From Nocardioides jiangxiensis (GTDB taxonomy: Bacteria; Actinomycetota; Actinomycetes; Propionibacteriales; Nocardioidaceae), in the NCBI RefSeq assembly GCF_030580915.1, contig NZ_JAUQTA010000001.1:186001-250000 (forward strand): a DNA stretch of 64,000 nt. The letters run 5' to 3'. Both the position numbers and the translations under genes were made by a program. Shown here piece by piece: positions 1-64,000 of the stretch. The notes below the pieces were generated by a model. The model saw only the letters and a list, made by a program, of their open reading frames with translations, was not told the DNA's origin and did no database searches. The first letter of the stretch is position 1; each line of letters opens with the position of its first letter.

Positions 1-339
1 GTCGGGCTCGGCGAACTCGTGCCGACCGCCCAGCAGCATCGCGGCGCTCTCGCGCGAGATGCCCGCCATCGGGTCGGTGAGCAGGTGGCGGTCGGCCGGG
101 TGGATCCACGCGGTGGCGTCGTAGGTGCCGGCGACGGGGGTGACCGACCACATGTGGTCGATGTGCCCGTGGGTCAGCAGGACGGCCACCGGCTTGAGGT
201 TGTGCTCGCGGACGACGGCCTCGACGCCCTTGGTCGCGTCCTGGCCGGGGTCGATGACGATGCACTCGGCACCGGGCTCCGTCGCGATGACATAGCAGTT
301 GGTGCCCCAGGAACCGGCGGGGAATCCGGCGATGAACAC
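1..339 (-). CDS. MBL-fold metallohydrolase (partial, C-terminal part beyond window edge)
   Basis: The first 113 codons of a metallo-beta-lactamase-fold hydrolase of the glyoxalase II-like group are visible; the gene runs off the left edge. It opens with a GTG start (V F I A G F P) preceded by GAGG eight bases upstream. An early strand (NCYVIA, then CIVIDPG) is followed by the dinuclear metal motif THGHIDH at about residues 72-78, which binds zinc or iron in this fold. In actinobacteria a protein of this kind often lies upstream of the relA region. The true substrate cannot be read from the sequence; glyoxalase II or a general thioesterase are both possible. It is divergent from the DUF349 gene, so both promoters must lie in the 93-bp gap. 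Confidence 0.85.
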   Translation of the reverse strand, partial: MFIAGFPAGSWGTNCYVIATEPGAECIVIDPGQDATKGVEAVVREHNLKPVAVLLTHGHIDHMWSVTPVAGTYDATAWIHPADRHLLTDPMAGISRESAAMLLGGRHEFAEPD

Positions 340-418
340 GTGGCGACCTCATCTGCCTCGGTGACTGCGGACCGTCAGAGCCTACCGATTGCCTGCCTCG
401 GGTCCCGACCCGTGTGAC

Positions 419-424
419 TACGAT
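419..424 (+). promoter_or_regulatory. Candidate -10 box for the DUF349 gene (leaderless type)
   Basis: TACGAT lies 8 bases before the ATG at 433. This matches the TANNNT-N6-8-start arrangement seen repeatedly in this window and would give a transcript that starts at or next to the start codon. Confidence 0.4.
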
Positions 425-432
425 GGGCAACC

Positions 433-1707
433 ATGAGCGAGCAGCAGGACACGACCACCTCGTCCGCGCCCTCCGCGGGGCAGCCGAACGACTGGGGCCG
501 CGTCGCCGAGGACCGCACCGTCTACGTCCGTACGGCCGACGGCGAACGAGCCGTCGGGCAGTACCCGGAGGGCACGCCCGAAGAGGCGCTGAAGTTCTTC
601 ACCGACCGCTACGACGCCCTGGCGTTCGAGGTGGACCTGCTCGAGCAGCGCGTGAAGGGCGGGGCCCTCGGCCCCGACGAGGCCGCCGGTTCGGTGAAGA
701 AGGTCCGCGAACAGGTCGTCGACGCCCACGCCGTCGGTGACCTCGACTCCCTCGTCGCCCGCCTCGACGCCCTCGGCACCGTCATCGCTGAGCAGCGCGA
801 GGCCAAGAAGGCCGAGCGTGCCGCGAAGACGGCCGAGTCCAGGATCCGCAAGGAGCAGATCGTCAGCGAGGCCGAGAAGCTGGCCGGCTCGTCGGACTGG
901 CGCAACGGCGCCAACCGCCTGCGGGACCTGCTCGAGGAGTGGAAGGCGCTCCCCCGTCTCGACCGCGCCAGCGACGACGCCCTCTGGCGCCGCTTCTCGA
1001 CCGCGCGCACGGCGTACACCCGCCACCGCAAGTCCCACTTCGCCGAGCAGAACGAGAAGCGCGACGCCGCGAAGTCGATCAAGGAGAAGCTCGCCGAGCA
1101 GGCCGAGGCCCTCGCCGGCTCGACCGACTGGGGTGCGACCGCGGGCGAGTACCGCCGTCTCATGCAGCAGTGGAAGGCAGCCGGCCCCGCCCCTCGCGAG
1201 ATCGACGACAAGCTCTGGAAGCGATTCCGCGGCGCCCAGGATGCGTTCTTCGGCGCCCGCGACGCGGCCAATGCCGAGCTGGACCAGGAGTTCGCTGCCA
1301 ACGCCGAGGTCAAGGAGCAGATCCTCGCCGAGGCGGAGAAGCTCGTCCCCGTGACCGACCTCGAGGCCGCCAAGAAGGCACTGCGCGACCTCGCCGAGCG
1401 CTGGGAGGCTGCGGGCAAGGTCCCGCGCGACCGCATCAAGGAGCTCGAGGGCCGGATGCGCAAGGTCGAGACCGCCATCCGTCAGGCCGAGGACGAGCAG
1501 TGGCAGAAGTCCGACCCGGAGAAGTCCGCCCGTGCCGACGGCATGGTCGCGCAGCTCGAGGCCGGCATCGCCGAGGTCGAGGCCAAGCTCGAGAAGGCGA
1601 AGGCCGCCGGCGACGACAAGCGGGTCAAGCAGCTCGAGGCCGACATCGCGAGCAAGCAGCAGTTCCTGGAGATGGCCCGCAAGGTCAGCTCCGAGTTCAG
1701 CGCCTGA
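433..1707 (+). CDS. DUF349 domain-containing protein
   Basis: A 424-residue, highly charged, mostly helical protein. Repeated units with a conserved W...A...L..LLEEWKALP or RLMQQWKAAGP pattern, near residues 155-200, 230-275 and 295-345, are DUF349 repeats. The C-terminus is predicted coiled coil rich in K, E and A, and no signal peptide is present. DUF349 proteins are conserved in actinobacteria next to relA, but their biochemical role is not established. The start at the ATG in MSEQQD is supported by the -10-like TACGAT just upstream. It is transcribed away from the MBL gene and stands alone or with the downstream AraC gene, which begins 18 bases after its stop. Confidence 0.9.
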   Translation: MSEQQDTTTSSAPSAGQPNDWGRVAEDRTVYVRTADGERAVGQYPEGTPEEALKFFTDRYDALAFEVDLLEQRVKGGALGPDEAAGSVKKVREQVVDAHAVGDLDSLVARLDALGTVIAEQREAKKAERAAKTAESRIRKEQIVSEAEKLAGSSDWRNGANRLRDLLEEWKALPRLDRASDDALWRRFSTARTAYTRHRKSHFAEQNEKRDAAKSIKEKLAEQAEALAGSTDWGATAGEYRRLMQQWKAAGPAPREIDDKLWKRFRGAQDAFFGARDAANAELDQEFAANAEVKEQILAEAEKLVPVTDLEAAKKALRDLAERWEAAGKVPRDRIKELEGRMRKVETAIRQAEDEQWQKSDPEKSARADGMVAQLEAGIAEVEAKLEKAKAAGDDKRVKQLEADIASKQQFLEMARKVSSEFSA

Positions 1708-1725
1708 CCGGAAGCCACCCGAGCG

Positions 1726-2187
1726 ATGGCGCAGACGCCCGCGGACCTGCGGGCGCTGCGCCGCGCCCGTGACCTCATGGACCGGCGGTACGCCGACCCG
1801 CTCGACGTCGATGCCATGGCAGCGACGGCGCACATGTCGACCGGGCACTTCCACCGCGCCTTCAAGGACGCGTTCGGCGAGACGCCGTACACGTACCTGA
1901 TGACGCGGCGCATCGAGCGTGCGATGGCGCTCCTGCGCGACGGCGTGAGCGTCACCGACGCCTGCTTCGCCGTCGGCGCCTCGTCGCTGGGGTCGTTCAG
2001 CAGCCGCTTCACCGAGGTCGTCGGGATGTCGCCGTCGGCCTACCGTGCCGCCGACCATCCGCCGTACGAGGAGATCCCGGCCTGCATCGCCCGGATCATC
2101 GGCCGACCGCCGCGCTACCCGGCCCCGCCGGCGGTCGAGGCCGATCGGTCAGGATCCGAGAAGCCCGCGCCCGACTCCCCTGCCTAG
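1726..2187 (+). CDS. AraC-type helix-turn-helix transcriptional regulator
   Basis: A short (153 aa) regulator consisting almost only of an AraC/XylS DNA-binding domain. The two helix-turn-helix units span about residues 25-110: MAATAHMSTGHFHRAFK, then SVTDACFAVG with SSLGSFSSRF, the second-helix signature. The N-terminal effector or cupin domain of full-length AraC proteins is missing, so a ligand cannot be predicted. The C-terminal 35 residues are proline-rich. It is followed 10 bases later by a VOC-fold protein, and AraC-only regulators paired with VOC (glyoxalase/bleomycin-resistance fold) proteins are common in actinobacteria. It may control that neighbour, but the VOC gene seems to have its own promoter inside the end of this gene. 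Confidence 0.9.
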   Translation: MAQTPADLRALRRARDLMDRRYADPLDVDAMAATAHMSTGHFHRAFKDAFGETPYTYLMTRRIERAMALLRDGVSVTDACFAVGASSLGSFSSRFTEVVGMSPSAYRAADHPPYEEIPACIARIIGRPPRYPAPPAVEADRSGSEKPAPDSPA

Positions 2188-2190
2188 GGT
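2185..2190 (+). promoter_or_regulatory. Candidate -10 box for VOC gene (leaderless type)
   Basis: TAGGGT, 7 bases before the ATG at 2198. It overlaps the stop codon of the AraC gene and supports 2198 as the true VOC start over the longer in-frame opening at 2045. Confidence 0.45.
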
Positions 2191-2197
2191 CGGTGAC

Positions 2198-2596
2198 ATG
2201 AAGATCCAGAACACCTTCCTCACCGTCGACGACCACGACAAGGCCCTCGAGTTCTACGTCGAGCGGCTCGGGTTCGTCACCACCAACGACGTCGCGTTCG
2301 GCGACTTCCGGTGGGTCAGCATCGCGGCCCCCGACGACCTGGGCACCAACGTCGTCCTGATCAACGTCGGCGGCGGCCCGGACACCTCGCCCAGCGACCG
2401 CGAGGCACTCGCCGGCCTGCTCGCCAAGGGCCTGCTCCCCGGACTGGTGCTCTCCGTCGACGACGTCGACGCTGCCTTCGCCCGACTCGAGGCCGCGGGC
2501 TGCGACGTCATCCAGGAGCCGACCACGCAGCACTGGGGTCGCGACTGCGCCTTCCGCGACCCCGCCGGCAACATGGTGCGCCTCAACCAGCACTGA
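2198..2596 (+). CDS. VOC family protein (glyoxalase/bleomycin-resistance fold)
   Basis: A 132-residue vicinal oxygen chelate protein with two beta-alpha-beta-beta-beta units. The first unit starts MKIQNTFLTVDDHDKALEFY, and the second contains LVLSVDDVDAAFARLEAAG and ends in RDPAGNMVRLNQ, the usual C-terminal VOC signature with a DPxGN turn. The fold hosts glyoxalase I, dioxygenases and drug-binding proteins. The specific reaction cannot be assigned, and the metal ligand pattern is not complete enough to call glyoxalase I. Length is normal for the single-domain family. It sits after an AraC-type regulator and faces rel across a bidirectional terminator. Confidence 0.9.
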   Translation: MKIQNTFLTVDDHDKALEFYVERLGFVTTNDVAFGDFRWVSIAAPDDLGTNVVLINVGGGPDTSPSDREALAGLLAKGLLPGLVLSVDDVDAAFARLEAAGCDVIQEPTTQHWGRDCAFRDPAGNMVRLNQH

Positions 2597-2601
2597 CCGC
2601 C

Positions 2602-2636
2602 CCGGTGGTCCTGCGCGGACTGCGGAGGACCACCGG
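2602..2636. terminator. Bidirectional intrinsic terminator between VOC gene and rel
   Basis: A perfect 10-bp inverted repeat, CCGGTGGTCC (2602-2611) and GGACCACCGG (2627-2636), lies between two convergent stop codons. It lacks a clear U-tract, as is common in high-GC actinobacteria. Confidence 0.7.
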
Positions 2637-4970
2637 TCAGACGCGGTAGGCGTCGAAGACGCCAGGCACGCCGCGCACGGCCCGCAGGACGTTGTCGAGG
2701 TGCTTGGCGTCGGCCATCTCGAAGCTGAACTTCGACTTGGCGACCCGGTCCCGGGAGGTGTTGAGGGAGGCCGAGAGGATGTTCACGTGGGCGTCCGAGA
2801 GCGCCATCGTGATGTCCGACAGCAGGCGCGACCGGTCCAGCGCCTCGACCTGGATGTTGACCAGGAACGTCGCCTTGGCGCTGCCCTCCCACTCGACCTC
2901 GATCAGGCGCTCGGGCTGGCTCTGCAGGTCGGCGGCGTTGGTGCAGTCGGTGCGGTGCACGGAGACACCTCCGCCCTTGGTGACGAAGCCGAGGATCTCG
3001 TCCGGCGGCACCGGCGTGCAGCACTTGGCCAGCTTCACCCAGAGGCCATCGGCACCCTTGACGACCACCGGCACCTCGCCGCTGGCCGACCCGAAGGAAC
3101 GCGGCGTCCGTCCGGTGCGACCGGTGATCGTCACGCCCTCGGCGAGGTCCTCGGCAGCCCCCTGGTCGCCGCCGTGCAGCTCGATCACCCGGCGTACGAC
3201 GGCAGCAGCGGAGAGCTGGTTCTCCCCGACGGCCGCGTAGACCGCCGACACGTCGGCGAGCTTGAAGTGCTCGGCGACCTCGGTCAGGGCCTCGTGCGAC
3301 ATCAGGCGCTTGAGGGGCAGGCCCTCCTTGCGCATGAGCTTCACGATCTGGTCCTTGCCGTGCTCGATCGCCTCGTCGCGCCGCTCCTTGGTGAACCAGT
3401 GGCGGATCTTGTTGCGCGCACGCGGCGACTTCACGAACGAGAGCCAGTCCTGCGACGGGCCCGCGTTGGGTGCCTTCGAGGTGAAGACCTCGACGACGTC
3501 GCCGTTCTCGAGCTGGGACTCCAGCGAGACCAGGCGACCGTTGACCCGGGCACCGATGGTGTGGTGGCCGACCTCGGTGTGCACGGCGTAGGCGAAGTCG
3601 ACGGGCGTCGCTCCAGCGGGCAGCGCGATGACGTCCCCGCGCGGGGTGAAGACGTAGACCTCCGCCCGGTTCATCTCGAAGCGGAGCGACTCCAGGAACT
3701 CCCCCGGGTCCTCCACCTCGGACTGCCAGTCCAGCAGCTGCCGGACCCAGGTCATGTCGTCCTTGTCGGCCAGCCGGTCGGTGTCGACGCCGTTGCGGCC
3801 GTCCTCCTTATACTTCCAGTGCGCCGCGACGCCGTACTCCGCGCGGCGGTGCTGGGCGTAGGTGCGCACCTGCATCTCCACGGCCTTGCCGTGCGGGCCG
3901 ATGACCGTCGTGTGGAGCGACTGGTACATGTTGAACTTCGGCATCGCGACGTAGTCCTTGAACCGGCCGAGCACCGGGTTCCACCGGGCGTGCAGGACGC
4001 CCAGGACGGCGTAGCAGTCGCGGTCCTCCTCGACGAGGACGCGGATGCCGACGAGGTCGTAGATGTCGGAGAAGTCGCGGCCGCCGACGATCATCTTCTG
4101 GTAGATCGAGTAGTAGTGCTTCGGACGGCCGGTGACGGTGGCCTTGATCTTCGCCTCACGCAGGTCCGCCTCGACCTGGGCGATCACCTCGGCCAGGAAC
4201 TTGTCGCGGGAGGGCGCACGCTCGGCGACGAGGCGCACGATCTCGTCGTAGATCTTCGGGTGCAGCGTCGCGAAGGAGAGGTCCTCCAGCTCCCACTTGA
4301 TGGTGTTCATGCCGAGGCGGTGGGCCAGCGGCGCGAAGATGTCGAGCGTCTCGCGTGCCTTGCGCTCCTGCGTCTCCTGCTTCACGAAGCGGAGGGTGCG
4401 CATGTTGTGCAGCCGGTCGGCGAGCTTGATGACGAGCACCCGGATGTCGCGCGACATCGCGACGATCATCTTGCGGATCGTCTCGGCCTCGGCGTTGGCG
4501 CCGTAGTGGACCTTGTCGAGCTTGGTGACGCCGTCGACCAGCTGCGCCACCTCCTCGCCGAAGTCCTTGCGCAGCTCCTCCAGCGTGTACGCCGTGTCCT
4601 CGACCGTGTCGTGGAGCAGCGCCGCGCACAGCGTCGCCTCGGTCATGCCGATGTCAGCGAGGATCGTCGTCACCGCGAGCGGGTGCGTGATGTAGGGGTC
4701 GCCGCTCTTGCGCCGCTGGTCGCGGTGGTGGAACTCCGCGGTCAGGTAGGCGCGCTCCAGCAGCGCCAGGTCGGCCTTCGGATGGCTAGCGCGCACCGAG
4801 CGGAACAGCGGCTCCAGGACCGGGTTGGTGCCCCCGCGCTGCTGCGCGCCGATGCGGGCCAGACGGGCGCGCATCCGGCGCGCCGACTGCGCACCGATCG
4901 GCTCGGCGGCCGGCGTCGCAGGCGACTGCGCGGACGCCGGGGACGGAGATGCAGCACGGTCCTCGGTCAT
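2637..4970 (-). CDS. relA: Bifunctional (p)ppGpp synthetase/hydrolase Rel
   Basis: A 777-residue long RSH enzyme that makes and degrades the stringent-response alarmone from ATP and GTP/GDP. Domain order is clear: an HD hydrolase at about 70-210 with the metal pair LLHDTVED at 118-125; a synthetase at about 255-400 with YHYSIYQKM and the substrate signature [19 protein letters not shown]; a TGS domain at about 450-515 ([13 protein letters not shown]); and a C-terminal ACT domain after about 695. Having both intact catalytic halves, it should be bifunctional, as in other actinobacteria with one main Rel. The first 35 residues are an Ala/Pro/Ser-rich extension. Rel stands downstream of apt and gap, the conserved actinobacterial order, but its own -10 box suggests independent transcription. 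Confidence 0.97.
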
Positions 4971-4976
4971 CTCCTC

Positions 4977-4982
4977 ATCCTA
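4977..4982 (-). promoter_or_regulatory. Candidate -10 box of rel (leaderless type)
   Basis: On the minus strand TAGGAT is followed by GAGGAG and then the ATG at 4970. The six-base spacer could act both as a short leader and as a Shine-Dalgarno sequence. Confidence 0.45.
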
Positions 4983-5028
4983 GGGGCGCGCGCACGTCCG
5001 GCGTACGCCGACCGGGCGCAAAGCGAAA

Positions 5029-5059
5029 CGCGGCCCGCGCCCTGGGGGCGCGAGCCGCG
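5029..5059 (-). terminator. Intrinsic terminator downstream of gap
   Basis: Long GC-rich stem (CGCGGC-CGCGCCC paired with GGGCGCG-GCCGCG) followed on the minus strand by the T-rich run TTTCGCTTTG. It lies 24 bases after the gap stop codon and separates gap from rel. Confidence 0.8.
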
Positions 5060-5082
5060 TGACGGTGAAGCGATGACCCGGA

Positions 5083-6516
5083 TCAGGCCGACGGGAACAG
5101 CGGGTACTCCACGCCGGAGATGTGCTGGACCACGCGGACCACCTGGCACGAGTAGCCGAACTCGTTGTCGTACCAGAGGTAGGCGATCGCGTTGGTGCCG
5201 TTCACGATGGTCGCGTTGGCATCGAAGATCGACGCGTGGCGCGAGCCGACGAAGTCCGTGGAGACCGCGTCGTTGGACGTGGTGAAGTCGATCTGACGCT
5301 TCAGGTCGGAGTGCAGCGACGTGTTGCGCATGAAGTCGTTGAGCTCCTCCTTCGTCGTCTCGCGCTTCAGCGTCAGGTTCAGGATCGCCATCGACACGTC
5401 GGGGGTGGGGACGCGGATCGAGGAGCCCGAGATGTGGGCGCCGAAGTCCGGCATCGCCTTCTTGATCGCGGACGCCGCACCGGTCTCGGTGAGGACCATG
5501 TTGAGCGGCGCAGAGCGACCGCGACGGTCACCCTTGTGGAAGTTGTCCAGCAGGTTCTGGTCGTTGGTGAACGAGTGGACCGTCTCCACGTGGCCCTGGA
5601 CGATGCCGAACTCGTCCTCGATCGCCTTCAGCGGCGGCACGATCGCGTTGGTCGTGCAGGACGCGCAGGACAGGACGTTGTCCGTGTCCTCGATCGTGTG
5701 GTGGTTCACGCCGTGGACGATGTTCTTGACGTCGCCCTTGCCGGGCGCGGTCAGGACCACCTTGGCGACACCCGGGCGGAGGTGCAGCGACAGACCCTCG
5801 CGGTCGCGCCACTTGCCGGTGTTGTCGATGAGGATGGCGTCGTTGATGCCGTACTCCGTGTAGTCGACCTCGGAAGGGTCGTTGGAGTAGATGAACTGGA
5901 TCTCGACACCGTTGGCGATGATGACGTTGCGCGACTCGTCGATCTCGATGGAGCCGTTGAACTGACCGTGGATCGAGTCGCGGCGCAGGAGCGAGGCACG
6001 CTTCTTGAGGTCGTCGTCGGATCCCTTGCGGACGACGACGGCGCGCAGCGCGAGGCCGTTGCCCGAGCCGGACTTCTCGATCAGCAGGCGGGCCAGGAGG
6101 CGGCCGATGCGACCGAAGCCGTAGAGCACGACGTCGGTGTGGCCGTCGCGGACCAGCTTGTTCTCGCCGGTGGCGCCGGCGAGCTCGGCCGCGACGTACT
6201 CCTCGACGGAGAGGCCCTTGGAGTCCTCGGCGTAGGCGAGGGCGAGCTTGCCGATGTCGATGCGCGAGGGACCGAGGTCGAGCGCGGCGACGGCCTTGAG
6301 GATCGGGAAGGTCTGCTCGATGCTCAGGCCCGTGCCGACGATCTGGCGGACGTACTTGTGGGTCTTCAGGATGCTGATGACCGACTTGTTCACCAGGGAC
6401 CGGCTGTGCACGAGGACGGTGACGTCCCGCTCGCGGTAGAGCTGGCCGATGATCGGGATCATGGCCTCGGCAAGCGCCTCGCGCTGCTTCCAGTCGGCGA
6501 AGTGGTCAGACGTCAC
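5083..6516 (-). CDS. gap: Glyceraldehyde-3-phosphate dehydrogenase, long (GapB/Gap2-like) form
   Basis: A 477-residue GAPDH, about 140 residues longer than the glycolytic GapA because of an N-terminal extension. The Rossmann segment (VVLYGFGRIGRLLARLL) begins near residue 129, and the catalytic cysteine lies in SCASCTTNAIVPPLKA near residue 284. This architecture matches the long actinobacterial GapB class typified by Corynebacterium glutamicum GapB, reported as mainly gluconeogenic and able to use NADP; cofactor choice here is inference. The start is GTG at 6516, with only a weak ribosome-binding site (AGAAG). A strong terminator follows, so it is probably transcribed alone or from the apt side. 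Nothing in the sequence shows how it is regulated. Confidence 0.95.
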   Translation of the reverse strand: MTSDHFADWKQREALAEAMIPIIGQLYRERDVTVLVHSRSLVNKSVISILKTHKYVRQIVGTGLSIEQTFPILKAVAALDLGPSRIDIGKLALAYAEDSKGLSVEEYVAAELAGATGENKLVRDGHTDVVLYGFGRIGRLLARLLIEKSGSGNGLALRAVVVRKGSDDDLKKRASLLRRDSIHGQFNGSIEIDESRNVIIANGVEIQFIYSNDPSEVDYTEYGINDAILIDNTGKWRDREGLSLHLRPGVAKVVLTAPGKGDVKNIVHGVNHHTIEDTDNVLSCASCTTNAIVPPLKAIEDEFGIVQGHVETVHSFTNDQNLLDNFHKGDRRGRSAPLNMVLTETGAASAIKKAMPDFGAHISGSSIRVPTPDVSMAILNLTLKRETTKEELNDFMRNTSLHSDLKRQIDFTTSNDAVSTDFVGSRHASIFDANATIVNGTNAIAYLWYDNEFGYSCQVVRVVQHISGVEYPLFPSA

Positions 6517-6561
6517 GTCAGTGCTTCTCTTTCTCGAATGGATCTGTGAAGTTCAAGCGGG

Positions 6562-7125
6562 TCAGACGGTACCGAGCGCGGTGACCGGAAGACCCGGGTT
6601 TGTCTCGCGACCCGGAAGGAAGCTGAGCTCCATCAGGACCGCGACCGCGTGCACCGAGCCCCCACAGGACTCGACGAGCTCGCGCGTCGCGGCGATGGTG
6701 CCGCCCGTCGCGAGGACGTCGTCGACCAGCAGGACCCTCTCCCCCGGCGCGACCGCGTCCCGGTGGATCTCCAGGGTGGCCTCGCCGTACTCGAGGGCGT
6801 AGGACACAGCGTGGGTCTCACGCGGCAGCTTGCCCGCCTTGCGCACCGGGACGAACCCGGCACCGAGGGCGAGGGCCACAGGGGCAGCGAGGATGAACCC
6901 GCGTGCCTCCATGCCCACGACCTTGTCAATGATGACGTCTCCGGCCTCGTCGCGGCCAGCAGATGCGAGAGCCGTCACAACGGCGGTGAAGGCGTCGTGG
7001 TCGGCCAGCAGCGGCGTGATGTCCTTGAACATCACGCCTTCCTGCGGGTAGTCCGCCACGTCGACCACGCACGCCTGCAGCGCGCGATCGACCTGGGCGC
7101 GGACCTCGGGGGCCAGCTCCACCAT
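6562..7125 (-). CDS. apt: Adenine phosphoribosyltransferase
   Basis: A 187-residue purine salvage enzyme that joins adenine to PRPP to form AMP. It shows the family features in order: FKDITPLL near residue 30, GMEARGFILAAPVALALG (base/active-site loop) near 65, VPVRKAGKLP, and the PRPP-binding loop VLLVDDVLATGGT near 125-137. The ATG at 7125 is taken as the start because it overlaps the secF stop (TGATG), giving translational coupling. The longer reading frame upstream is antisense shadow. Position after yajC-secD-secF and before rel is the classic actinobacterial arrangement linking purine salvage to the stringent response. Confidence 0.95.
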   Translation of the reverse strand: MVELAPEVRAQVDRALQACVVDVADYPQEGVMFKDITPLLADHDAFTAVVTALASAGRDEAGDVIIDKVVGMEARGFILAAPVALALGAGFVPVRKAGKLPRETHAVSYALEYGEATLEIHRDAVAPGERVLLVDDVLATGGTIAATRELVESCGGSVHAVAVLMELSFLPGRETNPGLPVTALGTV

Positions 7126-8309
7126 CAGCGCTCGTCCAGCTCGTCGGGCGTCTCGTCCTGGTCCTTGAGGAAGCCCTTCGGCAGGCGGTCGCGCGTCATC
7201 GGACGCTGCGGGGCGTTCGGGTCGATGTGCAGGCGCGCCTGCTCCAGCGCAGTCGTCGTCGGGTCGGCGAAGACCGGCATGCCCTCCGCGAACGACGGCA
7301 CGCTGGCGTACGGGTCGGCGGCACGGATCCGGGCGGCGGCACGGCGGTTGACCACCTCGACGTCGTCGTCGTTCTTCTTCAGGATCACCAGCAGCGGCGT
7401 CGCGATGAAGATCGAGGAGTAGGCACCGGCGAGCATGCCGACGAAGAGCGCGAGTGCCAGGTCCTTCAGCGACCCGGAGCCGAGCTGGACCACGCCGACG
7501 TAGAGAAGCGCCGCGACCGGGAGCAGCGCGACGATCGAGGTGTTGATCGAGCGGACCAGCGTCTGGTTGACCGCGAGGTTGGCGCCGTCGGCGTAGGTCC
7601 GGGAACCGGCCTTGCCCTGGTGGGTGTTCTCGCGGACCTTGTCGAAGACGACGACGGTGTCGTAGAGCGAGAAGCCGAGGATGGTCAGGATGCCGGTGAC
7701 GGTCGCGGGCGAGACCTCGAAGCCGGAGAGCGCGTAGATGCCGACGGTGATCAGGACATCGTGCGCCAGGGCCACGATCGCGGCCACGGACATCTTCCAC
7801 TCGCGGAAGTAGGCCCAGATGAAGAGCACCACGACGATGAGGAAGACGATCAGGCCGAGGATCGCCCTGTTGAGGACGTCCTTGCCCCAGCTGGACCCGA
7901 TGTCGGAGACCGACACGTCCTTCTGGGCGTCGACGTGCGCTGCGGAGGCGAGCTCGTCCATCACCTTGATCGAGTCCGCGGTCGAGAGCGACTCGGTCTG
8001 GACGAGGATCGCCTTGTCGCCGGAGGTGGTGACGACCGGCTGCTCGGCATCCTTGATGCCCAGGCCGGCGACGGCGTCACGGAGCTTGTCGGCGTTGGCC
8101 TGGGTCACCTGGTCCGCAGGCAGGCTCACGGAGTACTCCGAGCCGCCGACGAACTCGATGCCGAGGTTGAGGCCCTTCCACGCCAGTCCGGTGATCGCGA
8201 GGATCAGGATCACCGCGGAGGCGGCGTACCAGGTCTTCCAGCGACCGACGAAGTCGATCGAGCGGTGACCGTTGTAGAGGTCGTTGCCGAGACGGTTGAA
8301 ACGGCCCAT
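7125..8309 (-). CDS. secF: Protein translocase subunit SecF
   Basis: A 394-residue inner-membrane component of the SecDF complex, which uses the proton-motive force to pull exported proteins through SecYEG. It has one N-terminal membrane segment (near 24-44), an extracytoplasmic domain beginning with the signature GLNLGIEFVGGSEY, and a five-helix C-terminal membrane domain (about 150-310) with VTGILTILGFSLYDTVVVFDKVREN. The family signature is normally GIDFTGG; here it reads GIEFVGG. The C-terminal 80 residues are a charged cytoplasmic tail that is variable in actinobacteria. The ATG at 8309 overlaps the secD stop by one base. Operon: yajC-secD-secF-apt. Confidence 0.95.
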   Translation of the reverse strand: MGRFNRLGNDLYNGHRSIDFVGRWKTWYAASAVILILAITGLAWKGLNLGIEFVGGSEYSVSLPADQVTQANADKLRDAVAGLGIKDAEQPVVTTSGDKAILVQTESLSTADSIKVMDELASAAHVDAQKDVSVSDIGSSWGKDVLNRAILGLIVFLIVVVLFIWAYFREWKMSVAAIVALAHDVLITVGIYALSGFEVSPATVTGILTILGFSLYDTVVVFDKVRENTHQGKAGSRTYADGANLAVNQTLVRSINTSIVALLPVAALLYVGVVQLGSGSLKDLALALFVGMLAGAYSSIFIATPLLVILKKNDDDVEVVNRRAAARIRAADPYASVPSFAEGMPVFADPTTTALEQARLHIDPNAPQRPMTRDRLPKGFLKDQDETPDELDER

Positions 8310-9850
8310 CAGGCTGCCCCTCCCTTGATCGCCGCGGCGTCGAGGCCGAGGGTGTCCGTGCCCAGGCCCGAGAACTTGTGGCCGGAGTTGAAGAAGTGGA
8401 ACCGGCCCAGCCACGAGACCGCCGGCTTGGTGAACCAGAAGAAGATCGCGAGGTCGATCAGCGTCGACAGTCCGAGGGTGAAGGCGAAGCCCCGCACCTC
8501 GTCGATCGCGAAGATGTAGAGCACCACCGCAGCCGACAGCGAGACAGCGTCTGCGGCCAGGCAGGTGTTCCGCGCACGGACCCAGCCGGCCTCCACCGCG
8601 ACCCGCATCGACTTGCCCTCACGCATCTCGTCGCGGATGCGCTCGAAGAAGACGATGAACGAGTCCGCGGTGATGCCGACCGCGACGATCAGACCCGCGA
8701 TGCCGGGCAGCGAGAGCGTGAAGCCCGCACCTGCCAGCAGGAGCACCATGCCGTAGGTCGTCACACCCGCCGCGACCAGCGACGCGATCACCACGAGACC
8801 GAGGCCACGGTAGTAGAGCAGGCAGTACAGCATGACGAGGAGCAGGCCGACGATGCCGGCCCAGATGCCCGCGTCGAGCTGGTTGCCCGCGAGCGAGGGG
8901 CCGACGGTGTCGTTCTTCGGGTTGGACTCGAACGCGACCGGCAGGGCGCCGAACTTGAGGCTGGTGGCCAGGGAGTTGGCCTCGGCCTGGGAGAAGCTGC
9001 CGGTGATCGACGCGACCTTGGACAGGTTCGGGTCGTTCATGCTCGGCGCCGAGAGCACCGTGCCGTCGAGCACCATCGCGAACTGCTCGGTGCTGTTGGA
9101 GTAGAGCGCCTTGGAGACCTGGGCGAACTTCTTGGCACCCTCGCTCTTGAACTTCAGCCCGACCTCCCAGGCGATCGAGTTCTGGGAGTTCTGCTGCGCA
9201 ACGGCCGTGGAGAGCTCCTTGCCCTCGAGCACGGCGGGCGACAGCAGGTACTTCTGGGCCGGTGCGTCCTTCGTCGCGGCGCTGCAGGCCACCATGGGGG
9301 TGCCGGGGGCGTCGGCGTTCTCGTCCGGCTCCGTGGCGGGCGGGCACGTCGCGGCGTTGAACTTGTCGATCCAGGCCTGCGGCGGCGCAGCGCGCCAGGC
9401 CAGCCCGTCGTGGACGACGCCGGTCGTGGTCTTGTCCGGCTTCGGCGCCGGCGTACCACCGCAGGCGCCGGGCACCTGGGTCGAGCACGCGATCAGGCGG
9501 AAGCCGAGGCGCGCCTGGCGCTGCACGATGTCGACGAGCTTCTGGTTCGACTCACCGGGGATCGACACCACGATGTTGGTGTTTCCCTGGGTGGAGACCG
9601 AGGCCTCGCTGACGCCCGAACCGTTGACACGCTGGTTGATGATCTTCGCCGCCTCGGCCATCGCCTCGGCCGTGACGTTGTTGTCCTTGGCGCGGAGCGT
9701 GATGCGCTGGCCGCCCTGCAGGTCGAGGCCGAGGGCCGGCTTCCACGTGCCGCCGATGGCCACGAGCCCGAACAGGATCGCCACGCCGACGAAGAAGAGG
9801 ATCAGGGTGCGGCCCGGGTGGGCCGTCTTGGGTGCAGCCACGTCAGCCAT
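8309..9850 (-). CDS. secD: Protein translocase subunit SecD
   Basis: A 513-residue partner of SecF. After an N-terminal membrane helix (LILFFVGVAILFGLVAI) comes GLDLQGGQRITL, the SecD signature, then a large extracytoplasmic P1 domain. The P1 domain carries an actinobacterial insert rich in Pro, Ala and Thr with several cysteines (residues about 120-220). From about 330 there are five membrane helices, including GLIVAVGITADSFIVFFERIRDE. The start is the ATG at 9850, MADVAAPKTAHPG, which overlaps the last 8 bases of yajC; the longer upstream opening is not supported. Translational coupling with yajC and secF suggests stoichiometric synthesis. Confidence 0.95.
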   Translation of the reverse strand: MADVAAPKTAHPGRTLILFFVGVAILFGLVAIGGTWKPALGLDLQGGQRITLRAKDNNVTAEAMAEAAKIINQRVNGSGVSEASVSTQGNTNIVVSIPGESNQKLVDIVQRQARLGFRLIACSTQVPGACGGTPAPKPDKTTTGVVHDGLAWRAAPPQAWIDKFNAATCPPATEPDENADAPGTPMVACSAATKDAPAQKYLLSPAVLEGKELSTAVAQQNSQNSIAWEVGLKFKSEGAKKFAQVSKALYSNSTEQFAMVLDGTVLSAPSMNDPNLSKVASITGSFSQAEANSLATSLKFGALPVAFESNPKNDTVGPSLAGNQLDAGIWAGIVGLLLVMLYCLLYYRGLGLVVIASLVAAGVTTYGMVLLLAGAGFTLSLPGIAGLIVAVGITADSFIVFFERIRDEMREGKSMRVAVEAGWVRARNTCLAADAVSLSAAVVLYIFAIDEVRGFAFTLGLSTLIDLAIFFWFTKPAVSWLGRFHFFNSGHKFSGLGTDTLGLDAAAIKGGAA

Positions 9851-10118
9851 CCATTCCGTCGAGCACTGTCTTGCCCACAAGCGCGCCTCGCGCGATCTCG
9901 ACGACGACCTGCGGTGCGACCTCGAGGCCCACGCGGTCCTCCGCGAGGTGGGCGATGGTGCCGAACATCCCGCCCGAGGTGACCACACGGTCTCCGACGG
10001 CGAGCTCCGACTGCATCTGCGCCGTCGCCTTCTGACGGCGTCGCATCGGCAGGATCATCAGAAACCAGAAGACGGCGAAGATGCCGACAAGCGGCAGCAG
10101 GGCGCCAAGGTCCTTCAC
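9843..10118 (-). CDS. yajC: Preprotein translocase subunit YajC
   Basis: A 91-residue small membrane protein associated with SecDF. One membrane helix (about residues 5-22, LLPLVGIFAVFWFLMILPM) is followed by the basic RRRQKA stop-transfer segment. The cytoplasmic YajC domain then begins with LAVGDRVVTSGGMFGTIA. The GTG at 10118 is the start, with GAGAGG about ten bases upstream. It is first in the yajC-secD-secF-apt operon, and 69 bases separate it from the ruvB stop. Confidence 0.95.
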   Translation of the reverse strand: MKDLGALLPLVGIFAVFWFLMILPMRRRQKATAQMQSELAVGDRVVTSGGMFGTIAHLAEDRVGLEVAPQVVVEIARGALVGKTVLDGMDG

Positions 10119-10187
10119 GAAATCAGGGCCTCTCGAAAGGGGTCGTCGTCGGGCCGCTCCAGCGGCCGCGGTGCAGTGTAGCCCGCG

Positions 10188-11288
10188 TCAGGAACCAGGA
10201 AGCGGGTCGTCCCCCGGTGCGCCGAAGGGCTGCTGCAGACCGAGGTGCGCCCACGCCGCCGGAGTCGCGACCCGCCCGCGCGGAGTGCGCGCGAGGAAGC
10301 CGTTGCGGACCAGGAACGGCTCGGCCACCTCCTCGACGGTCTCCCGCTCCTCACCCACGGCCACCGCCAGCGTCGAGATGCCCACCGGCCCTCCGCCGAA
10401 GCGTCGGCACAGGATGTCCAACACCCCGCGGTCGAGGCGGTCGAGCCCGCTCGCATCGACCTCGAAGAGGTCGAGCGCCTTGCGCGCGACGTCGAGGGTG
10501 ACCACGCCGTCGGCGCGGACCTGCGCGTAGTCGCGAACACGGCGGAGCAGGCGGTTGGCGATGCGCGGCGTCCCCCGCGACCGTCCGGCGATCTCCGAGG
10601 ACCCCTCGTCGGTGAGCTCCACGTCGAGCAGGTGGGCGCTGCGGTGCACGATGCCATCGAGCTCGTGCGGCTCGTAGAACTCCAGGTGGCCCGTGAACCC
10701 GAAGCGGTCACGCAGCGGGCCGGGCAGCAGCCCGGCGCGGGTGGTCGCGCCGACGAGCGTGAACGGCGGGATCTCCAGCGGAATCGAGGTCGCCCCCGGC
10801 CCCTTGCCGATGATCACGTCGACACGGAAGTCCTCCATGGCCATGTAGAGCATCTCCTCGGCCGGCCGGGACATCCGGTGGATCTCGTCGACGAAGAGCA
10901 CCTCCCCCTCGTTGAGGCCGGAGAGGATGGCCGCGAGGTCACCGGCGTGGGTGATCGCCGGCCCGCTGGTCAGGCGCAGCGGCGCCTCCATCTCGGCCGC
11001 GATGATCATCGCGAGCGTCGTCTTGCCCAGGCCCGGCGGACCGGAGAGCAGCACGTGGTCGGGGACCCTCCCCCGCGCCTTCGCCGCATCCAGCACCAGC
11101 CCGAGCTGCTCGCGGACCCGCTCCTGGCCGATCACCTCGTCGAGACGTCGTGGCCGCAGCGCGGCTTCCACCGCACGCTCGTCGGAGTCGGCCTCGGCCG
11201 CGGTCAGGCGCCCCTCCATCCGGGCCAGGTGCTCCGCTTCGTACGCCGACAGCCCGGTGTCGTCGTACTCGAGGTCGTCGCGGGCCAT
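10188..11288 (-). CDS. ruvB: Holliday junction ATP-dependent DNA helicase RuvB
   Basis: A 366-residue AAA+ motor that drives branch migration with RuvA at Holliday junctions. It shows the Walker A motif GPPGLGKT (83-90), Walker B VDEIH, sensor 1 region ATTRAGLL, and the arginine-finger segment [10 protein letters not shown]-terminal winged helix ends in [13 protein letters not shown]. The N-terminal 45 residues, acidic and tyrosine-containing, are a common actinobacterial extension. It starts 2 bases after the ruvA stop, with GGAAGG upstream, and is the last gene of ruvC-ruvA-ruvB. Expression is probably driven from the ruvC promoter, which carries a LexA box. Confidence 0.97.
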
Positions 11289-11290
11289 CG

Positions 11291-11887
11291 TCACGCCTTC
11301 CGCAGGGTCTGCAGGGCGGCGCGGAGGAGCGCGCCGATGTCCGGAGTTGGGCCGGCGTCCGGCGCGACGACGTCGACCGCCTTCTCCGCCTCCTTCGCCG
11401 ACCAGCCGAGGCCGGTGAGGCCCTCGACGACCTGGGCTCGCCAGGCGTCGACGACCGGCGTCGGGACAGCGCCGCCGCGACCGACGGGCGCACCGATGCG
11501 GTCCTTCAGCTCGAGGATGATCCGCTGGGCCCCCTTCTGACCGATGCCCGGGACCTTGGTCAGTGTCTTGACGTCCTCGCCCGCGATCGCGATCCGCAGG
11601 TCGTCGGGCCCGAGGACCGCGAGGATCGCCTGGGCCAGCTTCGGGCCCACCCCGCTCGCCGTCTGGACGAGCTCGAAGCAGGACTTCTCGTCGTCGTCGA
11701 GGAAGCCGAAGAGGGTCAGGGAGTCCTCGCGCACGACCATGCTGGTCGGGAGGGTCGCCGTGGCACCGTGGCGCAGCGTCGCGAGGGTGCCGGGCGTGCA
11801 CTGCAGCTCGAGGCCGACTCCGCCCACCTCGAGGACCGCACTGGTGAGGCCGAGTGCGGTGACGGTGCCACGGACGTGAGCGATCAA
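11291..11887 (-). CDS. ruvA: Holliday junction DNA helicase subunit RuvA
   Basis: A 198-residue junction-recognition protein. It has an N-terminal OB fold ([13 protein letters not shown]), a pair of helix-hairpin-helix motifs ([13 protein letters not shown] near 78-90 and [18 protein letters not shown] near 112-130), and a C-terminal RuvB-contact domain ([18 protein letters not shown]). It starts with ATG four bases inside the ruvC 3' end, indicating coupled translation. Normal family length. Confidence 0.97.
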
Positions 11888-12438
11888 CGGGTGCCTGCCT
11901 TCAGGGCCTGGGCAGCGACGGCTGCCTCGAGTCGGGACTGCGCGCCTCCGCGCCAGATGTGGGTGATGGCCAGCGCGAGCGCATCGGCGGCATCGGCCGG
12001 CCTGGGCATCGCGTCGAGGCGCAGGATGCGGGTCACCATGAGGCCGACCTGCGCCTTGTCCGCTCGGCCGTTGCCGGACACCGCGGCCTTGACCTCCGAC
12101 GGCGTGTGCATCGCGACGGGGATGCCGCGCCTCGCTGCGACGACCATCGCCACCCCGGCGGCCTGGGCGGTGCCCATGATCGTGCTGACGTCCGAGCGCG
12201 CGAACATCCGCTCGATCGCGACCGCGTCCGGTCGGTGCTCGTCGATCCAGGCGTCCACGCCCTTCTCGATCGTCACGAGCCGCTCCCAGACCGGCAGCGC
12301 CGAGGTGGTGCGGATGACGTTGACGTCGACGAGGGCCAGGGGCCGGCCGAGCGATCCCTCGACGACACCCATGCCCATGCGGGTCAGTCCCGGGTCGATG
12401 CCCAGGACCCGCATCGGCGACTGGCTCTGCGAACGCAT
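11884..12438 (-). CDS. ruvC: Crossover junction endodeoxyribonuclease RuvC
   Basis: A 184-residue resolvase with an RNase H-like fold that cuts Holliday junctions as a dimer. Catalytic acids are visible: Asp in [10 protein letters not shown] (about residue 14), Glu in AIERMF (about 75) and the C-terminal pair in [12 protein letters not shown] (about 150). The start codon at 12438 is embedded in a near-perfect LexA box, and a TAGGGT -10 box lies seven bases upstream. The mRNA therefore probably starts at the ATG, and LexA would block both promoter and start. First gene of the ruvCAB operon. Confidence 0.97.
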
Positions 12439-12443
12439 GTTCG
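12430..12443 (-). promoter_or_regulatory. LexA (SOS) box overlapping the ruvC start codon
   Basis: CGAACATGCGTTCG on the minus strand fits the Gram-positive/actinobacterial SOS box CGAAC-N4-GTTCG. The central four bases include the ATG of ruvC. A candidate -10 (TAGGGT, 12445-12450) abuts it. Confidence 0.8.
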
Positions 12444-12487
12444 AACCCTAGCCGTCTCCGGTGTGCGAGGACCGGCCCGACACGCGG

Positions 12488-12841
12488 TCAGCCCAGCGCG
12501 CGGTCGATGCGATCACGCGACCACAGCACCATCTCGTCGTACGCCGCGAGCGGGACGCGGTGGGTGGCCGTGAACTGCACGCCGCCCTTCGTCGACGGCA
12601 GCCCGTCGAGACGGTCGCGCACGAGGTCGACCGGTTCGGAGCCGAAGGGGAAGAGCGAGAACCCCTTCCTCGTCCGCACCACCGACACGAGGCCACGGCC
12701 GCGGTAGGTCAGGCACGCCATCGCGTACTTGCGTCCGGGCGCGGCCTCCGGCACCAGCTCAAGCGCCCGGGCGTAGTAGCCGCGGATCACCTCGGCATCG
12801 GCGGGCGCGAGCCCGGCCAGGTACGAGTCGACCTCGGTCAT
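12488..12841 (-). CDS. DUF1801/YdhG-like small cytosolic protein
   Basis: A 117-residue protein with the pattern of the DUF1801/YdhG (iron-chaperone-like fold) group: an N-terminal helix VDSYLAGLAPADAEVIRGYY, then a beta-rich core (KYAMACLTYRGRGLVSV, GFSLFPFGS) and a C-terminal R.PLAAYDEMVLWSRDRI. The family is small and cytosolic, and its function is not established in actinobacteria. It begins at the ATG at 12841 and precedes ruvC by about 50 bases. The LexA-controlled ruvC promoter between them suggests it is not part of the recombination operon. No catalytic residues can be named. Confidence 0.75.
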   Translation of the reverse strand: MTEVDSYLAGLAPADAEVIRGYYARALELVPEAAPGRKYAMACLTYRGRGLVSVVRTRKGFSLFPFGSEPVDLVRDRLDGLPSTKGGVQFTATHRVPLAAYDEMVLWSRDRIDRALG

Positions 12842-12912
12842 GGCGCCATGATGGCAGCCAGGACCGAGGTCGGCATCAGCTCGTGCGTGACGGCAGGACG
12901 CCGCCCGCCGGA

Positions 12913-13680
12913 TCAGGCGTCGAGCTCCTCGAGGATCTCGTCGGAGATGTCGGCGTTGGAGAACACGTTCTGCACGTCGTCGAGGTCGTCGAGGACGTCG
13001 ACCAGCTTCATGACCTTCTCCGCGGTCGCGGCGTCGGCGACGGGGATGTCCATCGACGCGACGAACTCGGTCTCCGCGGAGTCGTAGTCGAGGCCGGCGT
13101 CCTGGACGGCGGTGCGGACCGCGAGCACGTCGGTGGCCTCGGACTGGATCTGCCACGAGTCACCGAGGTCGTTGACCTCCTCGGCGCCCGCGTCGAGGGT
13201 CGCCTCGAGCACGGTGTCCTCATCGACGTCCTTGCCGTCCTGCGACTTCGCGACGACGACGATGCCCTTGCGGGTGAAGAGGCGCGAGACCGAGCCCGGG
13301 TCGGCCATGGTGCCGCCGTTGCGGGTGACCGCCGTGCGGACCTCCATCGCGGCACGGTTCTTGTTGTCGGTGAGGCACTCGACGAGGAGGGCGACGCCCG
13401 CGGGGCCGTAGACCTCGTACATGATCGTGTCGTAGGCGACCGAGTCGCCCGACAGGCCCGCGCCCCGCTTGATCGCGCGGTCGATGTTGTCGTTGGGGAC
13501 CGACTGCTTCTTCGCCTTCTGGACGGCGTCCACGAGCGCGGGGTTGCCGGACAGGTCAGCGCCGCCGGCCCGCGCCGCGATCTCGATGACCTTGATCAGC
13601 TTCGCGAAGCTCTTGGCCCGCTTGGCGTCGATCGCCGCCTTCTTGTGCTTCGTGGTTGCCCACTTGGAGTGGCCGGACAT
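12913..13680 (-). CDS. yebC: YebC/PmpR family protein
   Basis: A 255-residue protein of the YebC family, opening with the diagnostic [23 protein letters not shown]. The three-domain family layout is complete, including [11 protein letters not shown] near residue 60 and [20 protein letters not shown] near 95-115. Members have been described as transcriptional regulators, and some more recently as translation factors that relieve ribosome stalling at proline runs; which role applies here is open. Its place between pdxT and ruvC is strongly conserved in actinobacteria. The ATG at 13680 has GGAAGAG upstream. Confidence 0.95.
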
Positions 13681-13727
13681 GCGCTCTCTTCCGTCAGACG
13701 TGCAGATGCTCCCGGGAGGACGGCGCC

Positions 13728-14339
13728 TCAGGACCGGACGAGCTCGACGAAGAGCTCGTGGATCCGCGTGTCGCCGGTGATCTCCGGGTGGAACGACGTG
13801 GCGAGCAGACGCCCCTGTCGGACCGCGACGATCCTATCCCCACCGGGTGCCGTCACCGTGGCGGCCACTTCCGCGGCGCCGCCGACCTTCTCGACGTACG
13901 GCGCGCGGATGAACGTCGCGGGGGAATCGAAGGCCGTTGCCCAGGAGGGATTGAAACGGACGGTGGCCTCGAAGGAGTCGACCTGCCGCCCGAAGCCGTT
14001 GCGCCGCACGACCATGTCGATGCCGCCGAACGTCTCCTGGTCGGCGGTGCCGCCCTCGATCGCGTCGGCGAGCATGATCATGCCCGCGCACGTGCCGAAG
14101 GCCGGCAGTCCGTCGCGCAGGCCCTGCCGGAGAGGCTCGAACAGGTCGAAGATGCGCGCGAGCTTGCCGATCGTCGTCGACTCGCCACCGGGGATCACGA
14201 TGCCGTCGACCTGCGCGAGCTCGGCCGGGCGGCGTACGCCGATGGTCTGCACGCCGCACTGCTCGAGCATGGCGCGGTGCTCACGGACGTCTCCCTGGAG
14301 GGCGAGGACTCCGATGGTCAGGCTGCTGGTGGTGCTCAC
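13728..14339 (-). CDS. pdxT: Pyridoxal 5'-phosphate synthase glutaminase subunit PdxT
   Basis: A 203-residue class I glutamine amidotransferase that supplies ammonia to PdxS for vitamin B6 synthesis. The family motifs are present: [12 protein letters not shown] at the N-terminus, [11 protein letters not shown] near 50, the nucleophile cysteine in [10 protein letters not shown] near residue 80, and the His-Glu pair in SFHPEITGD near 178. It starts with GTG at 14339, directly after a -10-like TAGAAT. The partner pdxS lies about 4.8 kb away, beyond an unrelated redox operon, so the two subunits are made from separate transcripts here. Confidence 0.95.
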
Positions 14340-14345
14340 GCGACG

Positions 14346-14351
14346 ATTCTA
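14346..14351 (-). promoter_or_regulatory. Candidate -10 box of pdxT (leaderless type)
   Basis: TAGAAT on the minus strand, six bases before the GTG at 14339. Its first three bases are the TAG stop codon of the upstream TetR gene. Confidence 0.45.
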
Positions 14352-15068
14352 GTTTTGCGTCGCGGCGAGCAGCGTCGTCAGGTTCGCGATGGGCAGGTTC
14401 GGGTCGAGCTTGCCACCGCGCGTGCTGGCCATGCCGTCCAGCTGGTACCAGATGATCTGCGAGAGCCGGTAGGCCAGCGGCTCCGGGTCGGGCTTGCGGT
14501 CCTCGCCGCGCGCCAGCCACAGGCGAACGGCGGAGACGATCTGCGACACCACGCCGAAGGCGACCAGGTCGACCGTCGCCGCGTCGTCCTCGTCGAGCTC
14601 GACTCCGAGCACCGTGGCACCCTCCAGGAGCAGCGGCTTGAACTGCTCCGAGATGCCGCGGATGACGTTGCGGACCGGGTTGTCGATCTTGCCGGGCAGC
14701 TCGCGCATGGCGAAGCGGTGCAGGGCCCGGTGGTCGTGCGCCCACTGGACGTAGCGGAGGACGGCGCGCTCGATCACGTCGCGCAGGCCGCCACCCTCGA
14801 CGACGGCGCCGATGATCTGCTCGGTCAGCATGTCGAGCGCACGGCGCTGGACCGCGCGGTCGAGGTCGTCGCGGTCGACGAAGTGGCGGTAGACCACTGG
14901 CCGGCCGATGCCGGCCTTCTTCGCGATCAGCTGGACGTGGATGTCGGTGCCGGGCGGGTGCTCCTCGGTCGCCTCGATGGCTGCCTGGATGATGGCAGCG
15001 CGACGCTCACGCTTGTGCGCTTCCCAGCGCACACTGCGCCCGTCCACCTGCGGTTCGTCGGTCCCCAT
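14349..15068 (-). CDS. TetR family transcriptional regulator
   Basis: A 239-residue repressor-type protein. The DNA-binding domain is at about residues 22-70: RRAAIIQAAIEATEEHP..., then the helix-turn-helix VQLIAKKAGIGRPVVYRHFVDRDDL. The C-terminal helical ligand domain (about 80-235) contains no recognisable effector signature. It is the last gene of a three-gene operon with the FprB-like reductase (24-base gap) and the AurF-like oxygenase. By analogy with other TetR-containing operons it probably autoregulates that operon through the CTCAC-N6-GTGAG palindrome at 17619-17634; the binding is inferred, not shown. Confidence 0.9.
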   Translation of the reverse strand: MGTDEPQVDGRSVRWEAHKRERRAAIIQAAIEATEEHPPGTDIHVQLIAKKAGIGRPVVYRHFVDRDDLDRAVQRRALDMLTEQIIGAVVEGGGLRDVIERAVLRYVQWAHDHRALHRFAMRELPGKIDNPVRNVIRGISEQFKPLLLEGATVLGVELDEDDAATVDLVAFGVVSQIVSAVRLWLARGEDRKPDPEPLAYRLSQIIWYQLDGMASTRGGKLDPNLPIANLTTLLAATQN

Positions 15069-15092
15069 GACCCACTTTCGGCCCAGAAGTTG

Positions 15093-16562
15093 CTATCGGG
15101 CCGCCATCTTGTCAGATCCGGGGGCGATTCGTGCGCTGGCGACGTCGGCGAGCAGACTGTCGACCGTCTCCTCGGCGCACGTCTTGTTGGTGCCGAGAAA
15201 GCCCGTGGGACCGCGCTTGATCCATCCGGCGACGTAGACGCCGGGCTCGACACGGCCCTTCTCGTTGGGGACGGTGCCGGTCTTCTCGTCGAACGGAAGG
15301 CCCGGAACCGGGCGACCGCGGTAGCCCACGCTCCGCAGCACCATCGACGCCTCGATGGTCTCGCGCTGATCGGTCAGCTCAGCCCGGACCGGACCGGCCT
15401 GGTCGGCGACGAGAACGGTGTGGGCGACCTCGAGGCCCGTCGCGCGCGTCGTCCCGGTGACCGCGACCGGGGCGGACAGGAAGCGCAGCACGATCCGGCG
15501 CCGCTCCCCTGTCGCCGCGGGGCGCGCGGCGATCTCGCGGAGAAGGTCGACCTTCGGGCTCGCCGGCAGGCCCGCGAGGACCGTCTCGCCGTCGTGGACC
15601 ACCACGTCGACCTCGGTCAGCCCGGCGAGGCCGACCAGCTCGGGCAGAGTGAACGCCGCTTCGGCCGGTCCGCGGCGACCGAGCACGACGACCTCGCGGA
15701 CGCTGCTGGACCGCAGCGCCTCGAGCGCGGCCGGTGCGATCTCGGTGCCCTCGAGGGAGCTCGGGTCGGCGGTCAGGATGCGTGCGACGTCGAGGGCCAC
15801 GTTGCCGTTGCCGACGATGACGACCCGCTCGCCGGTGAGGTCGGGCGCGACGTCCGCGTGGTCCGGATGGCCGTTGTACCAACCGACGACCGAGGTGGCG
15901 GAGATGCTGCCGGGCAGCTCCTCGCCGGGGATGCCCATGGCTCGGTCTGCCGACGCGCCGACGGTGTAGACGACCGCGTCGTACGCCGCAGCCAGCTGCT
16001 CGTGGGAGACGTCCTTGCCGACCTCGACGCCGAGCTCGTAGGTGAAGCCCTGCTGCTTCTCGATCGTCTCGAAGAGGCTGCGGATCCTGCGGGTGTGCGC
16101 GTGGTCGGGAGCCACGCCGAAGCGGGCGAGGCCGTGCGGCACGTCCAGCCGGTCGAGGACCGTCACCGTGACGCCCGGGAAGTGCAGCAGCTCGTCGGCG
16201 ACGTACAGGCCTGCCGGACCGGCGCCGACGACGGCGACGCGGAGGCTGTCCGCCGCCGGCCGCTCACGCCGCCGCAGCGGTGCCAGGACCGGGCGGTCGC
16301 TCCGGTCCACGCCGGCGAAGAAGTCCGCGTTGATGTCGACGAACGGCAGCTCGGCCGGAGCCAGCCGGGTGTGTGCCTTGATGGCCCCGACGGGGCATGC
16401 GGTGACGCACGCGCCACAGTCCACACAGGTCTGAGGGTCGATGTAGACCTGCTCCGCGAGGGCGAAGCCGTCCTCGAGCGGACCGGGGTGGATGGCGTTG
16501 ACCGGGCAGGCGACGACGCACGAGGCGTCGGCGCAGCACGACTGGGTGACGACGTGGGGCAT
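15093..16562 (-). CDS. Ferredoxin/ferredoxin-NADP+ reductase fusion (FprB-like)
   Basis: A 489-residue electron-transfer protein. Residues 1-60 form a two-cluster ferredoxin: the first cysteine set is spaced like a [3Fe-4S] or 7Fe site (C-x4/5-C-x3-CP ending in ACPVNAIHP), and the second is a classic [4Fe-4S] set, CVDCGACVTACPVGAIK. Residues about 110-489 are an adrenodoxin-reductase-type flavoprotein with FAD motif VAVVGAGPAGLYVADEL and NADP motif VIVGNGNVALDVARIL. This matches mycobacterial FprB. It should move electrons from NADPH through the fused ferredoxin to a partner. The partner is likely the diiron oxygenase encoded 33 bases upstream in the same operon. Starts ATG at 16562 with a modest CAGGA site. 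Confidence 0.92.
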   Translation of the reverse strand: MPHVVTQSCCADASCVVACPVNAIHPGPLEDGFALAEQVYIDPQTCVDCGACVTACPVGAIKAHTRLAPAELPFVDINADFFAGVDRSDRPVLAPLRRRERPAADSLRVAVVGAGPAGLYVADELLHFPGVTVTVLDRLDVPHGLARFGVAPDHAHTRRIRSLFETIEKQQGFTYELGVEVGKDVSHEQLAAAYDAVVYTVGASADRAMGIPGEELPGSISATSVVGWYNGHPDHADVAPDLTGERVVIVGNGNVALDVARILTADPSSLEGTEIAPAALEALRSSSVREVVVLGRRGPAEAAFTLPELVGLAGLTEVDVVVHDGETVLAGLPASPKVDLLREIAARPAATGERRRIVLRFLSAPVAVTGTTRATGLEVAHTVLVADQAGPVRAELTDQRETIEASMVLRSVGYRGRPVPGLPFDEKTGTVPNEKGRVEPGVYVAGWIKRGPTGFLGTNKTCAEETVDSLLADVASARIAPGSDKMAAR

Positions 16563-16595
16563 GACGTCCTGTCTCAGGTGGAAGTGGGCCGACCG

Positions 16596-17594
16596 TCAGG
16601 CGGCGTGGTGGTCGACCGCGGCCGGCTCGTGGATCGTGCGGTCGTGGATCTCGCCGCGGAAGCGCGACGGAGTGCCGCCGATGTTGAGGCGCTTCCACAG
16701 GTGGCGTGCGACCCGGTTGTCGGCGAGGCCCACCTTCGACGTCAGCATGCGCACGTCGCCGAAGATCTCGCTGAGCACGATGCGGCGCTCGGGAGCGCCC
16801 CAGTAGATGTCCTGGATGACCTCGCGCGGGATCTCGAGCTCCTTGCACATGCGACCCGGCGGGATCAGGATCATGTCGGCCATGATCCGGAACGCCAGCG
16901 GCGTGAGGACCGACAGCAGGCCGCGGCGGATCCGGCCCATGCCCGGAGCGTCCTCGGTCAGCTTCGCGTGGGCGAAGGAGATGTGGCGCGCCTCCTCGGC
17001 GACGTGGATCTGCATGATGCGGCGCATCAGCGGGTGGATCTTGCCTTCGCCGGCGCGCAGGTAGACCTTCTGCATGTGGTCGATCGGCTCCTCGCCGCCG
17101 AGCACCAGTACGAAGAAGAACTCCGGGAAGATCCGCGCGAACGACGGGATCAGGTTCTGCATGACGAACGTCTTGGTCCACTTCTGCATGCCCGGGGCGT
17201 CGTACTCGCAGCGGTTCACGAACTCCTGGAACATCTGCGTGTGGTGCGTCTCCTCGGTCGCCTCGTGGGTGACGTAGCGGAACTCCGGCGAGCCGTTGGG
17301 CAGGTCGTAGACGTACTGCATGAGGCCGCGGATCAGGAGGTTCTCGAACTCGAGGCCGACCTTCGCGACCTGCGCCATGTAGGCGCGGCCGATCTGCCGC
17401 TGACGGTCCGCGGGAAGCGCCTGGTACCACGGGTGGGCGCCCATCTCGTGCTCCGGCGGAAGGACCCACTGGGGGTTGTCCGCGGAGACGTCGTAGGAGC
17501 TCCAGTCGATGTCGACGAACGGGTCGAAGTGGAGGTCAACCGAGCCCTGCGACAGCGTCGCCAGGTGCTCTTCGTAGCTCACGTCAGTCGTCAT
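16596..17594 (-). CDS. AurF-like diiron oxygenase (p-aminobenzoate N-oxygenase family)
   Basis: A 332-residue helical protein of the AurF/DUF3066-type family with a ferritin-like diiron core. Likely metal ligands appear in order: a Glu in LEFENLLIRG (about residue 80), EATEETHHTQMFQEF (about 108-122) and EEARHISFAH (about 207-216), giving the E...ExxH...E...ExxH pattern. AurF oxidises arylamines to nitro groups; related proteins act on other amines or on lipids, so the substrate here is unknown. The gene heads an operon with an FprB-like reductase and a TetR regulator, which makes a self-contained, inducible oxygenase system plausible. ATG at 17594 with GAGGTG upstream. Confidence 0.88.
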   Translation of the reverse strand: MTTDVSYEEHLATLSQGSVDLHFDPFVDIDWSSYDVSADNPQWVLPPEHEMGAHPWYQALPADRQRQIGRAYMAQVAKVGLEFENLLIRGLMQYVYDLPNGSPEFRYVTHEATEETHHTQMFQEFVNRCEYDAPGMQKWTKTFVMQNLIPSFARIFPEFFFVLVLGGEEPIDHMQKVYLRAGEGKIHPLMRRIMQIHVAEEARHISFAHAKLTEDAPGMGRIRRGLLSVLTPLAFRIMADMILIPPGRMCKELEIPREVIQDIYWGAPERRIVLSEIFGDVRMLTSKVGLADNRVARHLWKRLNIGGTPSRFRGEIHDRTIHEPAAVDHHAA

Positions 17595-17618
17595 GCTTCA
17601 CCTCGTCGTGTGACCGCG

Positions 17619-17652
17619 CTCACCGGTTAGTGAGACGCCGTGTTCATGACAA
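17619..17652 (-). promoter_or_regulatory. Promoter with palindromic operator for the AurF-FprB-TetR operon
   Basis: On the minus strand a -35 box TTGTCA (17647-17652) and a -10 box TAACCG (17624-17629) are separated by exactly 17 bases. The -10 box is framed by the inverted repeat CTCAC-N6-GTGAG (17619-17634). Such placement would let a dimeric TetR protein block RNA polymerase. Confidence 0.6.
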
Positions 17653-17657
17653 CGACG

Positions 17658-18575
17658 TTAGTGGGACATGGCGTCCCGGAAAACAGGAAAGGTGGTGTTT
17701 CCGACCGTGGGTTGCGTCACATTGGCCCGCGGCCACGCGAAGAGCAGGCGCCAGCGCGGGGCGTGCTGCACCGCCGCCAGGGCACGGCCCGCAGCGAGCG
17801 CCAGGCCGACCGTGAGGACCCAGACCAGCCAGGGCATCCGGACCTCGAGGCCTGCCCACAGCAGCGGCACGGCGTACACGACGACCGGCATGTGGCAGAC
17901 GTAGTAGACGATCGAGCTGCGTCCGACGGAGGCGAGAGCAGGGACGTGCACGCGACGAGCTGCCACTGCGACAGCGGGTGGCACGCGGCCGGGCAGCGCG
18001 CGGCCGAGCACGTCGCCGAGCAGGAAGAACGGGAAGAGCCACACGAACCGGGCGGCGTCCGGATCGAGCCCCGAGACACCGTGGGCCAGCACGAAGCCAC
18101 CGACCATGAGCGCTGTCCGCACCGGCGCCGGCAGCGGGCCGGCGAGGAGGTGGAACGCGAAGAGCCAGCCGAGGAACCACAGGTAGCCCTGCGGGTCGTG
18201 GAAGGCCTGGCCGACGAGGTGCCAGGGCACGGGACGGCCCGCTGAGGCGGCGTCGAGCAGGACGTGCGCCAGGTCGACGGCCATCCACACGGCGTAGGGC
18301 CACAGGATCGCGCGCACCTTGCCGGCGACGTGCCGATGCAGGCCCTTCGCGAGCGAGCGCGAGAGCAGCACGCCGCTCAAGAGCATGAGCAACGGCATCC
18401 GCACGGGCTCGAGGTGCTCGTTGACCCAGACGAGCGGACGCAGCGCCGCGCCCGTGACGAGCGTGGTCGTCAGCTGCGCGTGAAGGCCGATCACCGCGAC
18501 GACCGCTCCCCCGCGCAGCGTGTCCATCCAGTCCATGCGTGCGCGGCTCATGGAGACACCGAACACGGGACGCAT
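17658..18575 (-). CDS. Acyltransferase-3 family membrane protein
   Basis: A 305-residue polytopic protein of the acyltransferase 3 (OafA/NodX-like) family, which O-acylates surface sugars or antibiotics from the cytoplasmic membrane. It starts with the characteristic MDWMDTLRGGAVVAVIGLHAQ (first helix with R and H near residues 20 and 28), then about nine hydrophobic helices to residue 285. The short C-terminal tail is not membrane-bound. It has no C-terminal SGNH domain, so it belongs to the short class. Start choice is uncertain between 18575 (MRPVFGVS) and 18551 (MSRARMDW). It lies between the redox operon and a hypothetical gene and shows no coupling to either. Confidence 0.85.
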   Translation of the reverse strand: MRPVFGVSMSRARMDWMDTLRGGAVVAVIGLHAQLTTTLVTGAALRPLVWVNEHLEPVRMPLLMLLSGVLLSRSLAKGLHRHVAGKVRAILWPYAVWMAVDLAHVLLDAASAGRPVPWHLVGQAFHDPQGYLWFLGWLFAFHLLAGPLPAPVRTALMVGGFVLAHGVSGLDPDAARFVWLFPFFLLGDVLGRALPGRVPPAVAVAARRVHVPALASVGRSSIVYYVCHMPVVVYAVPLLWAGLEVRMPWLVWVLTVGLALAAGRALAAVQHAPRWRLLFAWPRANVTQPTVGNTTFPVFRDAMSH

Positions 18576-18601
18576 GACCCGTCAGTGACGCTGCGGTGAA
18601 C

Positions 18602-19153
18602 TCAGATGCGCCGCTGCCAGAGCGCGGCGACCTCGATCCGGCCCTCGTCGAACCGGGCCCGCAGGCCATGGCGCTCCAGGCACGCGAGGACGGAGGTGGT
18701 GAGCGCGTCACCCTCCGCCGCGTTGGCGCCGTCGGCGTGCCAGAGGTTCACCTCGAGCATGGGGGTGTCGACGGCGTGCCAGACGTCCATCACCACGAAC
18801 CAGATCACCCCACGCAGCTGGCCGGCGGCCTCCTCGAGGGCGCGCCGGGCCGCCCAGTGGTCCTCGACGCCGGCCAGGACCTTCACGCCGTGCTGCTGGC
18901 ACTCCACGAACGCCGCACGCAGGCGGTCCACATCGGTGGTGGCCGGCCATCCGGCCTGCTCCTCGAGCAGCTCCTTTCGGGCCGCGGCGAGCCAGGCCCG
19001 GGCCAGGATGCCGGGGTCGGTGTGCGGCAGCTCGGCGGCAACGGCTTCCCGGACCTCGTCGAGCTGCTCGGCCTCGTTGAGCAGGCCCGCGCGGACCTGC
19101 AGACGCGCGAACGCGCGGAGCTCACGCTCCGCGCGTTCGGTGTTGGTGCTCAT
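18602..19153 (-). CDS. Uncharacterised cytosolic protein, DUF6891-like
   Basis: A 183-residue soluble protein of unknown function. The first 45 residues are helical and charged (RAERELRAFARLQVRAG). The middle carries GWPATTDVDRLRAAFVECQQHG, followed by a beta-strand stretch (GVIWFVVMDVWHAVDTPMLEVNLWHADG) and a C-terminal beta unit FDEGRIEVAALWQRR. The pattern resembles actinobacterial DUF6891-type proteins, a tentative recognition. No catalytic residues, signal peptide or membrane segment is visible. It ends 26 bases before the acyltransferase gene start and begins 35 bases after the pdxS stop, so it is probably cotranscribed with pdxS. Confidence 0.7.
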   Translation of the reverse strand: MSTNTERAERELRAFARLQVRAGLLNEAEQLDEVREAVAAELPHTDPGILARAWLAAARKELLEEQAGWPATTDVDRLRAAFVECQQHGVKVLAGVEDHWAARRALEEAAGQLRGVIWFVVMDVWHAVDTPMLEVNLWHADGANAAEGDALTTSVLACLERHGLRARFDEGRIEVAALWQRRI

Positions 19154-19188
19154 CAGTCAGGGTCGACGACCAGAAGGACCGGCCGTGG

Positions 19189-20088
19189 TCACCAGCCGCG
19201 CTCTTCGAGGCGGTGGTGCACCGGGATGTCGGCGACGTTGATGCCGACCATCGCCTCACCCAGACCCCGCGACACCTTCGCGATCACATCCGGGTCGTCG
19301 AAGAACGTCGTCGCCTTCACGATCGCCTCAGCACGCTGCACCGGGTTACCGGACTTGAAGATGCCCGAGCCCACGAACACACCCTCGGCACCCAGCTGCA
19401 TCATCATCGCCGCATCCGCCGGAGTCGCGATGCCACCCGCGGTGAACAGGACCACCGGGAGCTTGCCGGTCTCGGCGACCTCCTTGACCAGCTCGTACGG
19501 CGCCTGGAGCTCCTTGGCCGCGACGTACAGCTCGTCGGGGGCGAGCGTCGTCAGGCGGCGGATCTCGGCACGCAGGGTGCGCATGTGGGTGACCGCGTTC
19601 GAGGCATCACCCGTACCGGCCTCGCCCTTGGAGCGGATCATCGCCGCACCCTCGGTGATCCGGCGCAGCGCCTCACCCAGGTTCGTCGCACCACAGACGA
19701 AGGGAACCGTGAAGGCCCACTTGTCGATGTGGTTGGCGTAGTCGACCGGGGTCAGCACCTCGGACTCGTCGATGTAGTCCACACCGAGCGACTGCAGCAC
19801 CTGCGCCTCGACGAAGTGACCGATGCGAGCCTTGGCCATGACCGGGATCGAGACCGCCTCGATGATGCCGTCGATCATGTCCGGGTCGGACGCGCGCGAG
19901 ACGCCACCCTGAGCACGGATGTCGGCCGGGACGCGCTCGAGAGCCATCACCGCCACGGCACCGGCGTCCTCGGCGATCTTCGCCTGCTCCGCGTTGACGA
20001 CGTCCATGATCACGCCGCCCTTCAGCATCTCGGCCATGCCGCGCTTGACGTGGGAGGTGCCGGTGGTGGGGTTCTGCTGCTCGCTCAT
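19189..20088 (-). CDS. pdxS: Pyridoxal 5'-phosphate synthase lyase subunit PdxS
   Basis: A 299-residue TIM-barrel enzyme that builds PLP from ribose 5-phosphate, glyceraldehyde 3-phosphate and ammonia supplied by PdxT. Signatures include [16 protein letters not shown] near residue 16, [15 protein letters not shown] near 82 with the catalytic lysine, [13 protein letters not shown] near 155, and the phosphate-binding [20 protein letters not shown] near 215. The ATG at 20088 ([10 protein letters not shown]) is preferred to an in-frame codon 39 bases upstream because a -10 box sits between them. Length and motifs are normal. PdxT is encoded separately at 13728. Confidence 0.97.
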
Positions 20089-20095
20089 GCCACCA

Positions 20096-20101
20096 ATCCT
20101 A
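20096..20101 (-). promoter_or_regulatory. Candidate -10 box of pdxS (leaderless type)
   Basis: TAGGAT on the minus strand, seven bases before the ATG at 20088. Confidence 0.45.
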
Positions 20102-20158
20102 GGGCCGCGTGGTTCACGATCCGACACCGGGAGGGGCCGGTGGAACGGCCGCGATCGA

Positions 20159-20812
20159 TCAGGCCGAGGCGTCCTGCGCCGCGACCTCCGCGATGCACTG
20201 CTTCCGGACCTCCCAGATGCGCTGGCCGACCGTGATGGTGGTGGTCACGGCCATGAACCAGAGCACCGCCTCGATGAGGTACGGAAGTCCGAAGAGCGCC
20301 GCGACGCCCGTCGCCACGAGCGTGAAGACCAGACGGGTGGCCCGCTCGGCGATGCCCACCTGCGCGGTCATGCCCAGCGACTCCGCCTTCGCCCGGACGT
20401 ACGAGGTGACACTGCCCATCACCAGGGCGATGAGGCAGAGCACCTGGTACAGGTGGGGGCTGCCGAGCTCGATCAGCTCGTCGCCGTGCGGGCTGGCGAA
20501 GTAGAGAGCGAGTCCGGCGAAGATCGCACCGTCGGCGACGCGGTCGAGCGTGGAGTCGAGGAACGCCCCGAAGCGGGTGGTGCGGCCCGAGAGGCGCGCC
20601 ATGTGGCCGTCGATCAGGTCGCTGAAGACGAACGCCGTGATGAACATGACGCCCGCGAAGAGCCGTCCCTGCGGGAAGAACACGAGCGCACCGGCGCAGA
20701 CGCCGAAGGTGCCGACGATGGTGACCGCGTCAGGGCTGATGCCGAGGCGGAGGAAGAACTTGGCGAGGGGCGCGATGATGGCGGTCCAGAAGCCGCGGAA
20801 GCGTTCGAGCAT
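20159..20812 (-). CDS. pgsA1: Phosphatidylinositol phosphate synthase (CDP-alcohol phosphatidyltransferase)
   Basis: A 217-residue integral membrane enzyme that transfers phosphatidate from CDP-diacylglycerol to inositol 1-phosphate, the first step of PI and PIM synthesis in actinobacteria. The catalytic CDP-alcohol signature D-x2-DG-x2-AR-x8-G-x3-D-x3-D is complete at residues 65-90 (DLIDGHMAR ... [10 protein letters not shown]). Six membrane helices are visible. The opening [20 protein letters not shown] matches PI-phosphate synthases rather than PgsA proper. It starts 12 bases after the inositol-phosphatase-like gene, so the two are probably one operon. The acyltransferase and mannosyltransferase genes that normally follow are not here. 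Confidence 0.93.
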
Positions 20813-20824
20813 GGTGGGCGCAGG

Positions 20825-21595
20825 CTATCGCTCGTCGCGCAGCGCCGTCACAACCTCGCCGGCCGCGGTCGGGAGCCCGAGGACGTTCCACGTCACTCCC
20901 CCGGCCTCGACCTCCTCGCGCACGCCTCCGAGCGACCGGACCAGCGCCTCGCCGGGCAGGCGGTCCCACAGGGGGACGTCGTGCTGGAAGCTGACGCCCA
21001 GGATGCCGGTCGCCACCGCGACCGCGTCCATGCTGCCGGAGCCGAGGACCCGCAGCGTGGCCGGCCGGGCCACGGCTCGTCGCCACGCCGCGCCGACGGG
21101 GGTGGTGTGCCGGTCCGGGTGCAGGTAGGTCGCGGCACAGACCTCGTGGACCCCAAGGTCCCCCAGGGAGGCCAGGGGCAGCCCGTCGCGCGTGGCCGGG
21201 TGCCCCGGCCCTCCGGCGTACGTCGTGTCGGTCGCGGGGTGGTGGATGGCGCCGAGCACGACGTCGTCGTCGGTGGTCAGCGCGATCGCCGAGCACCACC
21301 AGTCCAGGCCGTGGAAGAAGTTCCAGGTGCCGTCGACGGGGTCGATCACCCAGGTGCGCCCCGACGTGCCCTGATGAGCGGCGCCCTCCTCGCCGAGGAT
21401 GGAGTCATCGGGCCGGAAGGCACGCAGGCGCGCCACGACGTGTGCCTCGGCCGCGTGGTCGGCGGCAGTGACGATGTCGGACAGCGACGTCTTGTGGCTC
21501 GCCGCGAGCCCTTCGGCACGCATCGAGGCGGCGAGGTGTCCGGCCTCGCGCACCAGCGTGGCGGCGAGCTGCAGGTCGGCGCGGAGGTCGTCCAT
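20825..21595 (-). CDS. Inositol monophosphatase family protein
   Basis: A 256-residue member of the Mg-dependent IMPase/FBPase superfamily. Metal and substrate motifs are present: SILGEEGAAHQ (about residue 65), WVIDPVDGTWNFFHGL (about 82-97), and a C-terminal WDRLPGEALVR that replaces the usual WDxAAG. The family removes phosphate from inositol phosphate, histidinol phosphate or PAP. Being 12 bases upstream of PI-phosphate synthase, a role in inositol-phosphate or PI-phosphate turnover is attractive but inferred. Start is the ATG at 21595, since a -10 box lies immediately upstream; the longer in-frame extension is unlikely. Confidence 0.9.
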   Translation of the reverse strand: MDDLRADLQLAATLVREAGHLAASMRAEGLAASHKTSLSDIVTAADHAAEAHVVARLRAFRPDDSILGEEGAAHQGTSGRTWVIDPVDGTWNFFHGLDWWCSAIALTTDDDVVLGAIHHPATDTTYAGGPGHPATRDGLPLASLGDLGVHEVCAATYLHPDRHTTPVGAAWRRAVARPATLRVLGSGSMDAVAVATGILGVSFQHDVPLWDRLPGEALVRSLGGVREEVEAGGVTWNVLGLPTAAGEVVTALRDER

Positions 21596-21602
21596 GCGCC
21601 GC

Positions 21603-21608
21603 ACGCTA
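21603..21608 (-). promoter_or_regulatory. Candidate -10 box of the inositol monophosphatase-like gene
   Basis: TAGCGT on the minus strand, seven bases before the ATG at 21595. Confidence 0.4.
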
Positions 21609-21681
21609 CCCGCGGACGGTGACCGCGCGGGGACCGGCGAGCAGCCGGGCGGCGAACGCGCCGCCCGGCGTTCACCCACGC

Positions 21682-22302
21682 TCAGACGACCTCGGGCACC
21701 CGCAGGTGGGCGATGGCCAGCTCGAACTCGGCTGCGTCGAGCACATCGACCCCTGCCTCGCGTACGCCGCGCTCCCGGATCGCCCAGCTCTCCTCGCGGC
21801 TGGCCTCCATCGCGTCGCGGCTCTCGAAGGCGGTGGTGGCACAGGCCCGGCGCGTCTCCCGGTCCACCATCAGGCTGGCACTGCAGAACCCGGGCAGCGC
21901 CTCCAGCATCGGGAGCAGGACGTCACGGTAGATCCCGATGCCGCGGTCCATCTCGGTGTGGTCGGTGCGCAGCCAGACGGCGCGGGCGCACGCTCCCTGG
22001 TGGGTGAAGTGCTCGCGGTGCATGGCCGCGATCTCCCACTCCTCGACGCCCGCGAACCCGCCGAGGATCCGTGCCGCCTCGTCGCGGACCTCACCCAGGC
22101 TCGCGAAGCTCGCGCGCAGCGACTGCTCGTCGAGCCAGGAGCTCGTGGCGATGCAGTGGCCCTGCTCGCGGTCGACCATGAGCGAGATGCCGAGGCATCC
22201 TTCGGTCTCCGTGAGCGACGGCATGACCGTGTCGCGGACGAAGTCGACCAGCCGGTCGACGTTCTCCGGCTTCCCGTGGATCGTGGTGGAGCGTGCAAAC
22301 AC
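21682..22302 (-). CDS. Tandem ABM (antibiotic biosynthesis monooxygenase-like) domain protein
   Basis: A 206-residue soluble protein built of two ferredoxin-like ABM units, about residues 1-95 and 105-200. The two halves resemble each other: GCLGISLMVDREQGHCIATSSWLDE in the first and GFCSASLMVDRETRRACATTAFESRD in the second, each followed by a helix. ABM folds occur in heme-degrading and quinone-forming monooxygenases but also in many proteins without proven activity. The heme-oxygenase-type N, W and H residues are not clearly present. It lies between the HIT gene and the inositol phosphatase gene on the same strand, without overlap. Function cannot be assigned. Confidence 0.75.
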   Translation of the reverse strand: MFARSTTIHGKPENVDRLVDFVRDTVMPSLTETEGCLGISLMVDREQGHCIATSSWLDEQSLRASFASLGEVRDEAARILGGFAGVEEWEIAAMHREHFTHQGACARAVWLRTDHTEMDRGIGIYRDVLLPMLEALPGFCSASLMVDRETRRACATTAFESRDAMEASREESWAIRERGVREAGVDVLDAAEFELAIAHLRVPEVV

Positions 22303-22402
22303 GTCGGTCTCCCTGCTTCGGGGACGGCGCCCCGGCGGCGCCGCCGCTCCCCTCCACCGTCTGCCCGACCGACGGGTAACGCAACCCCTGACCCCGGGTG
22401 AC

Positions 22403-22945
22403 CTACCAGGAGTCGGCGAGGAGCATCCGCGTGTCGCTCATGACCTGCGGCAGCACCTTCGTGCGGCCGATGATCGGCATGAAGTTCGCGTCGCCGGACC
22501 AGCGCGGCACCACGTGCTGGTGCAGGTGGGCCGCGATGCCGGCGCCCGCGATCGCGCCCTGGTTCATGCCGATGTTGAAGCCGTGGGCGCCGGACACGAG
22601 CCGGATCACCTCCATCGCCCGCTTGGTCAGCGCGGCGATCTCGACGACCTCCTCGGGGGTCGTCTCCGTGTAGTCGCCGATGTGGCGGTACGGGCAGACC
22701 ATGAGGTGCCCCGGCGAGTACGGGTAGAGGTTGAGGACGACGTAGGCGAGCTCACCGCGGTGGACGACCAGGCCCTCCTCGTCACCGAGCGTCGGGATCC
22801 GGCAGAAGGGGCACTCGCCGACGGAGCTGTCCGAGGGCTTGCTCTCGCCCTTGATGTAGGCCATGCGGTGAGGCGTCCAGAGCCGCTCCAGCCCGTCGGG
22901 CTCGCCCACACCGTCCTGGCGGATCGCCTGCTCGTCGCTGTGCAT
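22403..22945 (-). CDS. HIT family nucleotide-binding protein
   Basis: A 180-residue histidine-triad protein. The N-terminal half has a conserved ECPFCRIP element and VVLNLYPYSPGHLMVCPYRH. The catalytic triad HLHQHVVPRW is near residues 139-148. This branch is related to AP4A phosphorylase/hydrolases (Rv2613c in mycobacteria), which act on diadenosine tetraphosphate, and its position directly after thrS is the same as there. The ATG at 22945 is chosen because upstream in-frame codons run through the thrS terminator. Confidence 0.93.
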   Translation of the reverse strand: MHSDEQAIRQDGVGEPDGLERLWTPHRMAYIKGESKPSDSSVGECPFCRIPTLGDEEGLVVHRGELAYVVLNLYPYSPGHLMVCPYRHIGDYTETTPEEVVEIAALTKRAMEVIRLVSGAHGFNIGMNQGAIAGAGIAAHLHQHVVPRWSGDANFMPIIGRTKVLPQVMSDTRMLLADSW

Positions 22946-23006
22946 GCGGACATCCTTCCAGCCCGTGGCTCGCCGAGGACACCGCGGGCAGGTGGAGCAC
23001 GACGAA

Positions 23007-23033
23007 CGCCCCGCCGGCAGGTCCGGCGGGGCG
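23007..23033 (-). terminator. Hairpin terminator between thrS and the HIT gene
   Basis: Perfect 11-bp stem CGCCCCGCCGG / CCGGCGGGGCG with a 5-base loop, 16 bases after the thrS stop codon. No U-tract. Confidence 0.75.
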
Positions 23034-23048
23034 CCCGTTGCTGGGTGG

Positions 23049-25040
23049 TCAGACCTGCTCGCGGCTCGCGACCGCGGCCTGGACCCGGGCGATCGCCTCG
23101 GCGATCGGCACACCGTTGTCCTGTCGGCCGTCTCGGTAGCGGAACGAGACCGCGCCCTTCTCGACGTCGTCGTCGCCGGCGATCATCATGAACGGCACCT
23201 TCTGCAGCTGCGCGTTGCGGATCTTCTTCTGCATGCGGTCGTCGGACTCGTCGACCTCGACCCGCAGGCCCTGCGCGTTCATCTGCTTGGCGACGTCGTA
23301 GAGGTAGTCGACGTGGCGCTCGGCGATCGGGATGGCGGTGACCTGGACCGGCGCGAGCCACGGCGGCATGGCACCGGCGTAGTGCTCCAGCAGGACGCCG
23401 AAGAAGCGCTCGATGGAGCCGAACTTCGCCGAGTGGATCATCACCGGCTGGTGCTTGGTGCCGTCAGGACCGACGTACTCGAGGCCGAAGCCCTTGGGCT
23501 GGTTGAAGTCGTACTGGACAGTGCCCATCTGCCACGTGCGGCCGATGGCGTCCTTCGCCTGGACCGAGACCTTCGGACCGTAGAACGCGGCGCCGCCCGG
23601 GTCGGGAACGAGCTCGAGGCCGGTCTCTGCACAGACGTCGGCGAGCACCTGGGTCGCGACCTCCCAGTCCTCGTCGGAGCCGACGAACTTGTCCTTCTTG
23701 GAGTCGTCGCGGGTCGACAGCTCCAGGTAGAAGTCGCTGAGGCCGAAGTCCCGGAGCACGGTCAGCATGAAGTTGAGCAGGTGCTTGACCTCGGCCGGCG
23801 CCTGCTCCTTGGTGCAGTAGCTGTGCGAGTCGTCCTGCGCGAAACCACGGACGCGGGTCAGGCCGTGGATGACACCCGACTTCTCGTAGCGGTAGACGTG
23901 ACCGAACTCGAAGAGGCGCAGCGGCAGCTCGCGGTAGGAGCGGCCACGGGAGCTGTAGATCAGGTTGTGCATCGGGCAGTTCATCGCCTTCAGCTGGTAG
24001 TTCTGACCCTCGAACTCCATCGGCGGGAACATCGTGTCCGCGTAGTACGGAAGGTGGCCGCTGGTGTGGAACAGGCCGTCCTTGGTGATGTGCGGGGTGC
24101 CGACGTAGGAGAAGCCCTCCTCGATGTGGCGCTGGCGGACGTAGTCCTCCATGACCCGCTTGATGACGCCACCCTTCGGGTGGAACACGGGAAGGCCGGA
24201 GCCGATCTCGTCCGGGAACGAGAACAGGTCGAGCTCCTTGCCGAGCTTGCGGTGGTCGCGGCGCTCGGCCTCCTCGAGCAGGTGGAGGTAGTCGTCGAGC
24301 GCCTCCTTCGACTCCCAGGCGGTGCCGTAGACGCGCTGGAGCTGCTTGTTCTTCTCGTTGCCGCGCCAGTACGCCGCCGCCGACCGCATCAGCTTGAACG
24401 CCGGGATCCGCTTGGTCGTCGGCAGGTGCGGACCGCGACACAGGTCCTTCCAGACCGTCTCACCGTTGCGGTTGAGGTTGTCGTAGATGGTGAGCTCACC
24501 CGCGCCGACCTCGGCGGAGGCACCCTCGGCCGCCTCGGCCGAGTTGCCCTTGAGGCCGATCAGCTCGATCTTGTACGGCTCGTTCGCGAGCTCGACGAGC
24601 GCGTCGGCGTCGTTGGTCACCCGGCGTGAGAACTTCTGGTTCTCCTTGATGATCTTCTTCATCCGCGACTCGATCTTCTCGAGGTCGGCCGGGGTGAAGG
24701 GAACCTCGACGTCGAAGTCGTAGTAGAACCCGTTCTCGATCGGCGGGCCGATGCCGAGCTTCGCCTCCGGGAAGATCTCCTGCACGGCCTGGGCGAGCAC
24801 GTGGGCACACGAGTGCCGGAGGATGTCGCGACCGTCCTTGGACGCCATCGCGACGCCCTCGACGGTGTCGCCGTCGACGAGCTCGTAGCTCAGGTCCTTG
24901 AGGGCACCCTCGAGGCCACCCACGCGCGCCGCGATGACGTCAGGCTGCTCGGTGAAGAGCTCCCATGCCTTCGTGCCGGCGGCGACGGTGCACTCCTCCG
25001 TGCCGTCTGCGGTGACGATGCTGACCTTGATCTCGGACAC
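23049..25040 (-). CDS. thrS: Threonine--tRNA ligase
   Basis: A 663-residue class II aminoacyl-tRNA synthetase that charges tRNA-Thr. Domain order is standard: TGS (1-60), second additional/editing domain with [13 protein letters not shown] (about 75-87), class II catalytic core (about 270-560) with [20 protein letters not shown] and [14 protein letters not shown], and the anticodon-binding domain (about 560-663) with [23 protein letters not shown]. The zinc-binding Cys in MNCPMH and His in DDSHSYC are present. It starts with GTG at 25040 with GGGAG a few bases upstream. No T-box leader was seen in the 130-base upstream gap, which is normal for actinobacteria. Confidence 0.97.
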
Positions 25041-25171
25041 GGTTGAGCTCCCTCAGGTTGCGGGCGGGCTACGGCCCCGCCTCGTGGCGTGATCCTAGCG
25101 ACGACAGCGTGCGGTCTCGAACGCGTATCGGGTGCCCGTCCGGGCAGCGACGCAGCGGTGCGGGCTGCCGG

Positions 25172-25855
25172 TCAGAGCTCGGGCAGCCTGCGGGTGGACA
25201 CGAGCTCGCGCGCCACCTCGTTCAGCTTCGTGTTGGTCGTCTGCGAGTAGCGACGCAGGACGTCGAAGGCCTGCGCGTCGTCGAGGTCGTAGCGCTCCAT
25301 GAGGATGCCCTGCGCCTGGCCCACCAGCTTGCGCGCGTCGATCGCCTGGCTGAGCGACTCCTCCTGGCGCGCGGCAGCCAGCGCCACCGAGGCATGCCGG
25401 CCGATGATCTCCGCGATCGCGACCTCGTCGACGTCGAACGCATGCGGCCGGCTGGCGTAGAACGTCAGGGCGCCGAGGGTGTGCTTCGAGGTCCACAGGC
25501 GCACCGACAGCGCGCTGTGGAGCCCGAGCCCCGCGACGGACGGACCCCAGTGCGCCCAGCGGCTGTCGAGTGCCGAGTCCTTCACGAGGACGGAGTGCTC
25601 TTCACGCACCGCGACGAACGCCGGCCCCTCGCCGAGGTCGACCTGGAGCCGGTCCGCCTTGTCGGCGATCTCTGCGGTGCGCGGCCCGCTCTCGACCAGC
25701 CTTCCGTGCCGCAGGAGCAGGATCGAGGCGCAGTCGGTGCCCACGAGCGCAGGGGCCGAGTCGAGCAGCAGCTCGATGGTCTCCTCCAGACCACCCTGCT
25801 CGTGCAGCTCGTGGGCGAGCTGGGCGAACGTGAGCGCTGAGCGCGGCTCCGGCAC
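25172..25855 (-). CDS. GAF-ANTAR regulatory protein
   Basis: A 227-residue cytosolic protein with an N-terminal GAF sensor domain (about residues 10-150, starting RSALTFAQLAHELHEQGGLEET) and a C-terminal ANTAR RNA-binding domain (about 165-225: IDARKLVGQAQGILMERYDLDDAQAFDVLRRYS). ANTAR proteins bind paired hairpins in mRNA to prevent termination. The GAF ligand or signal is unknown. The start is GTG at 25855: it has GGAGG six bases upstream, while longer in-frame starts do not. It is divergent from a DUF6328 membrane protein. Confidence 0.88.
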   Translation of the reverse strand: MPEPRSALTFAQLAHELHEQGGLEETIELLLDSAPALVGTDCASILLLRHGRLVESGPRTAEIADKADRLQVDLGEGPAFVAVREEHSVLVKDSALDSRWAHWGPSVAGLGLHSALSVRLWTSKHTLGALTFYASRPHAFDVDEVAIAEIIGRHASVALAAARQEESLSQAIDARKLVGQAQGILMERYDLDDAQAFDVLRRYSQTTNTKLNEVARELVSTRRLPEL

Positions 25856-25998
25856 GGACAACCTCCGAGGCACTCTGGCAGGGCGGAATGCCCATCCTGC
25901 CGTCCCCGGAAAGGTAGCGCCGATCTCCGTCCCACCGCAGCGCTTCGCCTGTGCAGGCACAGGTAGTCCGCCGCCCGCGCGCGGGTACGGGGCGGTGC

Positions 25999-26511
25999 AT
26001 GAGGCACGTACCCGGTCCCGACCCCGACGATCCCAAGACGCTCGACCGCAACTTCCACGAGCTGCTGCAGGAGCTGCGCGTGACCCAGACAGGCGTCCAG
26101 CTCCTGTCCGGCTTCCTGCTCACGGTCCCGTTCTCGGACCGTTTCAAGGAGCTCGACGACGTGCAGCTCGCGGCGTACGTCGTGGTCTTCTGCGGCTCGC
26201 TGCTCGCGACGTCCCTGCTGGTCGCACCGGTCGCCTTCCACCGCGTGCTGTTCCGGCGACGTCAGCGCAAGCTGATCGTCGAGCTGGCGAACTGGTGCGC
26301 GCTCGGCGGCCTGGCGGTGCTGGGGCTGGTCACCAGCGGGATCCTGTTCCTGGTGATCGACCTGGTCGCCCCACGCCCCGCGGCCGTGGCCTCGTTGGCC
26401 TTCGCGCTCGTGCTCTTCGCCGTCATCTGGGCGGTGCTGCCCCTGGTCGGGGCAGCCCGCACCCACGGACACGTGGTCGAGTCAGGCGACGAGCCTGTTG
26501 CGGAGGAGTGA
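25999..26511 (+). CDS. DUF6328 family membrane protein
   Basis: A 170-residue protein with an acidic, soluble N-terminus (FHELLQELRVTQTGVQLLSGFLLTVPF) and about four membrane helices: 32-46, 58-78, 99-122 and 127-147. The RVTQTGVQLLSGFLLT segment is typical of the DUF6328 family, whose role is unknown. The 3' end overlaps the convergent small gene at 26482 by 30 bases. The ATG at 25999 is favoured over an in-frame codon 48 bases upstream. Neighbouring genes are stress-type, so a role in envelope stress is possible but unproven. Confidence 0.78.
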   Translation: MRHVPGPDPDDPKTLDRNFHELLQELRVTQTGVQLLSGFLLTVPFSDRFKELDDVQLAAYVVVFCGSLLATSLLVAPVAFHRVLFRRRQRKLIVELANWCALGGLAVLGLVTSGILFLVIDLVAPRPAAVASLAFALVLFAVIWAVLPLVGAARTHGHVVESGDEPVAEE

Positions 26512-26715
26512 CTTCGCCTCCTCGGCCCCACGGATGGAGGACGTCTGGGCGCGTGCGAAGAAGGCAGCGGCCTCCTCGTCGCCGGCGCGTCGCGCATCCT
26601 CGATGTACGTCTCGAGGCGCAGCGCGTTGCTGAGGCAGGTCTCCGTGAACCAGATCAGGTTGTAGTCCTTGTCGGCGGTGCCGGTGATGACGCCCGCCTC
26701 GGTGAGCTGTGCCAT
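26482..26715 (-). CDS. Small conserved hypothetical protein
   Basis: A 77-residue soluble helical protein (MAQLTEAGVITGTADKDYNL, with FTETCLSNALRLETYIEDARRAGDEE in the middle). No known domain was recognised, but the amphipathic helices and a good Shine-Dalgarno GGAGAG before the ATG support a real gene. The repeated W/L/E pattern suggests a helical dimer. It overlaps the end of the DUF6328 gene by 30 bases in convergent orientation. It may belong with the stress-type genes to its right. Confidence 0.65.
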   Translation of the reverse strand: MAQLTEAGVITGTADKDYNLIWFTETCLSNALRLETYIEDARRAGDEEAAAFFARAQTSSIRGAEEAKSLLRNRLVA

Positions 26716-26750
26716 GGATCTCTCCCTCGTGTAGATGGTGTGCCCGGGAG

Positions 26751-26927
26751 TTACCCGCGTGGCCCCGACCCATGCTCCGTGGTGGGGTGCTCCGTCGGGT
26801 CGGTCCGCTCCGGGAGGTCGCCGACGACCTCCTTGCCACGGCGCCGGTCGCGCAGGGCGGCGAACACGAGGATGCTCGCGACGAAGGCGAGGGCGATTGC
26901 TCCAGCGAGCCAGTAGGTCCAGTGCAT
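26751..26927 (-). CDS. Small single-pass membrane protein
   Basis: A 58-residue protein with one hydrophobic helix (WLAGAIALAFVASILVFAAL, about residues 5-24), then a basic anchor RDRRRGK and a hydrophilic tail rich in Glu, Pro, Thr and His. The inferred topology is tail inside. An in-frame ATG 36 bases upstream is also possible. No family was recognised. It stands between the small protein at 26482 and the divergent sigma factor gene, so its promoter would share the region 26928-27081. Confidence 0.6.
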   Translation of the reverse strand: MHWTYWLAGAIALAFVASILVFAALRDRRRGKEVVGDLPERTDPTEHPTTEHGSGPRG

Positions 26928-26977
26928 GCGGCCGGTGTACCCATCTGCAGAACCTTCATGCATCGGCGTGCTTGGCC

Positions 26978-27007
26978 TTGTCCTGGTGGTCTGGACCGGT
27001 CTAGGTT
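26978..27007 (+). promoter_or_regulatory. Candidate promoter for the sigma factor gene
   Basis: TTGTCC (26978-26983) and TAGGTT (27002-27007) are separated by 18 bases. The ATG at 27082 lies about 68 bases after the presumed transcription start. A typical SigF/SigB-type promoter (GTTT-N15-GGGTA) was not found. Confidence 0.3.
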
Positions 27008-27081
27008 CGAAATGCAGCACAGGTGACACAGACCTGCTCAAGACGTGGGCAGGCTCCATACGAATCCCGCAAGGAATCGTC

Positions 27082-27906
27082 ATGCACCTCTCTTCCATCT
27101 CTGCGAACACTGCTGTCAACAACCCGCACAGCCCCCTCAGCCGCCTGGAGCGGCGTCAGCGCACACGGGCTCTCCTCGCCCTCGCGCACAGCACCTCGTC
27201 CGAGCAGGAGCGCCGTGAGGCCCTCGACGAGGTCGTCCGGATCAACATGCCGGTCGCCCGCACCCTCGCCGCGCCGTACGGCGGTCGCGGCATCCCGCTC
27301 GACGACCTCGAGCAGGTGGCGTACATGGCCCTCATCCGGGCCGCACGCGGCTATCACCCGGACCGGTCCGGTGACTTCCTCGCGTACGCCGTGCCGACCA
27401 TCCGTGGCGAGGTGAAGAAGCACTTCCGCGACCACGGCTGGACCGTCAGGCCGCCGCGGAGGATCCAGGAGCTGCAGGCGGAGGTCATCCGCACGCGATC
27501 GGAGCTCGAGCAGGAGACCGGCCACGAGCCCGACCTGGCCGAGATCGCCGAGGCGATCGGCGAGGACGAGGCCGAGGTCGCCGAGGCGATGGCAGCCGAC
27601 GGGTGCTTCTCGCCGAGCTCGCTGGACCAGCCGGTCCGCTCGTCGGGCACCCCGCTCGGGGAGCTCATGGCCAGCGAGGAAGACGGCTTCGACGCCGCGG
27701 AGGCCCGCGCCATGCTGGCCGACGCGATCCGCACCCTCGGGCCGCGTGACCGGAAGATCCTGCGGATGCGCTTCTTCGACGGGCTCACGCAGAAGGAGAT
27801 CGGTCGCGAGATCGGTGTCACGCAGATGCAGGTCTCGCGCCTGCTGACCCGGATCCTGGCGGACCTCCGCTCGGCCCTCCATGTCGACCTCCCGGCGGCG
27901 AGCTGA
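27082..27906 (+). CDS. SigB/SigF/SigG-family RNA polymerase sigma factor
   Basis: A 274-residue group 3 sigma-70 factor. Region 2 covers about residues 55-120 (RINMPVARTLAAPYGGRGIPLDDLEQVAYMALIRAARGYHPDRSGDFLAYA), region 3 about 125-185 (GEVKKHFRDHGWTVRPPRRIQEL), and region 4 about 215-265 (LGPRDRKILRMRFFDGLTQKEIGREIGVTQMQVSRLL). It resembles actinobacterial general-stress sigma factors. The ATG at 27082 has AAGGA six bases upstream; the longer opening at 26926 codes for an improbable hydrophobic leader. It is followed by an SDR whose ATG is one base after its stop, so the two are one operon. No anti-sigma factor gene is seen nearby. Confidence 0.9.
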   Translation: MHLSSISANTAVNNPHSPLSRLERRQRTRALLALAHSTSSEQERREALDEVVRINMPVARTLAAPYGGRGIPLDDLEQVAYMALIRAARGYHPDRSGDFLAYAVPTIRGEVKKHFRDHGWTVRPPRRIQELQAEVIRTRSELEQETGHEPDLAEIAEAIGEDEAEVAEAMAADGCFSPSSLDQPVRSSGTPLGELMASEEDGFDAAEARAMLADAIRTLGPRDRKILRMRFFDGLTQKEIGREIGVTQMQVSRLLTRILADLRSALHVDLPAAS

Positions 27907-27907
27907 G

Positions 27908-28759
27908 ATGACGACACCTGTCCAGATCCCGGCCCAGCGGCAGGAGCCGCCGGGCCACCAGGGCTGGATGGAGCCGGTCCCGGACTGCGGTGAGGAGACC
28001 TACCGCGGTTCGGGCCGGCTCGCCGGCAAGAAGGCCCTGATCACCGGGGCCGACAGCGGCATCGGACGCGCGGTGGCCATCGCCTACGCCCGCGAGGGCG
28101 CCGACGTGGCGATCGCCTACCTGAACGAGGATGCCGACGCGGAGGCGACGGCCGCGCTCGTGGAGGAGGCCGGGCAGCGTTCCCTCCTGCTGCCCGGCGA
28201 CCTCGCCGAACCAGGCCTGGCGGCCGAGCTGGTGCAGCGCACCGTCGACGAGCTCGGGGGACTCGACGTCCTGGTCTGCAACGCGGCGTACCAGATGGCC
28301 CACGAGTCCATCGCCGAGGTCAGCGACGAGGAGTGGGACCGCACGTTCGACGTGAACATCGGCGCCATGTTCCGCCTCGTGAAGGCTGCACTCCCCCACC
28401 TGCGCGAGGGCAGCGCGATCATCGGCAGCTCCTCGGTCAACTCCGACGCCCCCAACCCGACGCTGGCTCCGTACGCCGCGACCAAGGCCGCGATCGCCAA
28501 CTTCTGCGCCTCCCTGGCGCAGGAGCTCGGACCGCGCGGCATCCGGGTCAACAGCGTGGCCCCGGGCCCGGTCTGGACGCCGCTGATCCCGTCGTCCTTC
28601 CCGGAGGAGAAGGTCGAGGGCTTCGGCTCCGACACACCGCTCGGCAGGGCCGCCCAGCCGGCCGAGCTCGCGCCGGCGTACGTCCTGCTGGCCTCCGACG
28701 AAGCCAGCTACATGTCCGGCGCTCGGGTGGCGGTGACCGGGGGACGTCCGATCCTGTGA
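27908..28759 (+). CDS. SDR family oxidoreductase, general stress protein 39-like
   Basis: A 283-residue short-chain dehydrogenase. The NAD(P)-binding TGADSGIG is near residue 53, CNAAY near 135, the catalytic serine in IGSSSVNS and the catalytic YAATK near 196. The N-terminal extension (PPGHQGWMEPVPDCGEETYR) is typical of the stress-induced SDR group represented by Bacillus general stress protein 39. The substrate is unknown. Its start lies one base after the sigma factor stop, so expression is tied to that sigma factor. This pairing suggests the SDR is among the factor's effects. Confidence 0.9.
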   Translation: MTTPVQIPAQRQEPPGHQGWMEPVPDCGEETYRGSGRLAGKKALITGADSGIGRAVAIAYAREGADVAIAYLNEDADAEATAALVEEAGQRSLLLPGDLAEPGLAAELVQRTVDELGGLDVLVCNAAYQMAHESIAEVSDEEWDRTFDVNIGAMFRLVKAALPHLREGSAIIGSSSVNSDAPNPTLAPYAATKAAIANFCASLAQELGPRGIRVNSVAPGPVWTPLIPSSFPEEKVEGFGSDTPLGRAAQPAELAPAYVLLASDEASYMSGARVAVTGGRPIL

Positions 28760-28785
28760 GCGGGGCACTGCCCCTTCACCGCTGC

Positions 28786-28791
28786 TAGCGT
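28786..28791 (+). promoter_or_regulatory. Candidate -10 box of VIT1-like gene (leaderless type)
   Basis: TAGCGT, seven bases before the ATG at 28799. Confidence 0.4.
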
Positions 28792-28798
28792 CGCGTCC

Positions 28799-29527
28799 AT
28801 GGCGAATGACACGACTCCTCCCCCGCCGCTGGCGCACCCGGACGAGCCGCACGCGGCCTCGACGGCGAGCCGGCTCAACTGGCTGCGCGCAGGCGTCCTG
28901 GGCGCCAACGACGGCCTCGTCTCCACGGCCGGCCTGGTGATCGGCGTCGCCGCCGCGACACCGGAGCCCACCGCGATCCTGACGGCGGGCATCGCCGGCC
29001 TCGCCGCAGGCGCTGTCTCCATGGCCCTGGGCGAGTACGTCTCCGTGAGCACACAGCGCGACACCGAGCTCGCGCTGATCGCCAAGGAGAAGCACGAGCT
29101 GAAGCACGAGCCCGAGGAGGAGTTCCTCGAGCTGGTCGGTCTTCTCGAGCAGCGCGGCCTCTCCCCCGAGACGTCGCAGAAGGTGGCGCACGAGCTCACC
29201 GAGGCAGATCCGTTGCGCGCACACCTGGCGCTGGAGCTCGGCATCGACCAGGAAGACCTGACCAACCCCTGGCACGCGGCGATCTCGTCGGCGATCTCGT
29301 TCAGCCTCGGCGCCCTCATCCCGATCCTGGCGTCGCTGATCGGGTGGCACCGCCTGCCGTGCATCGTGGTCGCGGTCGCCCTCGGCCTGGTCGCCACCGG
29401 CTACATCTCCGCTCACCTCGGCGACGCGCGGCGCGGTCGCGCCATGACGCGGGTCCTGGTCGGCGGCCTGATGGCGATGGCGATCACCTACGTCGTCGGT
29501 CGTGCCGTCGGCGCCAGCGGGATCTGA
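28799..29527 (+). CDS. VIT1/CCC1 family iron/manganese transporter
   Basis: A 242-residue membrane protein of the VIT1/CCC1 family, which moves Fe2+ or Mn2+ out of the cytoplasm or into stores. Family features are LGANDGLVSTAGLVIGVAAA near residues 35-54, GAVSMALGEYVSVSTQRDTE near 76-95 and a soluble metal-binding-like helical region (EEEFLELVGLLEQRGLS) in the middle. The C-terminal three helices contain SFSLGALIPIL. About five membrane helices are present. It follows the stress-type SDR with its own -10-like box, and may protect against metal overload or oxidative stress. Confidence 0.9.
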   Translation: MANDTTPPPPLAHPDEPHAASTASRLNWLRAGVLGANDGLVSTAGLVIGVAAATPEPTAILTAGIAGLAAGAVSMALGEYVSVSTQRDTELALIAKEKHELKHEPEEEFLELVGLLEQRGLSPETSQKVAHELTEADPLRAHLALELGIDQEDLTNPWHAAISSAISFSLGALIPILASLIGWHRLPCIVVAVALGLVATGYISAHLGDARRGRAMTRVLVGGLMAMAITYVVGRAVGASGI

Positions 29528-29649
29528 CCCCGTCGGCCGCGACATCGCGGCCGACAGGCCCGCGGGCCATTCGGCCCGGGCCAGGGCGACCCCGGGCCCT
29601 GTCGCGACCACCGCACGCGCGCGATGCTGGCGGTGATCGGAGGTGCACC

Positions 29650-29844
29650 ATGACTCAGAGCCAGGTCAGGCACGACAACGCCGAGGCGCTGCGGGACGAG
29701 GCCGTCGACGAGATCGAGGAGGTCGGCCGCTTCCTCGCGGCCCCTTTCCTCGCGGTCGCAGCCCTCGCCACCTACGGCGCCATCCAGGTCGCGAACCGGG
29801 TGATCCGGGCACGCGACGACTGGCGCCAGCACCGGCACGCCTGA
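29650..29844 (+). CDS. Small hypothetical protein with one hydrophobic helix
   Basis: A 64-residue protein with an acidic N-terminal helix (RHDNAEALRDEAVDEIEEVG), a hydrophobic stretch (FLAAPFLAVAALATYGAIQVA) and a basic C-terminus (RARDDWRQHRHA). GGAGGT six bases before the ATG is a strong Shine-Dalgarno. No family was recognised. The stop is directly followed by a strong terminator, so it ends the transcript begun at the VIT1 or its own promoter. Confidence 0.65.
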   Translation: MTQSQVRHDNAEALRDEAVDEIEEVGRFLAAPFLAVAALATYGAIQVANRVIRARDDWRQHRHA

Positions 29845-29850
29845 AGGACG

Positions 29851-29879
29851 AAGCCCCCTCCGGATCCCGGAGGGGGCTT
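29851..29879 (+). terminator. Intrinsic terminator
   Basis: Perfect 13-bp stem AAGCCCCCTCCGG / CCGGAGGGGGCTT with a 3-base loop, 6 bases after the small gene and before the oppositely oriented tRNAs. It could also serve the tRNA transcript from the other side. Confidence 0.85.
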
Positions 29880-29881
29880 GG

Positions 29882-29956
29882 TGGTGGGCGATACTGGGTT
29901 TGAACCAGTGACCTCTTCCGTGTCAAGGAAGCGCGCTACCGCTGCGCCAATCGCCC
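29882..29956 (-). tRNA. tRNA-Val (GAC)
   Basis: Cloverleaf on the minus strand: acceptor GGGCGAT / ATCGCCC, D arm GGCGCAGCGGTAGC, anticodon stem CTTCC / GGAAG with loop TTGACAC (anticodon GAC), T arm CTGGTTCAAACCCAG. The CCA end is encoded (ACCA at 29885-29882). Last of a Gly-Cys-Val cluster on this strand. Confidence 0.95.
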
Positions 29957-29978
29957 AAGCTTTTGAGTTGTGGTGAGT

Positions 29979-30052
29979 TGGAGGTGGGTACCGGATTTGA
30001 ACCGGTGTACACGGATTTGCAGTCCGTTGCCTCGCCTCTCGGCCAACCCACC
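29979..30052 (-). tRNA. tRNA-Cys (GCA)
   Basis: Acceptor GGTGGGT / ACCCACC, anticodon stem with loop CTGCAAA (anticodon GCA), T arm CCGGTTCAAATCCGG and the U discriminator typical of cysteine tRNA. The CCA end is encoded. Confidence 0.95.
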
Positions 30053-30097
30053 ATGGAGGCCTGGTGTGGCCCAGTCAAGGTGCACTTGACTTCTCCG

Positions 30098-30170
30098 AGC
30101 GGACGACGAGACTCGAACTCGCGACCCCAACCTTGGCAAGGTTGTGCTCTACCAACTGAGCTACGTCCGC
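30098..30170 (-). tRNA. tRNA-Gly (GCC)
   Basis: Acceptor GCGGACG / CGTCCGC, D arm AGCTCAGTTGGTAGAGC, anticodon stem CAACC / GGTTG with loop TTGCCAA (anticodon GCC), T arm GCGAGTTCGAGTCTCGT. The CCA end is not encoded. Confidence 0.95.
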
Positions 30171-30277
30171 TTGTTGTTTCCGCGGCTTCCGCCCCGGGCA
30201 ACGACGAGAACATTAGCGGAACGCATCCGACGTGCAAAATCGGGGGTCCGGAGCGTGTCGGGTGGCAGGATTTCCCC

Positions 30278-30994
30278 ATGCAGGCAACGGCGAACGGCGT
30301 CTTCACGACCGTGCTGGTCCGCGACGGCGAGCCCCACCACCTCGGCCTGCACCTTCGCCGGATCGACCAGAGCGCCCGGATCGCCGGCCTGCCCGCGCCC
30401 GACTGGCGCACCGTCGACGCGCGCGTCACGGCCGCCCTCGTGGAGGCCGGGGCGACCGTCAGACCCTCCTCGCGGATGCGGATCCGCTGGGACGGCGACA
30501 CGCTGACCGTCACCGCTGCGCCGTTCGCGGGACACGACGCGACGACCAGTGCGCTCCGTGCCGACGAGGCCCGCGATCCGACCGCACCCGCAGCCGGGGC
30601 GAAGACCGAGGCGCTGGGCGACCAGGGCCGCCGCCTCCTGGCATGGGCACACGAGCGGGGGGCGGGTGAGGCCCTCCTGGCCACCACCGGCGGCTTTCTC
30701 GCCGAAGGGGCCACGAGCAATGTCTTCTACGTGATCGGGGGCGAGCTGCGGACGCCGACGGCCTCGACCGGCCTCCTGGACGGCATCGCGAGGCGCCTCG
30801 TCCTCGCGGCGACCGGCGGACGCGAGGTCGACGCGCCGTACGACGTGCTGCGGGACGCGGACGAGGTCTTCCTGACCAGCAGCCTGCGCGGCGTACAGCC
30901 CGTGACGAGCGTCGATGGCCGGGAGATCGGTGGTCCCGGGCCGACGACGCGTGCCGCACAGCGTGCGTGGCAGGCGTTGCCGGTCGGCGACTGA
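30278..30994 (+). CDS. Class IV aminotransferase (branched-chain/ADC-lyase-like)
   Basis: A 238-residue PLP enzyme of fold type IV. The probable PLP lysine is in GAKTEALGDQG near residue 110, which aligns with the catalytic lysine of BCAT and PabC. Downstream motifs are typical: GAGEALLATTGGFLAEGATSNVFYV (near 129-153) and STGLLDGIARRLVLAA (near 163-178). The N-terminus is short (starts MQATANGVFTTVLVRDG), shorter than BCAT by about 60 residues, so an aminodeoxychorismate lyase-like or unassigned member is more likely. The ATG at 30278 has GCAGGA upstream; the long reading frame to the left runs through tRNA genes. Ends at a bidirectional terminator. Confidence 0.88.
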   Translation: MQATANGVFTTVLVRDGEPHHLGLHLRRIDQSARIAGLPAPDWRTVDARVTAALVEAGATVRPSSRMRIRWDGDTLTVTAAPFAGHDATTSALRADEARDPTAPAAGAKTEALGDQGRRLLAWAHERGAGEALLATTGGFLAEGATSNVFYVIGGELRTPTASTGLLDGIARRLVLAATGGREVDAPYDVLRDADEVFLTSSLRGVQPVTSVDGREIGGPGPTTRAAQRAWQALPVGD

Positions 30995-31017
30995 CAGGGC
31001 ACGACGGCGAAATGGAA

Positions 31018-31054
31018 CAAGGTCCGAACCCCTCCCTCCGGGGTTCGGACCTTG
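31018..31054. terminator. Bidirectional intrinsic terminator
   Basis: Perfect 15-bp stem CAAGGTCCGAACCCC / GGGGTTCGGACCTTG with a 7-base loop, between the convergent aminotransferase and SsgA-like genes. Confidence 0.85.
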
Positions 31055-31070
31055 CTGGCGAGGAGGCTGA

Positions 31071-31499
31071 TCAGGCAGCCATGAGCTGGCCGATCAGCAT
31101 GTCCAGATCGAGGTGCTCGCCCTCGGTGCCGAGAGGCACGGCAGCGAGCGTGCGGTTGACGAAGCGGTAGATGTCCTTGGTCGCGACCTGGACGAGCAGC
31201 TCGCCGTCGGGCGAGTGGAGCTCGATGATCACGACGGCCTGGCCGTCGGCGTCGAGGCACGGCCACACGTGGACATCTCCATCGCCTGCAGGCGTGGTGA
31301 GGCCGCGGACCATGAGGTCACGGGCGAAGGTCCAGACCACGTCCCCGCCCACCGTGCGGAACGTCATCGTGACCGCGTAGGGGTCGGTGGAGGTGTACCC
31401 GAGCTCGCCGGGGAGGGTCATCGCCTGACCCGCGCCATCGACACAGTCGAGGGTGACGGACTCGGTGACCGTCGTCGTCCTGATCTCGTCGAACTGCAT
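31071..31499 (-). CDS. SsgA/SsgB family sporulation/cell division regulator-like protein
   Basis: A 142-residue SsgA-like protein (SALP). The conserved core is clear: DPYAVTMTFRTVGGDVVWTFARDLM near residues 39-63, GDGDVHVWPCLDADGQAVVIIELHSPDGE near 72-100, and a C-terminal FVNRTLAAVPLGTEGEHLDLDMLIGQL. In Streptomyces SsgB guides FtsZ to sporulation septa and SsgA controls morphogenesis. A non-sporulating relative with a single SALP would more likely use it in ordinary septation. ATG at 31499 with GGAGG upstream. Isolated gene; the 170-base upstream gap holds no clear feature. Confidence 0.92.
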   Translation of the reverse strand: MQFDEIRTTTVTESVTLDCVDGAGQAMTLPGELGYTSTDPYAVTMTFRTVGGDVVWTFARDLMVRGLTTPAGDGDVHVWPCLDADGQAVVIIELHSPDGELLVQVATKDIYRFVNRTLAAVPLGTEGEHLDLDMLIGQLMAA

Positions 31500-31657
31500 T
31501 GCTTCCTCCAGGTGGACCCGGGCCGCTCAGCGTGGCCTTCGCGGATGAAACGGGTGCCATCGACGGTCATGACGCGGTTTCCGCACGACCTCTGGGGTGA
31601 CCCCAGTCACAGTGCACGGACGGGGTCAGCCGGCCGCCCGGGCGAACACTCCCCCGC

Positions 31658-31663
31658 TAACCT
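31658..31663 (+). promoter_or_regulatory. Candidate -10 box for the PGPGW gene (leaderless type)
   Basis: TAACCT, six bases before the ATG at 31670. Confidence 0.4.
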
Positions 31664-31669
31664 CGCCCC

Positions 31670-32062
31670 ATGGCGGAGGTGCACTGGCTCAGGCGGCTGC
31701 ACGAGCGCCTGCACGCACACCCGGTCAGTGGAGCGATCACGAAGCTCGTCGTCACGGTCGCCGGCCTCCTCGTGCTGACCGCCGGGCTGGTGATGATGGT
31801 GACGCCCGGGCCCGGCATCGTCGGGATCCTCGCGGGCCTCGGGCTCCTTGCACTGGAGTGGGAGTGGGCCCGCCGCTGGCTCAGCACCGCGCGGCACAAG
31901 GCCGCCGTCGCGGCTGAGCGGGCGCGCACCATGGACCCCGCCGTACGCCGACGACGTGCGCTGCTGCTCGGCCTCGCCCTGGCGCTCGCATGCGTGGCCG
32001 CGGCAGCCCTCGTCTGGCGGTTCGGCTGGCCCGGTTTCGGCTCACTGAACCCTTTGCGCTAG
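31670..32062 (+). CDS. PGPGW domain membrane protein (TIGR02611-like)
   Basis: A 130-residue membrane protein with three helices. The first pair (ITKLVVTVAGLLVLTAGLVMM and IVGILAGLGLLALEW) frames the motif TPGPGIVGIL. That motif and the EWEWARRWL segment after it define the family. The third helix is near residues 98-115. Function is unknown; members are found in many actinobacteria. The ATG follows a -10-like box. tRNA-Val (CAC) lies 17 bases after its stop. Confidence 0.85.
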   Translation: MAEVHWLRRLHERLHAHPVSGAITKLVVTVAGLLVLTAGLVMMVTPGPGIVGILAGLGLLALEWEWARRWLSTARHKAAVAAERARTMDPAVRRRRALLLGLALALACVAAAALVWRFGWPGFGSLNPLR

Positions 32063-32079
32063 GGTTTCTGACACACCAC

Positions 32080-32151
32080 GGGTGATTGGCGCAGTGGTAG
32101 CGCACTTCGTTCACACCGAAGGGGTCACTGGTTCGAACCCAGTATCACCCA
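32080..32151 (+). tRNA. tRNA-Val (CAC)
   Basis: Acceptor GGGTGAT / ATCACCC, anticodon stem CTTCG / CGAAG with loop TTCACAC (anticodon CAC), T arm CTGGTTCGAACCCAG, discriminator A. CCA is not encoded. It lies on the opposite strand to the other three tRNAs. Confidence 0.95.
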
Positions 32152-32163
32152 CCGCGGGACGAG

Positions 32164-32200
32164 CCCCGCTGGTCTGCGGAGACGCGACCAGCGGGGTTTT
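32164..32200 (+). terminator. Intrinsic terminator of tRNA-Val (CAC)
   Basis: Stem CCCCGCTGGTC / GACCAGCGGGG (11 bp, loop of 11) followed by TTTTCTCATTTC. The classical U-tract is one of the best in the window. Confidence 0.9.
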
Positions 32201-32224
32201 CTCATTTCTCGGAGGAGGACGGGT

Positions 32225-33229
32225 GTGACCGTGCCGGGCCCGGTGCAGGCGGCGTTCGTCGTGCAGCGTCTCGAGGGCACCCGCTGGGTGGCGCTGCGTG
32301 CCGCCGTGTCGACGGGTGCTCCCCTGCTGCTGCTCTGGGCCTCCGGCCACCTCGAGTGGTCGCTCTATGCCACCTTCGGCGCCTTCGCCTCGGTCTACGG
32401 GCGCGGCGAGTCGCACCGCACCCGCCTCACCATGCAGACCACCGTCGGCCTGCTGCTCACCGCTGCGGTCAGCCTCGGAGCAGCCGTGGGCTGCCTCGAC
32501 AGCCGGGCATGGGTTGCGGTCGCGGCCTCGGCTGGGGTGGCAGCCGTGGGGGCCGTGCTGTCCGACCTGCAGCAGTGGCACCCGCCAGGTCCGATGTTCT
32601 TCGTCTTCGCCGTCGCGTCGACGGGTTCCATCCCGGCAGTCCCGTCCGACGTGCTCACTTCCGCCGTCGCCGCTGCCGCTGCCGCCGCGTTCGCCGTCGC
32701 CGTGGGCGCCGTGGGTGCCGTCCGCAGCGGATGGGGCGTCGCCCGACCGCGACCCGGGCGGGCGCTCGACCGGGCCCTGCGGCGCCATGTCGCCCGCAGC
32801 GTGGTCGCCGTGGTCCTCGCAGGGACGATCGCCACCTCCGTCGGGATCGGGCGCCCCTACTGGGCGATGATCGCCGCGGTCGTGCCGCTGGCGGCACGGG
32901 AGCTCGACGCCCAGCTGACGCGAGCACTGCAGAGGGCGGCGGGCACGACGCTTGGCCTCGTGCTCGCCGCCCTCCTGCTCGAGCTGCACCTCGGCGGTCT
33001 GGTGACGATCCTCGTCGTCACCGTGCTGCTCGCCGCGACCGAGGTCCTGGTCGGCCGCAACTACGCGCTGGCGCTGGTCACCATCACGCCGCTGGCGCTG
33101 CTCATGGTCCACCTCGCCAGTCCGACGCCGACCGGCGTCCTGCTGTGGGACCGCTGGATCGAGACGATCATCGGTGTGGTCATCGGCGCCGGCGTCGGCT
33201 ACCTGACGCGCGTCCACGTCACTCGGTGA
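32225..33229 (+). CDS. FUSC family membrane protein (aromatic acid exporter-like)
   Basis: A 334-residue membrane protein of the fusaric acid resistance/YccS family. Two blocks of hydrophobic helices (about 28-180 and 195-320) are separated by a charged linker ([25 protein letters not shown]). The second half contains GRPYWAMIAAVVPLAARELDAQLTRALQRAAGTTLGL, the FUSC-family signature. These proteins are proposed to export aromatic acids or drugs; no substrate can be named. Starts with GTG at 32225, with GGAGGAGG upstream. Its last 11 bases overlap the convergent CsbD gene. Confidence 0.85.
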   Translation: MTVPGPVQAAFVVQRLEGTRWVALRAAVSTGAPLLLLWASGHLEWSLYATFGAFASVYGRGESHRTRLTMQTTVGLLLTAAVSLGAAVGCLDSRAWVAVAASAGVAAVGAVLSDLQQWHPPGPMFFVFAVASTGSIPAVPSDVLTSAVAAAAAAAFAVAVGAVGAVRSGWGVARPRPGRALDRALRRHVARSVVAVVLAGTIATSVGIGRPYWAMIAAVVPLAARELDAQLTRALQRAAGTTLGLVLAALLLELHLGGLVTILVVTVLLAATEVLVGRNYALALVTITPLALLMVHLASPTPTGVLLWDRWIETIIGVVIGAGVGYLTRVHVTR

Positions 33230-33392
33230 AGGCGTCCTTCAGCTTCTCGCCGGCCTGCTTGAGGTTCGCCTTCGCCTTCTCGACGGTCCCCTCGGCCTCG
33301 AGGTCCTCGTTGTCCGTCGCGTCGCCGACCTTCTCCTTGGCCGCGCCCGACATCTCCTCGAACTTGTTGGCTGCCTTGTCCTCGAACCCCAT
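33219..33392 (-). CDS. CsbD family stress protein
   Basis: A 57-residue hydrophilic protein with the CsbD pattern: GFEDKAANKFEEMSGAAKEKVGDATDNEDLEAEG, then VEKAKANLKQAGEKLKDA. CsbD was found as a SigB-controlled stress protein in Bacillus, with unknown biochemical role. ATG at 33392 has GGAGGA upstream. It overlaps the end of the FUSC gene by 11 bases in convergent orientation. Confidence 0.85.
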   Translation of the reverse strand: MGFEDKAANKFEEMSGAAKEKVGDATDNEDLEAEGTVEKAKANLKQAGEKLKDAFTE

Positions 33393-33438
33393 GGTTCCTC
33401 CTTCGTGTCGGTTGCTTGCCCACCACGGGTACCCGCGG

Positions 33439-34413
33439 TCAGGCGCCGTACACGTCGGACCGGCGCCGATCTTCCAGCCGAGGGACACGGCGCACGGCAA
33501 CACGACTCCAGACCCGCTCCTGGACGGCGAGCGTGAGCCACCCGGCGAGCGCCATGCCGGTCAGGTTCACCGCCAGCTGGAGGGCACTTCCGACGATCTC
33601 GTCGGTCTGCCAGAACGCCAGGCCGAGAGCGATGTTGCCCGCGGCCGGGATCGTGGTCACCGAGATGAAGACACCCGACAGTCCACCGACCCGGGATGAG
33701 GTCACCGAGAGCACTCCCGCCGCACCGGCGATCACCGCCACCACGAAAGACCACCGGTCGGGTGAGTAGACGAACGCCGTCGCCGGGCGCGCCGCCGTGA
33801 CCTGCTCGACCGTCACCCAGCCCAGGGCCCGGCCCACGAGCGCGAGGGCGGCACTCACCGCGATCGCGACCAGGAAGCCCAGCGCGAGGGCACGGGTGGC
33901 CGTCGCGAGCAGGGTGCCGCGGCGCCGCACCAGCGCAACGCCGAGCGCTGCGACGGCCCCGAACTCCGGGCCGAGGACCATGGCTCCGATCACGAGGATC
34001 TGCGAGTCCAGGACGATCGCGATGCTCGCCAGCAACGTCGCCAGGCTCATGAACGTCAGGAAGATCCAGTTCAGCTCGCTGTCGTCGTACCCGCGCTGCA
34101 CGACGTCGGCCCAGACCACGGCGTCCGCGCTGCTGCCGGGCGTGCGCCGCTCCGCGTCGAACCCGTCGCGCGAGGCCCAGGTCGCCACCGGCTGGAGCTG
34201 CACGGTGCCGTCGCGGTGCACGCCGAGGGCGCGCAGCGCCTCGACCACGGCGTTGGCGCCCTCGCGGGGCAGGTCGGCCTCGACCAGGTCACCCGCGGGC
34301 AGCAGCGCCGCTCCGCGGACCACCGTCAGTCCCGTCACCGCAGGGTCGGCCCGCAGGAGCTCGACCACGGCGGCGGACGACGCGGCCGGTACGACGGCGC
34401 GCAGGTGCAGCAC
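33439..34413 (-). CDS. DUF389 family membrane protein
   Basis: A 324-residue protein with an N-terminal soluble ACT-like region (1-95) and six or seven helices from about 115 to 310. The family segment is [27 protein letters not shown] near residue 145, followed by [20 protein letters not shown] near 260. DUF389 proteins have no proven function. It starts 12 bases after the stop of the next upstream gene on the same strand, so it is likely cotranscribed with the small gene and YihY. Confidence 0.85.
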
Positions 34414-34425
34414 GGGCCGGCCCGC

Positions 34426-34770
34426 TCAGTCGGCGACTTCGCCGAAGATGCTGATCCGGTCGTCGGCGGTGCCGGCCTGGCCCCTGGTCACCGAGGACAC
34501 GAAGCGGAACTCGTCGCCGACCGTCGGCACGGCCGAGCCCGAGACGCGCTGCCACTGGCCACAGAGCGTGTCGCCCTTCGCACCCTCGAGGTCGGAGACC
34601 GCGTCTGCCTTGAGGCACAGACGGTGTGTCTTCGTGTCGTACGACGAGACGACGGCTGTCGTACGGTCCGGCGAGTCCCAGCCGGTGACCGCGCCGGTCA
34701 GGTAACCGCCCGCGAAGACGATGACGCCCGCGGCGATGACGACGGGGGTCGGAAGGTTCACGTTTCCCAC
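34426..34770 (-). CDS. Hypothetical single-pass membrane or exported protein
   Basis: A 114-residue protein with one hydrophobic helix (TPVVIAAGVIVFAGGYLTGAVTGW, about residues 7-30) and a C-terminal domain carrying two cysteines (HRLCLKADA and DTLCGQWQR) that may form a disulfide outside. No family was recognised. The start is uncertain: GTG at 34770 (five bases after the YihY stop) or GTG at 34812, which would overlap YihY by 37 bases; neither has a good Shine-Dalgarno. Followed closely by DUF389. Confidence 0.6.
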   Translation of the reverse strand: MGNVNLPTPVVIAAGVIVFAGGYLTGAVTGWDSPDRTTAVVSSYDTKTHRLCLKADAVSDLEGAKGDTLCGQWQRVSGSAVPTVGDEFRFVSSVTRGQAGTADDRISIFGEVAD

Positions 34771-34775
34771 GGGCG

Positions 34776-35684
34776 TCAGTCTGGCACGGACCTGTTCGTC
34801 AGGTGTGGCCACACGACGTCGACGGAGGCGTTGACCGCGGCGCCGATGAGCACGGCGATCGAGACGATGTAGAGCCAGATCAGGACCGTGATCGGCGCGG
34901 ACAGCGGGCCGTAGACGCTGGTCGACTCACCCGCCGTGGCGGTGAGGACGGTCCGCAGCAGCCACGAGCCACCGATCCAGCAGACGATCGTGAAGAACGC
35001 TCCCGGCAGGTGGTAGCGCCAGGCCGACCGGGACGGCACGCTCACGTGGTAGAGCGTGGTCAGGAAGCAGACGCAGAGCAGCAGGACCGTCGGCCAGTAG
35101 AGGCTCTCGAGGAAGTCGAGACGCTCGGGGATCCACCGGCGCACGAGCGACGGGCCGGCGACGACGAGCGGGATCGTGACCATGCCGGTGAGCAGGCCGA
35201 GGATGTAGAGCCCGAAGGAGAGCATCCGGGTCCGGATGATTCCCCGCGACCCGCCCAGGCCGTGCATGATCGTGATGGTGTCGACGAAGACGTTGAGCGC
35301 TCGCGAGCCCGACCACAGGGCCAGCACGAAGCCGATCGAGATGACGTCGAGGCGGCCGCCCTTCATGACGATGTCGAACGTCGGGGCGATCACCGCGTTG
35401 ACCGTGCTCTCGGTCATCGCCTGACTGGCCAGGTCGATCACGTCCGTGCGGATCTCCAGCATCTGGGCCGCCGTGAACTCCTTCACGAAGAAGCCGATGG
35501 CGCCGGTCAGCGCGAAGATCAACGGAGGGACGGAGAGCACCGCGAAGAACGCCGCCTCCGCAGCGAGGCCCGTCACACGCCACCGCAGGCACGACGCGAC
35601 CGTCGCGGTGATCAGCCGCCAGAGGCCGTGCCCGACCCGGCGTACGACGCGGCGGAGCAGCTCGAGCAGCTCGTCCGACGTCAT
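34776..35684 (-). CDS. YihY/BrkB family membrane protein
   Basis: A 302-residue protein of the YihY (formerly RNase BN) family with about six membrane helices. Conserved parts are FFAVLSVPPLIFALTGAIGFF near residue 45, DVISIGFVLALWSGSRALNVF near 118, and YGPLSAPITVLIWLYIVSIAVLIGAAVNA near 265. The original RNase BN assignment for this family was an error, and the function is unknown. The ATG at 35684 is used because a -10 box lies seven bases upstream; a TTG nine bases earlier would fall inside it. Confidence 0.88.
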   Translation of the reverse strand: MTSDELLELLRRVVRRVGHGLWRLITATVASCLRWRVTGLAAEAAFFAVLSVPPLIFALTGAIGFFVKEFTAAQMLEIRTDVIDLASQAMTESTVNAVIAPTFDIVMKGGRLDVISIGFVLALWSGSRALNVFVDTITIMHGLGGSRGIIRTRMLSFGLYILGLLTGMVTIPLVVAGPSLVRRWIPERLDFLESLYWPTVLLLCVCFLTTLYHVSVPSRSAWRYHLPGAFFTIVCWIGGSWLLRTVLTATAGESTSVYGPLSAPITVLIWLYIVSIAVLIGAAVNASVDVVWPHLTNRSVPD

Positions 35685-35691
35685 GGGGATC

Positions 35692-35697
35692 AACCTA
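35692..35697 (-). promoter_or_regulatory. Candidate -10 box of YihY gene (leaderless type)
   Basis: TAGGTT on the minus strand, seven bases before the ATG at 35684. Confidence 0.4.
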
Positions 35698-35733
35698 GCG
35701 ACGCCGCCGGGTGAGCAGCCGTCGGAACGGCGA

Positions 35734-35773
35734 GTGTCGGCGTATCGAGATCCACGTCTCGATACGCCGACAC
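35734..35773. repeat. Perfect 17-bp inverted repeat between yihY-like gene and dctA
   Basis: GTGTCGGCGTATCGAGA (35734-35750) and its exact complement (35757-35773) around a 6-base loop. It has no T-tract. It lies 22 bases after the dctA stop, so it may end that transcript, but its sequence also resembles the 22-bp repeat family at 62542 in the order CGTCTCGA...CGCC/CGG...ACAC. Confidence 0.8.
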
Positions 35774-35794
35774 AGGCGTGGTGCGCGGCAGGGG

Positions 35795-37165
35795 TCAGGC
35801 GGTGGCGTGCTCCCGCGGCGCCGGGACGCTGACCGGTGCCACGACCTCGCCGTGTCCGTCGTCGACCATGCTCGACTCGTCGAACGGATCGGCGCCCGAG
35901 AGTGCGCGGTCCAGCTGTCCCCGGTCGATGCCACCGGTCCAGCCTGCGACGAGCACCGTGGCGACGGCGTTGCCGGCGAAGTTCGTCAGCGCACGCGCCT
36001 CCGACATGAAGCGGTCGATGCCGACGATCAGTCCGACGCCGTCGAGCAGCTCCGGACGGTGCGACGACAGGCCGCCGGCGAGGGTCGCCATGCCGGCACC
36101 CGTCACGCCGGCCGCGCCCTTGGAGGCGACCATCATGAAGAGCAGCAGCGAGACCTGCTCGCCGATCGAGAGCGGGTCGCCCATCGCGGAGGCGATGAAG
36201 AGCGAGGCCATCGTCAGGTAGATGGCGGTGCCGTCGAGGTTGAAGGAGTAACCGGTCGGGACGACCACGCCGACGGTGGGCCGGTCGATGCCTGCGTGCT
36301 CCATCTTGGCGATCAGGCGCGGCAGGGCAGACTCCGACGACGACGTCGACAGGATCAGCAGGAACTCACGGCCCAGGTAGCGCAGCAGGCTGAAGAGGTT
36401 CACGCCGGCGGCGACCCGCAGGATGGTGCCGAGGACGACGAACACGAAGAGCGCGCAGGTGATGTAGAAGCCGACCATCAGGACGGCGAGGCTCTTCAGC
36501 GCGTCGACGCCGGTCTCCCCGATGACGGCGGCCATGGCGCCGAACGCGCCGACCGGCGCCGCCCACATGATCATCGACAGGACGCGGAAGACGAGTCGCT
36601 GGACGTGGCCGACGCCACGCAGCACCGGCTCCCCCGCGGTGCCCATCGCCTGGAGCGCGAAGCCCACGAGCAGGGCGACCAGGAGCGTCTGCAGCACCTC
36701 TCCGGAGGTGAGGCCACCGAGGAGCGAGGTCGGGATGATGCCGAGGAGGAAGTCGGCGGTGGTGGCGTGCGCGCCCTCGGCCAGCCCGCTGCCGGCCTCC
36801 GCGGTCGCGGAGGTGATGTGCAGGCCGCTGCCCGGGTGGAGCAGGTTGCCGACCACCAGGCCGATGCCCAGGGCGACGGTCGACATCACCATGAAGTAGC
36901 CGAGCGCGAGCCCGCCGACGCGGCCGACCTTGGCCGCGCTGCGCACCGAGCCGACGCCGAGGACGATCGTGCAGAAGATGACCGGCTGGATCATCATCTT
37001 GATCAGCGCGACGAAGGCCTGGCCGAGCGGCTTGAGCTGCACGGCGGCGTCCGGCGCGAGGATGCCCACGGCGATGCCGAGGGCGACCGCGCCGATCACG
37101 GCGAGGTAGAGGTAGTGGGTGCGGTCCTTGCGGCGGTTGGTCGCCTGACCGGTGCTGTCGCTCAT
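35795..37165 (-). CDS. dctA: Dicarboxylate/cation symporter DctA-like (DAACS family)
   Basis: A 456-residue transporter of the DAACS family (C4-dicarboxylates or acidic amino acids). Recognisable segments are FVALIKMMIQPVIFCTIVLGV near residue 48, the serine-rich reentrant loop LILSTSSSESALPRLIAKME near 260, and the GYSFNLDGTAIYLTMA motif near 300 with N and D for Na+/substrate. The C-terminal FAGNAVATVLVAGW helix completes the fold. GGAGGA precedes the ATG at 37165. It is divergent from a sensor kinase of the dicarboxylate/citrate group, which likely controls it. Confidence 0.93.
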   Translation of the reverse strand: MSDSTGQATNRRKDRTHYLYLAVIGAVALGIAVGILAPDAAVQLKPLGQAFVALIKMMIQPVIFCTIVLGVGSVRSAAKVGRVGGLALGYFMVMSTVALGIGLVVGNLLHPGSGLHITSATAEAGSGLAEGAHATTADFLLGIIPTSLLGGLTSGEVLQTLLVALLVGFALQAMGTAGEPVLRGVGHVQRLVFRVLSMIMWAAPVGAFGAMAAVIGETGVDALKSLAVLMVGFYITCALFVFVVLGTILRVAAGVNLFSLLRYLGREFLLILSTSSSESALPRLIAKMEHAGIDRPTVGVVVPTGYSFNLDGTAIYLTMASLFIASAMGDPLSIGEQVSLLLFMMVASKGAAGVTGAGMATLAGGLSSHRPELLDGVGLIVGIDRFMSEARALTNFAGNAVATVLVAGWTGGIDRGQLDRALSGADPFDESSMVDDGHGEVVAPVSVPAPREHATA

Positions 37166-37220
37166 CAGTTCCTCCAGCGGTGTGCGGGACCCTCCCGACC
37201 CGCTCATGCTGTCCAGTCGT

Positions 37221-37255
37221 GTGACGACCGTCACCGTTCTGTTCACAGAGTTCAC
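37221..37255. promoter_or_regulatory. Candidate operator in the dctA/sensor kinase intergenic region
   Basis: Palindrome GTGAC-GACC-GTCAC (37221-37234) and a direct repeat GTTCAC (37241-37246 and 37250-37255) lie between the divergent starts. They are candidate sites for the response regulator at 38870. Binding is inferred. Confidence 0.35.
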
Positions 37256-37295
37256 GCCGCTGCACGTGCGGCCCGGAACGTGCAGAATCACCGGC

Positions 37296-38873
37296 ATGGC
37301 CCGTCCCCGGCGCGACAGCTCCGTCGCGCGGCAGATCCTGCTGCTCCAGCTGCTCCTGGTGACGGCGCTCGTTGCCGCGGCGCTCGGCCTGGCGGCGTAC
37401 GACGCACGGGGCGACGTCCGCGCGCAGGCCCGCCAGGACGCGCTGGCCGTGGCCCTGACCGTGGCCGACTCCCCCGCGGTGCTCGCCGCGCTGCGCTCCC
37501 CCGACCCCTCGCAGGCACTGCAGCCCTACGCCGAGGAGGTCCGGCGCGACACCGCCACCGACTTCGTCGTCGTCATGGGCCTCGACCGGACCCGCTACAC
37601 GCACCCCGACCCGGCACAGATCGGCAGGAAGTTCGTCGGCGACCTCGGCACGGCACCGGAGGGCACGCCGTTCACGCAGCAGTACAAGGGCACCCTGGGC
37701 CCCTCCGTGCGCGCCGTCGTCCCGGTGATGGACGGCGACCGGGTCGTCGCCCTCGTGTCGTGTGGCATCACGCTCGACCGGATCCACCACCAGCTGGTGG
37801 GCGCGCTGTTGCCGCTGGGCATCGCGGGAGCGGTGGTGCTCCTGGCCGGCGCAGGCGGCGCCTTCCTCGTCAACCGGCGCCTGCGTCGCCAGACGCACGG
37901 GATGGGGGCCGACGAGATCACGCGCATGTACGAGTACTACGACGCGGTGCTCCATGCGGTGCGCGAGGGCCTCGTGCTCGTCGACACCCACGACCGGGTG
38001 CAGCTGGTGAACGACGAGGCTCGCCGTCTCCTGGGCCTCCCCGACGAGGTCGCGGGCAGGTCCATCCACGAGCTCGGCCTGCCGCCCGGCCTGAGCACGG
38101 CAGCGGTCGACGACAGCGCCGCCGCCGACGACATCTACGTCACCGACCGCAACGTGCTCGTCGTCAGCTCCTCGCCCGCCGTCTGGCGCGGTCGCACCGT
38201 CGGCTCCGTCGTCTCGCTGCGCGACCGCACGGAGCTGCAGGACGTGGCCGGCGAGCTCGACCTGGTCCGCGGCCTGACCGACTCGCTCCGGGCCCAGAAC
38301 CACGAGGCGGCCAACCGCCTGCACGCCGTGGTCTCCCTGATCGAGATGGGCCAGCCGGAGGAGGCCGTCGACTTCGCCATCGGAGAGCTCCAGGTGGCGC
38401 AGCTGCTCACGGACCGGATGACCGCCTCCATCGAGGAGCCGGTCCTCGCCGCCCTGCTGCTCGGCAAGAGCGCGGAGGCGGCCGAACGCGGCGTCGCCCT
38501 CGAGGTCGAGGGGCGGCTGGTCGTCGCCGACCTGCCCCTGACCCCGCGGGAGCTGCTGACCCTCGTCGGCAACCTCGTCGACAACGCCCTCGACGCGGCG
38601 GCGGGCTCCGACGTACGCCGGGTGCGCGTCGCCTTCGAGCACACGGCGGACCGGCTCGAGGTCGTCGTCGACGACAGCGGCCCGGGCGTGTCCGCTGCGG
38701 ATGCCGACCGGATCCTCGAGCGCGGCTGGTCCAGCAAGGCCGCCTCGGGTCGTGGCGTCGGGCTGGCCCTCGTGGCCCAGCTCGTCCGTCGCCACGGCGG
38801 GTCCGTCAGCGTGGAGTCGGCGCCGCTCGGGGGCGCGCGGTTCCGCGTGACCTTCCCCCTGGAGCAGCCATGA
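37296..38873 (+). CDS. Sensor histidine kinase, CitA/DcuS type
   Basis: A 525-residue membrane sensor. It has a first helix (about 16-36), an extracytoplasmic Cache/PAS-like domain (about 40-175, with YTHPDPAQIGRKFVGD), a second helix (about 178-202), a cytoplasmic PAS (about 215-300) and a kinase core. The phosphorylation site is the His of QNHEAANRLHAVVSL, the short H-box typical of CitA/DcuS kinases. ATPase boxes are VGNLVDNALDAA, DDSGPGV and GRGVGLALV. It should sense external C4-dicarboxylate or citrate and phosphorylate the next gene's product, whose ATG overlaps its stop (ATGA). Divergent from dctA. Confidence 0.92.
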   Translation: MARPRRDSSVARQILLLQLLLVTALVAAALGLAAYDARGDVRAQARQDALAVALTVADSPAVLAALRSPDPSQALQPYAEEVRRDTATDFVVVMGLDRTRYTHPDPAQIGRKFVGDLGTAPEGTPFTQQYKGTLGPSVRAVVPVMDGDRVVALVSCGITLDRIHHQLVGALLPLGIAGAVVLLAGAGGAFLVNRRLRRQTHGMGADEITRMYEYYDAVLHAVREGLVLVDTHDRVQLVNDEARRLLGLPDEVAGRSIHELGLPPGLSTAAVDDSAAADDIYVTDRNVLVVSSSPAVWRGRTVGSVVSLRDRTELQDVAGELDLVRGLTDSLRAQNHEAANRLHAVVSLIEMGQPEEAVDFAIGELQVAQLLTDRMTASIEEPVLAALLLGKSAEAAERGVALEVEGRLVVADLPLTPRELLTLVGNLVDNALDAAAGSDVRRVRVAFEHTADRLEVVVDDSGPGVSAADADRILERGWSSKAASGRGVGLALVAQLVRRHGGSVSVESAPLGGARFRVTFPLEQP

Positions 38874-39550
38874 GCATCCGCGTGCTCGTCGTCGAGGACG
38901 AGGAGATCGCAGCCCGCGCCCACGCGGCGTACACCGACCGGGTCGCGGGCTTCGAGACGGCAGGCGTCGCACGCTCGGCGGGCGAGGCGCTCCGGCTCCT
39001 GTCCGCTGACCCCGGCATCCAGCTGGTCCTGCTCGACATGCACCTGCCGGACGGCCACGGGCTCGGCCTCGTCCAGCGGCTCCGCGCCGCCGGCCACCTC
39101 TGCGACGTCATCGCGGTGACCTCGGCTCGTGACGCCGACGTGGTGCGGGCGGCGGTCGCCCAGGGCGTCGTGCAGTACCTGCTGAAGCCCTTCACGTTCG
39201 CGACCTTCCGCGACAAGCTCGAGCAGTACGCCGCCTACCGCGCGCAGCTCACCTCCACCGGAGGCCAGGTCGCCCAGCACGACGTCGACGCGATGTTCGG
39301 TGCGCTCCGGGCACGCGGTGCCAGTGCACCCCTGCCCAAGGGCATGTCGGCCGAGTCGCTCCGGGAGGTGTCCGATGCCCTCCGCTCGGCAGGCCAGGCG
39401 ATGTCTGCCTCGGAGGTGGCGGCCGAGATCGGCGCCTCACGGGTGACCGCGCGGCGCTACCTCGAGCACCTCGCCGACACGGGCTCCGTCGAGCGCACGC
39501 CACGCTATGGCGGCGCGGGCCGCCCCGAGGTGGCCTACCGCTGGCGCTGA
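38870..39550 (+). CDS. Response regulator, CitB/DcuR type
   Basis: A 226-residue regulator. The receiver domain occupies about 1-120, with VVEDEEIAARAH, the phosphoacceptor Asp in LLDMHLPDGHG near residue 54 and the conserved lysine in YLLKPFTF near 105. The C-terminal half (about 150-226) is a winged or simple helix-turn-helix (SASEVAAEIGASRVTARRYLEHLADTGSVER). It is translationally coupled to the sensor kinase. It probably controls the divergent dctA gene. Confidence 0.92.
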   Translation: MSIRVLVVEDEEIAARAHAAYTDRVAGFETAGVARSAGEALRLLSADPGIQLVLLDMHLPDGHGLGLVQRLRAAGHLCDVIAVTSARDADVVRAAVAQGVVQYLLKPFTFATFRDKLEQYAAYRAQLTSTGGQVAQHDVDAMFGALRARGASAPLPKGMSAESLREVSDALRSAGQAMSASEVAAEIGASRVTARRYLEHLADTGSVERTPRYGGAGRPEVAYRWR

Positions 39551-39558
39551 GACGGCGA

Positions 39559-39589
39559 AGGGCGCCCCGCTGGACCAGCGGGACGCCCT
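39559..39589. terminator. Bidirectional terminator between response regulator and glyA
   Basis: Near-perfect stem AGGGCG-CCCGCTG / CAGCGGG-CGCCCT with one internal mismatch, between convergent stop codons. Confidence 0.7.
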
Positions 39590-39612
39590 CGGCCGTGAGC
39601 AGATGACGCGGC

Positions 39613-41055
39613 TCAGGCCAGGTCGAGGCCCGGGTAGAGCGGGTGCTTGTCGAGCATCTCGGCCGACGCGGCGCGGGTCTTGTCCGCGACGCCGTCCGCG
39701 AGCTTGTACGTCGCCTTCGAGGAGCCGCCGTCCTTGGTGACACCGGGGGTGGTGTTCTGCAGGACGTTGACGACCAGGTCGGCGACGTTGTCGAACTCGT
39801 CGTGACCGAAGCCGCGGGTCGTCAGCGCCGGCGTGCCGAAGCGGATGCCCGAGGTGTACCAGGCACCGTTGGGGTCGGCCGGGACGGAGTTGCGGTTGGT
39901 GACGACACCGGCGTCGAGCAGGGCCTGCTCGGCCTGGCGGCCGGTCAGTCCGAAGCTGGTGACGTCGAGCAGGACCAGGTGGTTGTCCGTGCCGCCGGTG
40001 ACGAGCTTGGCTCCACGCTTGAGGAAGCCGTCGGCGAGCGACTTGGCGTTGTCGGCGACGTTCTGCGCGTAGGTCTGGAAGGACTCGGTCTTCGCCTCGG
40101 CGAGCGCGACGGCCTTCGCGGCCATCACGTGCGAGAGCGGGCCGCCGAGGACCATCGGGCAGCCACGGTCGACGTTGGCGGCGTACTCCTTGGTGGCGAG
40201 GATCAGACCACCGCGCGGGCCGCGCAGCGACTTGTGCGTCGTGGTGGTCACGACGTCGGCGAACGGCACCGGGTTCTCGTCACCGGTGAAGACCTTGCCC
40301 GCGACCAGGCCCGCGAAGTGCGCCATGTCGACCATGAGGGTCGCGCCGACCTCGTCCGCGATCTCGCGCATCTTCGCGAAGTTCACGCGACGCGGGTACG
40401 CCGAGTAGCCCGCGACCAGGATGAGCGGCTTGAACTCCTTGGCCTTGGCACGCAGCGCGTCGTAGTCGATGAGGCCCGTGACCGGGTCGGTGCCGTACTG
40501 GTTCTGGTGGAACATCTTGCCCGAGATGTTCGGGCGGAAGCCGTGGGTCAGGTGACCACCGGCGTCCAGGCTCATGCCGAGCAGGCGCTGGTTGCCGAGC
40601 TCGTGGCGCAGCTTCTCCCAGTCCGCCTCGGTGAGGTCGTTCATGTTCTTGACGCCGGCGTTCTCGAGCCACGGGCCCTCGACGCGCTGGGCGAGGATCG
40701 CCCAGTACGCGGTCAGGTTCGCGTCGATGCCGGAGTGCGGCTGCGCGTAGGCGTACTCGGCGCCGAAGAGCTCCTTGGCGTGCTCGGCGGCGAGGGTCTC
40801 GACGGTGTCGACGTTCTGGCAGCCGGCGTAGAAGCGGTGACCGACCGTGCCCTCGGCGTACTTGTCGGAGAACCAGGTGCCCATGGTGAGGAGGACAGCC
40901 GGGCTGGCGTAGTTCTCCGAGGCGATGAGCTTCAGCGACGCACGCTGGTCCTCGAGCTCCTTGCGGGTCGCCTCGGCGACGCGCGGCTCGACGGAGGCGA
41001 TCACGTCGAGGGCCTGCTTGTAGGCGGAGCTGGTGAGAGCAGAGAGATCGGTCAT
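39613..41055 (-). CDS. glyA: Serine hydroxymethyltransferase
   Basis: A 480-residue PLP enzyme that interconverts serine and glycine with tetrahydrofolate, supplying one-carbon units. It carries [36 protein letters not shown] near residues 45-80, the PLP lysine in [14 protein letters not shown] at about 275 and a normal C-terminal domain. It is some 60 residues longer than the E. coli type because of an insertion (about 125-190). This long form is known in actinobacteria. ATG at 41055 with a -10-like box upstream. Divergent from an FAD oxidoreductase. Confidence 0.96.
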
Positions 41056-41062
41056 GTCGCAG

Positions 41063-41068
41063 ATCCTA
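41063..41068 (-). promoter_or_regulatory. Candidate -10 box of glyA (leaderless type)
   Basis: TAGGAT on the minus strand, seven bases before the ATG at 41055. Confidence 0.45.
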
Positions 41069-41203
41069 GTGAGATCTGCGGGCTGGTCCTGCATCGTCCG
41101 CAACCCCAGTGCCGCCCTCCAGTCTTCCCACCGGCCCGTTGCCGGCCCCACGTCCGGGGCAGGACGCTCGAATTCCCGTCGCGTCCCCCGAGAAGGCAGC
41201 GCC

Positions 41204-42574
41204 ATGACCGAGACCACCGAGCACCGCTTCAGCGGAGAGACACTCACCCCGGAGAGCGCGGGGTACGACGCGGCGCGCAGCGTCTTCAACGGGCTGGTCG
41301 ACCGCCGCCCCCAGCGGATCATGCGGTGCTCCTCGGCCGAGCAGGTCGCCGCGGCGATCGCATCAGCCCGCGCGGACGGCCTCCCCCTCAGCGTGTACGG
41401 CGGAGGCCACGGTGTCACCGGTTCCGCGGTCGTCGACGGAGGCGTGTGCGTCGACCTGCGCGGGATCGACCACGTGGTCGTCGACGCCGACGCCCGCACC
41501 GCCCGCGTCGGCGGCGGAGCGACCTGGGGCGCCTTCGACGCCGCCACCCAGGAGCACGGACTGGCGGTCACGGGAGGCCGGGTCTCCACGACGGGGGTCG
41601 GGGGACTCACCCTCGGCTCGGGGAGCGGCTGGCTGGAGCGCGCCTTCGGGTTCGTCTGCGACAACCTCGTGTCGGCCCGGGTGGTCACGACGGACAGCCG
41701 CATCGTCACCGCCAGCGAGTCGGAGAACCCCGACCTCTTCTGGGCGCTGCGTGGCGGCGGCGGCAACTTCGGGGTGGTCACGGAGTTCACCCTGCGCCTG
41801 CACCCGCTCGGCCCGATCGTGTTCGGCGGAATGCTGCTCTACCCGGGCTTCATGGCCGTCGACGTGCTCCGGAACTGGCGCGACTACATGCTCACCGCAC
41901 CCGACGCGGTCGGCTCCGGAGTCGCCCTCATCACGGCGCCTCCGGCGGAGTTCGTGCCCGAGCCGGCACGCGGCCAGCCGTGCGTCGGCGTCGTCATCGC
42001 GTACGCCGGTGACCCGGACGAGGCACCGGCGGTGCTCGCCCCGCTGCTCGAGTTCGGCCCGCCAGCGGCCAACCTCTGCCAGCCGATGCCGTACGTCGCC
42101 GTCCAGCAGCTGCTCGACCCACCGAACCCGAAGGGGATGCACAACTACTGGACCGGCGACTTCCTGACGGAGTTCCCGGACGAGGCGGTCGAGGCCTGGG
42201 TGGAGCACGGCTTCCCGCCCGTCTCGCCCCTGACGCAGCTGATCGTCGTCGCCGGCGGCGGGGCGATCGCTCGGGTCGACGACGACGCGACGGCCTTCGG
42301 CAACCGCCAGTCGCCCTTCAACCTCCACATGCTCGGCATGTGGCCGCCCGACCCCGCCCAGGACGAGCAGAACATCAGCCACATCCGCGCGCTGTCGGCG
42401 GCCATGAAGCCGTGGTCCACCGGCAGCGTCTACCTGAACTTCATCGGTGACGAGGGACTGACGCGCGTGGAGTCGGCGTACGGGCCGGAGAAGTACGCGC
42501 GGCTTCGCGGGATCAAGCGCACGTGGGACCCTGACAACGTCTTCCGGCACAACCAGAACATCCCGCCCGCCTGA
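41204..42574 (+). CDS. FAD-binding oxidoreductase, berberine bridge enzyme-like
   Basis: A 456-residue flavoprotein of the PCMH/VAO fold. The N-terminal FAD-binding domain (about 30-215) includes [13 protein letters not shown] near 66, whose histidine could carry the 8-alpha covalent FAD link, and [23 protein letters not shown] near 130-152, with a cysteine close to where bicovalent enzymes attach FAD. The C-terminal BBE motif is [26 protein letters not shown]. It oxidises alcohols, sugars or alkaloid-like substrates; the real one is unknown. ATG at 41204 with AGAAGG upstream. Divergent from glyA. No signal peptide, so cytosolic. Confidence 0.88.
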
Positions 42575-42800
42575 GGGCCCCGCCTGGTTGCCGAGGCCAG
42601 CCATCGTGTCTGGTCCGTCACACGCGTCGCCGCGATGAACGGGAAACGACCGCACGGTGTCTCGGATCACGGACTTCTTGTCCACATCACGAGATTTCGG
42701 CTTGTGACGGGGGTGTCCGCAACGTGAGACTTGCCCGCGTCAATGTTGGACCGGCGCTCGCCCGGGTCCGCATTCCCGTTGCCCCGTTCGAAGGACATCG
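42575..42800. other. Intergenic region upstream of the sulfite reductase operon
   Basis: A 226-base gap with no supported open reading frame or RNA gene. It must contain the sulfur operon promoter. A GA-rich Shine-Dalgarno-like GAAGGA lies just before the ATG at 42801. Nothing matching a SAM riboswitch or a convincing promoter was found by eye. Confidence 0.4.
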
Positions 42801-44486
42801 ATGAACGACCAGCCCACCCCTGCCGTCAAGGTGGAGATCCCCCGTCCGAAGCGCGGAGAGGGTCAGTGGGGGCTCGGCTATCTCGAGCCGCTCAACAAGA
42901 ACGAGCAGTCCAAGCGCGACGACAACCCGCTCAACGCGATCGGTCGCATCAAGGGCACCTGGGCCCAGACCGAGTTCGACCGGATCGACCCGGCCGACAA
43001 GCGCGGCCGCTTCCGGTGGGCCGGCCTCTACACGCAGCGCGCCCCCGGCTTCGACGGCGGCAAGACCGCGACGCTCGAGGAGGAGGAGCTGGACGACAGC
43101 TTCTTCATGATGCGCGTCCGCACCGACGGCCAGATCCTCTCCGCCGCCGCGCTCCGCACCCTCGGCGACCTGTCCAACGAGTACTGCCGCGGCACCGCCG
43201 ACATCACCGACCGCAACAACATCCAGTACCACTGGGTGGACATCGCGTCGGTGCCCGACATGTGGGAGCGCCTCGACGCCGTCGGCCTCACCACGATCGA
43301 GGCCTGCGGTGACTCGCCGCGCCCCTTCCTCGGCTCCCCCGTCGCCGGCATCGCCAAGGACGAGCTCATCGACGGGTCGTCGGCTCTCGCCGAGATCAAG
43401 CGGCGCTCGCTCGGCAACCCCGACTACTCGAACTTCCCGCGCAAGTTCAAGACCGCATTGACCGGGCACCCGTCGCACGACGTGGCACCCGAGGTCAACG
43501 ACGTCGCCTTCGTCGCGACCGTCCACCCCGAGCTCGGCGTCGGCTTCGACTGCTGGGTCGGTGGCGGCCTCTCGACCAACCCGCACCTCGCACAGAAGCT
43601 CGGCGTGTGGATCCCGCTGGAGGAGGTCCCGGACGTCTGGGAGGCCGTCGCCGGCATCTTCCGCGACTACGGCTACCGCCGCCTGCGCTCGCGCGCCCGC
43701 CTCAAGTTCCTCGTCGCCGACTGGGGCGTCGACAAGTTCCGTGAGGTCATGGAGGTCAAGTACCTCAAGCGCGCGATGGTCCGCTGCGAGTCGCCGGCCG
43801 TTCCGGAGCACCAGGGCGACCACATCGGCGTGCACGAGCAGAAGGACGGCAAGTTCTTCATCGGCGCCGCCCCGGTCGTCGGCCGGATCAACGGTGACGT
43901 CCTGACCGGGCTCGCCGACCTCGTCGAGCAGTACGGCGCGACCGGCGCCCGCCTGACGGCGTACCAGAAGCTAGTCGTGATCGGCGTCGACGGCGACGAC
44001 ACCGAGGCGTTCGTCGCCGCCCTCGAGAAGATCGGCCTCACGGCCACGCCGTCCAACTGGCGCCGTCGCACGATGGCCTGCACCGGCATCGAGTTCTGCA
44101 AGCTCGCGATCGTCGAGACCAAGGACAGGGCTGCTGCGCTCATCGAGGAGCTCGAGAAGCGCTTCCCCGAGCTCGACACCCCGATCTCGGTCAACCTCAA
44201 CGGCTGCCCCAACGCATGCGCCCGGACCCAGGTGGCCGACATCGGCCTCAAGGGCCAGCTCGTCCTCGACGAGAACGGCGAGCAGGTCTCGGGCTACCAG
44301 GTCCACCTCGGCGGCGGCCTGGCGCTCGGCGCCAACTTCGGCCGCAAGCTGCGCGCCCACAAGGTCACCTCGGCCGGCCTGGACGACTACATCACCCGGG
44401 TCGTGTCCAACTACCTCGAGGGTCGCGAGACCGGCGAGTCGTTCCAGACCTGGGTGCAGCGCGCCGACGAGGACCTGCTGCGCTGA
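42801..44486 (+). CDS. Assimilatory ferredoxin-dependent sulfite (nitrite) reductase
   Basis: A 561-residue siroheme/[4Fe-4S] reductase. The cofactor cysteines are in ACTGIEFCKLA near residue 427 (C-x5-C) and NLNGCPNACARTQ near 467 (C-x3-C), with the second NirA-type half (YLKRAMVRCE, GRINGDVLTGLADL) between. It also has GLYTQR near 75 and EACGDSPRP near 172, positions matching the Tyr and Cys that crosslink in mycobacterial SirA. Reduction of sulfite to sulfide is favoured over nitrite by context: it overlaps by one base with a small zinc ribbon gene, then cysH and a sirohydrochlorin chelatase. Confidence 0.92.
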   Translation: MNDQPTPAVKVEIPRPKRGEGQWGLGYLEPLNKNEQSKRDDNPLNAIGRIKGTWAQTEFDRIDPADKRGRFRWAGLYTQRAPGFDGGKTATLEEEELDDSFFMMRVRTDGQILSAAALRTLGDLSNEYCRGTADITDRNNIQYHWVDIASVPDMWERLDAVGLTTIEACGDSPRPFLGSPVAGIAKDELIDGSSALAEIKRRSLGNPDYSNFPRKFKTALTGHPSHDVAPEVNDVAFVATVHPELGVGFDCWVGGGLSTNPHLAQKLGVWIPLEEVPDVWEAVAGIFRDYGYRRLRSRARLKFLVADWGVDKFREVMEVKYLKRAMVRCESPAVPEHQGDHIGVHEQKDGKFFIGAAPVVGRINGDVLTGLADLVEQYGATGARLTAYQKLVVIGVDGDDTEAFVAALEKIGLTATPSNWRRRTMACTGIEFCKLAIVETKDRAAALIEELEKRFPELDTPISVNLNGCPNACARTQVADIGLKGQLVLDENGEQVSGYQVHLGGGLALGANFGRKLRAHKVTSAGLDDYITRVVSNYLEGRETGESFQTWVQRADEDLLR

Positions 44487-44686
44487 TGACCACCTCGACG
44501 ATGAGCTCCCGCGCGGAGATCTACCACTGCCCGTACTGCGGCGAGGAGGACCTGCGTCCCCACTCCGCCACGACGGGCGAGTGGGAATGCCGCAGCTGCC
44601 TCCGGGCGTTCACCGTCACCCTGCTGGGCCTCATCCGACCGGACGGATCCAGCGGGTCCGTCTCTTCACCGGAGGATCTGGCATGA
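44486..44686 (+). CDS. Small zinc-ribbon protein of the sulfite reductase operon
   Basis: A 66-residue protein with CPYCGEED near residues 15-22 and WECRSCLRAF near 32-41, a CxxC...CxxC zinc ribbon or rubredoxin-like fold. It has no known enzyme domain. The reading frame is fully embedded between sulfite reductase (TGATG overlap) and cysH (ATGA overlap), so its amount is coupled to both. It may deliver electrons or iron-sulfur clusters, or be a structural partner. The conserved place in actinobacterial sulfur operons supports it as real. Confidence 0.8.
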   Translation: MTTSTMSSRAEIYHCPYCGEEDLRPHSATTGEWECRSCLRAFTVTLLGLIRPDGSSGSVSSPEDLA

Positions 44687-45429
44687 CCGCCGCAACGACG
44701 CGCGCCGCGCGCCTCTCGCGAGGCTCGCAGATCGAGGGCCGCTCCCAGGAGGAGCTGCGCGAGATCGTCTCCCACGTGGGCGCCGAGCTGGAGCTCGCCC
44801 CCGCGGAGCACATCATCGAGTGGGCCGCCGCCACCTTCGGCGAGCGCTTCTGCATCACCTCGTCCATGGGCGACGCCGTGCTCGCGCACCTCGCCTCCAA
44901 GGTGGTGCCGGGGATCGACGTGGTCTTCCTCGACACCGGCTACCACTTCGCCGAGACGATCGGCACCGCTGACGCGGTCAAGCACACGATGCCGGTCAAC
45001 CTGATCACCATCACCCCGCGCCAGACCGTCGCCGAGCAGGACGCCGAGTACGGTCCGGACCTCTACAAGCGTGACCCCGACCTGTGCTGCAAGCTGCGCA
45101 AGGTCGAGCCGCTCGCGACGTCCCTCGACGGCTACGACGCCTGGGCAACCGGCCTGCGCCGCGCCGAGACGCACAACCGCGTGACGGCTCCGGTCGTCGG
45201 CTGGGACGCCAAGAAGAAGAAGGTCAAGGTCTCCCCCATCGCGCGGTGGACCGACGAGCAGGTCGAGCAGTACATCCAGGACAACGGCGTGCTCGTGAAC
45301 CCGCTCGTCTACGACGACTACCCCTCGATCGGTTGCTGGCCGTGCACCTCGCGCGTCAAGCCCGGTGACGACCCGCGCTCGGGACGCTGGGCCGGCCAGA
45401 ACAAGACCGAGTGCGGCATCCACACCTGA
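44683..45429 (+). CDS. cysH: Adenylylsulfate/phosphoadenylylsulfate reductase (CysH family)
   Basis: A 248-residue enzyme that reduces APS or PAPS to sulfite with thioredoxin. The PP-loop-like start ITSSMGDAVLAHL and VFLDTGYHFAETI are followed by KRDPDLCCKLRKV at about residue 130 and SIGCWPCTSRV near 215. The CC...CxxC set is the [4Fe-4S] signature of APS reductases. The C-terminus ends KTECGIHT, carrying the catalytic cysteine. Because both clusters' cysteines are present, APS is the likely substrate. GGAGG lies before the ATG at 44683, which overlaps the previous stop. Confidence 0.95.
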   Translation: MTAATTRAARLSRGSQIEGRSQEELREIVSHVGAELELAPAEHIIEWAAATFGERFCITSSMGDAVLAHLASKVVPGIDVVFLDTGYHFAETIGTADAVKHTMPVNLITITPRQTVAEQDAEYGPDLYKRDPDLCCKLRKVEPLATSLDGYDAWATGLRRAETHNRVTAPVVGWDAKKKKVKVSPIARWTDEQVEQYIQDNGVLVNPLVYDDYPSIGCWPCTSRVKPGDDPRSGRWAGQNKTECGIHT

Positions 45430-45516
45430 GCCGCGCTGGACTCTCACAACTGAATTGACCGTCTGATCGACAGCGTTGTCGACTCGCACCGATATCCCGA
45501 AGGGAGGCCGCACACG

Positions 45517-46260
45517 ATGGCTGCTCCTGCACTGGTTGCCCTGGCTCACGGTTCCCGTGACCCGCGGTCGGCCGCGACGATCAACGCCCTCGTGGCAGAG
45601 GTCCGGGCCATGCGCCCCGACCTGCGCATCGAGGCTGCGTTCCTTGACCTGTCGCGTCCGTCGTTCTCCACGGTGGTGGACCGTCTGGTGAAGGCCGGTT
45701 TCGACGAGATCGTCGTCGTACCGCTGCTTCTCTCGGACGCGTTCCATGCCAAGATCGACGTGCCCTCGGCCGTCGCGGAGCAGGCCGCTCGCCACGAGGG
45801 CCTGCAGATCCGCGCGACCGCGATCCTCGGTCACGAGATGTCCTTCCTCGAGGTCCTCGACCAGCGCCTCCGCGAGGCCCTGTCCGCGGCCCGATGTCGC
45901 GAGCTGGACGCCCTCGTCCTCGCCGCGGCCGGCTCCTCCGACCCGCTCGCCAACCAGGCCGTGGCCAGGCTCGCCCGGGTCTGGGGCGCGCACCACAAGC
46001 TGCCGGTCAAGGCCGCCTACGCCTCCACCGCTCCGCCGGCCACCGGCGAGGCCGTGCGCGCGTTCCGCAACGAGGGTCGGCGCCACATCGCCGTCGCATC
46101 GCTCTTCCTGGCTCCCGGCTCGCTGATCGACCGGGCCTCCGAGCTCGCCCTCGAAGCCGGCGCCGTCGCCGTCTCCGAGCCGCTCGGCGCCCACCCGGAG
46201 CTGGCCCGCACCATCCTCGCCCGGTACGCCGTCGGCGCCGTCGAGCTCGTACCGGTCTGA
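45517..46260 (+). CDS. Sirohydrochlorin chelatase (CbiX/SirB-like)
   Basis: A 247-residue chelatase with two similar halves. The N-terminal half starts ALVALAHGSRDPRS, with the metal-binding histidine; the second half has LVLAAAGSSDPLANQAVARLARV and SEPLGAHPELARTIL. It inserts Fe2+ into sirohydrochlorin to give siroheme, the cofactor of the sulfite reductase in the same operon; insertion of cobalt cannot be excluded. AAGGGAGG lies about ten bases upstream of the ATG. The gene is followed within 13 bases by the 22-bp repeat array and a strong hairpin. Confidence 0.9.
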   Translation: MAAPALVALAHGSRDPRSAATINALVAEVRAMRPDLRIEAAFLDLSRPSFSTVVDRLVKAGFDEIVVVPLLLSDAFHAKIDVPSAVAEQAARHEGLQIRATAILGHEMSFLEVLDQRLREALSAARCRELDALVLAAAGSSDPLANQAVARLARVWGAHHKLPVKAAYASTAPPATGEAVRAFRNEGRRHIAVASLFLAPGSLIDRASELALEAGAVAVSEPLGAHPELARTILARYAVGAVELVPV

Positions 46261-46272
46261 CCGACCCTCCCT

Positions 46273-46337
46273 CGCCGAGACGGGGCCCGTGCCGCGCCGA
46301 GACGGGGCTTGTGCGACATCGAAACGGGGCTCGTGCT
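46273..46337. repeat. Tandem 22-bp repeat array (3 direct units) at the 3' end of the chelatase gene
   Basis: Units start at 46273, 46295 and 46317 with a 22-base period. The core CGAGACGGGGCYYGTGC is seen in the first two and CGAAACGGGGCTCGTGC in the third. These are the reverse complement of the family seen at 48375 and 62542. Confidence 0.85.
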
Positions 46338-46356
46338 GTGCACGAGCCCCGTTTCG
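46320..46356. terminator. Long hairpin made from a repeat unit and its inverted copy
   Basis: Perfect 17-bp stem CGAAACGGGGCTCGTGC / GCACGAGCCCCGTTTCG with a 3-base loop. It lies between the convergent chelatase and DUF3037 stop codons and is followed on the plus strand by TCGTCGTATCGG, so no U-tract. Likely bidirectional terminator. Confidence 0.8.
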
Positions 46357-46365
46357 TCGTATCGG

Positions 46366-46749
46366 CTAACCGACGAAGCGCTGGAGCAAGTGCTCGAGCT
46401 CGCGCTTCGGGTCGGCGGTGACACCGCCGTGCACCGGACTCGGCTGGAGGACGGTGCTACGCGGGGCCTTCACGAACCCGAACCGGGTGCCGAGGTCCCC
46501 GCGACCCGCAGCGCCCACGGCCGGGTCGCCCTCGCAGATGCCCTCGACATACGCCAGGGCGTCGCAGACGCGGCCCACGTCCAGCGTCGGCGCGAGCGCC
46601 TGCAGGCGGGCGGTGTCGCAGCTCCATGCCGCCGCGAGAAACTTCTCCTCCTGGCAGTAGACGACGACGCCCACGTTGACGAACTCCTCCCGCTCCACGC
46701 GCGGGACGCAGCGGAGCACGACGTACTGGTAGGGGTGGCGGACCGTCAT
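46366..46749 (-). CDS. DUF3037 domain protein
   Basis: A 127-residue soluble protein with the DUF3037 core: YQYVVLRCVPRVEREEFVNVGVVVYCQEEKFLAA near residues 7-40, an ALAPTLDVGRVCDALAYVEGIC helix, and a C-terminal RELEHLLQRFVG. The family has no known biochemical role, but its genes are commonly found beside HipA-like kinases. Here the ATG overlaps the stop of the HipA-like gene (ATGA). This tight coupling points to a partner role, such as antitoxin, adaptor or substrate of the kinase, all unproven. Confidence 0.85.
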   Translation of the reverse strand: MTVRHPYQYVVLRCVPRVEREEFVNVGVVVYCQEEKFLAAAWSCDTARLQALAPTLDVGRVCDALAYVEGICEGDPAVGAAGRGDLGTRFGFVKAPRSTVLQPSPVHGGVTADPKRELEHLLQRFVG

Positions 46750-47513
46750 CGGGCGACCGCCTCCCACCACGCCGTCGCCTGAAGGCGTGCATCGAGGAAG
46801 TCGACGTAGGCAGCACGCACCGCGGCTGCAGACTCCGCACCGGGCACCGGTTCCAGCCACGCGTCGGGTACGTCGGCGAGGATCGCCTCGAAGACTCCGC
46901 GGTCGAGGCAACCACGGGCGCGACGGTCGATGGCCTCCAGGTCGTCTGCCTTGGCCGCCTCGAGCAGCACGTGGTCGTCGGCGTTCCAGGCCAGAGCGGC
47001 GAAGCGTGCAGGATCGCCGACTCCCCCGCCCCAGCCGTGATGGAAGTAGAGGGACGCGCCGTGGTCGATGACCCAGAGGTCTCCGTGCCAGAGCAGGAGG
47101 TTGGGGTTGCGCCAGGAGCGGTCGACGTTCGCGATGAAGGCATCGAGCCAGAGCACCGTGCCGGCAACGCCGTCGGGGACGGCGGAGGTGCCGTCGAAGC
47201 CGAACGAGCCGGGCAGGAAGTCGACGCCCAGGTTGAGCCCCACGCTCGCTCGGAGCAGGTCCTGGACCTCCTCGTCCGCCTCGTACCGAGCGAGCTCCTC
47301 GCTGAGCTCGAGGGCGACGAGTCGCGGAGTCTGCAGGCCCAGCCGGGTCGCCAGGCCGCTCGCGATCGTCTCGGCGACGAGCACCCGGAGCCCCTGCCCC
47401 GCGCCGCGGAACTTGCACACGTAGGTGCCGAGGTCATCAGCCTCGACCAGGCCGGGAAGCGAACCACCCTCGCGCAGCGGGGCGATGTAGCGGGTGACGG
47501 AGACCGTCTGCAT
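46746..47513 (-). CDS. HipA-like kinase
   Basis: A 255-residue protein of the HipA-like kinase fold. The N-terminal half has YVCKFRGAGQGLRVLVAETIASGLATRLGL, a nucleotide-binding/lysine and helix-C region. The catalytic loop region is WLDAFIANVDRSWRNPNLLLWHGDLWVIDHGASLYFHH near residues 120-160, with D, N and the IDHG metal site. It is shorter than the 440-residue E. coli HipA and lacks the N-subdomain. Its target is unknown; HipA itself phosphorylates GltX and causes persistence. No HipB-like antitoxin is seen, but DUF3037 follows immediately. ATG at 47513 overlaps the PPK2 stop (TGATG), so a GTG three bases earlier is not preferred. Confidence 0.82.
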   Translation of the reverse strand: MQTVSVTRYIAPLREGGSLPGLVEADDLGTYVCKFRGAGQGLRVLVAETIASGLATRLGLQTPRLVALELSEELARYEADEEVQDLLRASVGLNLGVDFLPGSFGFDGTSAVPDGVAGTVLWLDAFIANVDRSWRNPNLLLWHGDLWVIDHGASLYFHHGWGGGVGDPARFAALAWNADDHVLLEAAKADDLEAIDRRARGCLDRGVFEAILADVPDAWLEPVPGAESAAAVRAAYVDFLDARLQATAWWEAVAR

Positions 47514-48355
47514 CACTGGACCGGCACCTCGTCACGCAGGCGCTGCTTCTCGTGCTCGACGTCGAAGTCTGCAGGCGGCCACGTCAGGTCGAGACCGCGC
47601 AGTGCCTCGAGCAGCAGATGGCCGATGGCCAGGTTGCGGTACCACTTGTGGTCGCTGGGCACCACGTACCACGGTGCAGCGTCGGTGTTGGTCCGCTCGA
47701 GCGCGATCTCGTAGGCCTCGCGGTAAGACGCCCACCGGGCACGCTCGTCGATGTCGCCCGGGTTGAACTTCCAATGCTTCGCCGGGTCGTCGAGACGTGC
47801 GAGCAGCCGCTCCTTCTGCTCCGCCGCCGAGATGTGGAGCATGCACTTGACGATCGTCGTGCCGCCGTCGGCGATCCGCTTCTCGAAGTCGTTGATCGCA
47901 CCGTAGCGACGCTCGATCTCGTCGGCGGGCGCCAGGTCGCGGACCCGACCGATGAGGACGTCCTCATACTGCGAGCGGTCGAAGACACCGATGATGCCTG
48001 CGGGAGCCAGCGCCTTCTCGATCCGCCACAGGAAGTCGTGGGCCCGCTCCTCCTCGGTCGGAGCCTTGAAGCTGGTCACCTTCACACCGGCCGGGCTGAC
48101 CAGGCCGACGGTGTGCTCGAGGATGCCGCCCTTGCCGGAGGTGTCCATCCCCTGGAGCACCAGCAGCACGCTGCGGCCTCCGGCCCTGTTGGCGTAGAGC
48201 CGCTCCTGCAGCTCGGCGAGCTCGGGACCGAGGCCCTCCAGCGCCGCTTCGGCCTCCTCCTTCCCCCCGTCGTACGCCGGGGTGCCGGCCGGGTCGATCG
48301 CCGTCAGGTCGACCGGACCGACGGGGAGCCGAAGTGCGCTCACGAAGGACGTCAT
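47513..48355 (-). CDS. Polyphosphate kinase 2 family protein (polyP:nucleotide phosphotransferase)
   Basis: A 280-residue PPK2. It carries Walker A GMDTSGKGG at residues 69-77, Walker B VFDRSQYEDVLIGRVRDL at about 124-141 and the lid/arginine region HWKFNPGDIDERARW near 200-214. PPK2 enzymes make or use polyphosphate to phosphorylate ADP/GDP or AMP. This single-domain form could be class I (NDP) or III; the sequence does not decide. The start at 48355 (ATG after a TATGGT -10-like box) is preferred to the in-frame start at 48382, which lies inside the repeats. Its stop is fused with the HipA-like start. Confidence 0.93.
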   Translation of the reverse strand: MTSFVSALRLPVGPVDLTAIDPAGTPAYDGGKEEAEAALEGLGPELAELQERLYANRAGGRSVLLVLQGMDTSGKGGILEHTVGLVSPAGVKVTSFKAPTEEERAHDFLWRIEKALAPAGIIGVFDRSQYEDVLIGRVRDLAPADEIERRYGAINDFEKRIADGGTTIVKCMLHISAAEQKERLLARLDDPAKHWKFNPGDIDERARWASYREAYEIALERTNTDAAPWYVVPSDHKWYRNLAIGHLLLEALRGLDLTWPPADFDVEHEKQRLRDEVPVQ

Positions 48356-48361
48356 GGCAGA

Positions 48362-48367
48362 ACCATA
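48362..48367 (-). promoter_or_regulatory. Candidate -10 box for the PPK2-HipA-DUF3037 genes
   Basis: TATGGT on the minus strand, six bases before the PPK2 ATG at 48355. The corresponding -35 region would fall inside the 22-bp repeats (48375-48418), which contain no good -35. Confidence 0.4.
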
Positions 48368-48374
48368 GAGGGCA

Positions 48375-48418
48375 CGGCACAAGCCCCGTCTCGGCGCGGC
48401 ACAAGCCCCGTCTCGGCG
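48375..48418. repeat. Tandem 22-bp repeat, two identical units
   Basis: Two exact copies (48375-48396 and 48397-48418). Each unit begins CGGCACAAGCC and ends CCGTCTCGGCG. The array ends exactly at the recX stop codon on the minus strand and sits just upstream of the PPK2 promoter. Confidence 0.9.
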
Positions 48419-49060
48419 TCAGTCGGGGGGCTCGACGTCGTCGTCGGCGAGCGCACCGAGCTCCTCGCGCACGACCGCGAAGGCGACCCCGGGACCGTGG
48501 CCCTTGCGCGCCAGCATCCCGACCAGGCGGCGGGTGGCCACCTCGGGAGCGAGGCCACGCATGGAGCGGAGCTTGCGCTGCACCAGCCTGCGGGCCACCT
48601 CACGCTCGTCCTCGGGGTCGATCTCGTCGAGCGCCTCGCGCGCCACCTCGTCGTCGATGCCCTTGCGGCGCAGCTCCTGGGCGAGGGCACGCGAGGCCAG
48701 CCCCTTGCCGGGCTGGCGCGAGGCGATCCACTGGCGGGCGAAGGCCGCGTCGTCGACGAGTCCGACTTCCTCGAAACGGTCCAGCAGCCGGGTCGCGATC
48801 GCCTTCGGCACGTCCTTGGCATCGAGCTTCTTCTGCAGCTCCGCCCGTGAGCGCGCCTGGCCCGTGAGCTGGTCGAGCAGGATCTTGCGGGCCACCGCCT
48901 CGTGGTCGGCCTCGGGCCCCAGGGCCTCGAGGTCCTCAGGCGGCATCGCGTCCGCGGCGGAGGCGAAGTCCGGCGGCGGACCTGCTTCACCGAGCCACGC
49001 GGCCACCCCGGCGTGCACGTCGCCGTGCCACGCCGGAGCGGCTGCAGTGGGGTCAGACAT
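48419..49060 (-). CDS. recX: Regulatory protein RecX
   Basis: A 213-residue protein that inhibits RecA filament activity. The RecX core lies at about 60-205, with ARKILLDQLTGQARSRAELQKKL, VGLVDDAAFARQWIASRQPGKGLASRALAQELRRKGI, and a third helical repeat after about 155. The N-terminal 55 residues are an acidic, Ala/Pro-rich extension. The ATG at 49060 overlaps the recA stop (TGATG). The pair recA-recX is the standard order. Confidence 0.95.
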   Translation of the reverse strand: MSDPTAAAPAWHGDVHAGVAAWLGEAGPPPDFASAADAMPPEDLEALGPEADHEAVARKILLDQLTGQARSRAELQKKLDAKDVPKAIATRLLDRFEEVGLVDDAAFARQWIASRQPGKGLASRALAQELRRKGIDDEVAREALDEIDPEDEREVARRLVQRKLRSMRGLAPEVATRRLVGMLARKGHGPGVAFAVVREELGALADDDVEPPD

Positions 49061-50103
49061 CAGAAGTCGACGTTGGTCGGCTCCTCAGCGGGAGCGTCGA
49101 TGGTCGGGCCGACACCGAGCTTCTCGAGGATCTTCTTCTCCAGCTCGTTGGCCAGGTCGGGGTTGTCGCGCAGGAAGTTGCGCGCGTTCTCCTTGCCCTG
49201 GCCGAGCTGGTCACCCTCGTAGGTGTACCAAGCGCCGGCCTTGCGGACGAGGCCCGCGTCGACGCCGACGTCGATCAGGCCACCCTCACGCGAGATGCCC
49301 TTGCCGTACATGATGTCGAACTCGGCCTGCTTGAACGGCGGGGCAACCTTGTTCTTCACGACCTTGACGCGGGTGCGGTTGCCGACCATGTCGGTGCCGT
49401 CCTTGAGCGTCTCGATGCGGCGCACGTCGAGGCGGACCGACGAGTAGAACTTCAGCGCGCGACCACCGGTCGTGGTCTCGGGCGAGCCGAACATGACGCC
49501 GATCTTCTCGCGCAGCTGGTTGATGAAGATCGCGGTCGTGCCGGACTGGTTGAGCGCACCGGTCATCTTGCGGAGCGCCTGCGACATGAGGCGGGCCTGG
49601 AGACCGACGTGGCTGTCACCCATCTCGCCCTCGATCTCCGCGCGGGGCACGAGCGCCGCCACGGAGTCGATGACGATGAGCGACAGCGCGCCGGAGCGGA
49701 TCAGCATGTCCGCGATCTCGAGCGCCTGCTCGCCGGAGTCGGGCTGCGAGACCAGCAGTGCGTCGGTGTCGACGCCGAGGTTCTTCGCGTACTCCGGGTC
49801 GAGCGCGTGCTCGGCGTCGATGAAGGCGACCAGGCCACCGTTGCGCTGGGCGTTGGCCACCGCGTGCAGCGCGACCGTCGTCTTACCCGAGGACTCCGGG
49901 CCGTAGATCTCCACGACTCGACCACGCGGGAGGCCACCGATGCCGAGCGCCACGTCGAGCGCGATCGCGCCGGTCGGGATCACCTCGAGCGGAGCACGGG
50001 TCTCGTCGCCCAGGCGCATGATCGAGCCCTTGCCGAACTGCTTCTCAATGTTTGCAAGCGCTGCGTCGAGCGCCTTGTCGCGGTCTCCAGCCATCTTCTT
50101 CAT
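49060..50103 (-). CDS. recA: Recombinase RecA
   Basis: A 347-residue recombinase for homologous recombination and SOS induction. Walker A GPESSGKT is at 68-75, Walker [11 protein letters not shown] near 142-151, and loop regions [22 protein letters not shown] near 163-184 and [22 protein letters not shown] near 194-216. No intein is present. The start may be ATG at 50103 or ATG at 50094 ([13 protein letters not shown], the usual N-terminus, with GAAGAAG before it). Two promoter/operator elements lie upstream: a PafBC-type promoter at 50138-50160 and a LexA box at 50232-50245. Confidence 0.97.
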
Positions 50104-50137
50104 CCTGTCGCGTAGTCACCAGCCGAGTACATCGGCG

Positions 50138-50160
50138 ACGTTAGGACGAACCACCGACAG
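50138..50160 (-). promoter_or_regulatory. PafBC/ClpR-type (RecA-NDp) promoter of recA
   Basis: Minus strand CTGTCGGTG followed by exactly 8 bases and TAACGT. This matches the mycobacterial RecA-NDp motif TTGTCRGTG-N8-TANNNT, with only the first base differing. It gives a leader of about 28-37 bases. Confidence 0.75.
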
Positions 50161-50231
50161 AGCCTGATCAGCCCGGTCGTCACCTGTGGAGAACATCGTC
50201 CGTGCGTCGTACCCGGTGAGCACACGCTAGC

Positions 50232-50245
50232 CGAACACCTGTTCG
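50232..50245. promoter_or_regulatory. LexA (SOS) box upstream of recA and of the pyruvyl transferase gene
   Basis: CGAACACCTGTTCG, a match to CGAAC-N4-GTTCG. It lies 129 bases before recA and 80 bases before the divergent gene at 50325; a second, LexA-controlled recA promoter is inferred. Confidence 0.8.
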
Positions 50246-50312
50246 AAGCGCGCCGCAACACGCCGTACTCGCCGGCAGTCCCCCGCGGCGAGCCGACAGC
50301 CCGGCGTCCGTC

Positions 50313-50318
50313 TAGGCT
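50313..50318 (+). promoter_or_regulatory. Candidate -10 box of the pyruvyl transferase gene (leaderless type)
   Basis: TAGGCT, six bases before the GTG at 50325. Confidence 0.4.
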
Positions 50319-50324
50319 CCAGCC

Positions 50325-51368
50325 GTGCGTGAACGAGACAGGTCCACCCTGGAAGAGCTGCGGTCCCGGACCCTCGACGTGCTGGTCGACGTCATCGGGC
50401 GCGGCGCGACGGTGGCGCTGCTCGACGCGCCCAACCAGCGCAACGTCGGCGACTCGATGATCTGGGCCGGCGAGGTCGCCTACTTCCGGCGGCTCGGCCT
50501 GAAGGTCGTCTACGTCGCCGACCTGCAGTCCTACGACACCGACGTGCTCCGCCGAACCCTTCCGGCCGACGGAGTGATCCTCCTCCACGGCGGAGGCAAC
50601 GTGGGCGACCTCTGGCGCGGCCACCAGAAGCACCGCGAGCAGGTCGCGCGCGACTTCCGCGACCGGAAGATCGTGCAGCTGCCGCAGTCGGTCTGGTTCT
50701 CGGAGGAGAAGTACGCCGCCAACGCGAACCGCATCCTCGGCGCGCACCCGGACTTCACGCTGCTCGTGCGCGACCGGGAGACGGAGGAGCGAGCCGCTGC
50801 CTGGCTGCCGGACGTCCCGCGGCGCTACTGCTGGGACATGGCCCTGGGCTGGGACCCGCGCCCGTCGCGGAAGCAGCACGGCGGGGCACCCGCTCTCGTC
50901 GTGGCCCGCACCGACCACGAGGGCGCCTCCGGACTCGGGACGGCCGACCTGGCGAGCGACCTGGGGGTGGCCGCCGACGTCCGCGACTGGACGAGCCCCG
51001 AGCTGGACACGCTCGGCTGGCGCCTGGCCCGCGCCGTGCCGCGGATCGCGAGGCGCTGGCCGGCGCTCAGGCGCTGGCACCTCTTCCAGGTGCTGCTGCG
51101 GGCGAGCTTCGGCTGGATCAACCGCGCCAACGTCCGCAGCGGCGTCCGCCTCTACGCCGGACGCCGCGTGGTCGTCGTCGACCGGCTGCACGCACACGTC
51201 CTCGCCGTCCTGATGGGGATCGACCACGTGATGCTCGACAACAGCTACCGCAAGCTCGGAGCGGTCTTCGACGACTACACCCACCGGTTCAGCACCGCGG
51301 CGTACGCGCACGACCGAACCGAAGCCATCGACCTCGCGCGCACCATCCTGAACCGACCGGAGAACTGA
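50325..51368 (+). CDS. Polysaccharide pyruvyl transferase family protein
   Basis: A 347-residue transferase-fold protein that would ketal-link pyruvate from PEP to a sugar of a surface polysaccharide. Signatures are NQRNVGDSMIWAGEVAYFRRLGLKVVYVA near 40-68, LLHGGGNVGDLW near 90, and the C-terminal RRVVVVDRLHAHVLAVLMGIDHVMLDNSYRKLG near 290-320. The DRLH and NSYRK segments are typical of the family. Starts with GTG at 50325 after a -10-like box. Its stop overlaps the next gene's ATG (TGATG). Divergent from recA. It is an accessory gene in this otherwise conserved neighbourhood. Confidence 0.88.
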   Translation: MRERDRSTLEELRSRTLDVLVDVIGRGATVALLDAPNQRNVGDSMIWAGEVAYFRRLGLKVVYVADLQSYDTDVLRRTLPADGVILLHGGGNVGDLWRGHQKHREQVARDFRDRKIVQLPQSVWFSEEKYAANANRILGAHPDFTLLVRDRETEERAAAWLPDVPRRYCWDMALGWDPRPSRKQHGGAPALVVARTDHEGASGLGTADLASDLGVAADVRDWTSPELDTLGWRLARAVPRIARRWPALRRWHLFQVLLRASFGWINRANVRSGVRLYAGRRVVVVDRLHAHVLAVLMGIDHVMLDNSYRKLGAVFDDYTHRFSTAAYAHDRTEAIDLARTILNRPEN

Positions 51369-52240
51369 TGCTGGCCTTCGTCACCTCCCTTCGTCACCCG
51401 CACAACTCGGCCGACTACGGACGCGTGGAGCAGCTGCTCCAGGAGACCCTCGGCTCGGTCACCGCGCAGACCTCCGACGACTACGTCGTGTACGTCGTCG
51501 GCAACCGGGCACCGGCCTTCACGCTGCCCGACCGGACCTTCTTCGTCCCGGTCGACTTCGCCCCACCGGTCGACGTGGCAGGTCCCCAGTTCGAGCTCGG
51601 CCCGTTCGTGCGCGACAAGGGCACGAAGATCGGGATCGGCCTCGCCGCAGCCCGTGAGCACCGCCCTGACCACGTCATGATCTTCGACGCGGACGACTAC
51701 GTGCACCACGACATCGCGGCGCTGTCGTCCTCCGACCCGGATGCGAACGGATGGCTCGTCGAGGAGGGCTACATCTACTCGCGGGCGCGCCAGGCCTACC
51801 AGGTGCAGAAGCGGTTCTTCGGCGTCTGCGGCACCAGCCACGTCGTCGCCTGGCGGGCCTACGACGTGCCGCAGGACCTCCCCCTCACCGCGACCCAGGA
51901 CGAGGTCGCCGAGGCGTACGGCGAGCGGCTGGGCGCCCTGCTCGGCGCCCACCGCAACAAGCGCATCTGGCTCTCCAAGCACGGCAACAAGCTGGACCCG
52001 ATGCCGTTCCGCGGCGCGGTCTACCAGGTCGACACCGGCGAGAACCACTCCGGCAAGGGCCTGCGCGGTGTGGCCCGCCCGCTCGGTCGCGAGCTCACGT
52101 CGACCTACGGCGTGCCGCGCCTCCGGTCGCGGGTGGCCGCCGCCGGGGCGGCGTGGGCGCCCTCCGAGCTGGTGTACAGCGCGAGGAAGCGCTCTGCAGA
52201 CCGCCGGGCCCGGGCTGGGAAGGCCGCCGCCTCCGCCTGA
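51368..52240 (+). CDS. Glycosyltransferase-like protein (GT-A fold)
   Basis: A 290-residue protein with a Rossmann-like start (LAFVTSLRHPHNSADYGRVEQLLQETLGSVTAQTS) and the metal/nucleotide-sugar pattern HVMIFDADDYVHHDIA near residue 102-117. The C-terminal basic tail is long (RKRSADRRARAGK). The DxDD segment fits a GT-A enzyme. No acceptor can be named. It is translationally coupled to the pyruvyl transferase, and together they probably decorate a cell-surface glycan. Confidence 0.78.
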   Translation: MLAFVTSLRHPHNSADYGRVEQLLQETLGSVTAQTSDDYVVYVVGNRAPAFTLPDRTFFVPVDFAPPVDVAGPQFELGPFVRDKGTKIGIGLAAAREHRPDHVMIFDADDYVHHDIAALSSSDPDANGWLVEEGYIYSRARQAYQVQKRFFGVCGTSHVVAWRAYDVPQDLPLTATQDEVAEAYGERLGALLGAHRNKRIWLSKHGNKLDPMPFRGAVYQVDTGENHSGKGLRGVARPLGRELTSTYGVPRLRSRVAAAGAAWAPSELVYSARKRSADRRARAGKAAASA

Positions 52241-52286
52241 TCCGGAGGACCGCCGGCGACGTGGAGCCGTGTGCCACGATCGGCCC

Positions 52287-52766
52287 ATGGCGACGACAGG
52301 CAGGGACCAGCACTGGCTCGAGCGAGCGGTGGAGCTGGCGACCGCCAACGTCGCCGACGGCGGCGGGCCGTTCGGCGCCGTCCTGGTCCGTGACGACGTC
52401 GAGGTCGCGAGGGGCCAGAACCGGGTGACGCGGGACCACGACCCCACGGCGCACGCCGAGGTGGTCGCGATCCGCAGCGCGTGCGCCGTGCTCGCGACCC
52501 ACGTCCTGACCGGCCTGACCCTGTACAGCTCCTGCGAGCCGTGCCCGCTCTGCCTCACCGCCAGCCTCTGGGCCCGCCTCGACCGCGTCGTGTACGCCGC
52601 GGACCGGACCGACGCCGCCGGCGCCGGGTTCGACGACCGGGTCTTCTACGAGCTGCTCGACCAGCCGAGGAGCACCTGGCCCACCCCCGTGGAGCGGCTG
52701 GAGGTCGTGGGCCACGAGGCCCCGTTCTCGGCGTGGCTCGCCCACGCGGCGCGCATCCGCTACTGA
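52287..52766 (+). CDS. Nucleoside/guanine deaminase (CDA superfamily)
   Basis: A 159-residue zinc deaminase. The zinc site is HAEVVAIRSAC near residues 57-67 (His and catalytic Glu) and SCEPCPLC near 86-93 (two Cys). The GGGPFGAVLVRD N-terminus and the C-terminal region fit guanine deaminase or a general nucleobase deaminase; tRNA adenosine deaminase (TadA) is less likely because the motif PCPLC replaces PC.MC and length differs. The ATG at 52287 follows a 46-base gap from the glycosyltransferase. Confidence 0.85.
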   Translation: MATTGRDQHWLERAVELATANVADGGGPFGAVLVRDDVEVARGQNRVTRDHDPTAHAEVVAIRSACAVLATHVLTGLTLYSSCEPCPLCLTASLWARLDRVVYAADRTDAAGAGFDDRVFYELLDQPRSTWPTPVERLEVVGHEAPFSAWLAHAARIRY

Positions 52767-52815
52767 GCGCAACCCGGCTCGGGGCCCTCCACGGACGCTC
52801 CGGGGAGGGCCACCG

Positions 52816-54075
52816 TCACGGGCGCGAGCCGGACCGGCCGGCGACCACGCCCACGCCGAGTACCACCGCCCCCAGCGCTGCGGCGAGCGCGTTGAGCCAG
52901 CCGTAGCCCAAGGCGCCGACGACCACTCCGGAGAGTCCCCCGGCGACACCGGCGGAGAGGCCCATGACCAGGTCGGACGCGCCCTGCACGTCGGTGCGGG
53001 CGGCCAGCGGCGTCCGGTCGGTCAGCAGGGTGGACCCGGCGATGGTCACGAACGACCACCCGATGCCGAGCACGAAGAGACCCGCGAAGACCTGCCACGA
53101 GCTGCCCTGGGGCGAGAGCCCCGCCAGGGTGACCGCGACGAGGAGCACCGCACCGCCCAGCACGATCATCCGTGGACGGCCCATCCGGTCGGTGAGCCAT
53201 CCGACGACCGGCGCGAAGGCGAACATGCCCAGGACGTGCACGCTGATCACGAGGCCGATCACGTGCAGGTGCGCGCCCCCGTGCTGCATGTGCAGAGGCG
53301 TCATCACCATGACGCCCACCATGACGGCGTGGGCCGCTGCCACGGCTGCCATCGCGCACGCGACGAGGGGCTCGTCGCGCATGACCGCCAGCGCTCCGAC
53401 CATGACGCCGCCGGGTCCGGGACGCCGAGGCACGCTCTCGCCCGCGACCTGCCTGGCGACGACGAGGGGGTCCGGGCGCAGCCGCACGGCGACGACCACC
53501 GCTGCCACCGCCATGCCGACGGCCCCGACGAGGAACGGGCCGGTCAGCGGCGGCAGACCGAGCCGGTCCGCCAAAGCAGCCGACGGCTCCGCGAGGTTCG
53601 GCCCCAGGACGGCGCCCACCGTGGTCGCCCAGACGACCAGCGAGAGGTCCCGCGCGCGGGTCTCCGGGTCGGCGAGGTCGGTCGCCGCATACCGTGCCGA
53701 CGAGTTCGCAGCGGTCATCGACCCCACGAGGAACGTGCCGAGCAGCAGCAGGGGCATCGAGCCCACCGCACCTGCGACGACACAGAGCAGGGAACCGACG
53801 GTGGCGAAGCAGATGCCCGCCAGCAGACCCACCCGGCGACCCCGCGTGGCCATGACCGACGCCAGGGTCCACGACGCCACCGCGGCACCGAGCACCTGGC
53901 TGGTCTGGGCCAGGCCGGCGAGGCTGTCAGAGCCGCTGAGGTCACGCGCGAGCAGGGAGGCGGTCGCCAGCGCGATCGTGATGCCGAGCGCGCCTACGGC
54001 CTGCGTGGCCACCAGGCTGCGGACCGTGCGCCGCTGCAGGGCGACCGTGTCCACCCTCTCCGAGGCGAGACTCAT
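52816..54075 (-). CDS. Major facilitator superfamily transporter
   Basis: A 419-residue membrane protein with 12 predicted helices, an early helix QAVGALGITIALATASLLARDL, and a central loop (RLRPDPLVVARQVAGESVPRRP). The mid segment PVVGWLTDRMGRPRMIVLGG matches the MFS loop 8-9 signature. No substrate can be predicted. The ATG at 54075 is chosen because the longer frame upstream runs into the DUF3046 coding sequence. It lies between the deaminase gene (convergent) and DUF3046. Confidence 0.87.
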   Translation of the reverse strand: MSLASERVDTVALQRRTVRSLVATQAVGALGITIALATASLLARDLSGSDSLAGLAQTSQVLGAAVASWTLASVMATRGRRVGLLAGICFATVGSLLCVVAGAVGSMPLLLLGTFLVGSMTAANSSARYAATDLADPETRARDLSLVVWATTVGAVLGPNLAEPSAALADRLGLPPLTGPFLVGAVGMAVAAVVVAVRLRPDPLVVARQVAGESVPRRPGPGGVMVGALAVMRDEPLVACAMAAVAAAHAVMVGVMVMTPLHMQHGGAHLHVIGLVISVHVLGMFAFAPVVGWLTDRMGRPRMIVLGGAVLLVAVTLAGLSPQGSSWQVFAGLFVLGIGWSFVTIAGSTLLTDRTPLAARTDVQGASDLVMGLSAGVAGGLSGVVVGALGYGWLNALAAALGAVVLGVGVVAGRSGSRP

Positions 54076-54094
54076 CGCGCGCTGCTCGGGAGGC

Positions 54095-54292
54095 TCACCG
54101 GTCGCGCTCGGGCAGGTCGAGCACGGCGTGCACGGCCCGCCAGACGGCCTTGGGGCTCTCACCGGCCGCGAGCGCTTCGTCGACCGTGCGTCCCTCCAGG
54201 CTGCCGATGACGGTGCTGCCGGCCCAGTAGCGGGCATAGCCCTCGTCGCGCAGCGCCGCCGTCATCCGCTCCCAGAACTCGCTGTGCCGCAT
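54095..54292 (-). CDS. DUF3046 family protein
   Basis: A 65-residue helical protein, MRHSEFWERMTAALRDEGYARYWAGSTVIGSLEGRTVDEALAAG, the hallmark of DUF3046. These genes usually lie immediately beside recA in actinobacteria. Here it is about 4 kb away with four genes between. The ATG at 54292 overlaps the stop of the DinB-like gene by one base (TGATG), so the two are coupled. Function is unknown. Confidence 0.9.
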   Translation of the reverse strand: MRHSEFWERMTAALRDEGYARYWAGSTVIGSLEGRTVDEALAAGESPKAVWRAVHAVLDLPERDR

Positions 54293-54819
54293 CAGCCGTG
54301 CACGTCGTCGAGGTGGTGGACGTCGTCGTGCAGGTGGTAGCGCCCGATCGTGTCGACCGTGAACACCGAGCCGTTGCTGCGCGTGCCCGGACGTGACCAC
54401 TGGTCACCGTGGACGCCGTCGTAGATCGAGGCGACGTGGGCGGCTGCCTCGACGAGCTCGGCGGCGACGACGGCGGGGTCCTGCTCGGCGTAGCGCTCCT
54501 CGACCGCGGTGGCGTCCTGGTCCCAGTTCGGGAAGCGCGGGTTGTCCGTCTCGAGCATGAGCACGAGCCGCTCGGCGAAGATCCGGTGCACGTCGCGCAC
54601 GTGGCAGGCGTACTCCAGCGGCGACCACGTGCGCTCTGCGGGCCTCTCGACGGCGTCGCGGCGCTCGAGGACCTGCACCCAGCGCTCGGCGTTGATCCGC
54701 ACCATCTCGCCGAACTCGGTCGCCTCGAGGGTGTCGGCGGCGAAGCCGCACTCGGGGCACGGGCGACTCAGGACCCAGGTCCAGTCCTTGTCGTCGGGGA
54801 TCGGCTGCAGCGTCGACAT
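54292..54819 (-). CDS. DinB superfamily protein with N-terminal zinc-ribbon-like segment
   Basis: A 175-residue DinB/MDMPI-like four-helix protein. The metal-ligand candidates are the histidines in LEYACHVRDVHRIF near residue 75 and GRYHLHDDVHHLDDVHG at the C-terminus. Before the bundle, RPCPECGFAADTLE shows a CxxC. Members act as thiol-dependent metal enzymes (mycothiol or bacillithiol transferases) or are of unknown role. The start at 54819 (MSTLQPIPDD) is favoured over an in-frame ATG nine bases upstream. It is followed by DUF3046 with overlap. Confidence 0.8.
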   Translation of the reverse strand: MSTLQPIPDDKDWTWVLSRPCPECGFAADTLEATEFGEMVRINAERWVQVLERRDAVERPAERTWSPLEYACHVRDVHRIFAERLVLMLETDNPRFPNWDQDATAVEERYAEQDPAVVAAELVEAAAHVASIYDGVHGDQWSRPGTRSNGSVFTVDTIGRYHLHDDVHHLDDVHG

Positions 54820-54889
54820 GCGCCACATTGAACCAGCCGGCACCCTCCACGTCGTCTGAGTTCCTGCCAGACATGACAGCATCCCTGCC

Positions 54890-55468
54890 ATGCGCCCCTC
54901 CGTCGTACGCCGCCCCGCCGCCGCGTCGTTCCTCGCCGCGCTCGCCGCCCTCGCGGGCCTCACCGCGTGTGGTGGCCGGCCGGCTGCCGCTCCCGCCCCG
55001 GTGGAGACCGCCCCCAACGGCGCGGTCTTCAACGCCGCCGACGCCGCGTTCGCTCGCGACCTGCTCCGGCAGCGCGCCGAGGAGTTCGCCCTGATCGACC
55101 TCACCGTCGGACGCCGGCTGGACCCGGAGCTCACGGCATTCCTCGACCGGGCCCGCGAGGCCCGGGCCGCCGAGGTCGACACCACCACGACCTGGCTGAC
55201 CGACTGGGGCAAGGACGTGCCGAGCACGGTCCGGGACCACGCCGCCGGTCACGCGGGGGTGCACGCCTTCCCGGAGGTCGAGAAGGCCTCCGACGCCGAC
55301 TTCCAGGAGCGCTGGATCGCGACCTTCCTCGACGAGCTCCGCGACAGCGGCCGCATCGCGGCCGCCGAGGCCACGCATGGCGCCAACGCCGACGCCCGGG
55401 ACCTTGCAGCCTCGGTCCGGGACACCAACGAGGAGGAGTCCCACGCCCTCGAGGAGCTCCTCGCCTGA
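54890..55468 (+). CDS. DUF305-like lipoprotein
   Basis: A 192-residue secreted lipoprotein. A signal peptide with lipobox LTAC (cysteine at about residue 27) is followed by a Pro/Ala linker. The mature helical domain has the DUF305 layout (DAAFARDLLRQRAEEFALI, RRLDPELTAFLDRAREARAAEV, TTTWLTDWGK). The paired His of the usual metal site (HHxxAV) is replaced by R and E, so metal binding may be lost. A lone GHAGVH segment near 120 could still bind a metal. It is anchored outside the membrane. Located just before lhr. Confidence 0.72.
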   Translation: MRPSVVRRPAAASFLAALAALAGLTACGGRPAAAPAPVETAPNGAVFNAADAAFARDLLRQRAEEFALIDLTVGRRLDPELTAFLDRAREARAAEVDTTTTWLTDWGKDVPSTVRDHAAGHAGVHAFPEVEKASDADFQERWIATFLDELRDSGRIAAAEATHGANADARDLAASVRDTNEEESHALEELLA

Positions 55469-55470
55469 CG

Positions 55471-55493
55471 TTGTCGGTGGCGTCGGCGAGGAT
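55471..55493 (+). promoter_or_regulatory. PafBC/ClpR-type promoter of lhr
   Basis: TTGTCGGTG (55471-55479), exactly 8 bases, then GAGGAT (55488-55493), six bases before the GTG at 55500. It matches the RecA-NDp motif, except that the -10 starts with G. It starts just after the DUF305 stop. Confidence 0.65.
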
Positions 55494-55499
55494 GGTTCC

Positions 55500-58400
55500 G
55501 TGGCTGATCCCCTGGAGCGTTTCGGTGAGGCGACGCGGACGTGGTTCCGCGCCGCCTTCGCTGCGCCCACGCCTGCACAGGTGGGGGCGTGGGCCGCGAT
55601 CGCGGCCGGGCGCCACGCGCTCGTCGTCGCGCCCACCGGCTCCGGCAAGACGCTGTCGGCGTTCCTCGCCGGGGTCGACCGCCTCCTGACCGACGAGCCG
55701 CCGGAGGACCCACGGCGACGCTGCCGTGTCCTGTACGTCTCCCCGCTCAAGGCCCTCGCCGTCGACGTCGAGCGCAACCTGCGCGCACCGCTGACCGGCA
55801 TCCGGCACACCGCCGACCGACTCGGCCTCCCGGTCGCCGACGTACGGGTCGGCGTGCGCTCCGGCGACACCCCTGCCGCCGAGCGGCGCAAGCTGGCGAC
55901 CGCACCGCCGGACATCATGATCACGACGCCGGAGTCGCTCTTCCTCATGCTCACCTCCGGAGCGCGCGAGGCGCTGCGGGGCGTGCAGACGGTGATCGTC
56001 GACGAGGTCCACGCCGTGGCCGGCACCAAGCGCGGTGCCCATCTCGCGCTGACCCTCGAGCGGCTCGACGCCCTGCTGGAGCGGCCGGCGCAGCGGATCG
56101 GCCTCTCCGCGACCGTGCGCCCCCTGGAGGAGGTAGCCCGCTTCCTCGGCGGCGCTGCTCCCGTCGAGATCGTGGCGCCGCCCTCGACGAAGGAGTGGGA
56201 CCTCCGGGTCGTCGTCCCGGTCGAGGACATGACCAGCCCCGGCGACTACGACGAGGAGAGCGAGGACCCGGCCCGGTCCGGCTCCCTGTGGCCCCATGTC
56301 GAGGAGAGCGTCGTCGACCTCATCGAGCAGCATCGCTCGACGATCGTCTTCGCCAACTCCCGCCGCCTCGCCGAGCGGCTGACCGCCCGTTTCAACGAGA
56401 TCGCCACCGAGCGGTCAGGGCTCGCCGTCGACCGTGCGGTCGCGTCCCCCGCCGCGGTGATCGCCCAGTCCGGCACGTCGTACGCCCCGGAGACCGTCAT
56501 CGCCAAGGCCCACCACGGCTCGGTGTCGAAGGAGCAGCGCGCGCTCATCGAGGACGACCTCAAGCGCGGCCGCCTCCCCTGCGTCGTGGCCACCTCCTCC
56601 CTCGAGCTCGGCATCGACATGGGCGACGTCGACCTGGTCGTGCAGATCGAGTCGCCGCCCTCGGTGGCGTCCGCCCTCCAGCGCGTCGGCCGGGCCGGCC
56701 ACCAGGTCGGCGAGGTCTCGCGCGGAGTCCTCTACCCCAAGCACCGTGGTGACCTCGCCCAGACGGCGGTCGCCGTCGAACGGATGCGTGCCGGCGCCAT
56801 CGAGTCGCTGCGCGTCCCCTCCAACCCGCTCGACGTCCTGGCCCAGCAGGTGGTCGCGATGACCGCGCTCGATGCGTGGCACGTCGACGAGCTCTACGAG
56901 CTGGCGCGGCGGTCGGCGCCCTACGCACACCTCCCGCGAGCGGCGTTCGACACCACCCTCGACCTGCTCGCGGGGCGCTACCCCTCCGACGAGTTCGCCG
57001 AGCTGCGTCCGCGCGTCGTGTGGGACCGCGTGACCGGCCAGGTCACCGGTCGCCCCGGTGCGCAGCGGCTCGCGGTGACCAGCGGCGGCACCATCCCCGA
57101 TCGAGGACTGTTCGGCGTCTTCCTGGTCGGCTCGGAGGCCGGGAGCGGGGGCGGCAAGCGCGTCGGCGAGCTCGACGAGGAGATGGTCTACGAGTCGCGC
57201 GTCGGTGACGTCTTCGCCCTCGGTGCGACCAGCTGGCGCATCGAGGACATCACCCACGACCGGGTGCTCGTGACGCCGGCACCCGGCGTGCCCGGCCGCC
57301 TCCCGTTCTGGAAGGGGGACACTCTCGGGCGCCCCGCGGAGCTGGGCGAGGCGGTCGGCGCACTCGGCCGGGAGCTCGCCGCGCTTCCACAGGAACTGGC
57401 CGTCGCGCGCGCGAAGGAGGCCGGGCTCGACGAGTGGGCGGCAGCCAACCTCGCCGGGTACGTCGCCGAGCAGGCCGACGCCACGCGCATCGTGCCCAGT
57501 GACCGGTCGATCGTCGTGGAGAGGTGTCGTGACGAGCTCGGCGACTGGCGCCTGGTCGTCCACTCGCCCTACGGCACGCCCGTCCACGCCCCCTGGGCCC
57601 TGGCCATCAACGCGCGGCTGCGCGAGCGCTACGGCGTGGAGGCCTCCGCGGTGGCCTCCGACGACGGCATCGTGCTGCGGGTCCCGGACACCTCGGCGGA
57701 GCCGCCGGGTGGCGACATCGTCGTCTTCGAGCCGGGCGAGATCGAGGAGATCGTGACCGCCGAGGTCGGCGGTTCGGCACTCTTCGCCTCCCGCTTCCGC
57801 GAGTGCGCCGCGCGGGCCCTCCTGCTCCCCCGCCGCGACCCGGGCAAGAGGTCGCCGCTCTGGCAGCAGCGCCAACGCTCTGCGCAGCTGCTCGAGGTCG
57901 CGGCGAAGTACCCGTCGTTCCCGATCGTGCTGGAGGCGGTCAGGGAGGTGCTTCAGGACGTCTACGACCTGCCTGGCCTCGTGGGCCTGCTGACCCGGAT
58001 CGACCGGCGCGAGGTGCAGGTCGTCGACGTCGACACCCCGATGCCGTCCCCCTACGCCCGCTCGCTGCTCTTCGGCTACGTCGCGCAGTTCGTCTACGAG
58101 GGCGACTCCCCCATCGCCGAACGCCGGGCCGCCGCCCTCCAGCTCGACCAGGGGCTGCTGGCCGAGCTCCTGGGGCGTGCCGAGCTCCGCGAGCTGCTTG
58201 ACCCGGTCGTGCTCGCCGAGACCGAGGCGGAGCTGCAGCGCCTCGTCGAGGACCGCAGGGCGCGCGATGCCGAGGGCGTGGCCGACCTGCTGCGGCTGCT
58301 CGGCCCCCTCTCGGCTGCAGAGGTCGGGGCCCGCTACCGGGGCGTGGACGCACAGGCCGACCTGGCCACGCTCGCCGCTGCTCGACGGGCCGCCGTGCTA

Positions 58401-60044
58401 CGTATCGCCGGTACGGAGCACTGGGTCGCCATCGAGGACGTCGCGCGCCTCCGCGACGGCCTCGGAGTGCCCGTGCCGCCGGGCACTCCCTCGGTCTTCA
58501 CCGAGCCCGTGACAGACCCGCTCGGCGACCTCGTCGGCCGCTACGCACGCACGCACGGGCCCTTCACCGCCGACGAGGTGGCGGCCCGCTTCGGGCTGGG
58601 CGTCGCGGTCGTCCGGCACACACTCACGCGGCTCGCCGGCGAGGGGCGCGTGCTGGAGGGTGAGTTCCGGCCCGCCGGAGCCGGGTCGGAGTGGTGCGAT
58701 GCCGAGGTCCTCCGCCGTCTGCGGAGGCGGTCGCTGGCACGGCTGCGGGCCGAGGTCGAGCCGGTAGACCCCGCGGCCCTGGGTCGTTTCCTCCCGCACT
58801 GGCAGGGCGTCACCCGCAGGCAGGGAGCCCTGCGTGGGGTCGACGGCGTCGTCGCCGCGATCGAGCAGCTCGCCGGCTGTCCGGTGCCGGCCAGTGCGCT
58901 CGAGTCGCTCGTGCTGCCCGCCCGCGTTCGTGACTACTCCCCGGCGTTCCTCGACGAGCTGACCGCGACCGGCGAGGTGCTCTGGGCCGGCCACGGTGCG
59001 CTGCCCGGGGACGACGGCTGGGTCTCGCTGCACCTCGCCGACCAGTGCGACCTGACGCTGCCCGCCCCCGTGCCCTTCGAGCACTCCGAGCTCCACCAGG
59101 CGGTTCTCGACGCACTCGCACCAGGAGGTGCGTGGTTCTTCCGCCAGCTCGCCGACACCGTCGGTTCGACCGACGACCAGGCCCTCGCGACCGTGCTGTG
59201 GGAGCTGGTGTGGGCGGGCCGGATCGGCAACGACACCCTGGCGCCGCTGCGAGCGCTGATCGGGGGCGGCTCGACGACCCACCGCACCCGTCGCCCCGCG
59301 CCCCGGGCACGCACGGCGTCCCGACGGCCCGCGATGCCCAGCCGCGGGGGGCCGCCGCAGACGGCCGGCCGCTGGAGCGCGCTGCCGGCCGTCGACCTCG
59401 ATCCCACCCGCCGCGCACACGCGCTCGCCGAAGGGCTGCTCGAGCGCCACGGGGTGGTCACCCGCGGAGCAGTGCAGGCCGAGCGGTCCCCGGGCGGGTT
59501 CGCCGCGGCGTACAAGGTGCTGAGCCAGTTCGAGGAGTCCGGACGGTGCCGACGCGGCTACTTCGTGGCCGGCCTGGGCGCAGCGCAGTTCGGCTCGTCG
59601 GGCGCGGTCGACCGGCTGCGCACCTTCTCCGATCCGGGTGACGAGCCGGTGGCGATCGCCCTGGCAGCGACCGATCCCGCGAACCCCTACGGGGCCGCGC
59701 TGCCCTGGCCCGAGCGCTCTGTCGTCGACCCGACGGCCGAGGGTGGGTCCGGACACCGCCCCGGGCGCAAGGCAGGCGCCCTCGCCGTTCTGGTCGACGG
59801 TGCCCTGGTGCTCTACGTGGAGCGCGGCGGGCGCACGCTGCTCACCTTCACCGACGACCACGAGCTCCTCGTCCCGGCAAGCGCCGCTCTGGCCGATGCC
59901 GTGCGTCGTGGCCAGCTCGGACGGCTCACCGTCGAGCGTGCGGACGGCGAGCAGCTGCTCGGCAGCGGGTCGACACCGCTGCGCGAGGCACTCACTGCGG
60001 CGGGCTTCGTCGCCACTCCCAGGGGGCTGCGGATCCGTGCCTGA
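55500..60044 (+). CDS. lhr: Lhr-type ATP-dependent DNA helicase
   Basis: A 1514-residue superfamily 2 helicase of the Lhr (large helicase-related) type. The Lhr-core carries APTGSGKTLSAFL (44-56), VDEVHAVAG (about 167), SATVRPLEEV (about 200) and the RNA-type motif VI segment ALQRVGRAGHQ (about 395-405). A winged-helix domain and the Lhr-specific C-terminal half (about 850-1510) follow, including repeats of HTH and beta-barrel material. Mycobacterial Lhr is a 3'-5' translocase in DNA repair. GTG at 55500 directly follows a PafBC-type promoter. The stop overlaps nei2 by 8 bases. Length is normal for the full-size family. Confidence 0.95.
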   Translation: MADPLERFGEATRTWFRAAFAAPTPAQVGAWAAIAAGRHALVVAPTGSGKTLSAFLAGVDRLLTDEPPEDPRRRCRVLYVSPLKALAVDVERNLRAPLTGIRHTADRLGLPVADVRVGVRSGDTPAAERRKLATAPPDIMITTPESLFLMLTSGAREALRGVQTVIVDEVHAVAGTKRGAHLALTLERLDALLERPAQRIGLSATVRPLEEVARFLGGAAPVEIVAPPSTKEWDLRVVVPVEDMTSPGDYDEESEDPARSGSLWPHVEESVVDLIEQHRSTIVFANSRRLAERLTARFNEIATERSGLAVDRAVASPAAVIAQSGTSYAPETVIAKAHHGSVSKEQRALIEDDLKRGRLPCVVATSSLELGIDMGDVDLVVQIESPPSVASALQRVGRAGHQVGEVSRGVLYPKHRGDLAQTAVAVERMRAGAIESLRVPSNPLDVLAQQVVAMTALDAWHVDELYELARRSAPYAHLPRAAFDTTLDLLAGRYPSDEFAELRPRVVWDRVTGQVTGRPGAQRLAVTSGGTIPDRGLFGVFLVGSEAGSGGGKRVGELDEEMVYESRVGDVFALGATSWRIEDITHDRVLVTPAPGVPGRLPFWKGDTLGRPAELGEAVGALGRELAALPQELAVARAKEAGLDEWAAANLAGYVAEQADATRIVPSDRSIVVERCRDELGDWRLVVHSPYGTPVHAPWALAINARLRERYGVEASAVASDDGIVLRVPDTSAEPPGGDIVVFEPGEIEEIVTAEVGGSALFASRFRECAARALLLPRRDPGKRSPLWQQRQRSAQLLEVAAKYPSFPIVLEAVREVLQDVYDLPGLVGLLTRIDRREVQVVDVDTPMPSPYARSLLFGYVAQFVYEGDSPIAERRAAALQLDQGLLAELLGRAELRELLDPVVLAETEAELQRLVEDRRARDAEGVADLLRLLGPLSAAEVGARYRGVDAQADLATLAAARRAAVLRIAGTEHWVAIEDVARLRDGLGVPVPPGTPSVFTEPVTDPLGDLVGRYARTHGPFTADEVAARFGLGVAVVRHTLTRLAGEGRVLEGEFRPAGAGSEWCDAEVLRRLRRRSLARLRAEVEPVDPAALGRFLPHWQGVTRRQGALRGVDGVVAAIEQLAGCPVPASALESLVLPARVRDYSPAFLDELTATGEVLWAGHGALPGDDGWVSLHLADQCDLTLPAPVPFEHSELHQAVLDALAPGGAWFFRQLADTVGSTDDQALATVLWELVWAGRIGNDTLAPLRALIGGGSTTHRTRRPAPRARTASRRPAMPSRGGPPQTAGRWSALPAVDLDPTRRAHALAEGLLERHGVVTRGAVQAERSPGGFAAAYKVLSQFEESGRCRRGYFVAGLGAAQFGSSGAVDRLRTFSDPGDEPVAIALAATDPANPYGAALPWPERSVVDPTAEGGSGHRPGRKAGALAVLVDGALVLYVERGGRTLLTFTDDHELLVPASAALADAVRRGQLGRLTVERADGEQLLGSGSTPLREALTAAGFVATPRGLRIRA

Positions 60045-60810
60045 GGGCGACGCGGTGTGGCGTGCAGCCCGGTCTCTCGACCGGGCCCTGTCCGGACGCG
60101 TGCTCACGTCCACCGACTTCCGCGTCCCGGCCCATGCGACCGCCGACCTCAGCGGTCGCACCGTCGTCGAGACGGTGGCCCGCGGCAAGCACCTGCTCAC
60201 CCGGATCGGTCCGGACGTCACCTTGCACACCCACCTCAAGATGGAGGGATCCTGGGCGGTCGGCCGCGCGGGAGAGCGCTGGCGCAAGCCGGCGCACACG
60301 GCACGTGTCGTGCTGCGCACCGACGACGTGGAGGCAGTCGGCTTCTCCCTGGGCATCGTGGAGCTGCTCCCCCGCGCTGCCGAGTCGGACGCCGTCGGCC
60401 ACCTCGGCCCCGACCTGCTCGGCCCCGACTGGGACGCCGCCCGCGCGGCCCACAACCTGGTCGGCGACCCCGACCGGCCGCTCGCCGAGGCCCTCCTCGA
60501 CCAGCGCAACCTCGCCGGCATCGGCAACGTCTATGCCGCCGAGCTCTGCTTCCTCACCGGCCGCCTGCCCACGACGCCCGTGGGCGAGGTCGAGCGTCTC
60601 GAGCGCCTGGTCTCCCGCGCACACCAGCTGCTGCTGGTCAACCGGGAGCGCTCCGGCATGGTCACCACCGGTGACACCCGGCGCGGTCGGTCGCACTGGG
60701 TCTACGGCCAGCGCACGTGCCTGCGCTGCGGCTCCGTCGTACGTCGGGAAGAGCAGGGCGAGCCCGGTCGCGAGCGGATCCGCTACTGGTGCCCCTCCTG
60801 TCAGCGCTGA
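60037..60810 (+). CDS. nei2: DNA glycosylase/AP lyase Nei2 (endonuclease VIII-like)
   Basis: A 257-residue Fpg/Nei base-excision repair enzyme. After the start V1 the catalytic P2-E3-G4-D5 is intact. The LARGKHLL-like turn VARGKHLLTRIG and the H2TH region AEALLDQRNLAGIGNVYAAELCF (about 150-172) follow. A C-terminal zinc finger is CLRCGSVVRR ... RYWCPSCQR (C-x2-C ... C-x2-C). It removes oxidised pyrimidines. GTG at 60037 overlaps the lhr end by 8 bases, so lhr-nei2 is one operon, as in mycobacteria. Confidence 0.95.
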   Translation: MPEGDAVWRAARSLDRALSGRVLTSTDFRVPAHATADLSGRTVVETVARGKHLLTRIGPDVTLHTHLKMEGSWAVGRAGERWRKPAHTARVVLRTDDVEAVGFSLGIVELLPRAAESDAVGHLGPDLLGPDWDAARAAHNLVGDPDRPLAEALLDQRNLAGIGNVYAAELCFLTGRLPTTPVGEVERLERLVSRAHQLLLVNRERSGMVTTGDTRRGRSHWVYGQRTCLRCGSVVRREEQGEPGRERIRYWCPSCQR

Positions 60811-60828
60811 GGCCGCAAGCCGCTGGCC

Positions 60829-61026
60829 TCACGCCTCGGTCACTGCCACGCGGGTGGTGACCTGGTCCGCGACCTCGCGTGCCCGGGGGCGCCGATGAGT
60901 GCAGCGCGGAGGACGTAGCCACGGGGCACAGTGCCCAGGCAGAGCACCGACCCGGTCGGTGTGGGTCACCGCGAGCAGCGTCACCACGCACATCGTCGGC
61001 GCGAGGACGAAGAGCACCAGCACCAC
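60829..61026 (-). CDS. Possible small membrane peptide
   Basis: A 65-residue frame opening with GTG, hydrophobic at the N-terminus (VLVLFVLAPTMCVVTLLAV) and basic afterwards (PPRCTHRRPRAR). No good Shine-Dalgarno or homologous family was recognised, and it lies in a 293-base gap between nei2 and the GNAT gene. It may be chance. Listed because no other gene explains this stretch. Confidence 0.25.
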   Translation of the reverse strand: MVLVLFVLAPTMCVVTLLAVTHTDRVGALPGHCAPWLRPPRCTHRRPRAREVADQVTTRVAVTEA

Positions 61027-61103
61027 GGCGATGCGTCACGATCCATGGGGCTCTCCTCCAGCAGACCGACATCAGCAGACTGCGAGCGGGTACTCCACGG
61101 CTC

Positions 61104-61490
61104 ATGGAACCCACCGTCACCCCCGCCGAGTACGCCGCCCTCCGCGCCGCCGTGGACTGGCCGGTCTGCCCGCCGGCGGAGGCCGAGGCGGCCTTGCAGC
61201 GGTCGCTGGCGGTCGCCATCGCCCGCAACGCCGACGGTCGCCTGGTCGGCCTGGCCCGCGCGGTCGGTGACGGCTTCTACGTGGTGGTCGTCGACGTCAT
61301 CGTCGACCCCCGCGAGCAGGACCAGGGCATCGCGCACCGCCTCCTGACCGACCTGCTCGCCACGCAACCGGTGCGCGCCGCAGGCCACCTGACCCTCTTC
61401 GCAGCTCCGGAGGCGGTCGGCCTCTACGAGGAGCTCGGCTTCCGTGAGGAGAAGGGCGTCTACATGGTCCGGCCCACCCCGGACGCGTGA
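61104..61490 (+). CDS. GNAT family N-acetyltransferase
   Basis: A 128-residue acetyltransferase. The acetyl-CoA binding element is VDVIVDPREQDQGIAHRLLTDLL near residues 61-83, with QDQGI in the R/Q-x-x-G-x-G/A place, and the C-terminal strand-helix is YEELGFREEKGVYMVRP. N-terminal residues 1-45 carry a typical GNAT start (VTPAEYAALRAAVDWPV). No acceptor can be named. The stop is 62 bases before the pseudouridine synthase start. Confidence 0.85.
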   Translation: MEPTVTPAEYAALRAAVDWPVCPPAEAEAALQRSLAVAIARNADGRLVGLARAVGDGFYVVVVDVIVDPREQDQGIAHRLLTDLLATQPVRAAGHLTLFAAPEAVGLYEELGFREEKGVYMVRPTPDA

Positions 61491-61540
61491 CCCCGGGCGG
61501 CGGCCGCCACCCGGATGCCGTCCGCGGGCACCTCCACACC

Positions 61541-61546
61541 TACGAT
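61541..61546 (+). promoter_or_regulatory. Candidate -10 box of the pseudouridine synthase gene (leaderless type)
   Basis: TACGAT, six bases before the GTG at 61553; it decides the start, which otherwise could be 66 bases upstream. Confidence 0.45.
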
Positions 61547-61552
61547 CTGCGC

Positions 61553-62536
61553 GTGCCTCCCCCGTCGCCCCTGCCGCCGCGCCATGGGCTCAGCGCAGCA
61601 TGGGTCCGCACGCCTGCGGCCGGCACAGCCCCCGAGCACGAGGGCACGATGCGCGACTGGCTCCGGCACCGCCTGCCGCCTCGCAACCTCGAGGCCACGG
61701 GCGTGCACGCGCTGGCGGAGCTCGCCGTTCCGCTCGGCGACGGACAGCAGCCGAGCGTCGACGTCGACGCCTTCCTCGCGGCGGGACGCTTCGTCTGGCA
61801 GGACGGCGCTCCCGTGCGCGCGGACGATCCCTACCGGCCGCACACGTTCATGTGGTTCCACCGGGACCTGCGCGAGGAGCCGGTGGTACCCGGCGAGCTG
61901 ACCCTCCTGCACCGCGATGAGCGGATCGTCGTCGTGGACAAGCCTGCCTTCCTCTCGACGATCCCGCGCGGCAGCCACGTCGTCCAGAGCGTCGTCGTCC
62001 GCGCCCGGGAGGAGCTCGGTCTTCCCGAGCTCTCCCCTGCCCACCGCCTCGACAGGGTCACCTCCGGAGTGCTCATGCTGACGGCCGCGAAGCAGTGGCG
62101 CGGCGCCTACCAGGGCGTCTTCGAGGACGGCACGGCGAGGAAGGTCTACCGCGCCGTCGCGCCGTACGACCCCGCGCGCGAGCAGCCGACCTGGGTGCGC
62201 AACCACCTCCAGAAGCCACGGGGTCAGTGGCAGGGCGAGGTGGTGCCGAACGCGCCCGTCAACGCGGAGACGCTCGTGGAGCTCGAGGCCCGCCTCGACG
62301 GTGACCGCGCGATCTACCGGCTCACACCGCTGACGGGGCGCACGCACCAGCTCCGGATGCACCTGCACGGACTGGGCATCCCGATCGAGGGAGATCCCCT
62401 CTACCCGGTCGCCACCGGCGTCAGCGTCGACGACTTCAGCACGCCGCTCCAGCTGCTCGCGAGCGAGCTCGCGTTCACCGACCCGGTCGACGGCACGGAG
62501 CGCTCGTTCAGGAGCACCAAGGTGCTGCCCCTCTGA
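61553..62536 (+). CDS. RluA-type pseudouridine synthase
   Basis: A 327-residue RNA pseudouridine synthase of the RluA group. The catalytic Asp is in SPAHRLDRVTSGVLML near residues 160-175. Other family signatures are VVVDKPAFLSTIPRGSH near 130, TGRTHQLRMHLHGLGIPIEGDPLYP near 262-286 and the SELAFTDPV C-terminus. The N-terminal 110 residues replace the S4 domain. The target RNA is unknown. GTG at 61553 follows a -10-like box. Its stop lies 5 bases before a 22-bp repeat array. Confidence 0.9.
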   Translation: MPPPSPLPPRHGLSAAWVRTPAAGTAPEHEGTMRDWLRHRLPPRNLEATGVHALAELAVPLGDGQQPSVDVDAFLAAGRFVWQDGAPVRADDPYRPHTFMWFHRDLREEPVVPGELTLLHRDERIVVVDKPAFLSTIPRGSHVVQSVVVRAREELGLPELSPAHRLDRVTSGVLMLTAAKQWRGAYQGVFEDGTARKVYRAVAPYDPAREQPTWVRNHLQKPRGQWQGEVVPNAPVNAETLVELEARLDGDRAIYRLTPLTGRTHQLRMHLHGLGIPIEGDPLYPVATGVSVDDFSTPLQLLASELAFTDPVDGTERSFRSTKVLPL

Positions 62537-62541
62537 TCACC

Positions 62542-62629
62542 CGGCACACGCCTCGTCTCGACGCGGCACACGCCTCGTCTCGACGCGGCACACGCCTCGT
62601 CTCGGCGCGGCACCCGCCTCGTCTCGGCG
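62542..62629. repeat. Tandem 22-bp repeat array (4 units)
   Basis: Four units at 62542, 62564, 62586 and 62608. Each unit begins CGGCACACGCC (the last CGGCACCCGCC) and continues TCGTCTCGRCG. It is the same family as at 48375 with two changed positions. It lies between convergent genes, 5 bases after one stop and 11 bases before the other. Confidence 0.9.
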
Positions 62630-62640
62630 CGGAAGGACCG

Positions 62641-62940
62641 TCAGGCAGCAGACGACGCGGCGGTGGCGTCGACACGGACGGGCAGCGGGATGGGAGCCAG
62701 TGCGGCTTCCTCGAGCGCGACCTGGTCGGAGACCTCGCGGATCACCTGCGACAGGGTCAGGTCCATCGCGTTGCACAGCGACGCCAGCAGCTCCGAGGAG
62801 GCTTCCTTCTGGCCGCGCTCGATCTCGGAGATGTAGCCCAGCGACACGCGGGCACCGGCGGAGACCTCGCGCAGCGTCATGCCGCGCTGCACGCGCTGGT
62901 GACGGAGCACGTCGCCGAGCACTCGACGGAACAGCACCAT
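62641..62940 (-). CDS. clgR: ClgR-like XRE-family transcriptional regulator
   Basis: A 99-residue helix-turn-helix protein. Residues 6-65 are the XRE domain (LGDVLRHQRVQRGMTLREVSAGARVSLGYISEIERGQKEASSELL), a close match to ClgR, which activates clp protease and DNA-repair or stress genes in actinobacteria. It ends in ATAASSAA; a C-terminal Ala-Ala is used as a Clp degradation signal in known ClgR proteins, so instability is likely but inferred. Its place beside cinA and pgsA is conserved. GGAGAT lies just before the ATG at 62940. Confidence 0.9.
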   Translation of the reverse strand: MVLFRRVLGDVLRHQRVQRGMTLREVSAGARVSLGYISEIERGQKEASSELLASLCNAMDLTLSQVIREVSDQVALEEAALAPIPLPVRVDATAASSAA

Positions 62941-62976
62941 GGCGATCTCCTTCGCGATCGTGGGGATGGGGCAACG

Positions 62977-63489
62977 CTACCCGAGGCGTGGTTCTTCCCG
63001 CGGCACATGTTCGAGGAGTAGCGCGAGCGCCGCCTCGACCGTCGCCTCGCGGATCCGGACCCGGTCACCCTCCAGGTGCAGTGCGTACGACGTGACACCG
63101 GCCGGACCGGCCAGGCCGACGAAGACGGTGCCCACCGGCTTGCCCTCCTGCTCGTCCGGGCCGGCGACGCCGGTCGTCGCGACGCCGAACGTCGTACCGA
63201 GCAGCCGGCGCACACCGCCGGCCATTGCCTCGGCGCAGGCTGCCGACACCACGCCCGGGCCGGCGATCACCTCCGGAGGCACCGCGAGCAGCTCCTCCTT
63301 CGCGTGGGTCGCGTAGGTGACCACGCCGCCGACGTACACCGCAGAGGCACCGGCCGCCGCCGTGATCGCTCCGGCGACGAGCCCGCCGGTCAGCGACTCC
63401 GCCGTGGCGACCGTCTGGCCACGGACCTGCAGGGTCGCGACGAGCTGGGCCGCGACGGTCGGGGACTCGGTGATCTCCTCGGGGGCCAT
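62977..63489 (-). CDS. cinA: CinA C-terminal family nicotinamide-nucleotide amidohydrolase
   Basis: A 170-residue single-domain protein equal to the C-terminal half of CinA (PncC). Signatures are AESLTGGLVAGAITAAAGASAVYVGGVVTYATHAKEELL near residues 30-68 and FGVATTGVAGPDEQEGKPVGTVFVGL near 100-125. It deamidates NMN to nicotinate mononucleotide in NAD recycling. The N-terminal COG1058 domain of full-length CinA is absent. A -10-like TAGGCT lies six bases before the ATG. Upstream pgsA is 20 bases away on the same strand. Confidence 0.93.
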   Translation of the reverse strand: MAPEEITESPTVAAQLVATLQVRGQTVATAESLTGGLVAGAITAAAGASAVYVGGVVTYATHAKEELLAVPPEVIAGPGVVSAACAEAMAGGVRRLLGTTFGVATTGVAGPDEQEGKPVGTVFVGLAGPAGVTSYALHLEGDRVRIREATVEAALALLLEHVPREEPRLG

Positions 63490-63495
63490 GACCCG

Positions 63496-63501
63496 AGCCT
63501 A
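63496..63501 (-). promoter_or_regulatory. Candidate -10 box of cinA (leaderless type)
   Basis: TAGGCT on the minus strand, six bases before the ATG at 63489. Confidence 0.4.
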
Positions 63502-63509
63502 CGAGGGCC

Positions 63510-64000
63510 TCAGGCGCGCGCCGCGCGCTTCTGACGGATGGCGTCACGGAAGAACTCGTAGCCCGACCAGACCGTCAGGAGCACGGCGACCGCGAGGATC
63601 ACCTGCGCGACGTAGAAGATCGCCTTGCCCGGCGTGCCCCAGGCGTGGTCGTCCGCGACGAGCGGCAGGGACAGCAGGCCGAGCGCCACGCCCTGCGCGG
63701 TCGTCTTGATCTTGCCGAGCTGCGCGGCCGGGATCACGACGTCCTTCATGATCGAGAGGCGCAGCAGCGTCACGCTCCACTCGCGCACCAGGACGAGGAC
63801 CGTGACCCACCACCAGATCTCGCCGCCGGCGACGTACCAGGCCTCGCCGGACCGCGAGCCGACGATCGAGAGGCCGATGAACGCCATGCCCGTGATCGCC
63901 TTGTCGGCGATGGGGTCGGCGATCTTGCCGAAGTCCGTGACCAGGTTGTGCTTGCGGGCGAGGTCGCCATCGATCTTGTCGGTGACCATGGCGATCGCGA
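63510..64000 (-). CDS. pgsA: CDP-diacylglycerol--glycerol-3-phosphate 3-phosphatidyltransferase (partial)
   Basis: The C-terminal 163 residues of phosphatidylglycerophosphate synthase; the N-terminus lies beyond the right edge. The CDP-alcohol signature is visible at once: DKIDGDLARKHNLVTDFGKIADPIADK (D-x2-DG-x2-AR-x8-G-x3-D-x3-D). At least four membrane helices follow, ending in FYVAQVILAVAVLLTVWSGYEFF and a basic tail RQKRAARA. It makes phosphatidylglycerophosphate from CDP-DAG and glycerol 3-phosphate. Order pgsA-cinA-clgR is conserved in actinobacteria. Confidence 0.95.
   Translation of the reverse strand, partial: AIAMVTDKIDGDLARKHNLVTDFGKIADPIADKAITGMAFIGLSIVGSRSGEAWYVAGGEIWWWVTVLVLVREWSVTLLRLSIMKDVVIPAAQLGKIKTTAQGVALGLLSLPLVADDHAWGTPGKAIFYVAQVILAVAVLLTVWSGYEFFRDAIRQKRAARA

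Follow-up and report, generated by a model that had tools for sequence, protein, structure and literature searches.

Directional, genome-specific repeat arrays behind stop codons in Nocardioides jiangxiensis and other Nocardioidaceae

The repeats that a first-pass annotation noticed at three gene ends of a 64,000-nt stretch of the Nocardioides jiangxiensis genome (G000; the stretch is called the window throughout) are the edge of a larger phenomenon. Directional arrays of a short unit are dispersed over this genome, lie in sense orientation directly behind stop codons, conserve a 17-base core more strongly than the 5-base spacer, and recur with other core sequences in other members of the family. 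Tentatively, and with a confidence that stops a little short of even, we interpret them as genome-specific site arrays at gene 3′ ends, which would be read by a putative factor and act in termination or in the fate of the 3′ end.

The window holds the following units:
46276-46292, 46298-46314 and 46320-46336, plus strand: three direct cores, period 22
CGCGC and GACAT, plus strand: the spacers of the 46276-46336 array, 5 nt each
46340-46356, minus strand: inverted unit, perfect complement of 46320-46336
48376-48415, minus strand: two direct units, 3 nt past the stop of recX (48419-49060, minus strand) and before the PPK2 gene
62543-62626, minus strand: four direct units, in sense, 14 nt past the stop of an HTH gene (62641-62940, minus strand)

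The first core of the 46276-46336 array begins 15 nt past the stop of a CbiX-like chelatase gene (45517-46260, plus strand), and the inverted unit lies 9 nt from the stop of a convergent DUF3037 gene (46366-46749, minus strand). The convergent partner at the 62543-62626 array is a pseudouridine-synthase-like gene (61487-62536). The annotation had described units with a 22-base period at 46.3 kb, the last of them forming a perfect 17-bp hairpin with an inverted copy between the chelatase and DUF3037 stops. We find the same three direct cores and inverted copy, and the arms 46320-46336 and 46340-46356 (17 nt each) are 100% complementary around a 3-nt loop. Its further copies at 48375 and 62542 were recovered as the arrays of two and four units on the minus strand. 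Its statement that the element always sits just after stop codons is true of the three window arrays (15, 3 and 14 nt); elsewhere it describes most runs, not all. An 18-base pattern, allowed up to three mismatches, gave 19 matches in the window; 100 shuffles averaged 9.3 and never reached that number. Ten of these had at most two mismatches and all ten fall inside the three arrays, while the other nine, with three mismatches each, lie outside them. The window has 34 intergenic gaps that are 45 nt or longer. In a scan of these for any period from 14 to 40, the three arrays and no other gap exceeded the 99% shuffle level, each of them at lag 22; by class, two of five convergent, one of 22 tandem and none of seven divergent gaps were flagged.

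With at most one mismatch, the window's version of the unit occurs 166 times in G000, compared with one match to the reversed pattern, which served as the control in the copy counts, so the dispersed family proposed from the three loci does extend beyond them. Nocardioides jejuensis (G137) has 87 copies vs 0 for the reversed pattern, and the other 145 genomes have 0 to 8. Over 215 genomes of the genus, a 22-base pattern that tolerated two mismatches at most gave 144 vs 0 in G000, 64 vs 2 in N. jejuensis and at most 4 in the rest. In the window and the fetched stretches G000 has 52 clusters, and the 43 with two or more units are scattered over 3.0 Mb. Both orientations are present in 34 of these 43 arrays, 33 of them plus-then-minus and one plus-minus-plus; none is only minus-then-plus. 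Some arrays are long and nearly identical (10 minus units at C2:88809-89024; 11 plus units at C1:1789231-1789418), and several have a period of 17, not 22. A replichore strand bias of the G000 copies was apparent among the matches listed and was removed by further minus-strand matches. In the N. jejuensis draft, eight contigs end inside an array or no more than about 50 nt from one, as though the assembly had been broken by the repeats:
C5, C14, C20, C28, C34, C37, C41 and C50 (L130, L138, L140, L146 and L150-L153), N. jejuensis: contigs with an array at the end

A plasmid and a viral origin were both considered and rejected, as the array at 62540-62632 had no match in a plasmid collection and a tandem pattern had 0 matches in viral contigs. 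An Rfam search of 45500-49000 returned nothing at the gathering score, the best sub-threshold hit having an E value of 0.046. Single matches to a tandem pattern of the window's version in a planctomycete MAG, a deltaproteobacterial MAG, Streptomyces wedmorensis and a Cellulomonas (L035, L038, L039, L054) are probably chance or coding repeats.

Cores from different genomes share a common frame, a 17-base CGAR-N8-YSTKS followed by a 5-base spacer, with a middle that differs between genomes. A pattern derived from units of G003, G103 and G132 matched 40 times in G103 (vs 1 for the reversed pattern), 19 times in G105 (vs 0), 8 times in G003 (vs 0; five of the matches are one array) and 7 times in G132 (vs 0). 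The unit of G154 gave 23 vs 1 in its own genome, where two arrays account for 13 of the matches; six other genomes gave 3 to 5 vs 0 to 3. We then searched 391 genomes of the order with a tandem CGAR-N8-YSTKS pattern whose middle was free and whose period was fixed at 22. At least 10 matches were found in 19 genomes, and 0 to 9 in the other 372. Fifteen of the 19 belong to the genus, ranging from 11 vs 1 and 13 vs 3 up to 146 vs 0; three belong to other genera of the family (21, 46 and 47, each vs 0), and only G381, a doubtful case at 18 vs 4, lies outside it. G104, which is 97% identical at CbiX, is nevertheless at background level for the window's version, and together with the 372 genomes below 10 frame matches this indicates that the arrays are dispensable, which counts against our reading.

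The middle 8 bases agree at 0.57-0.81 between arrays of one genome, a similarity that is inflated for G000, G137, G003, G154, G105 and most of G103, since their stretches were fetched via a genome-specific core, and at 0.40 between genomes. For G002, G097, G138, G316, G339, G392, G152 and G100, stretches were instead chosen from the frame-pattern matches listed, with the middle left free. G152 and G100 (one run each) were omitted from the hairpin, middle-8, spacer-length and core-spacer counts; the remaining six free-middle genomes alone gave 0.57-0.78 within a genome. That each genome has one main core version suggests recognition in trans. By eye, GTACGAC or TCGTACGAC stands directly behind arrays in G392, G002 and G316 (L261, L265-L267, L288).

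Placement was assessed for 140 directional runs from 14 genomes. Genes were taken from a codon-usage caller trained on the window, which missed some genes, so that a few runs scored as antisense are really in sense. The upstream neighbour is a same-strand gene in 116 of the 140 runs (84 convergent, 26 tandem, 6 without a called downstream gene), which bears out the suggested tie to gene 3′ ends, often convergent ones. The remaining runs comprise 12 antisense between two genes, five divergent, five inside called genes and two without a called upstream gene; several of the antisense or divergent runs are real exceptions. The distance from the stop codon to the first unit has a median of 6 nt and is at most 20 nt in 96 of the 116 runs. 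For convergent runs the stop of the run's own gene is the nearer one in 71 of 84 cases, and in 47 of 57 when no opposite run lies within 400 nt (p 7.5e-7). Ends that carry an array are convergent by 73 to 22, the corresponding figures being 153 to 268 for array-free ends of these stretches with gaps of 50-600 nt (odds ratio 5.8, p 6e-13). Where the genes are in tandem, sense runs outnumber antisense ones only modestly (26 to 12, p 0.034), and this counts against site arrays. The eight free-middle genomes contributed 40 runs, of which 39 are outside called genes, 29 have a same-strand upstream gene and 26 start at most 30 nt past its stop. The first unit sometimes begins with TGAG rather than CGAG, and the repeat then appears to provide the stop codon of the gene (L096 near 3987; L290 near 3014).

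A repeat that is merely tolerated could also collect at such places. It would copy itself by some route, grow by slippage and be homogenized by recombination, and it would persist behind stops, above all between convergent genes, where insertions harm least. The differences between close relatives described below, the prominence of the window's version in just two of 215 genomes of the genus and the long, nearly identical arrays are all in keeping with this explanation, which we nonetheless consider somewhat unlikely. A safe haven alone leaves both the sense orientation and the median start at 6 nt unexplained, as well as the recurrence of the CGAR...YSTKS frame with unrelated middles, and neither G000 nor G137 has a gene with the RAYT-type transposase domain PF01797. 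A neutral satellite should, moreover, conserve core and spacer to the same degree. We added 198 extra units by register alone, without the motif, requiring at least 12 of 22 bases to be identical to the neighbouring unit. Spacer positions of these units differ in 32-43% of cases and core positions in 4-26%, with the lowest values at positions 3, 9, 16 and 17; on average, differences amount to 0.36 in the spacer and 0.15 in the core, or 0.16 when just the middle 8 bases of the core, which the search had left free, are counted. The spacer thus differs 1.7 to 3 times as much as the core, depending on the genomes: 0.20/0.08 in G000 and G137 (where core position 13, at 0.30, is as variable as the spacer), 0.53/0.17 in G103, G003, G154 and G105, and 0.26/0.15, the weakest contrast, in the six free-middle genomes. 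The spacer is 5 nt long in 337 of 351 cases. The search itself fixed 138 of these, one per run; without them the figure is 199 of 213. A conserved core and a spacer of fixed length and rather free sequence are the pattern of a binding-site array and not of a neutral satellite. We favour site arrays over a self-spreading repeat.

Comparison of orthologous junctions indicates that arrays come and go, and that at some sites the sequence has apparently been replaced while the array stayed. The CbiX junction of other Nocardioides carries tandem or inverted repeats of other sequence. Among the best 30 matching genomes, eight had gaps below 40 nt, and 14 of the 22 tested exceeded the 95% shuffle level, with best lags of 22 (seven genomes), 21 (one), 20 (three) and 32 (three). 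The repeats of period 32 (L178, L180, L181) and period 20 (L170, L173, L179) are, by eye, outside the CGAR...YSTKS frame. Only the scans of this junction, of the pseudouridine-synthase junction and of the gaps in the window and in G154 were blind to the period. The background rate of the scan is shown by two 20-kb stretches of G154 selected without regard to arrays: of their 20 gaps, two were flagged, both divergent and with lags of 24 and 19. At the pseudouridine-synthase-like junction the gap was 40 nt or longer at 10 of 30 loci and only G000 passed; the relatives of this gene in L298 (G104) and L299 (G152) have one in-frame TAG each.

Neither N. jejuensis (29-bp gap) nor G104 (5-bp gap) has the 62543-62626 array at the corresponding junction, and it was therefore probably gained in G000. 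N. jejuensis also lacks the C2:86994 array of G000, the absence being clean from one stop codon to the other. Between recX and ppk2 both species have two units, those of N. jejuensis having, by eye, 22 nt and another core, so that a site can outlive its sequence. Sites that persist with changed sequence, here and at the CbiX junction, count in favour of site arrays. For the first-pass suggestion of a small mobile element the evidence is mixed: the 62542 array is lacking in two relatives, as such an element would predict, whereas the missing PF01797 gene in both carriers and the sequence swap at recX/ppk2 speak against it. For 27 of the 43 G000 arrays a flanking gene lies within the fetched N. 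jejuensis stretches, the other 16 not being judgeable. In 23 of the 27, N. jejuensis has an array no more than 250 nt from the corresponding gene end. Four have none, and at one of these four, L102, the gene caller ran across the array and an N. jejuensis array does lie between the same genes. The second unit version of N. jejuensis, seen by eye behind recX as two units at about 7100-7167 of L133, has the core CGAAACCCGGGTTTTGA and coexists with the main version of that genome.

The hairpin at 46.3 kb is real. As RNA, 46258-46368 folds much more stably than shuffled sequence (z -4.32), and in G000 and N. jejuensis a strong hairpin is present at all 34 examined convergent ends with an array, compared with 74 of 83 without; at tandem ends the figures are 5 of 6 and 99 of 146. 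That hairpins are at least as frequent at array ends as at other ends in these two genomes counts against our reading. The inverted pair might therefore be a functional bidirectional terminator that needs no U-tract, with direct arrays as its raw material or remains; we regard this as unlikely. It would account for the two orientations of 34 of the 43 G000 arrays and their nearly invariable plus-then-minus order, but this order is expected anyway from sense placement behind two convergent genes. Inner plus-minus pairs of G000 and G137 are perfect in 12 of 56 cases (14 of 175 for other pairs of the same arrays, 5% between loci), and their stems extend into the loop by a mean of 1.55 pairs vs 0.57 for swapped loops. 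Their mean identity is, however, barely above that between loci (15.0 vs 14.5 of 17). Compared with an intrinsic terminator, 46320-46356 provides the required stable hairpin and lacks the U-tract: 46357-46368, on its 3′ side, is without a run of T. The 62542 array is direct and forms no hairpin (62538-62640, z -0.12, no excess structure), and the 48376 array is also direct.

Arrays of other species are often direct as well, and mostly unstructured. In ten other genomes strong hairpins were found at 23 of 39 convergent ends with an array and at 56 of 70 without (p 0.025), which supports site arrays; tandem ends went in the opposite direction (11 of 16 vs 60 of 122), which counts against them. 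Only 3 of these 39 convergent and 4 of these 16 tandem ends have a sense run that by itself reaches -20 kcal/mol or better. The hairpin cannot thus be upheld as the purpose of the element and is instead a lineage feature laid over a directional array. Among array ends of the other genomes with at least 20 nt left, 15 of 43 have a strong hairpin behind the array, so that the terminator is not in every case the array itself; in G000, by eye, some arrays are situated past a separate terminator-like hairpin. Both points count against our reading. In G103 and G105 (L193, L222) the array is situated between the stop codon and the terminator-like hairpin of one gene (94% identical, 360 aa) and is therefore likely transcribed there. 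A small hairpin within each unit was sought by eye across the versions and rejected, as it had no common position.

The 22-base spacing is also that of the iterons of plasmid RK2. Iterons (RK2, R6K, pSC101) are described in PMC4980987 as 17-22 bp direct repeats whose cooperative binding depends on helical placement, in origins that also hold DnaA boxes. The direct 17-base sites found here resemble them, and the lags of 20, 21, 22 and 32 at the CbiX junction, which was not chosen for arrays, are near whole helical turns. Both points would fit iteron-like DNA sites that serve the upkeep of the chromosome (its topology, replication timing or DnaA titration) and have gathered at convergent ends, an explanation we think quite improbable. 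Iterons are found at one replication origin, with a Rep gene and a DUE, and the arrays at dozens of chromosomal gene ends. With regard to helical spacing, the 5-nt spacer (337 of 351, 138 imposed) has to be set beside the period-17 arrays of G000, which argue against strict phasing and so count against chromosome upkeep and against our own reading. Sense linkage to the upstream gene is also difficult to reconcile with upkeep. Several loops of 23-24 nt in inverted arrays (L096, L098, L113, L127, L128, L131, L154) carry TTNTCCACAGG, which we take to be DnaA-box-like. Seven of the ten TTNTCCACAGG boxes in 0.69 Mb of G000 and N. jejuensis are in or by arrays, which make up 1% of this sequence; this favours upkeep, although such boxes occur in a minority of loops only.

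Neisserial DUS likewise have genome- or clade-specific dialects and inverted pairs that are associated with terminators, and they number thousands of copies, also within genes, and are bound by ComP, as stated in PMC3630211. The likeness lies in the clade-specific dialects around a constant part and in the inverted pairs at gene ends of this lineage, and self-recognition tags for DNA uptake could be imagined on this basis. They are highly improbable, since G000 has fewer than 200 copies net of background rather than thousands, only 5 of 140 runs are inside called genes, and the arrays are directional, tied to genes and located behind stops.

We return to site arrays at gene 3′ ends. The element would be a directional array of sequence-specific sites, in sense and directly behind the stop codon, through which a putative trans factor acts at the 3′ end of the gene. 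On DNA, the bound factor could form a roadblock behind the gene; alternatively it may bind RNA that becomes exposed once the ribosome reaches the stop codon, a Rho-loading array (unstructured RNA behind the stop) being one candidate for such a route. The outcome would be that transcription ends or that the fate of the mRNA 3′ end is fixed. Sense arrays behind convergent genes stand head to head in G000 and N. jejuensis and also form hairpins, which might give both genes a symmetrical 3′ end. A more far-reaching version, possible if doubtful, is that gene ends are marked throughout the Nocardioidaceae by a trans factor of species-changing specificity, which reads 17-base sites at 22-base spacing and whose changes cause the sites to be rewritten in concert across the genome. 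This would be a bacterial counterpart, at 3′ ends, of fast-evolving site-factor pairs. If the arrays are read by a factor, they would constitute a sequence-specific 3′-end system with species-specific recognition, to our knowledge different from hairpin and Rho signals. As selfish elements they would instead be a dispersed repeat placed unusually tightly behind stops. Either way, the CbiX-DUF3037 junction, with its repeats of different sequence in several species, offers a natural experiment. Word matching in open-licence PMC papers found no earlier description of such arrays, which is weak evidence of absence.

Among known repeats, the mycobacterial MIRUs resemble the arrays in being dispersed, orientation-linked and near stop codons; their units are longer, about 50-100 bp, and are without the 17+5 frame. 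REP/BIME/REPIN elements are short dispersed intergenic repeats, often between convergent or unidirectional genes, and roles in termination and at mRNA ends have been proposed for them (PMC3733652). The arrays share this location with GTAG- and CGTC-tagged REP/BIME, being mostly between convergent or unidirectional genes. They differ in structure: the REP unit is a palindrome of 20-40 bp, whereas the cores are non-palindromic by inspection (and 62538-62640 has the fold z of -0.12), the arrays are directional with 22-base spacing, and GTAG is absent from the 12 genome consensus cores. RAYT-driven REP was rejected, PF01797 being found in 0 of 2 carrier genomes (G000, G137) vs 5 of 14 control genomes. 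In Beggiatoaceae the TAACTGA direct repeats, which are heptamers, sit for the most part immediately before start codons and have one sequence across distant lineages, whereas the arrays described here lie behind stops and have genome-specific cores.
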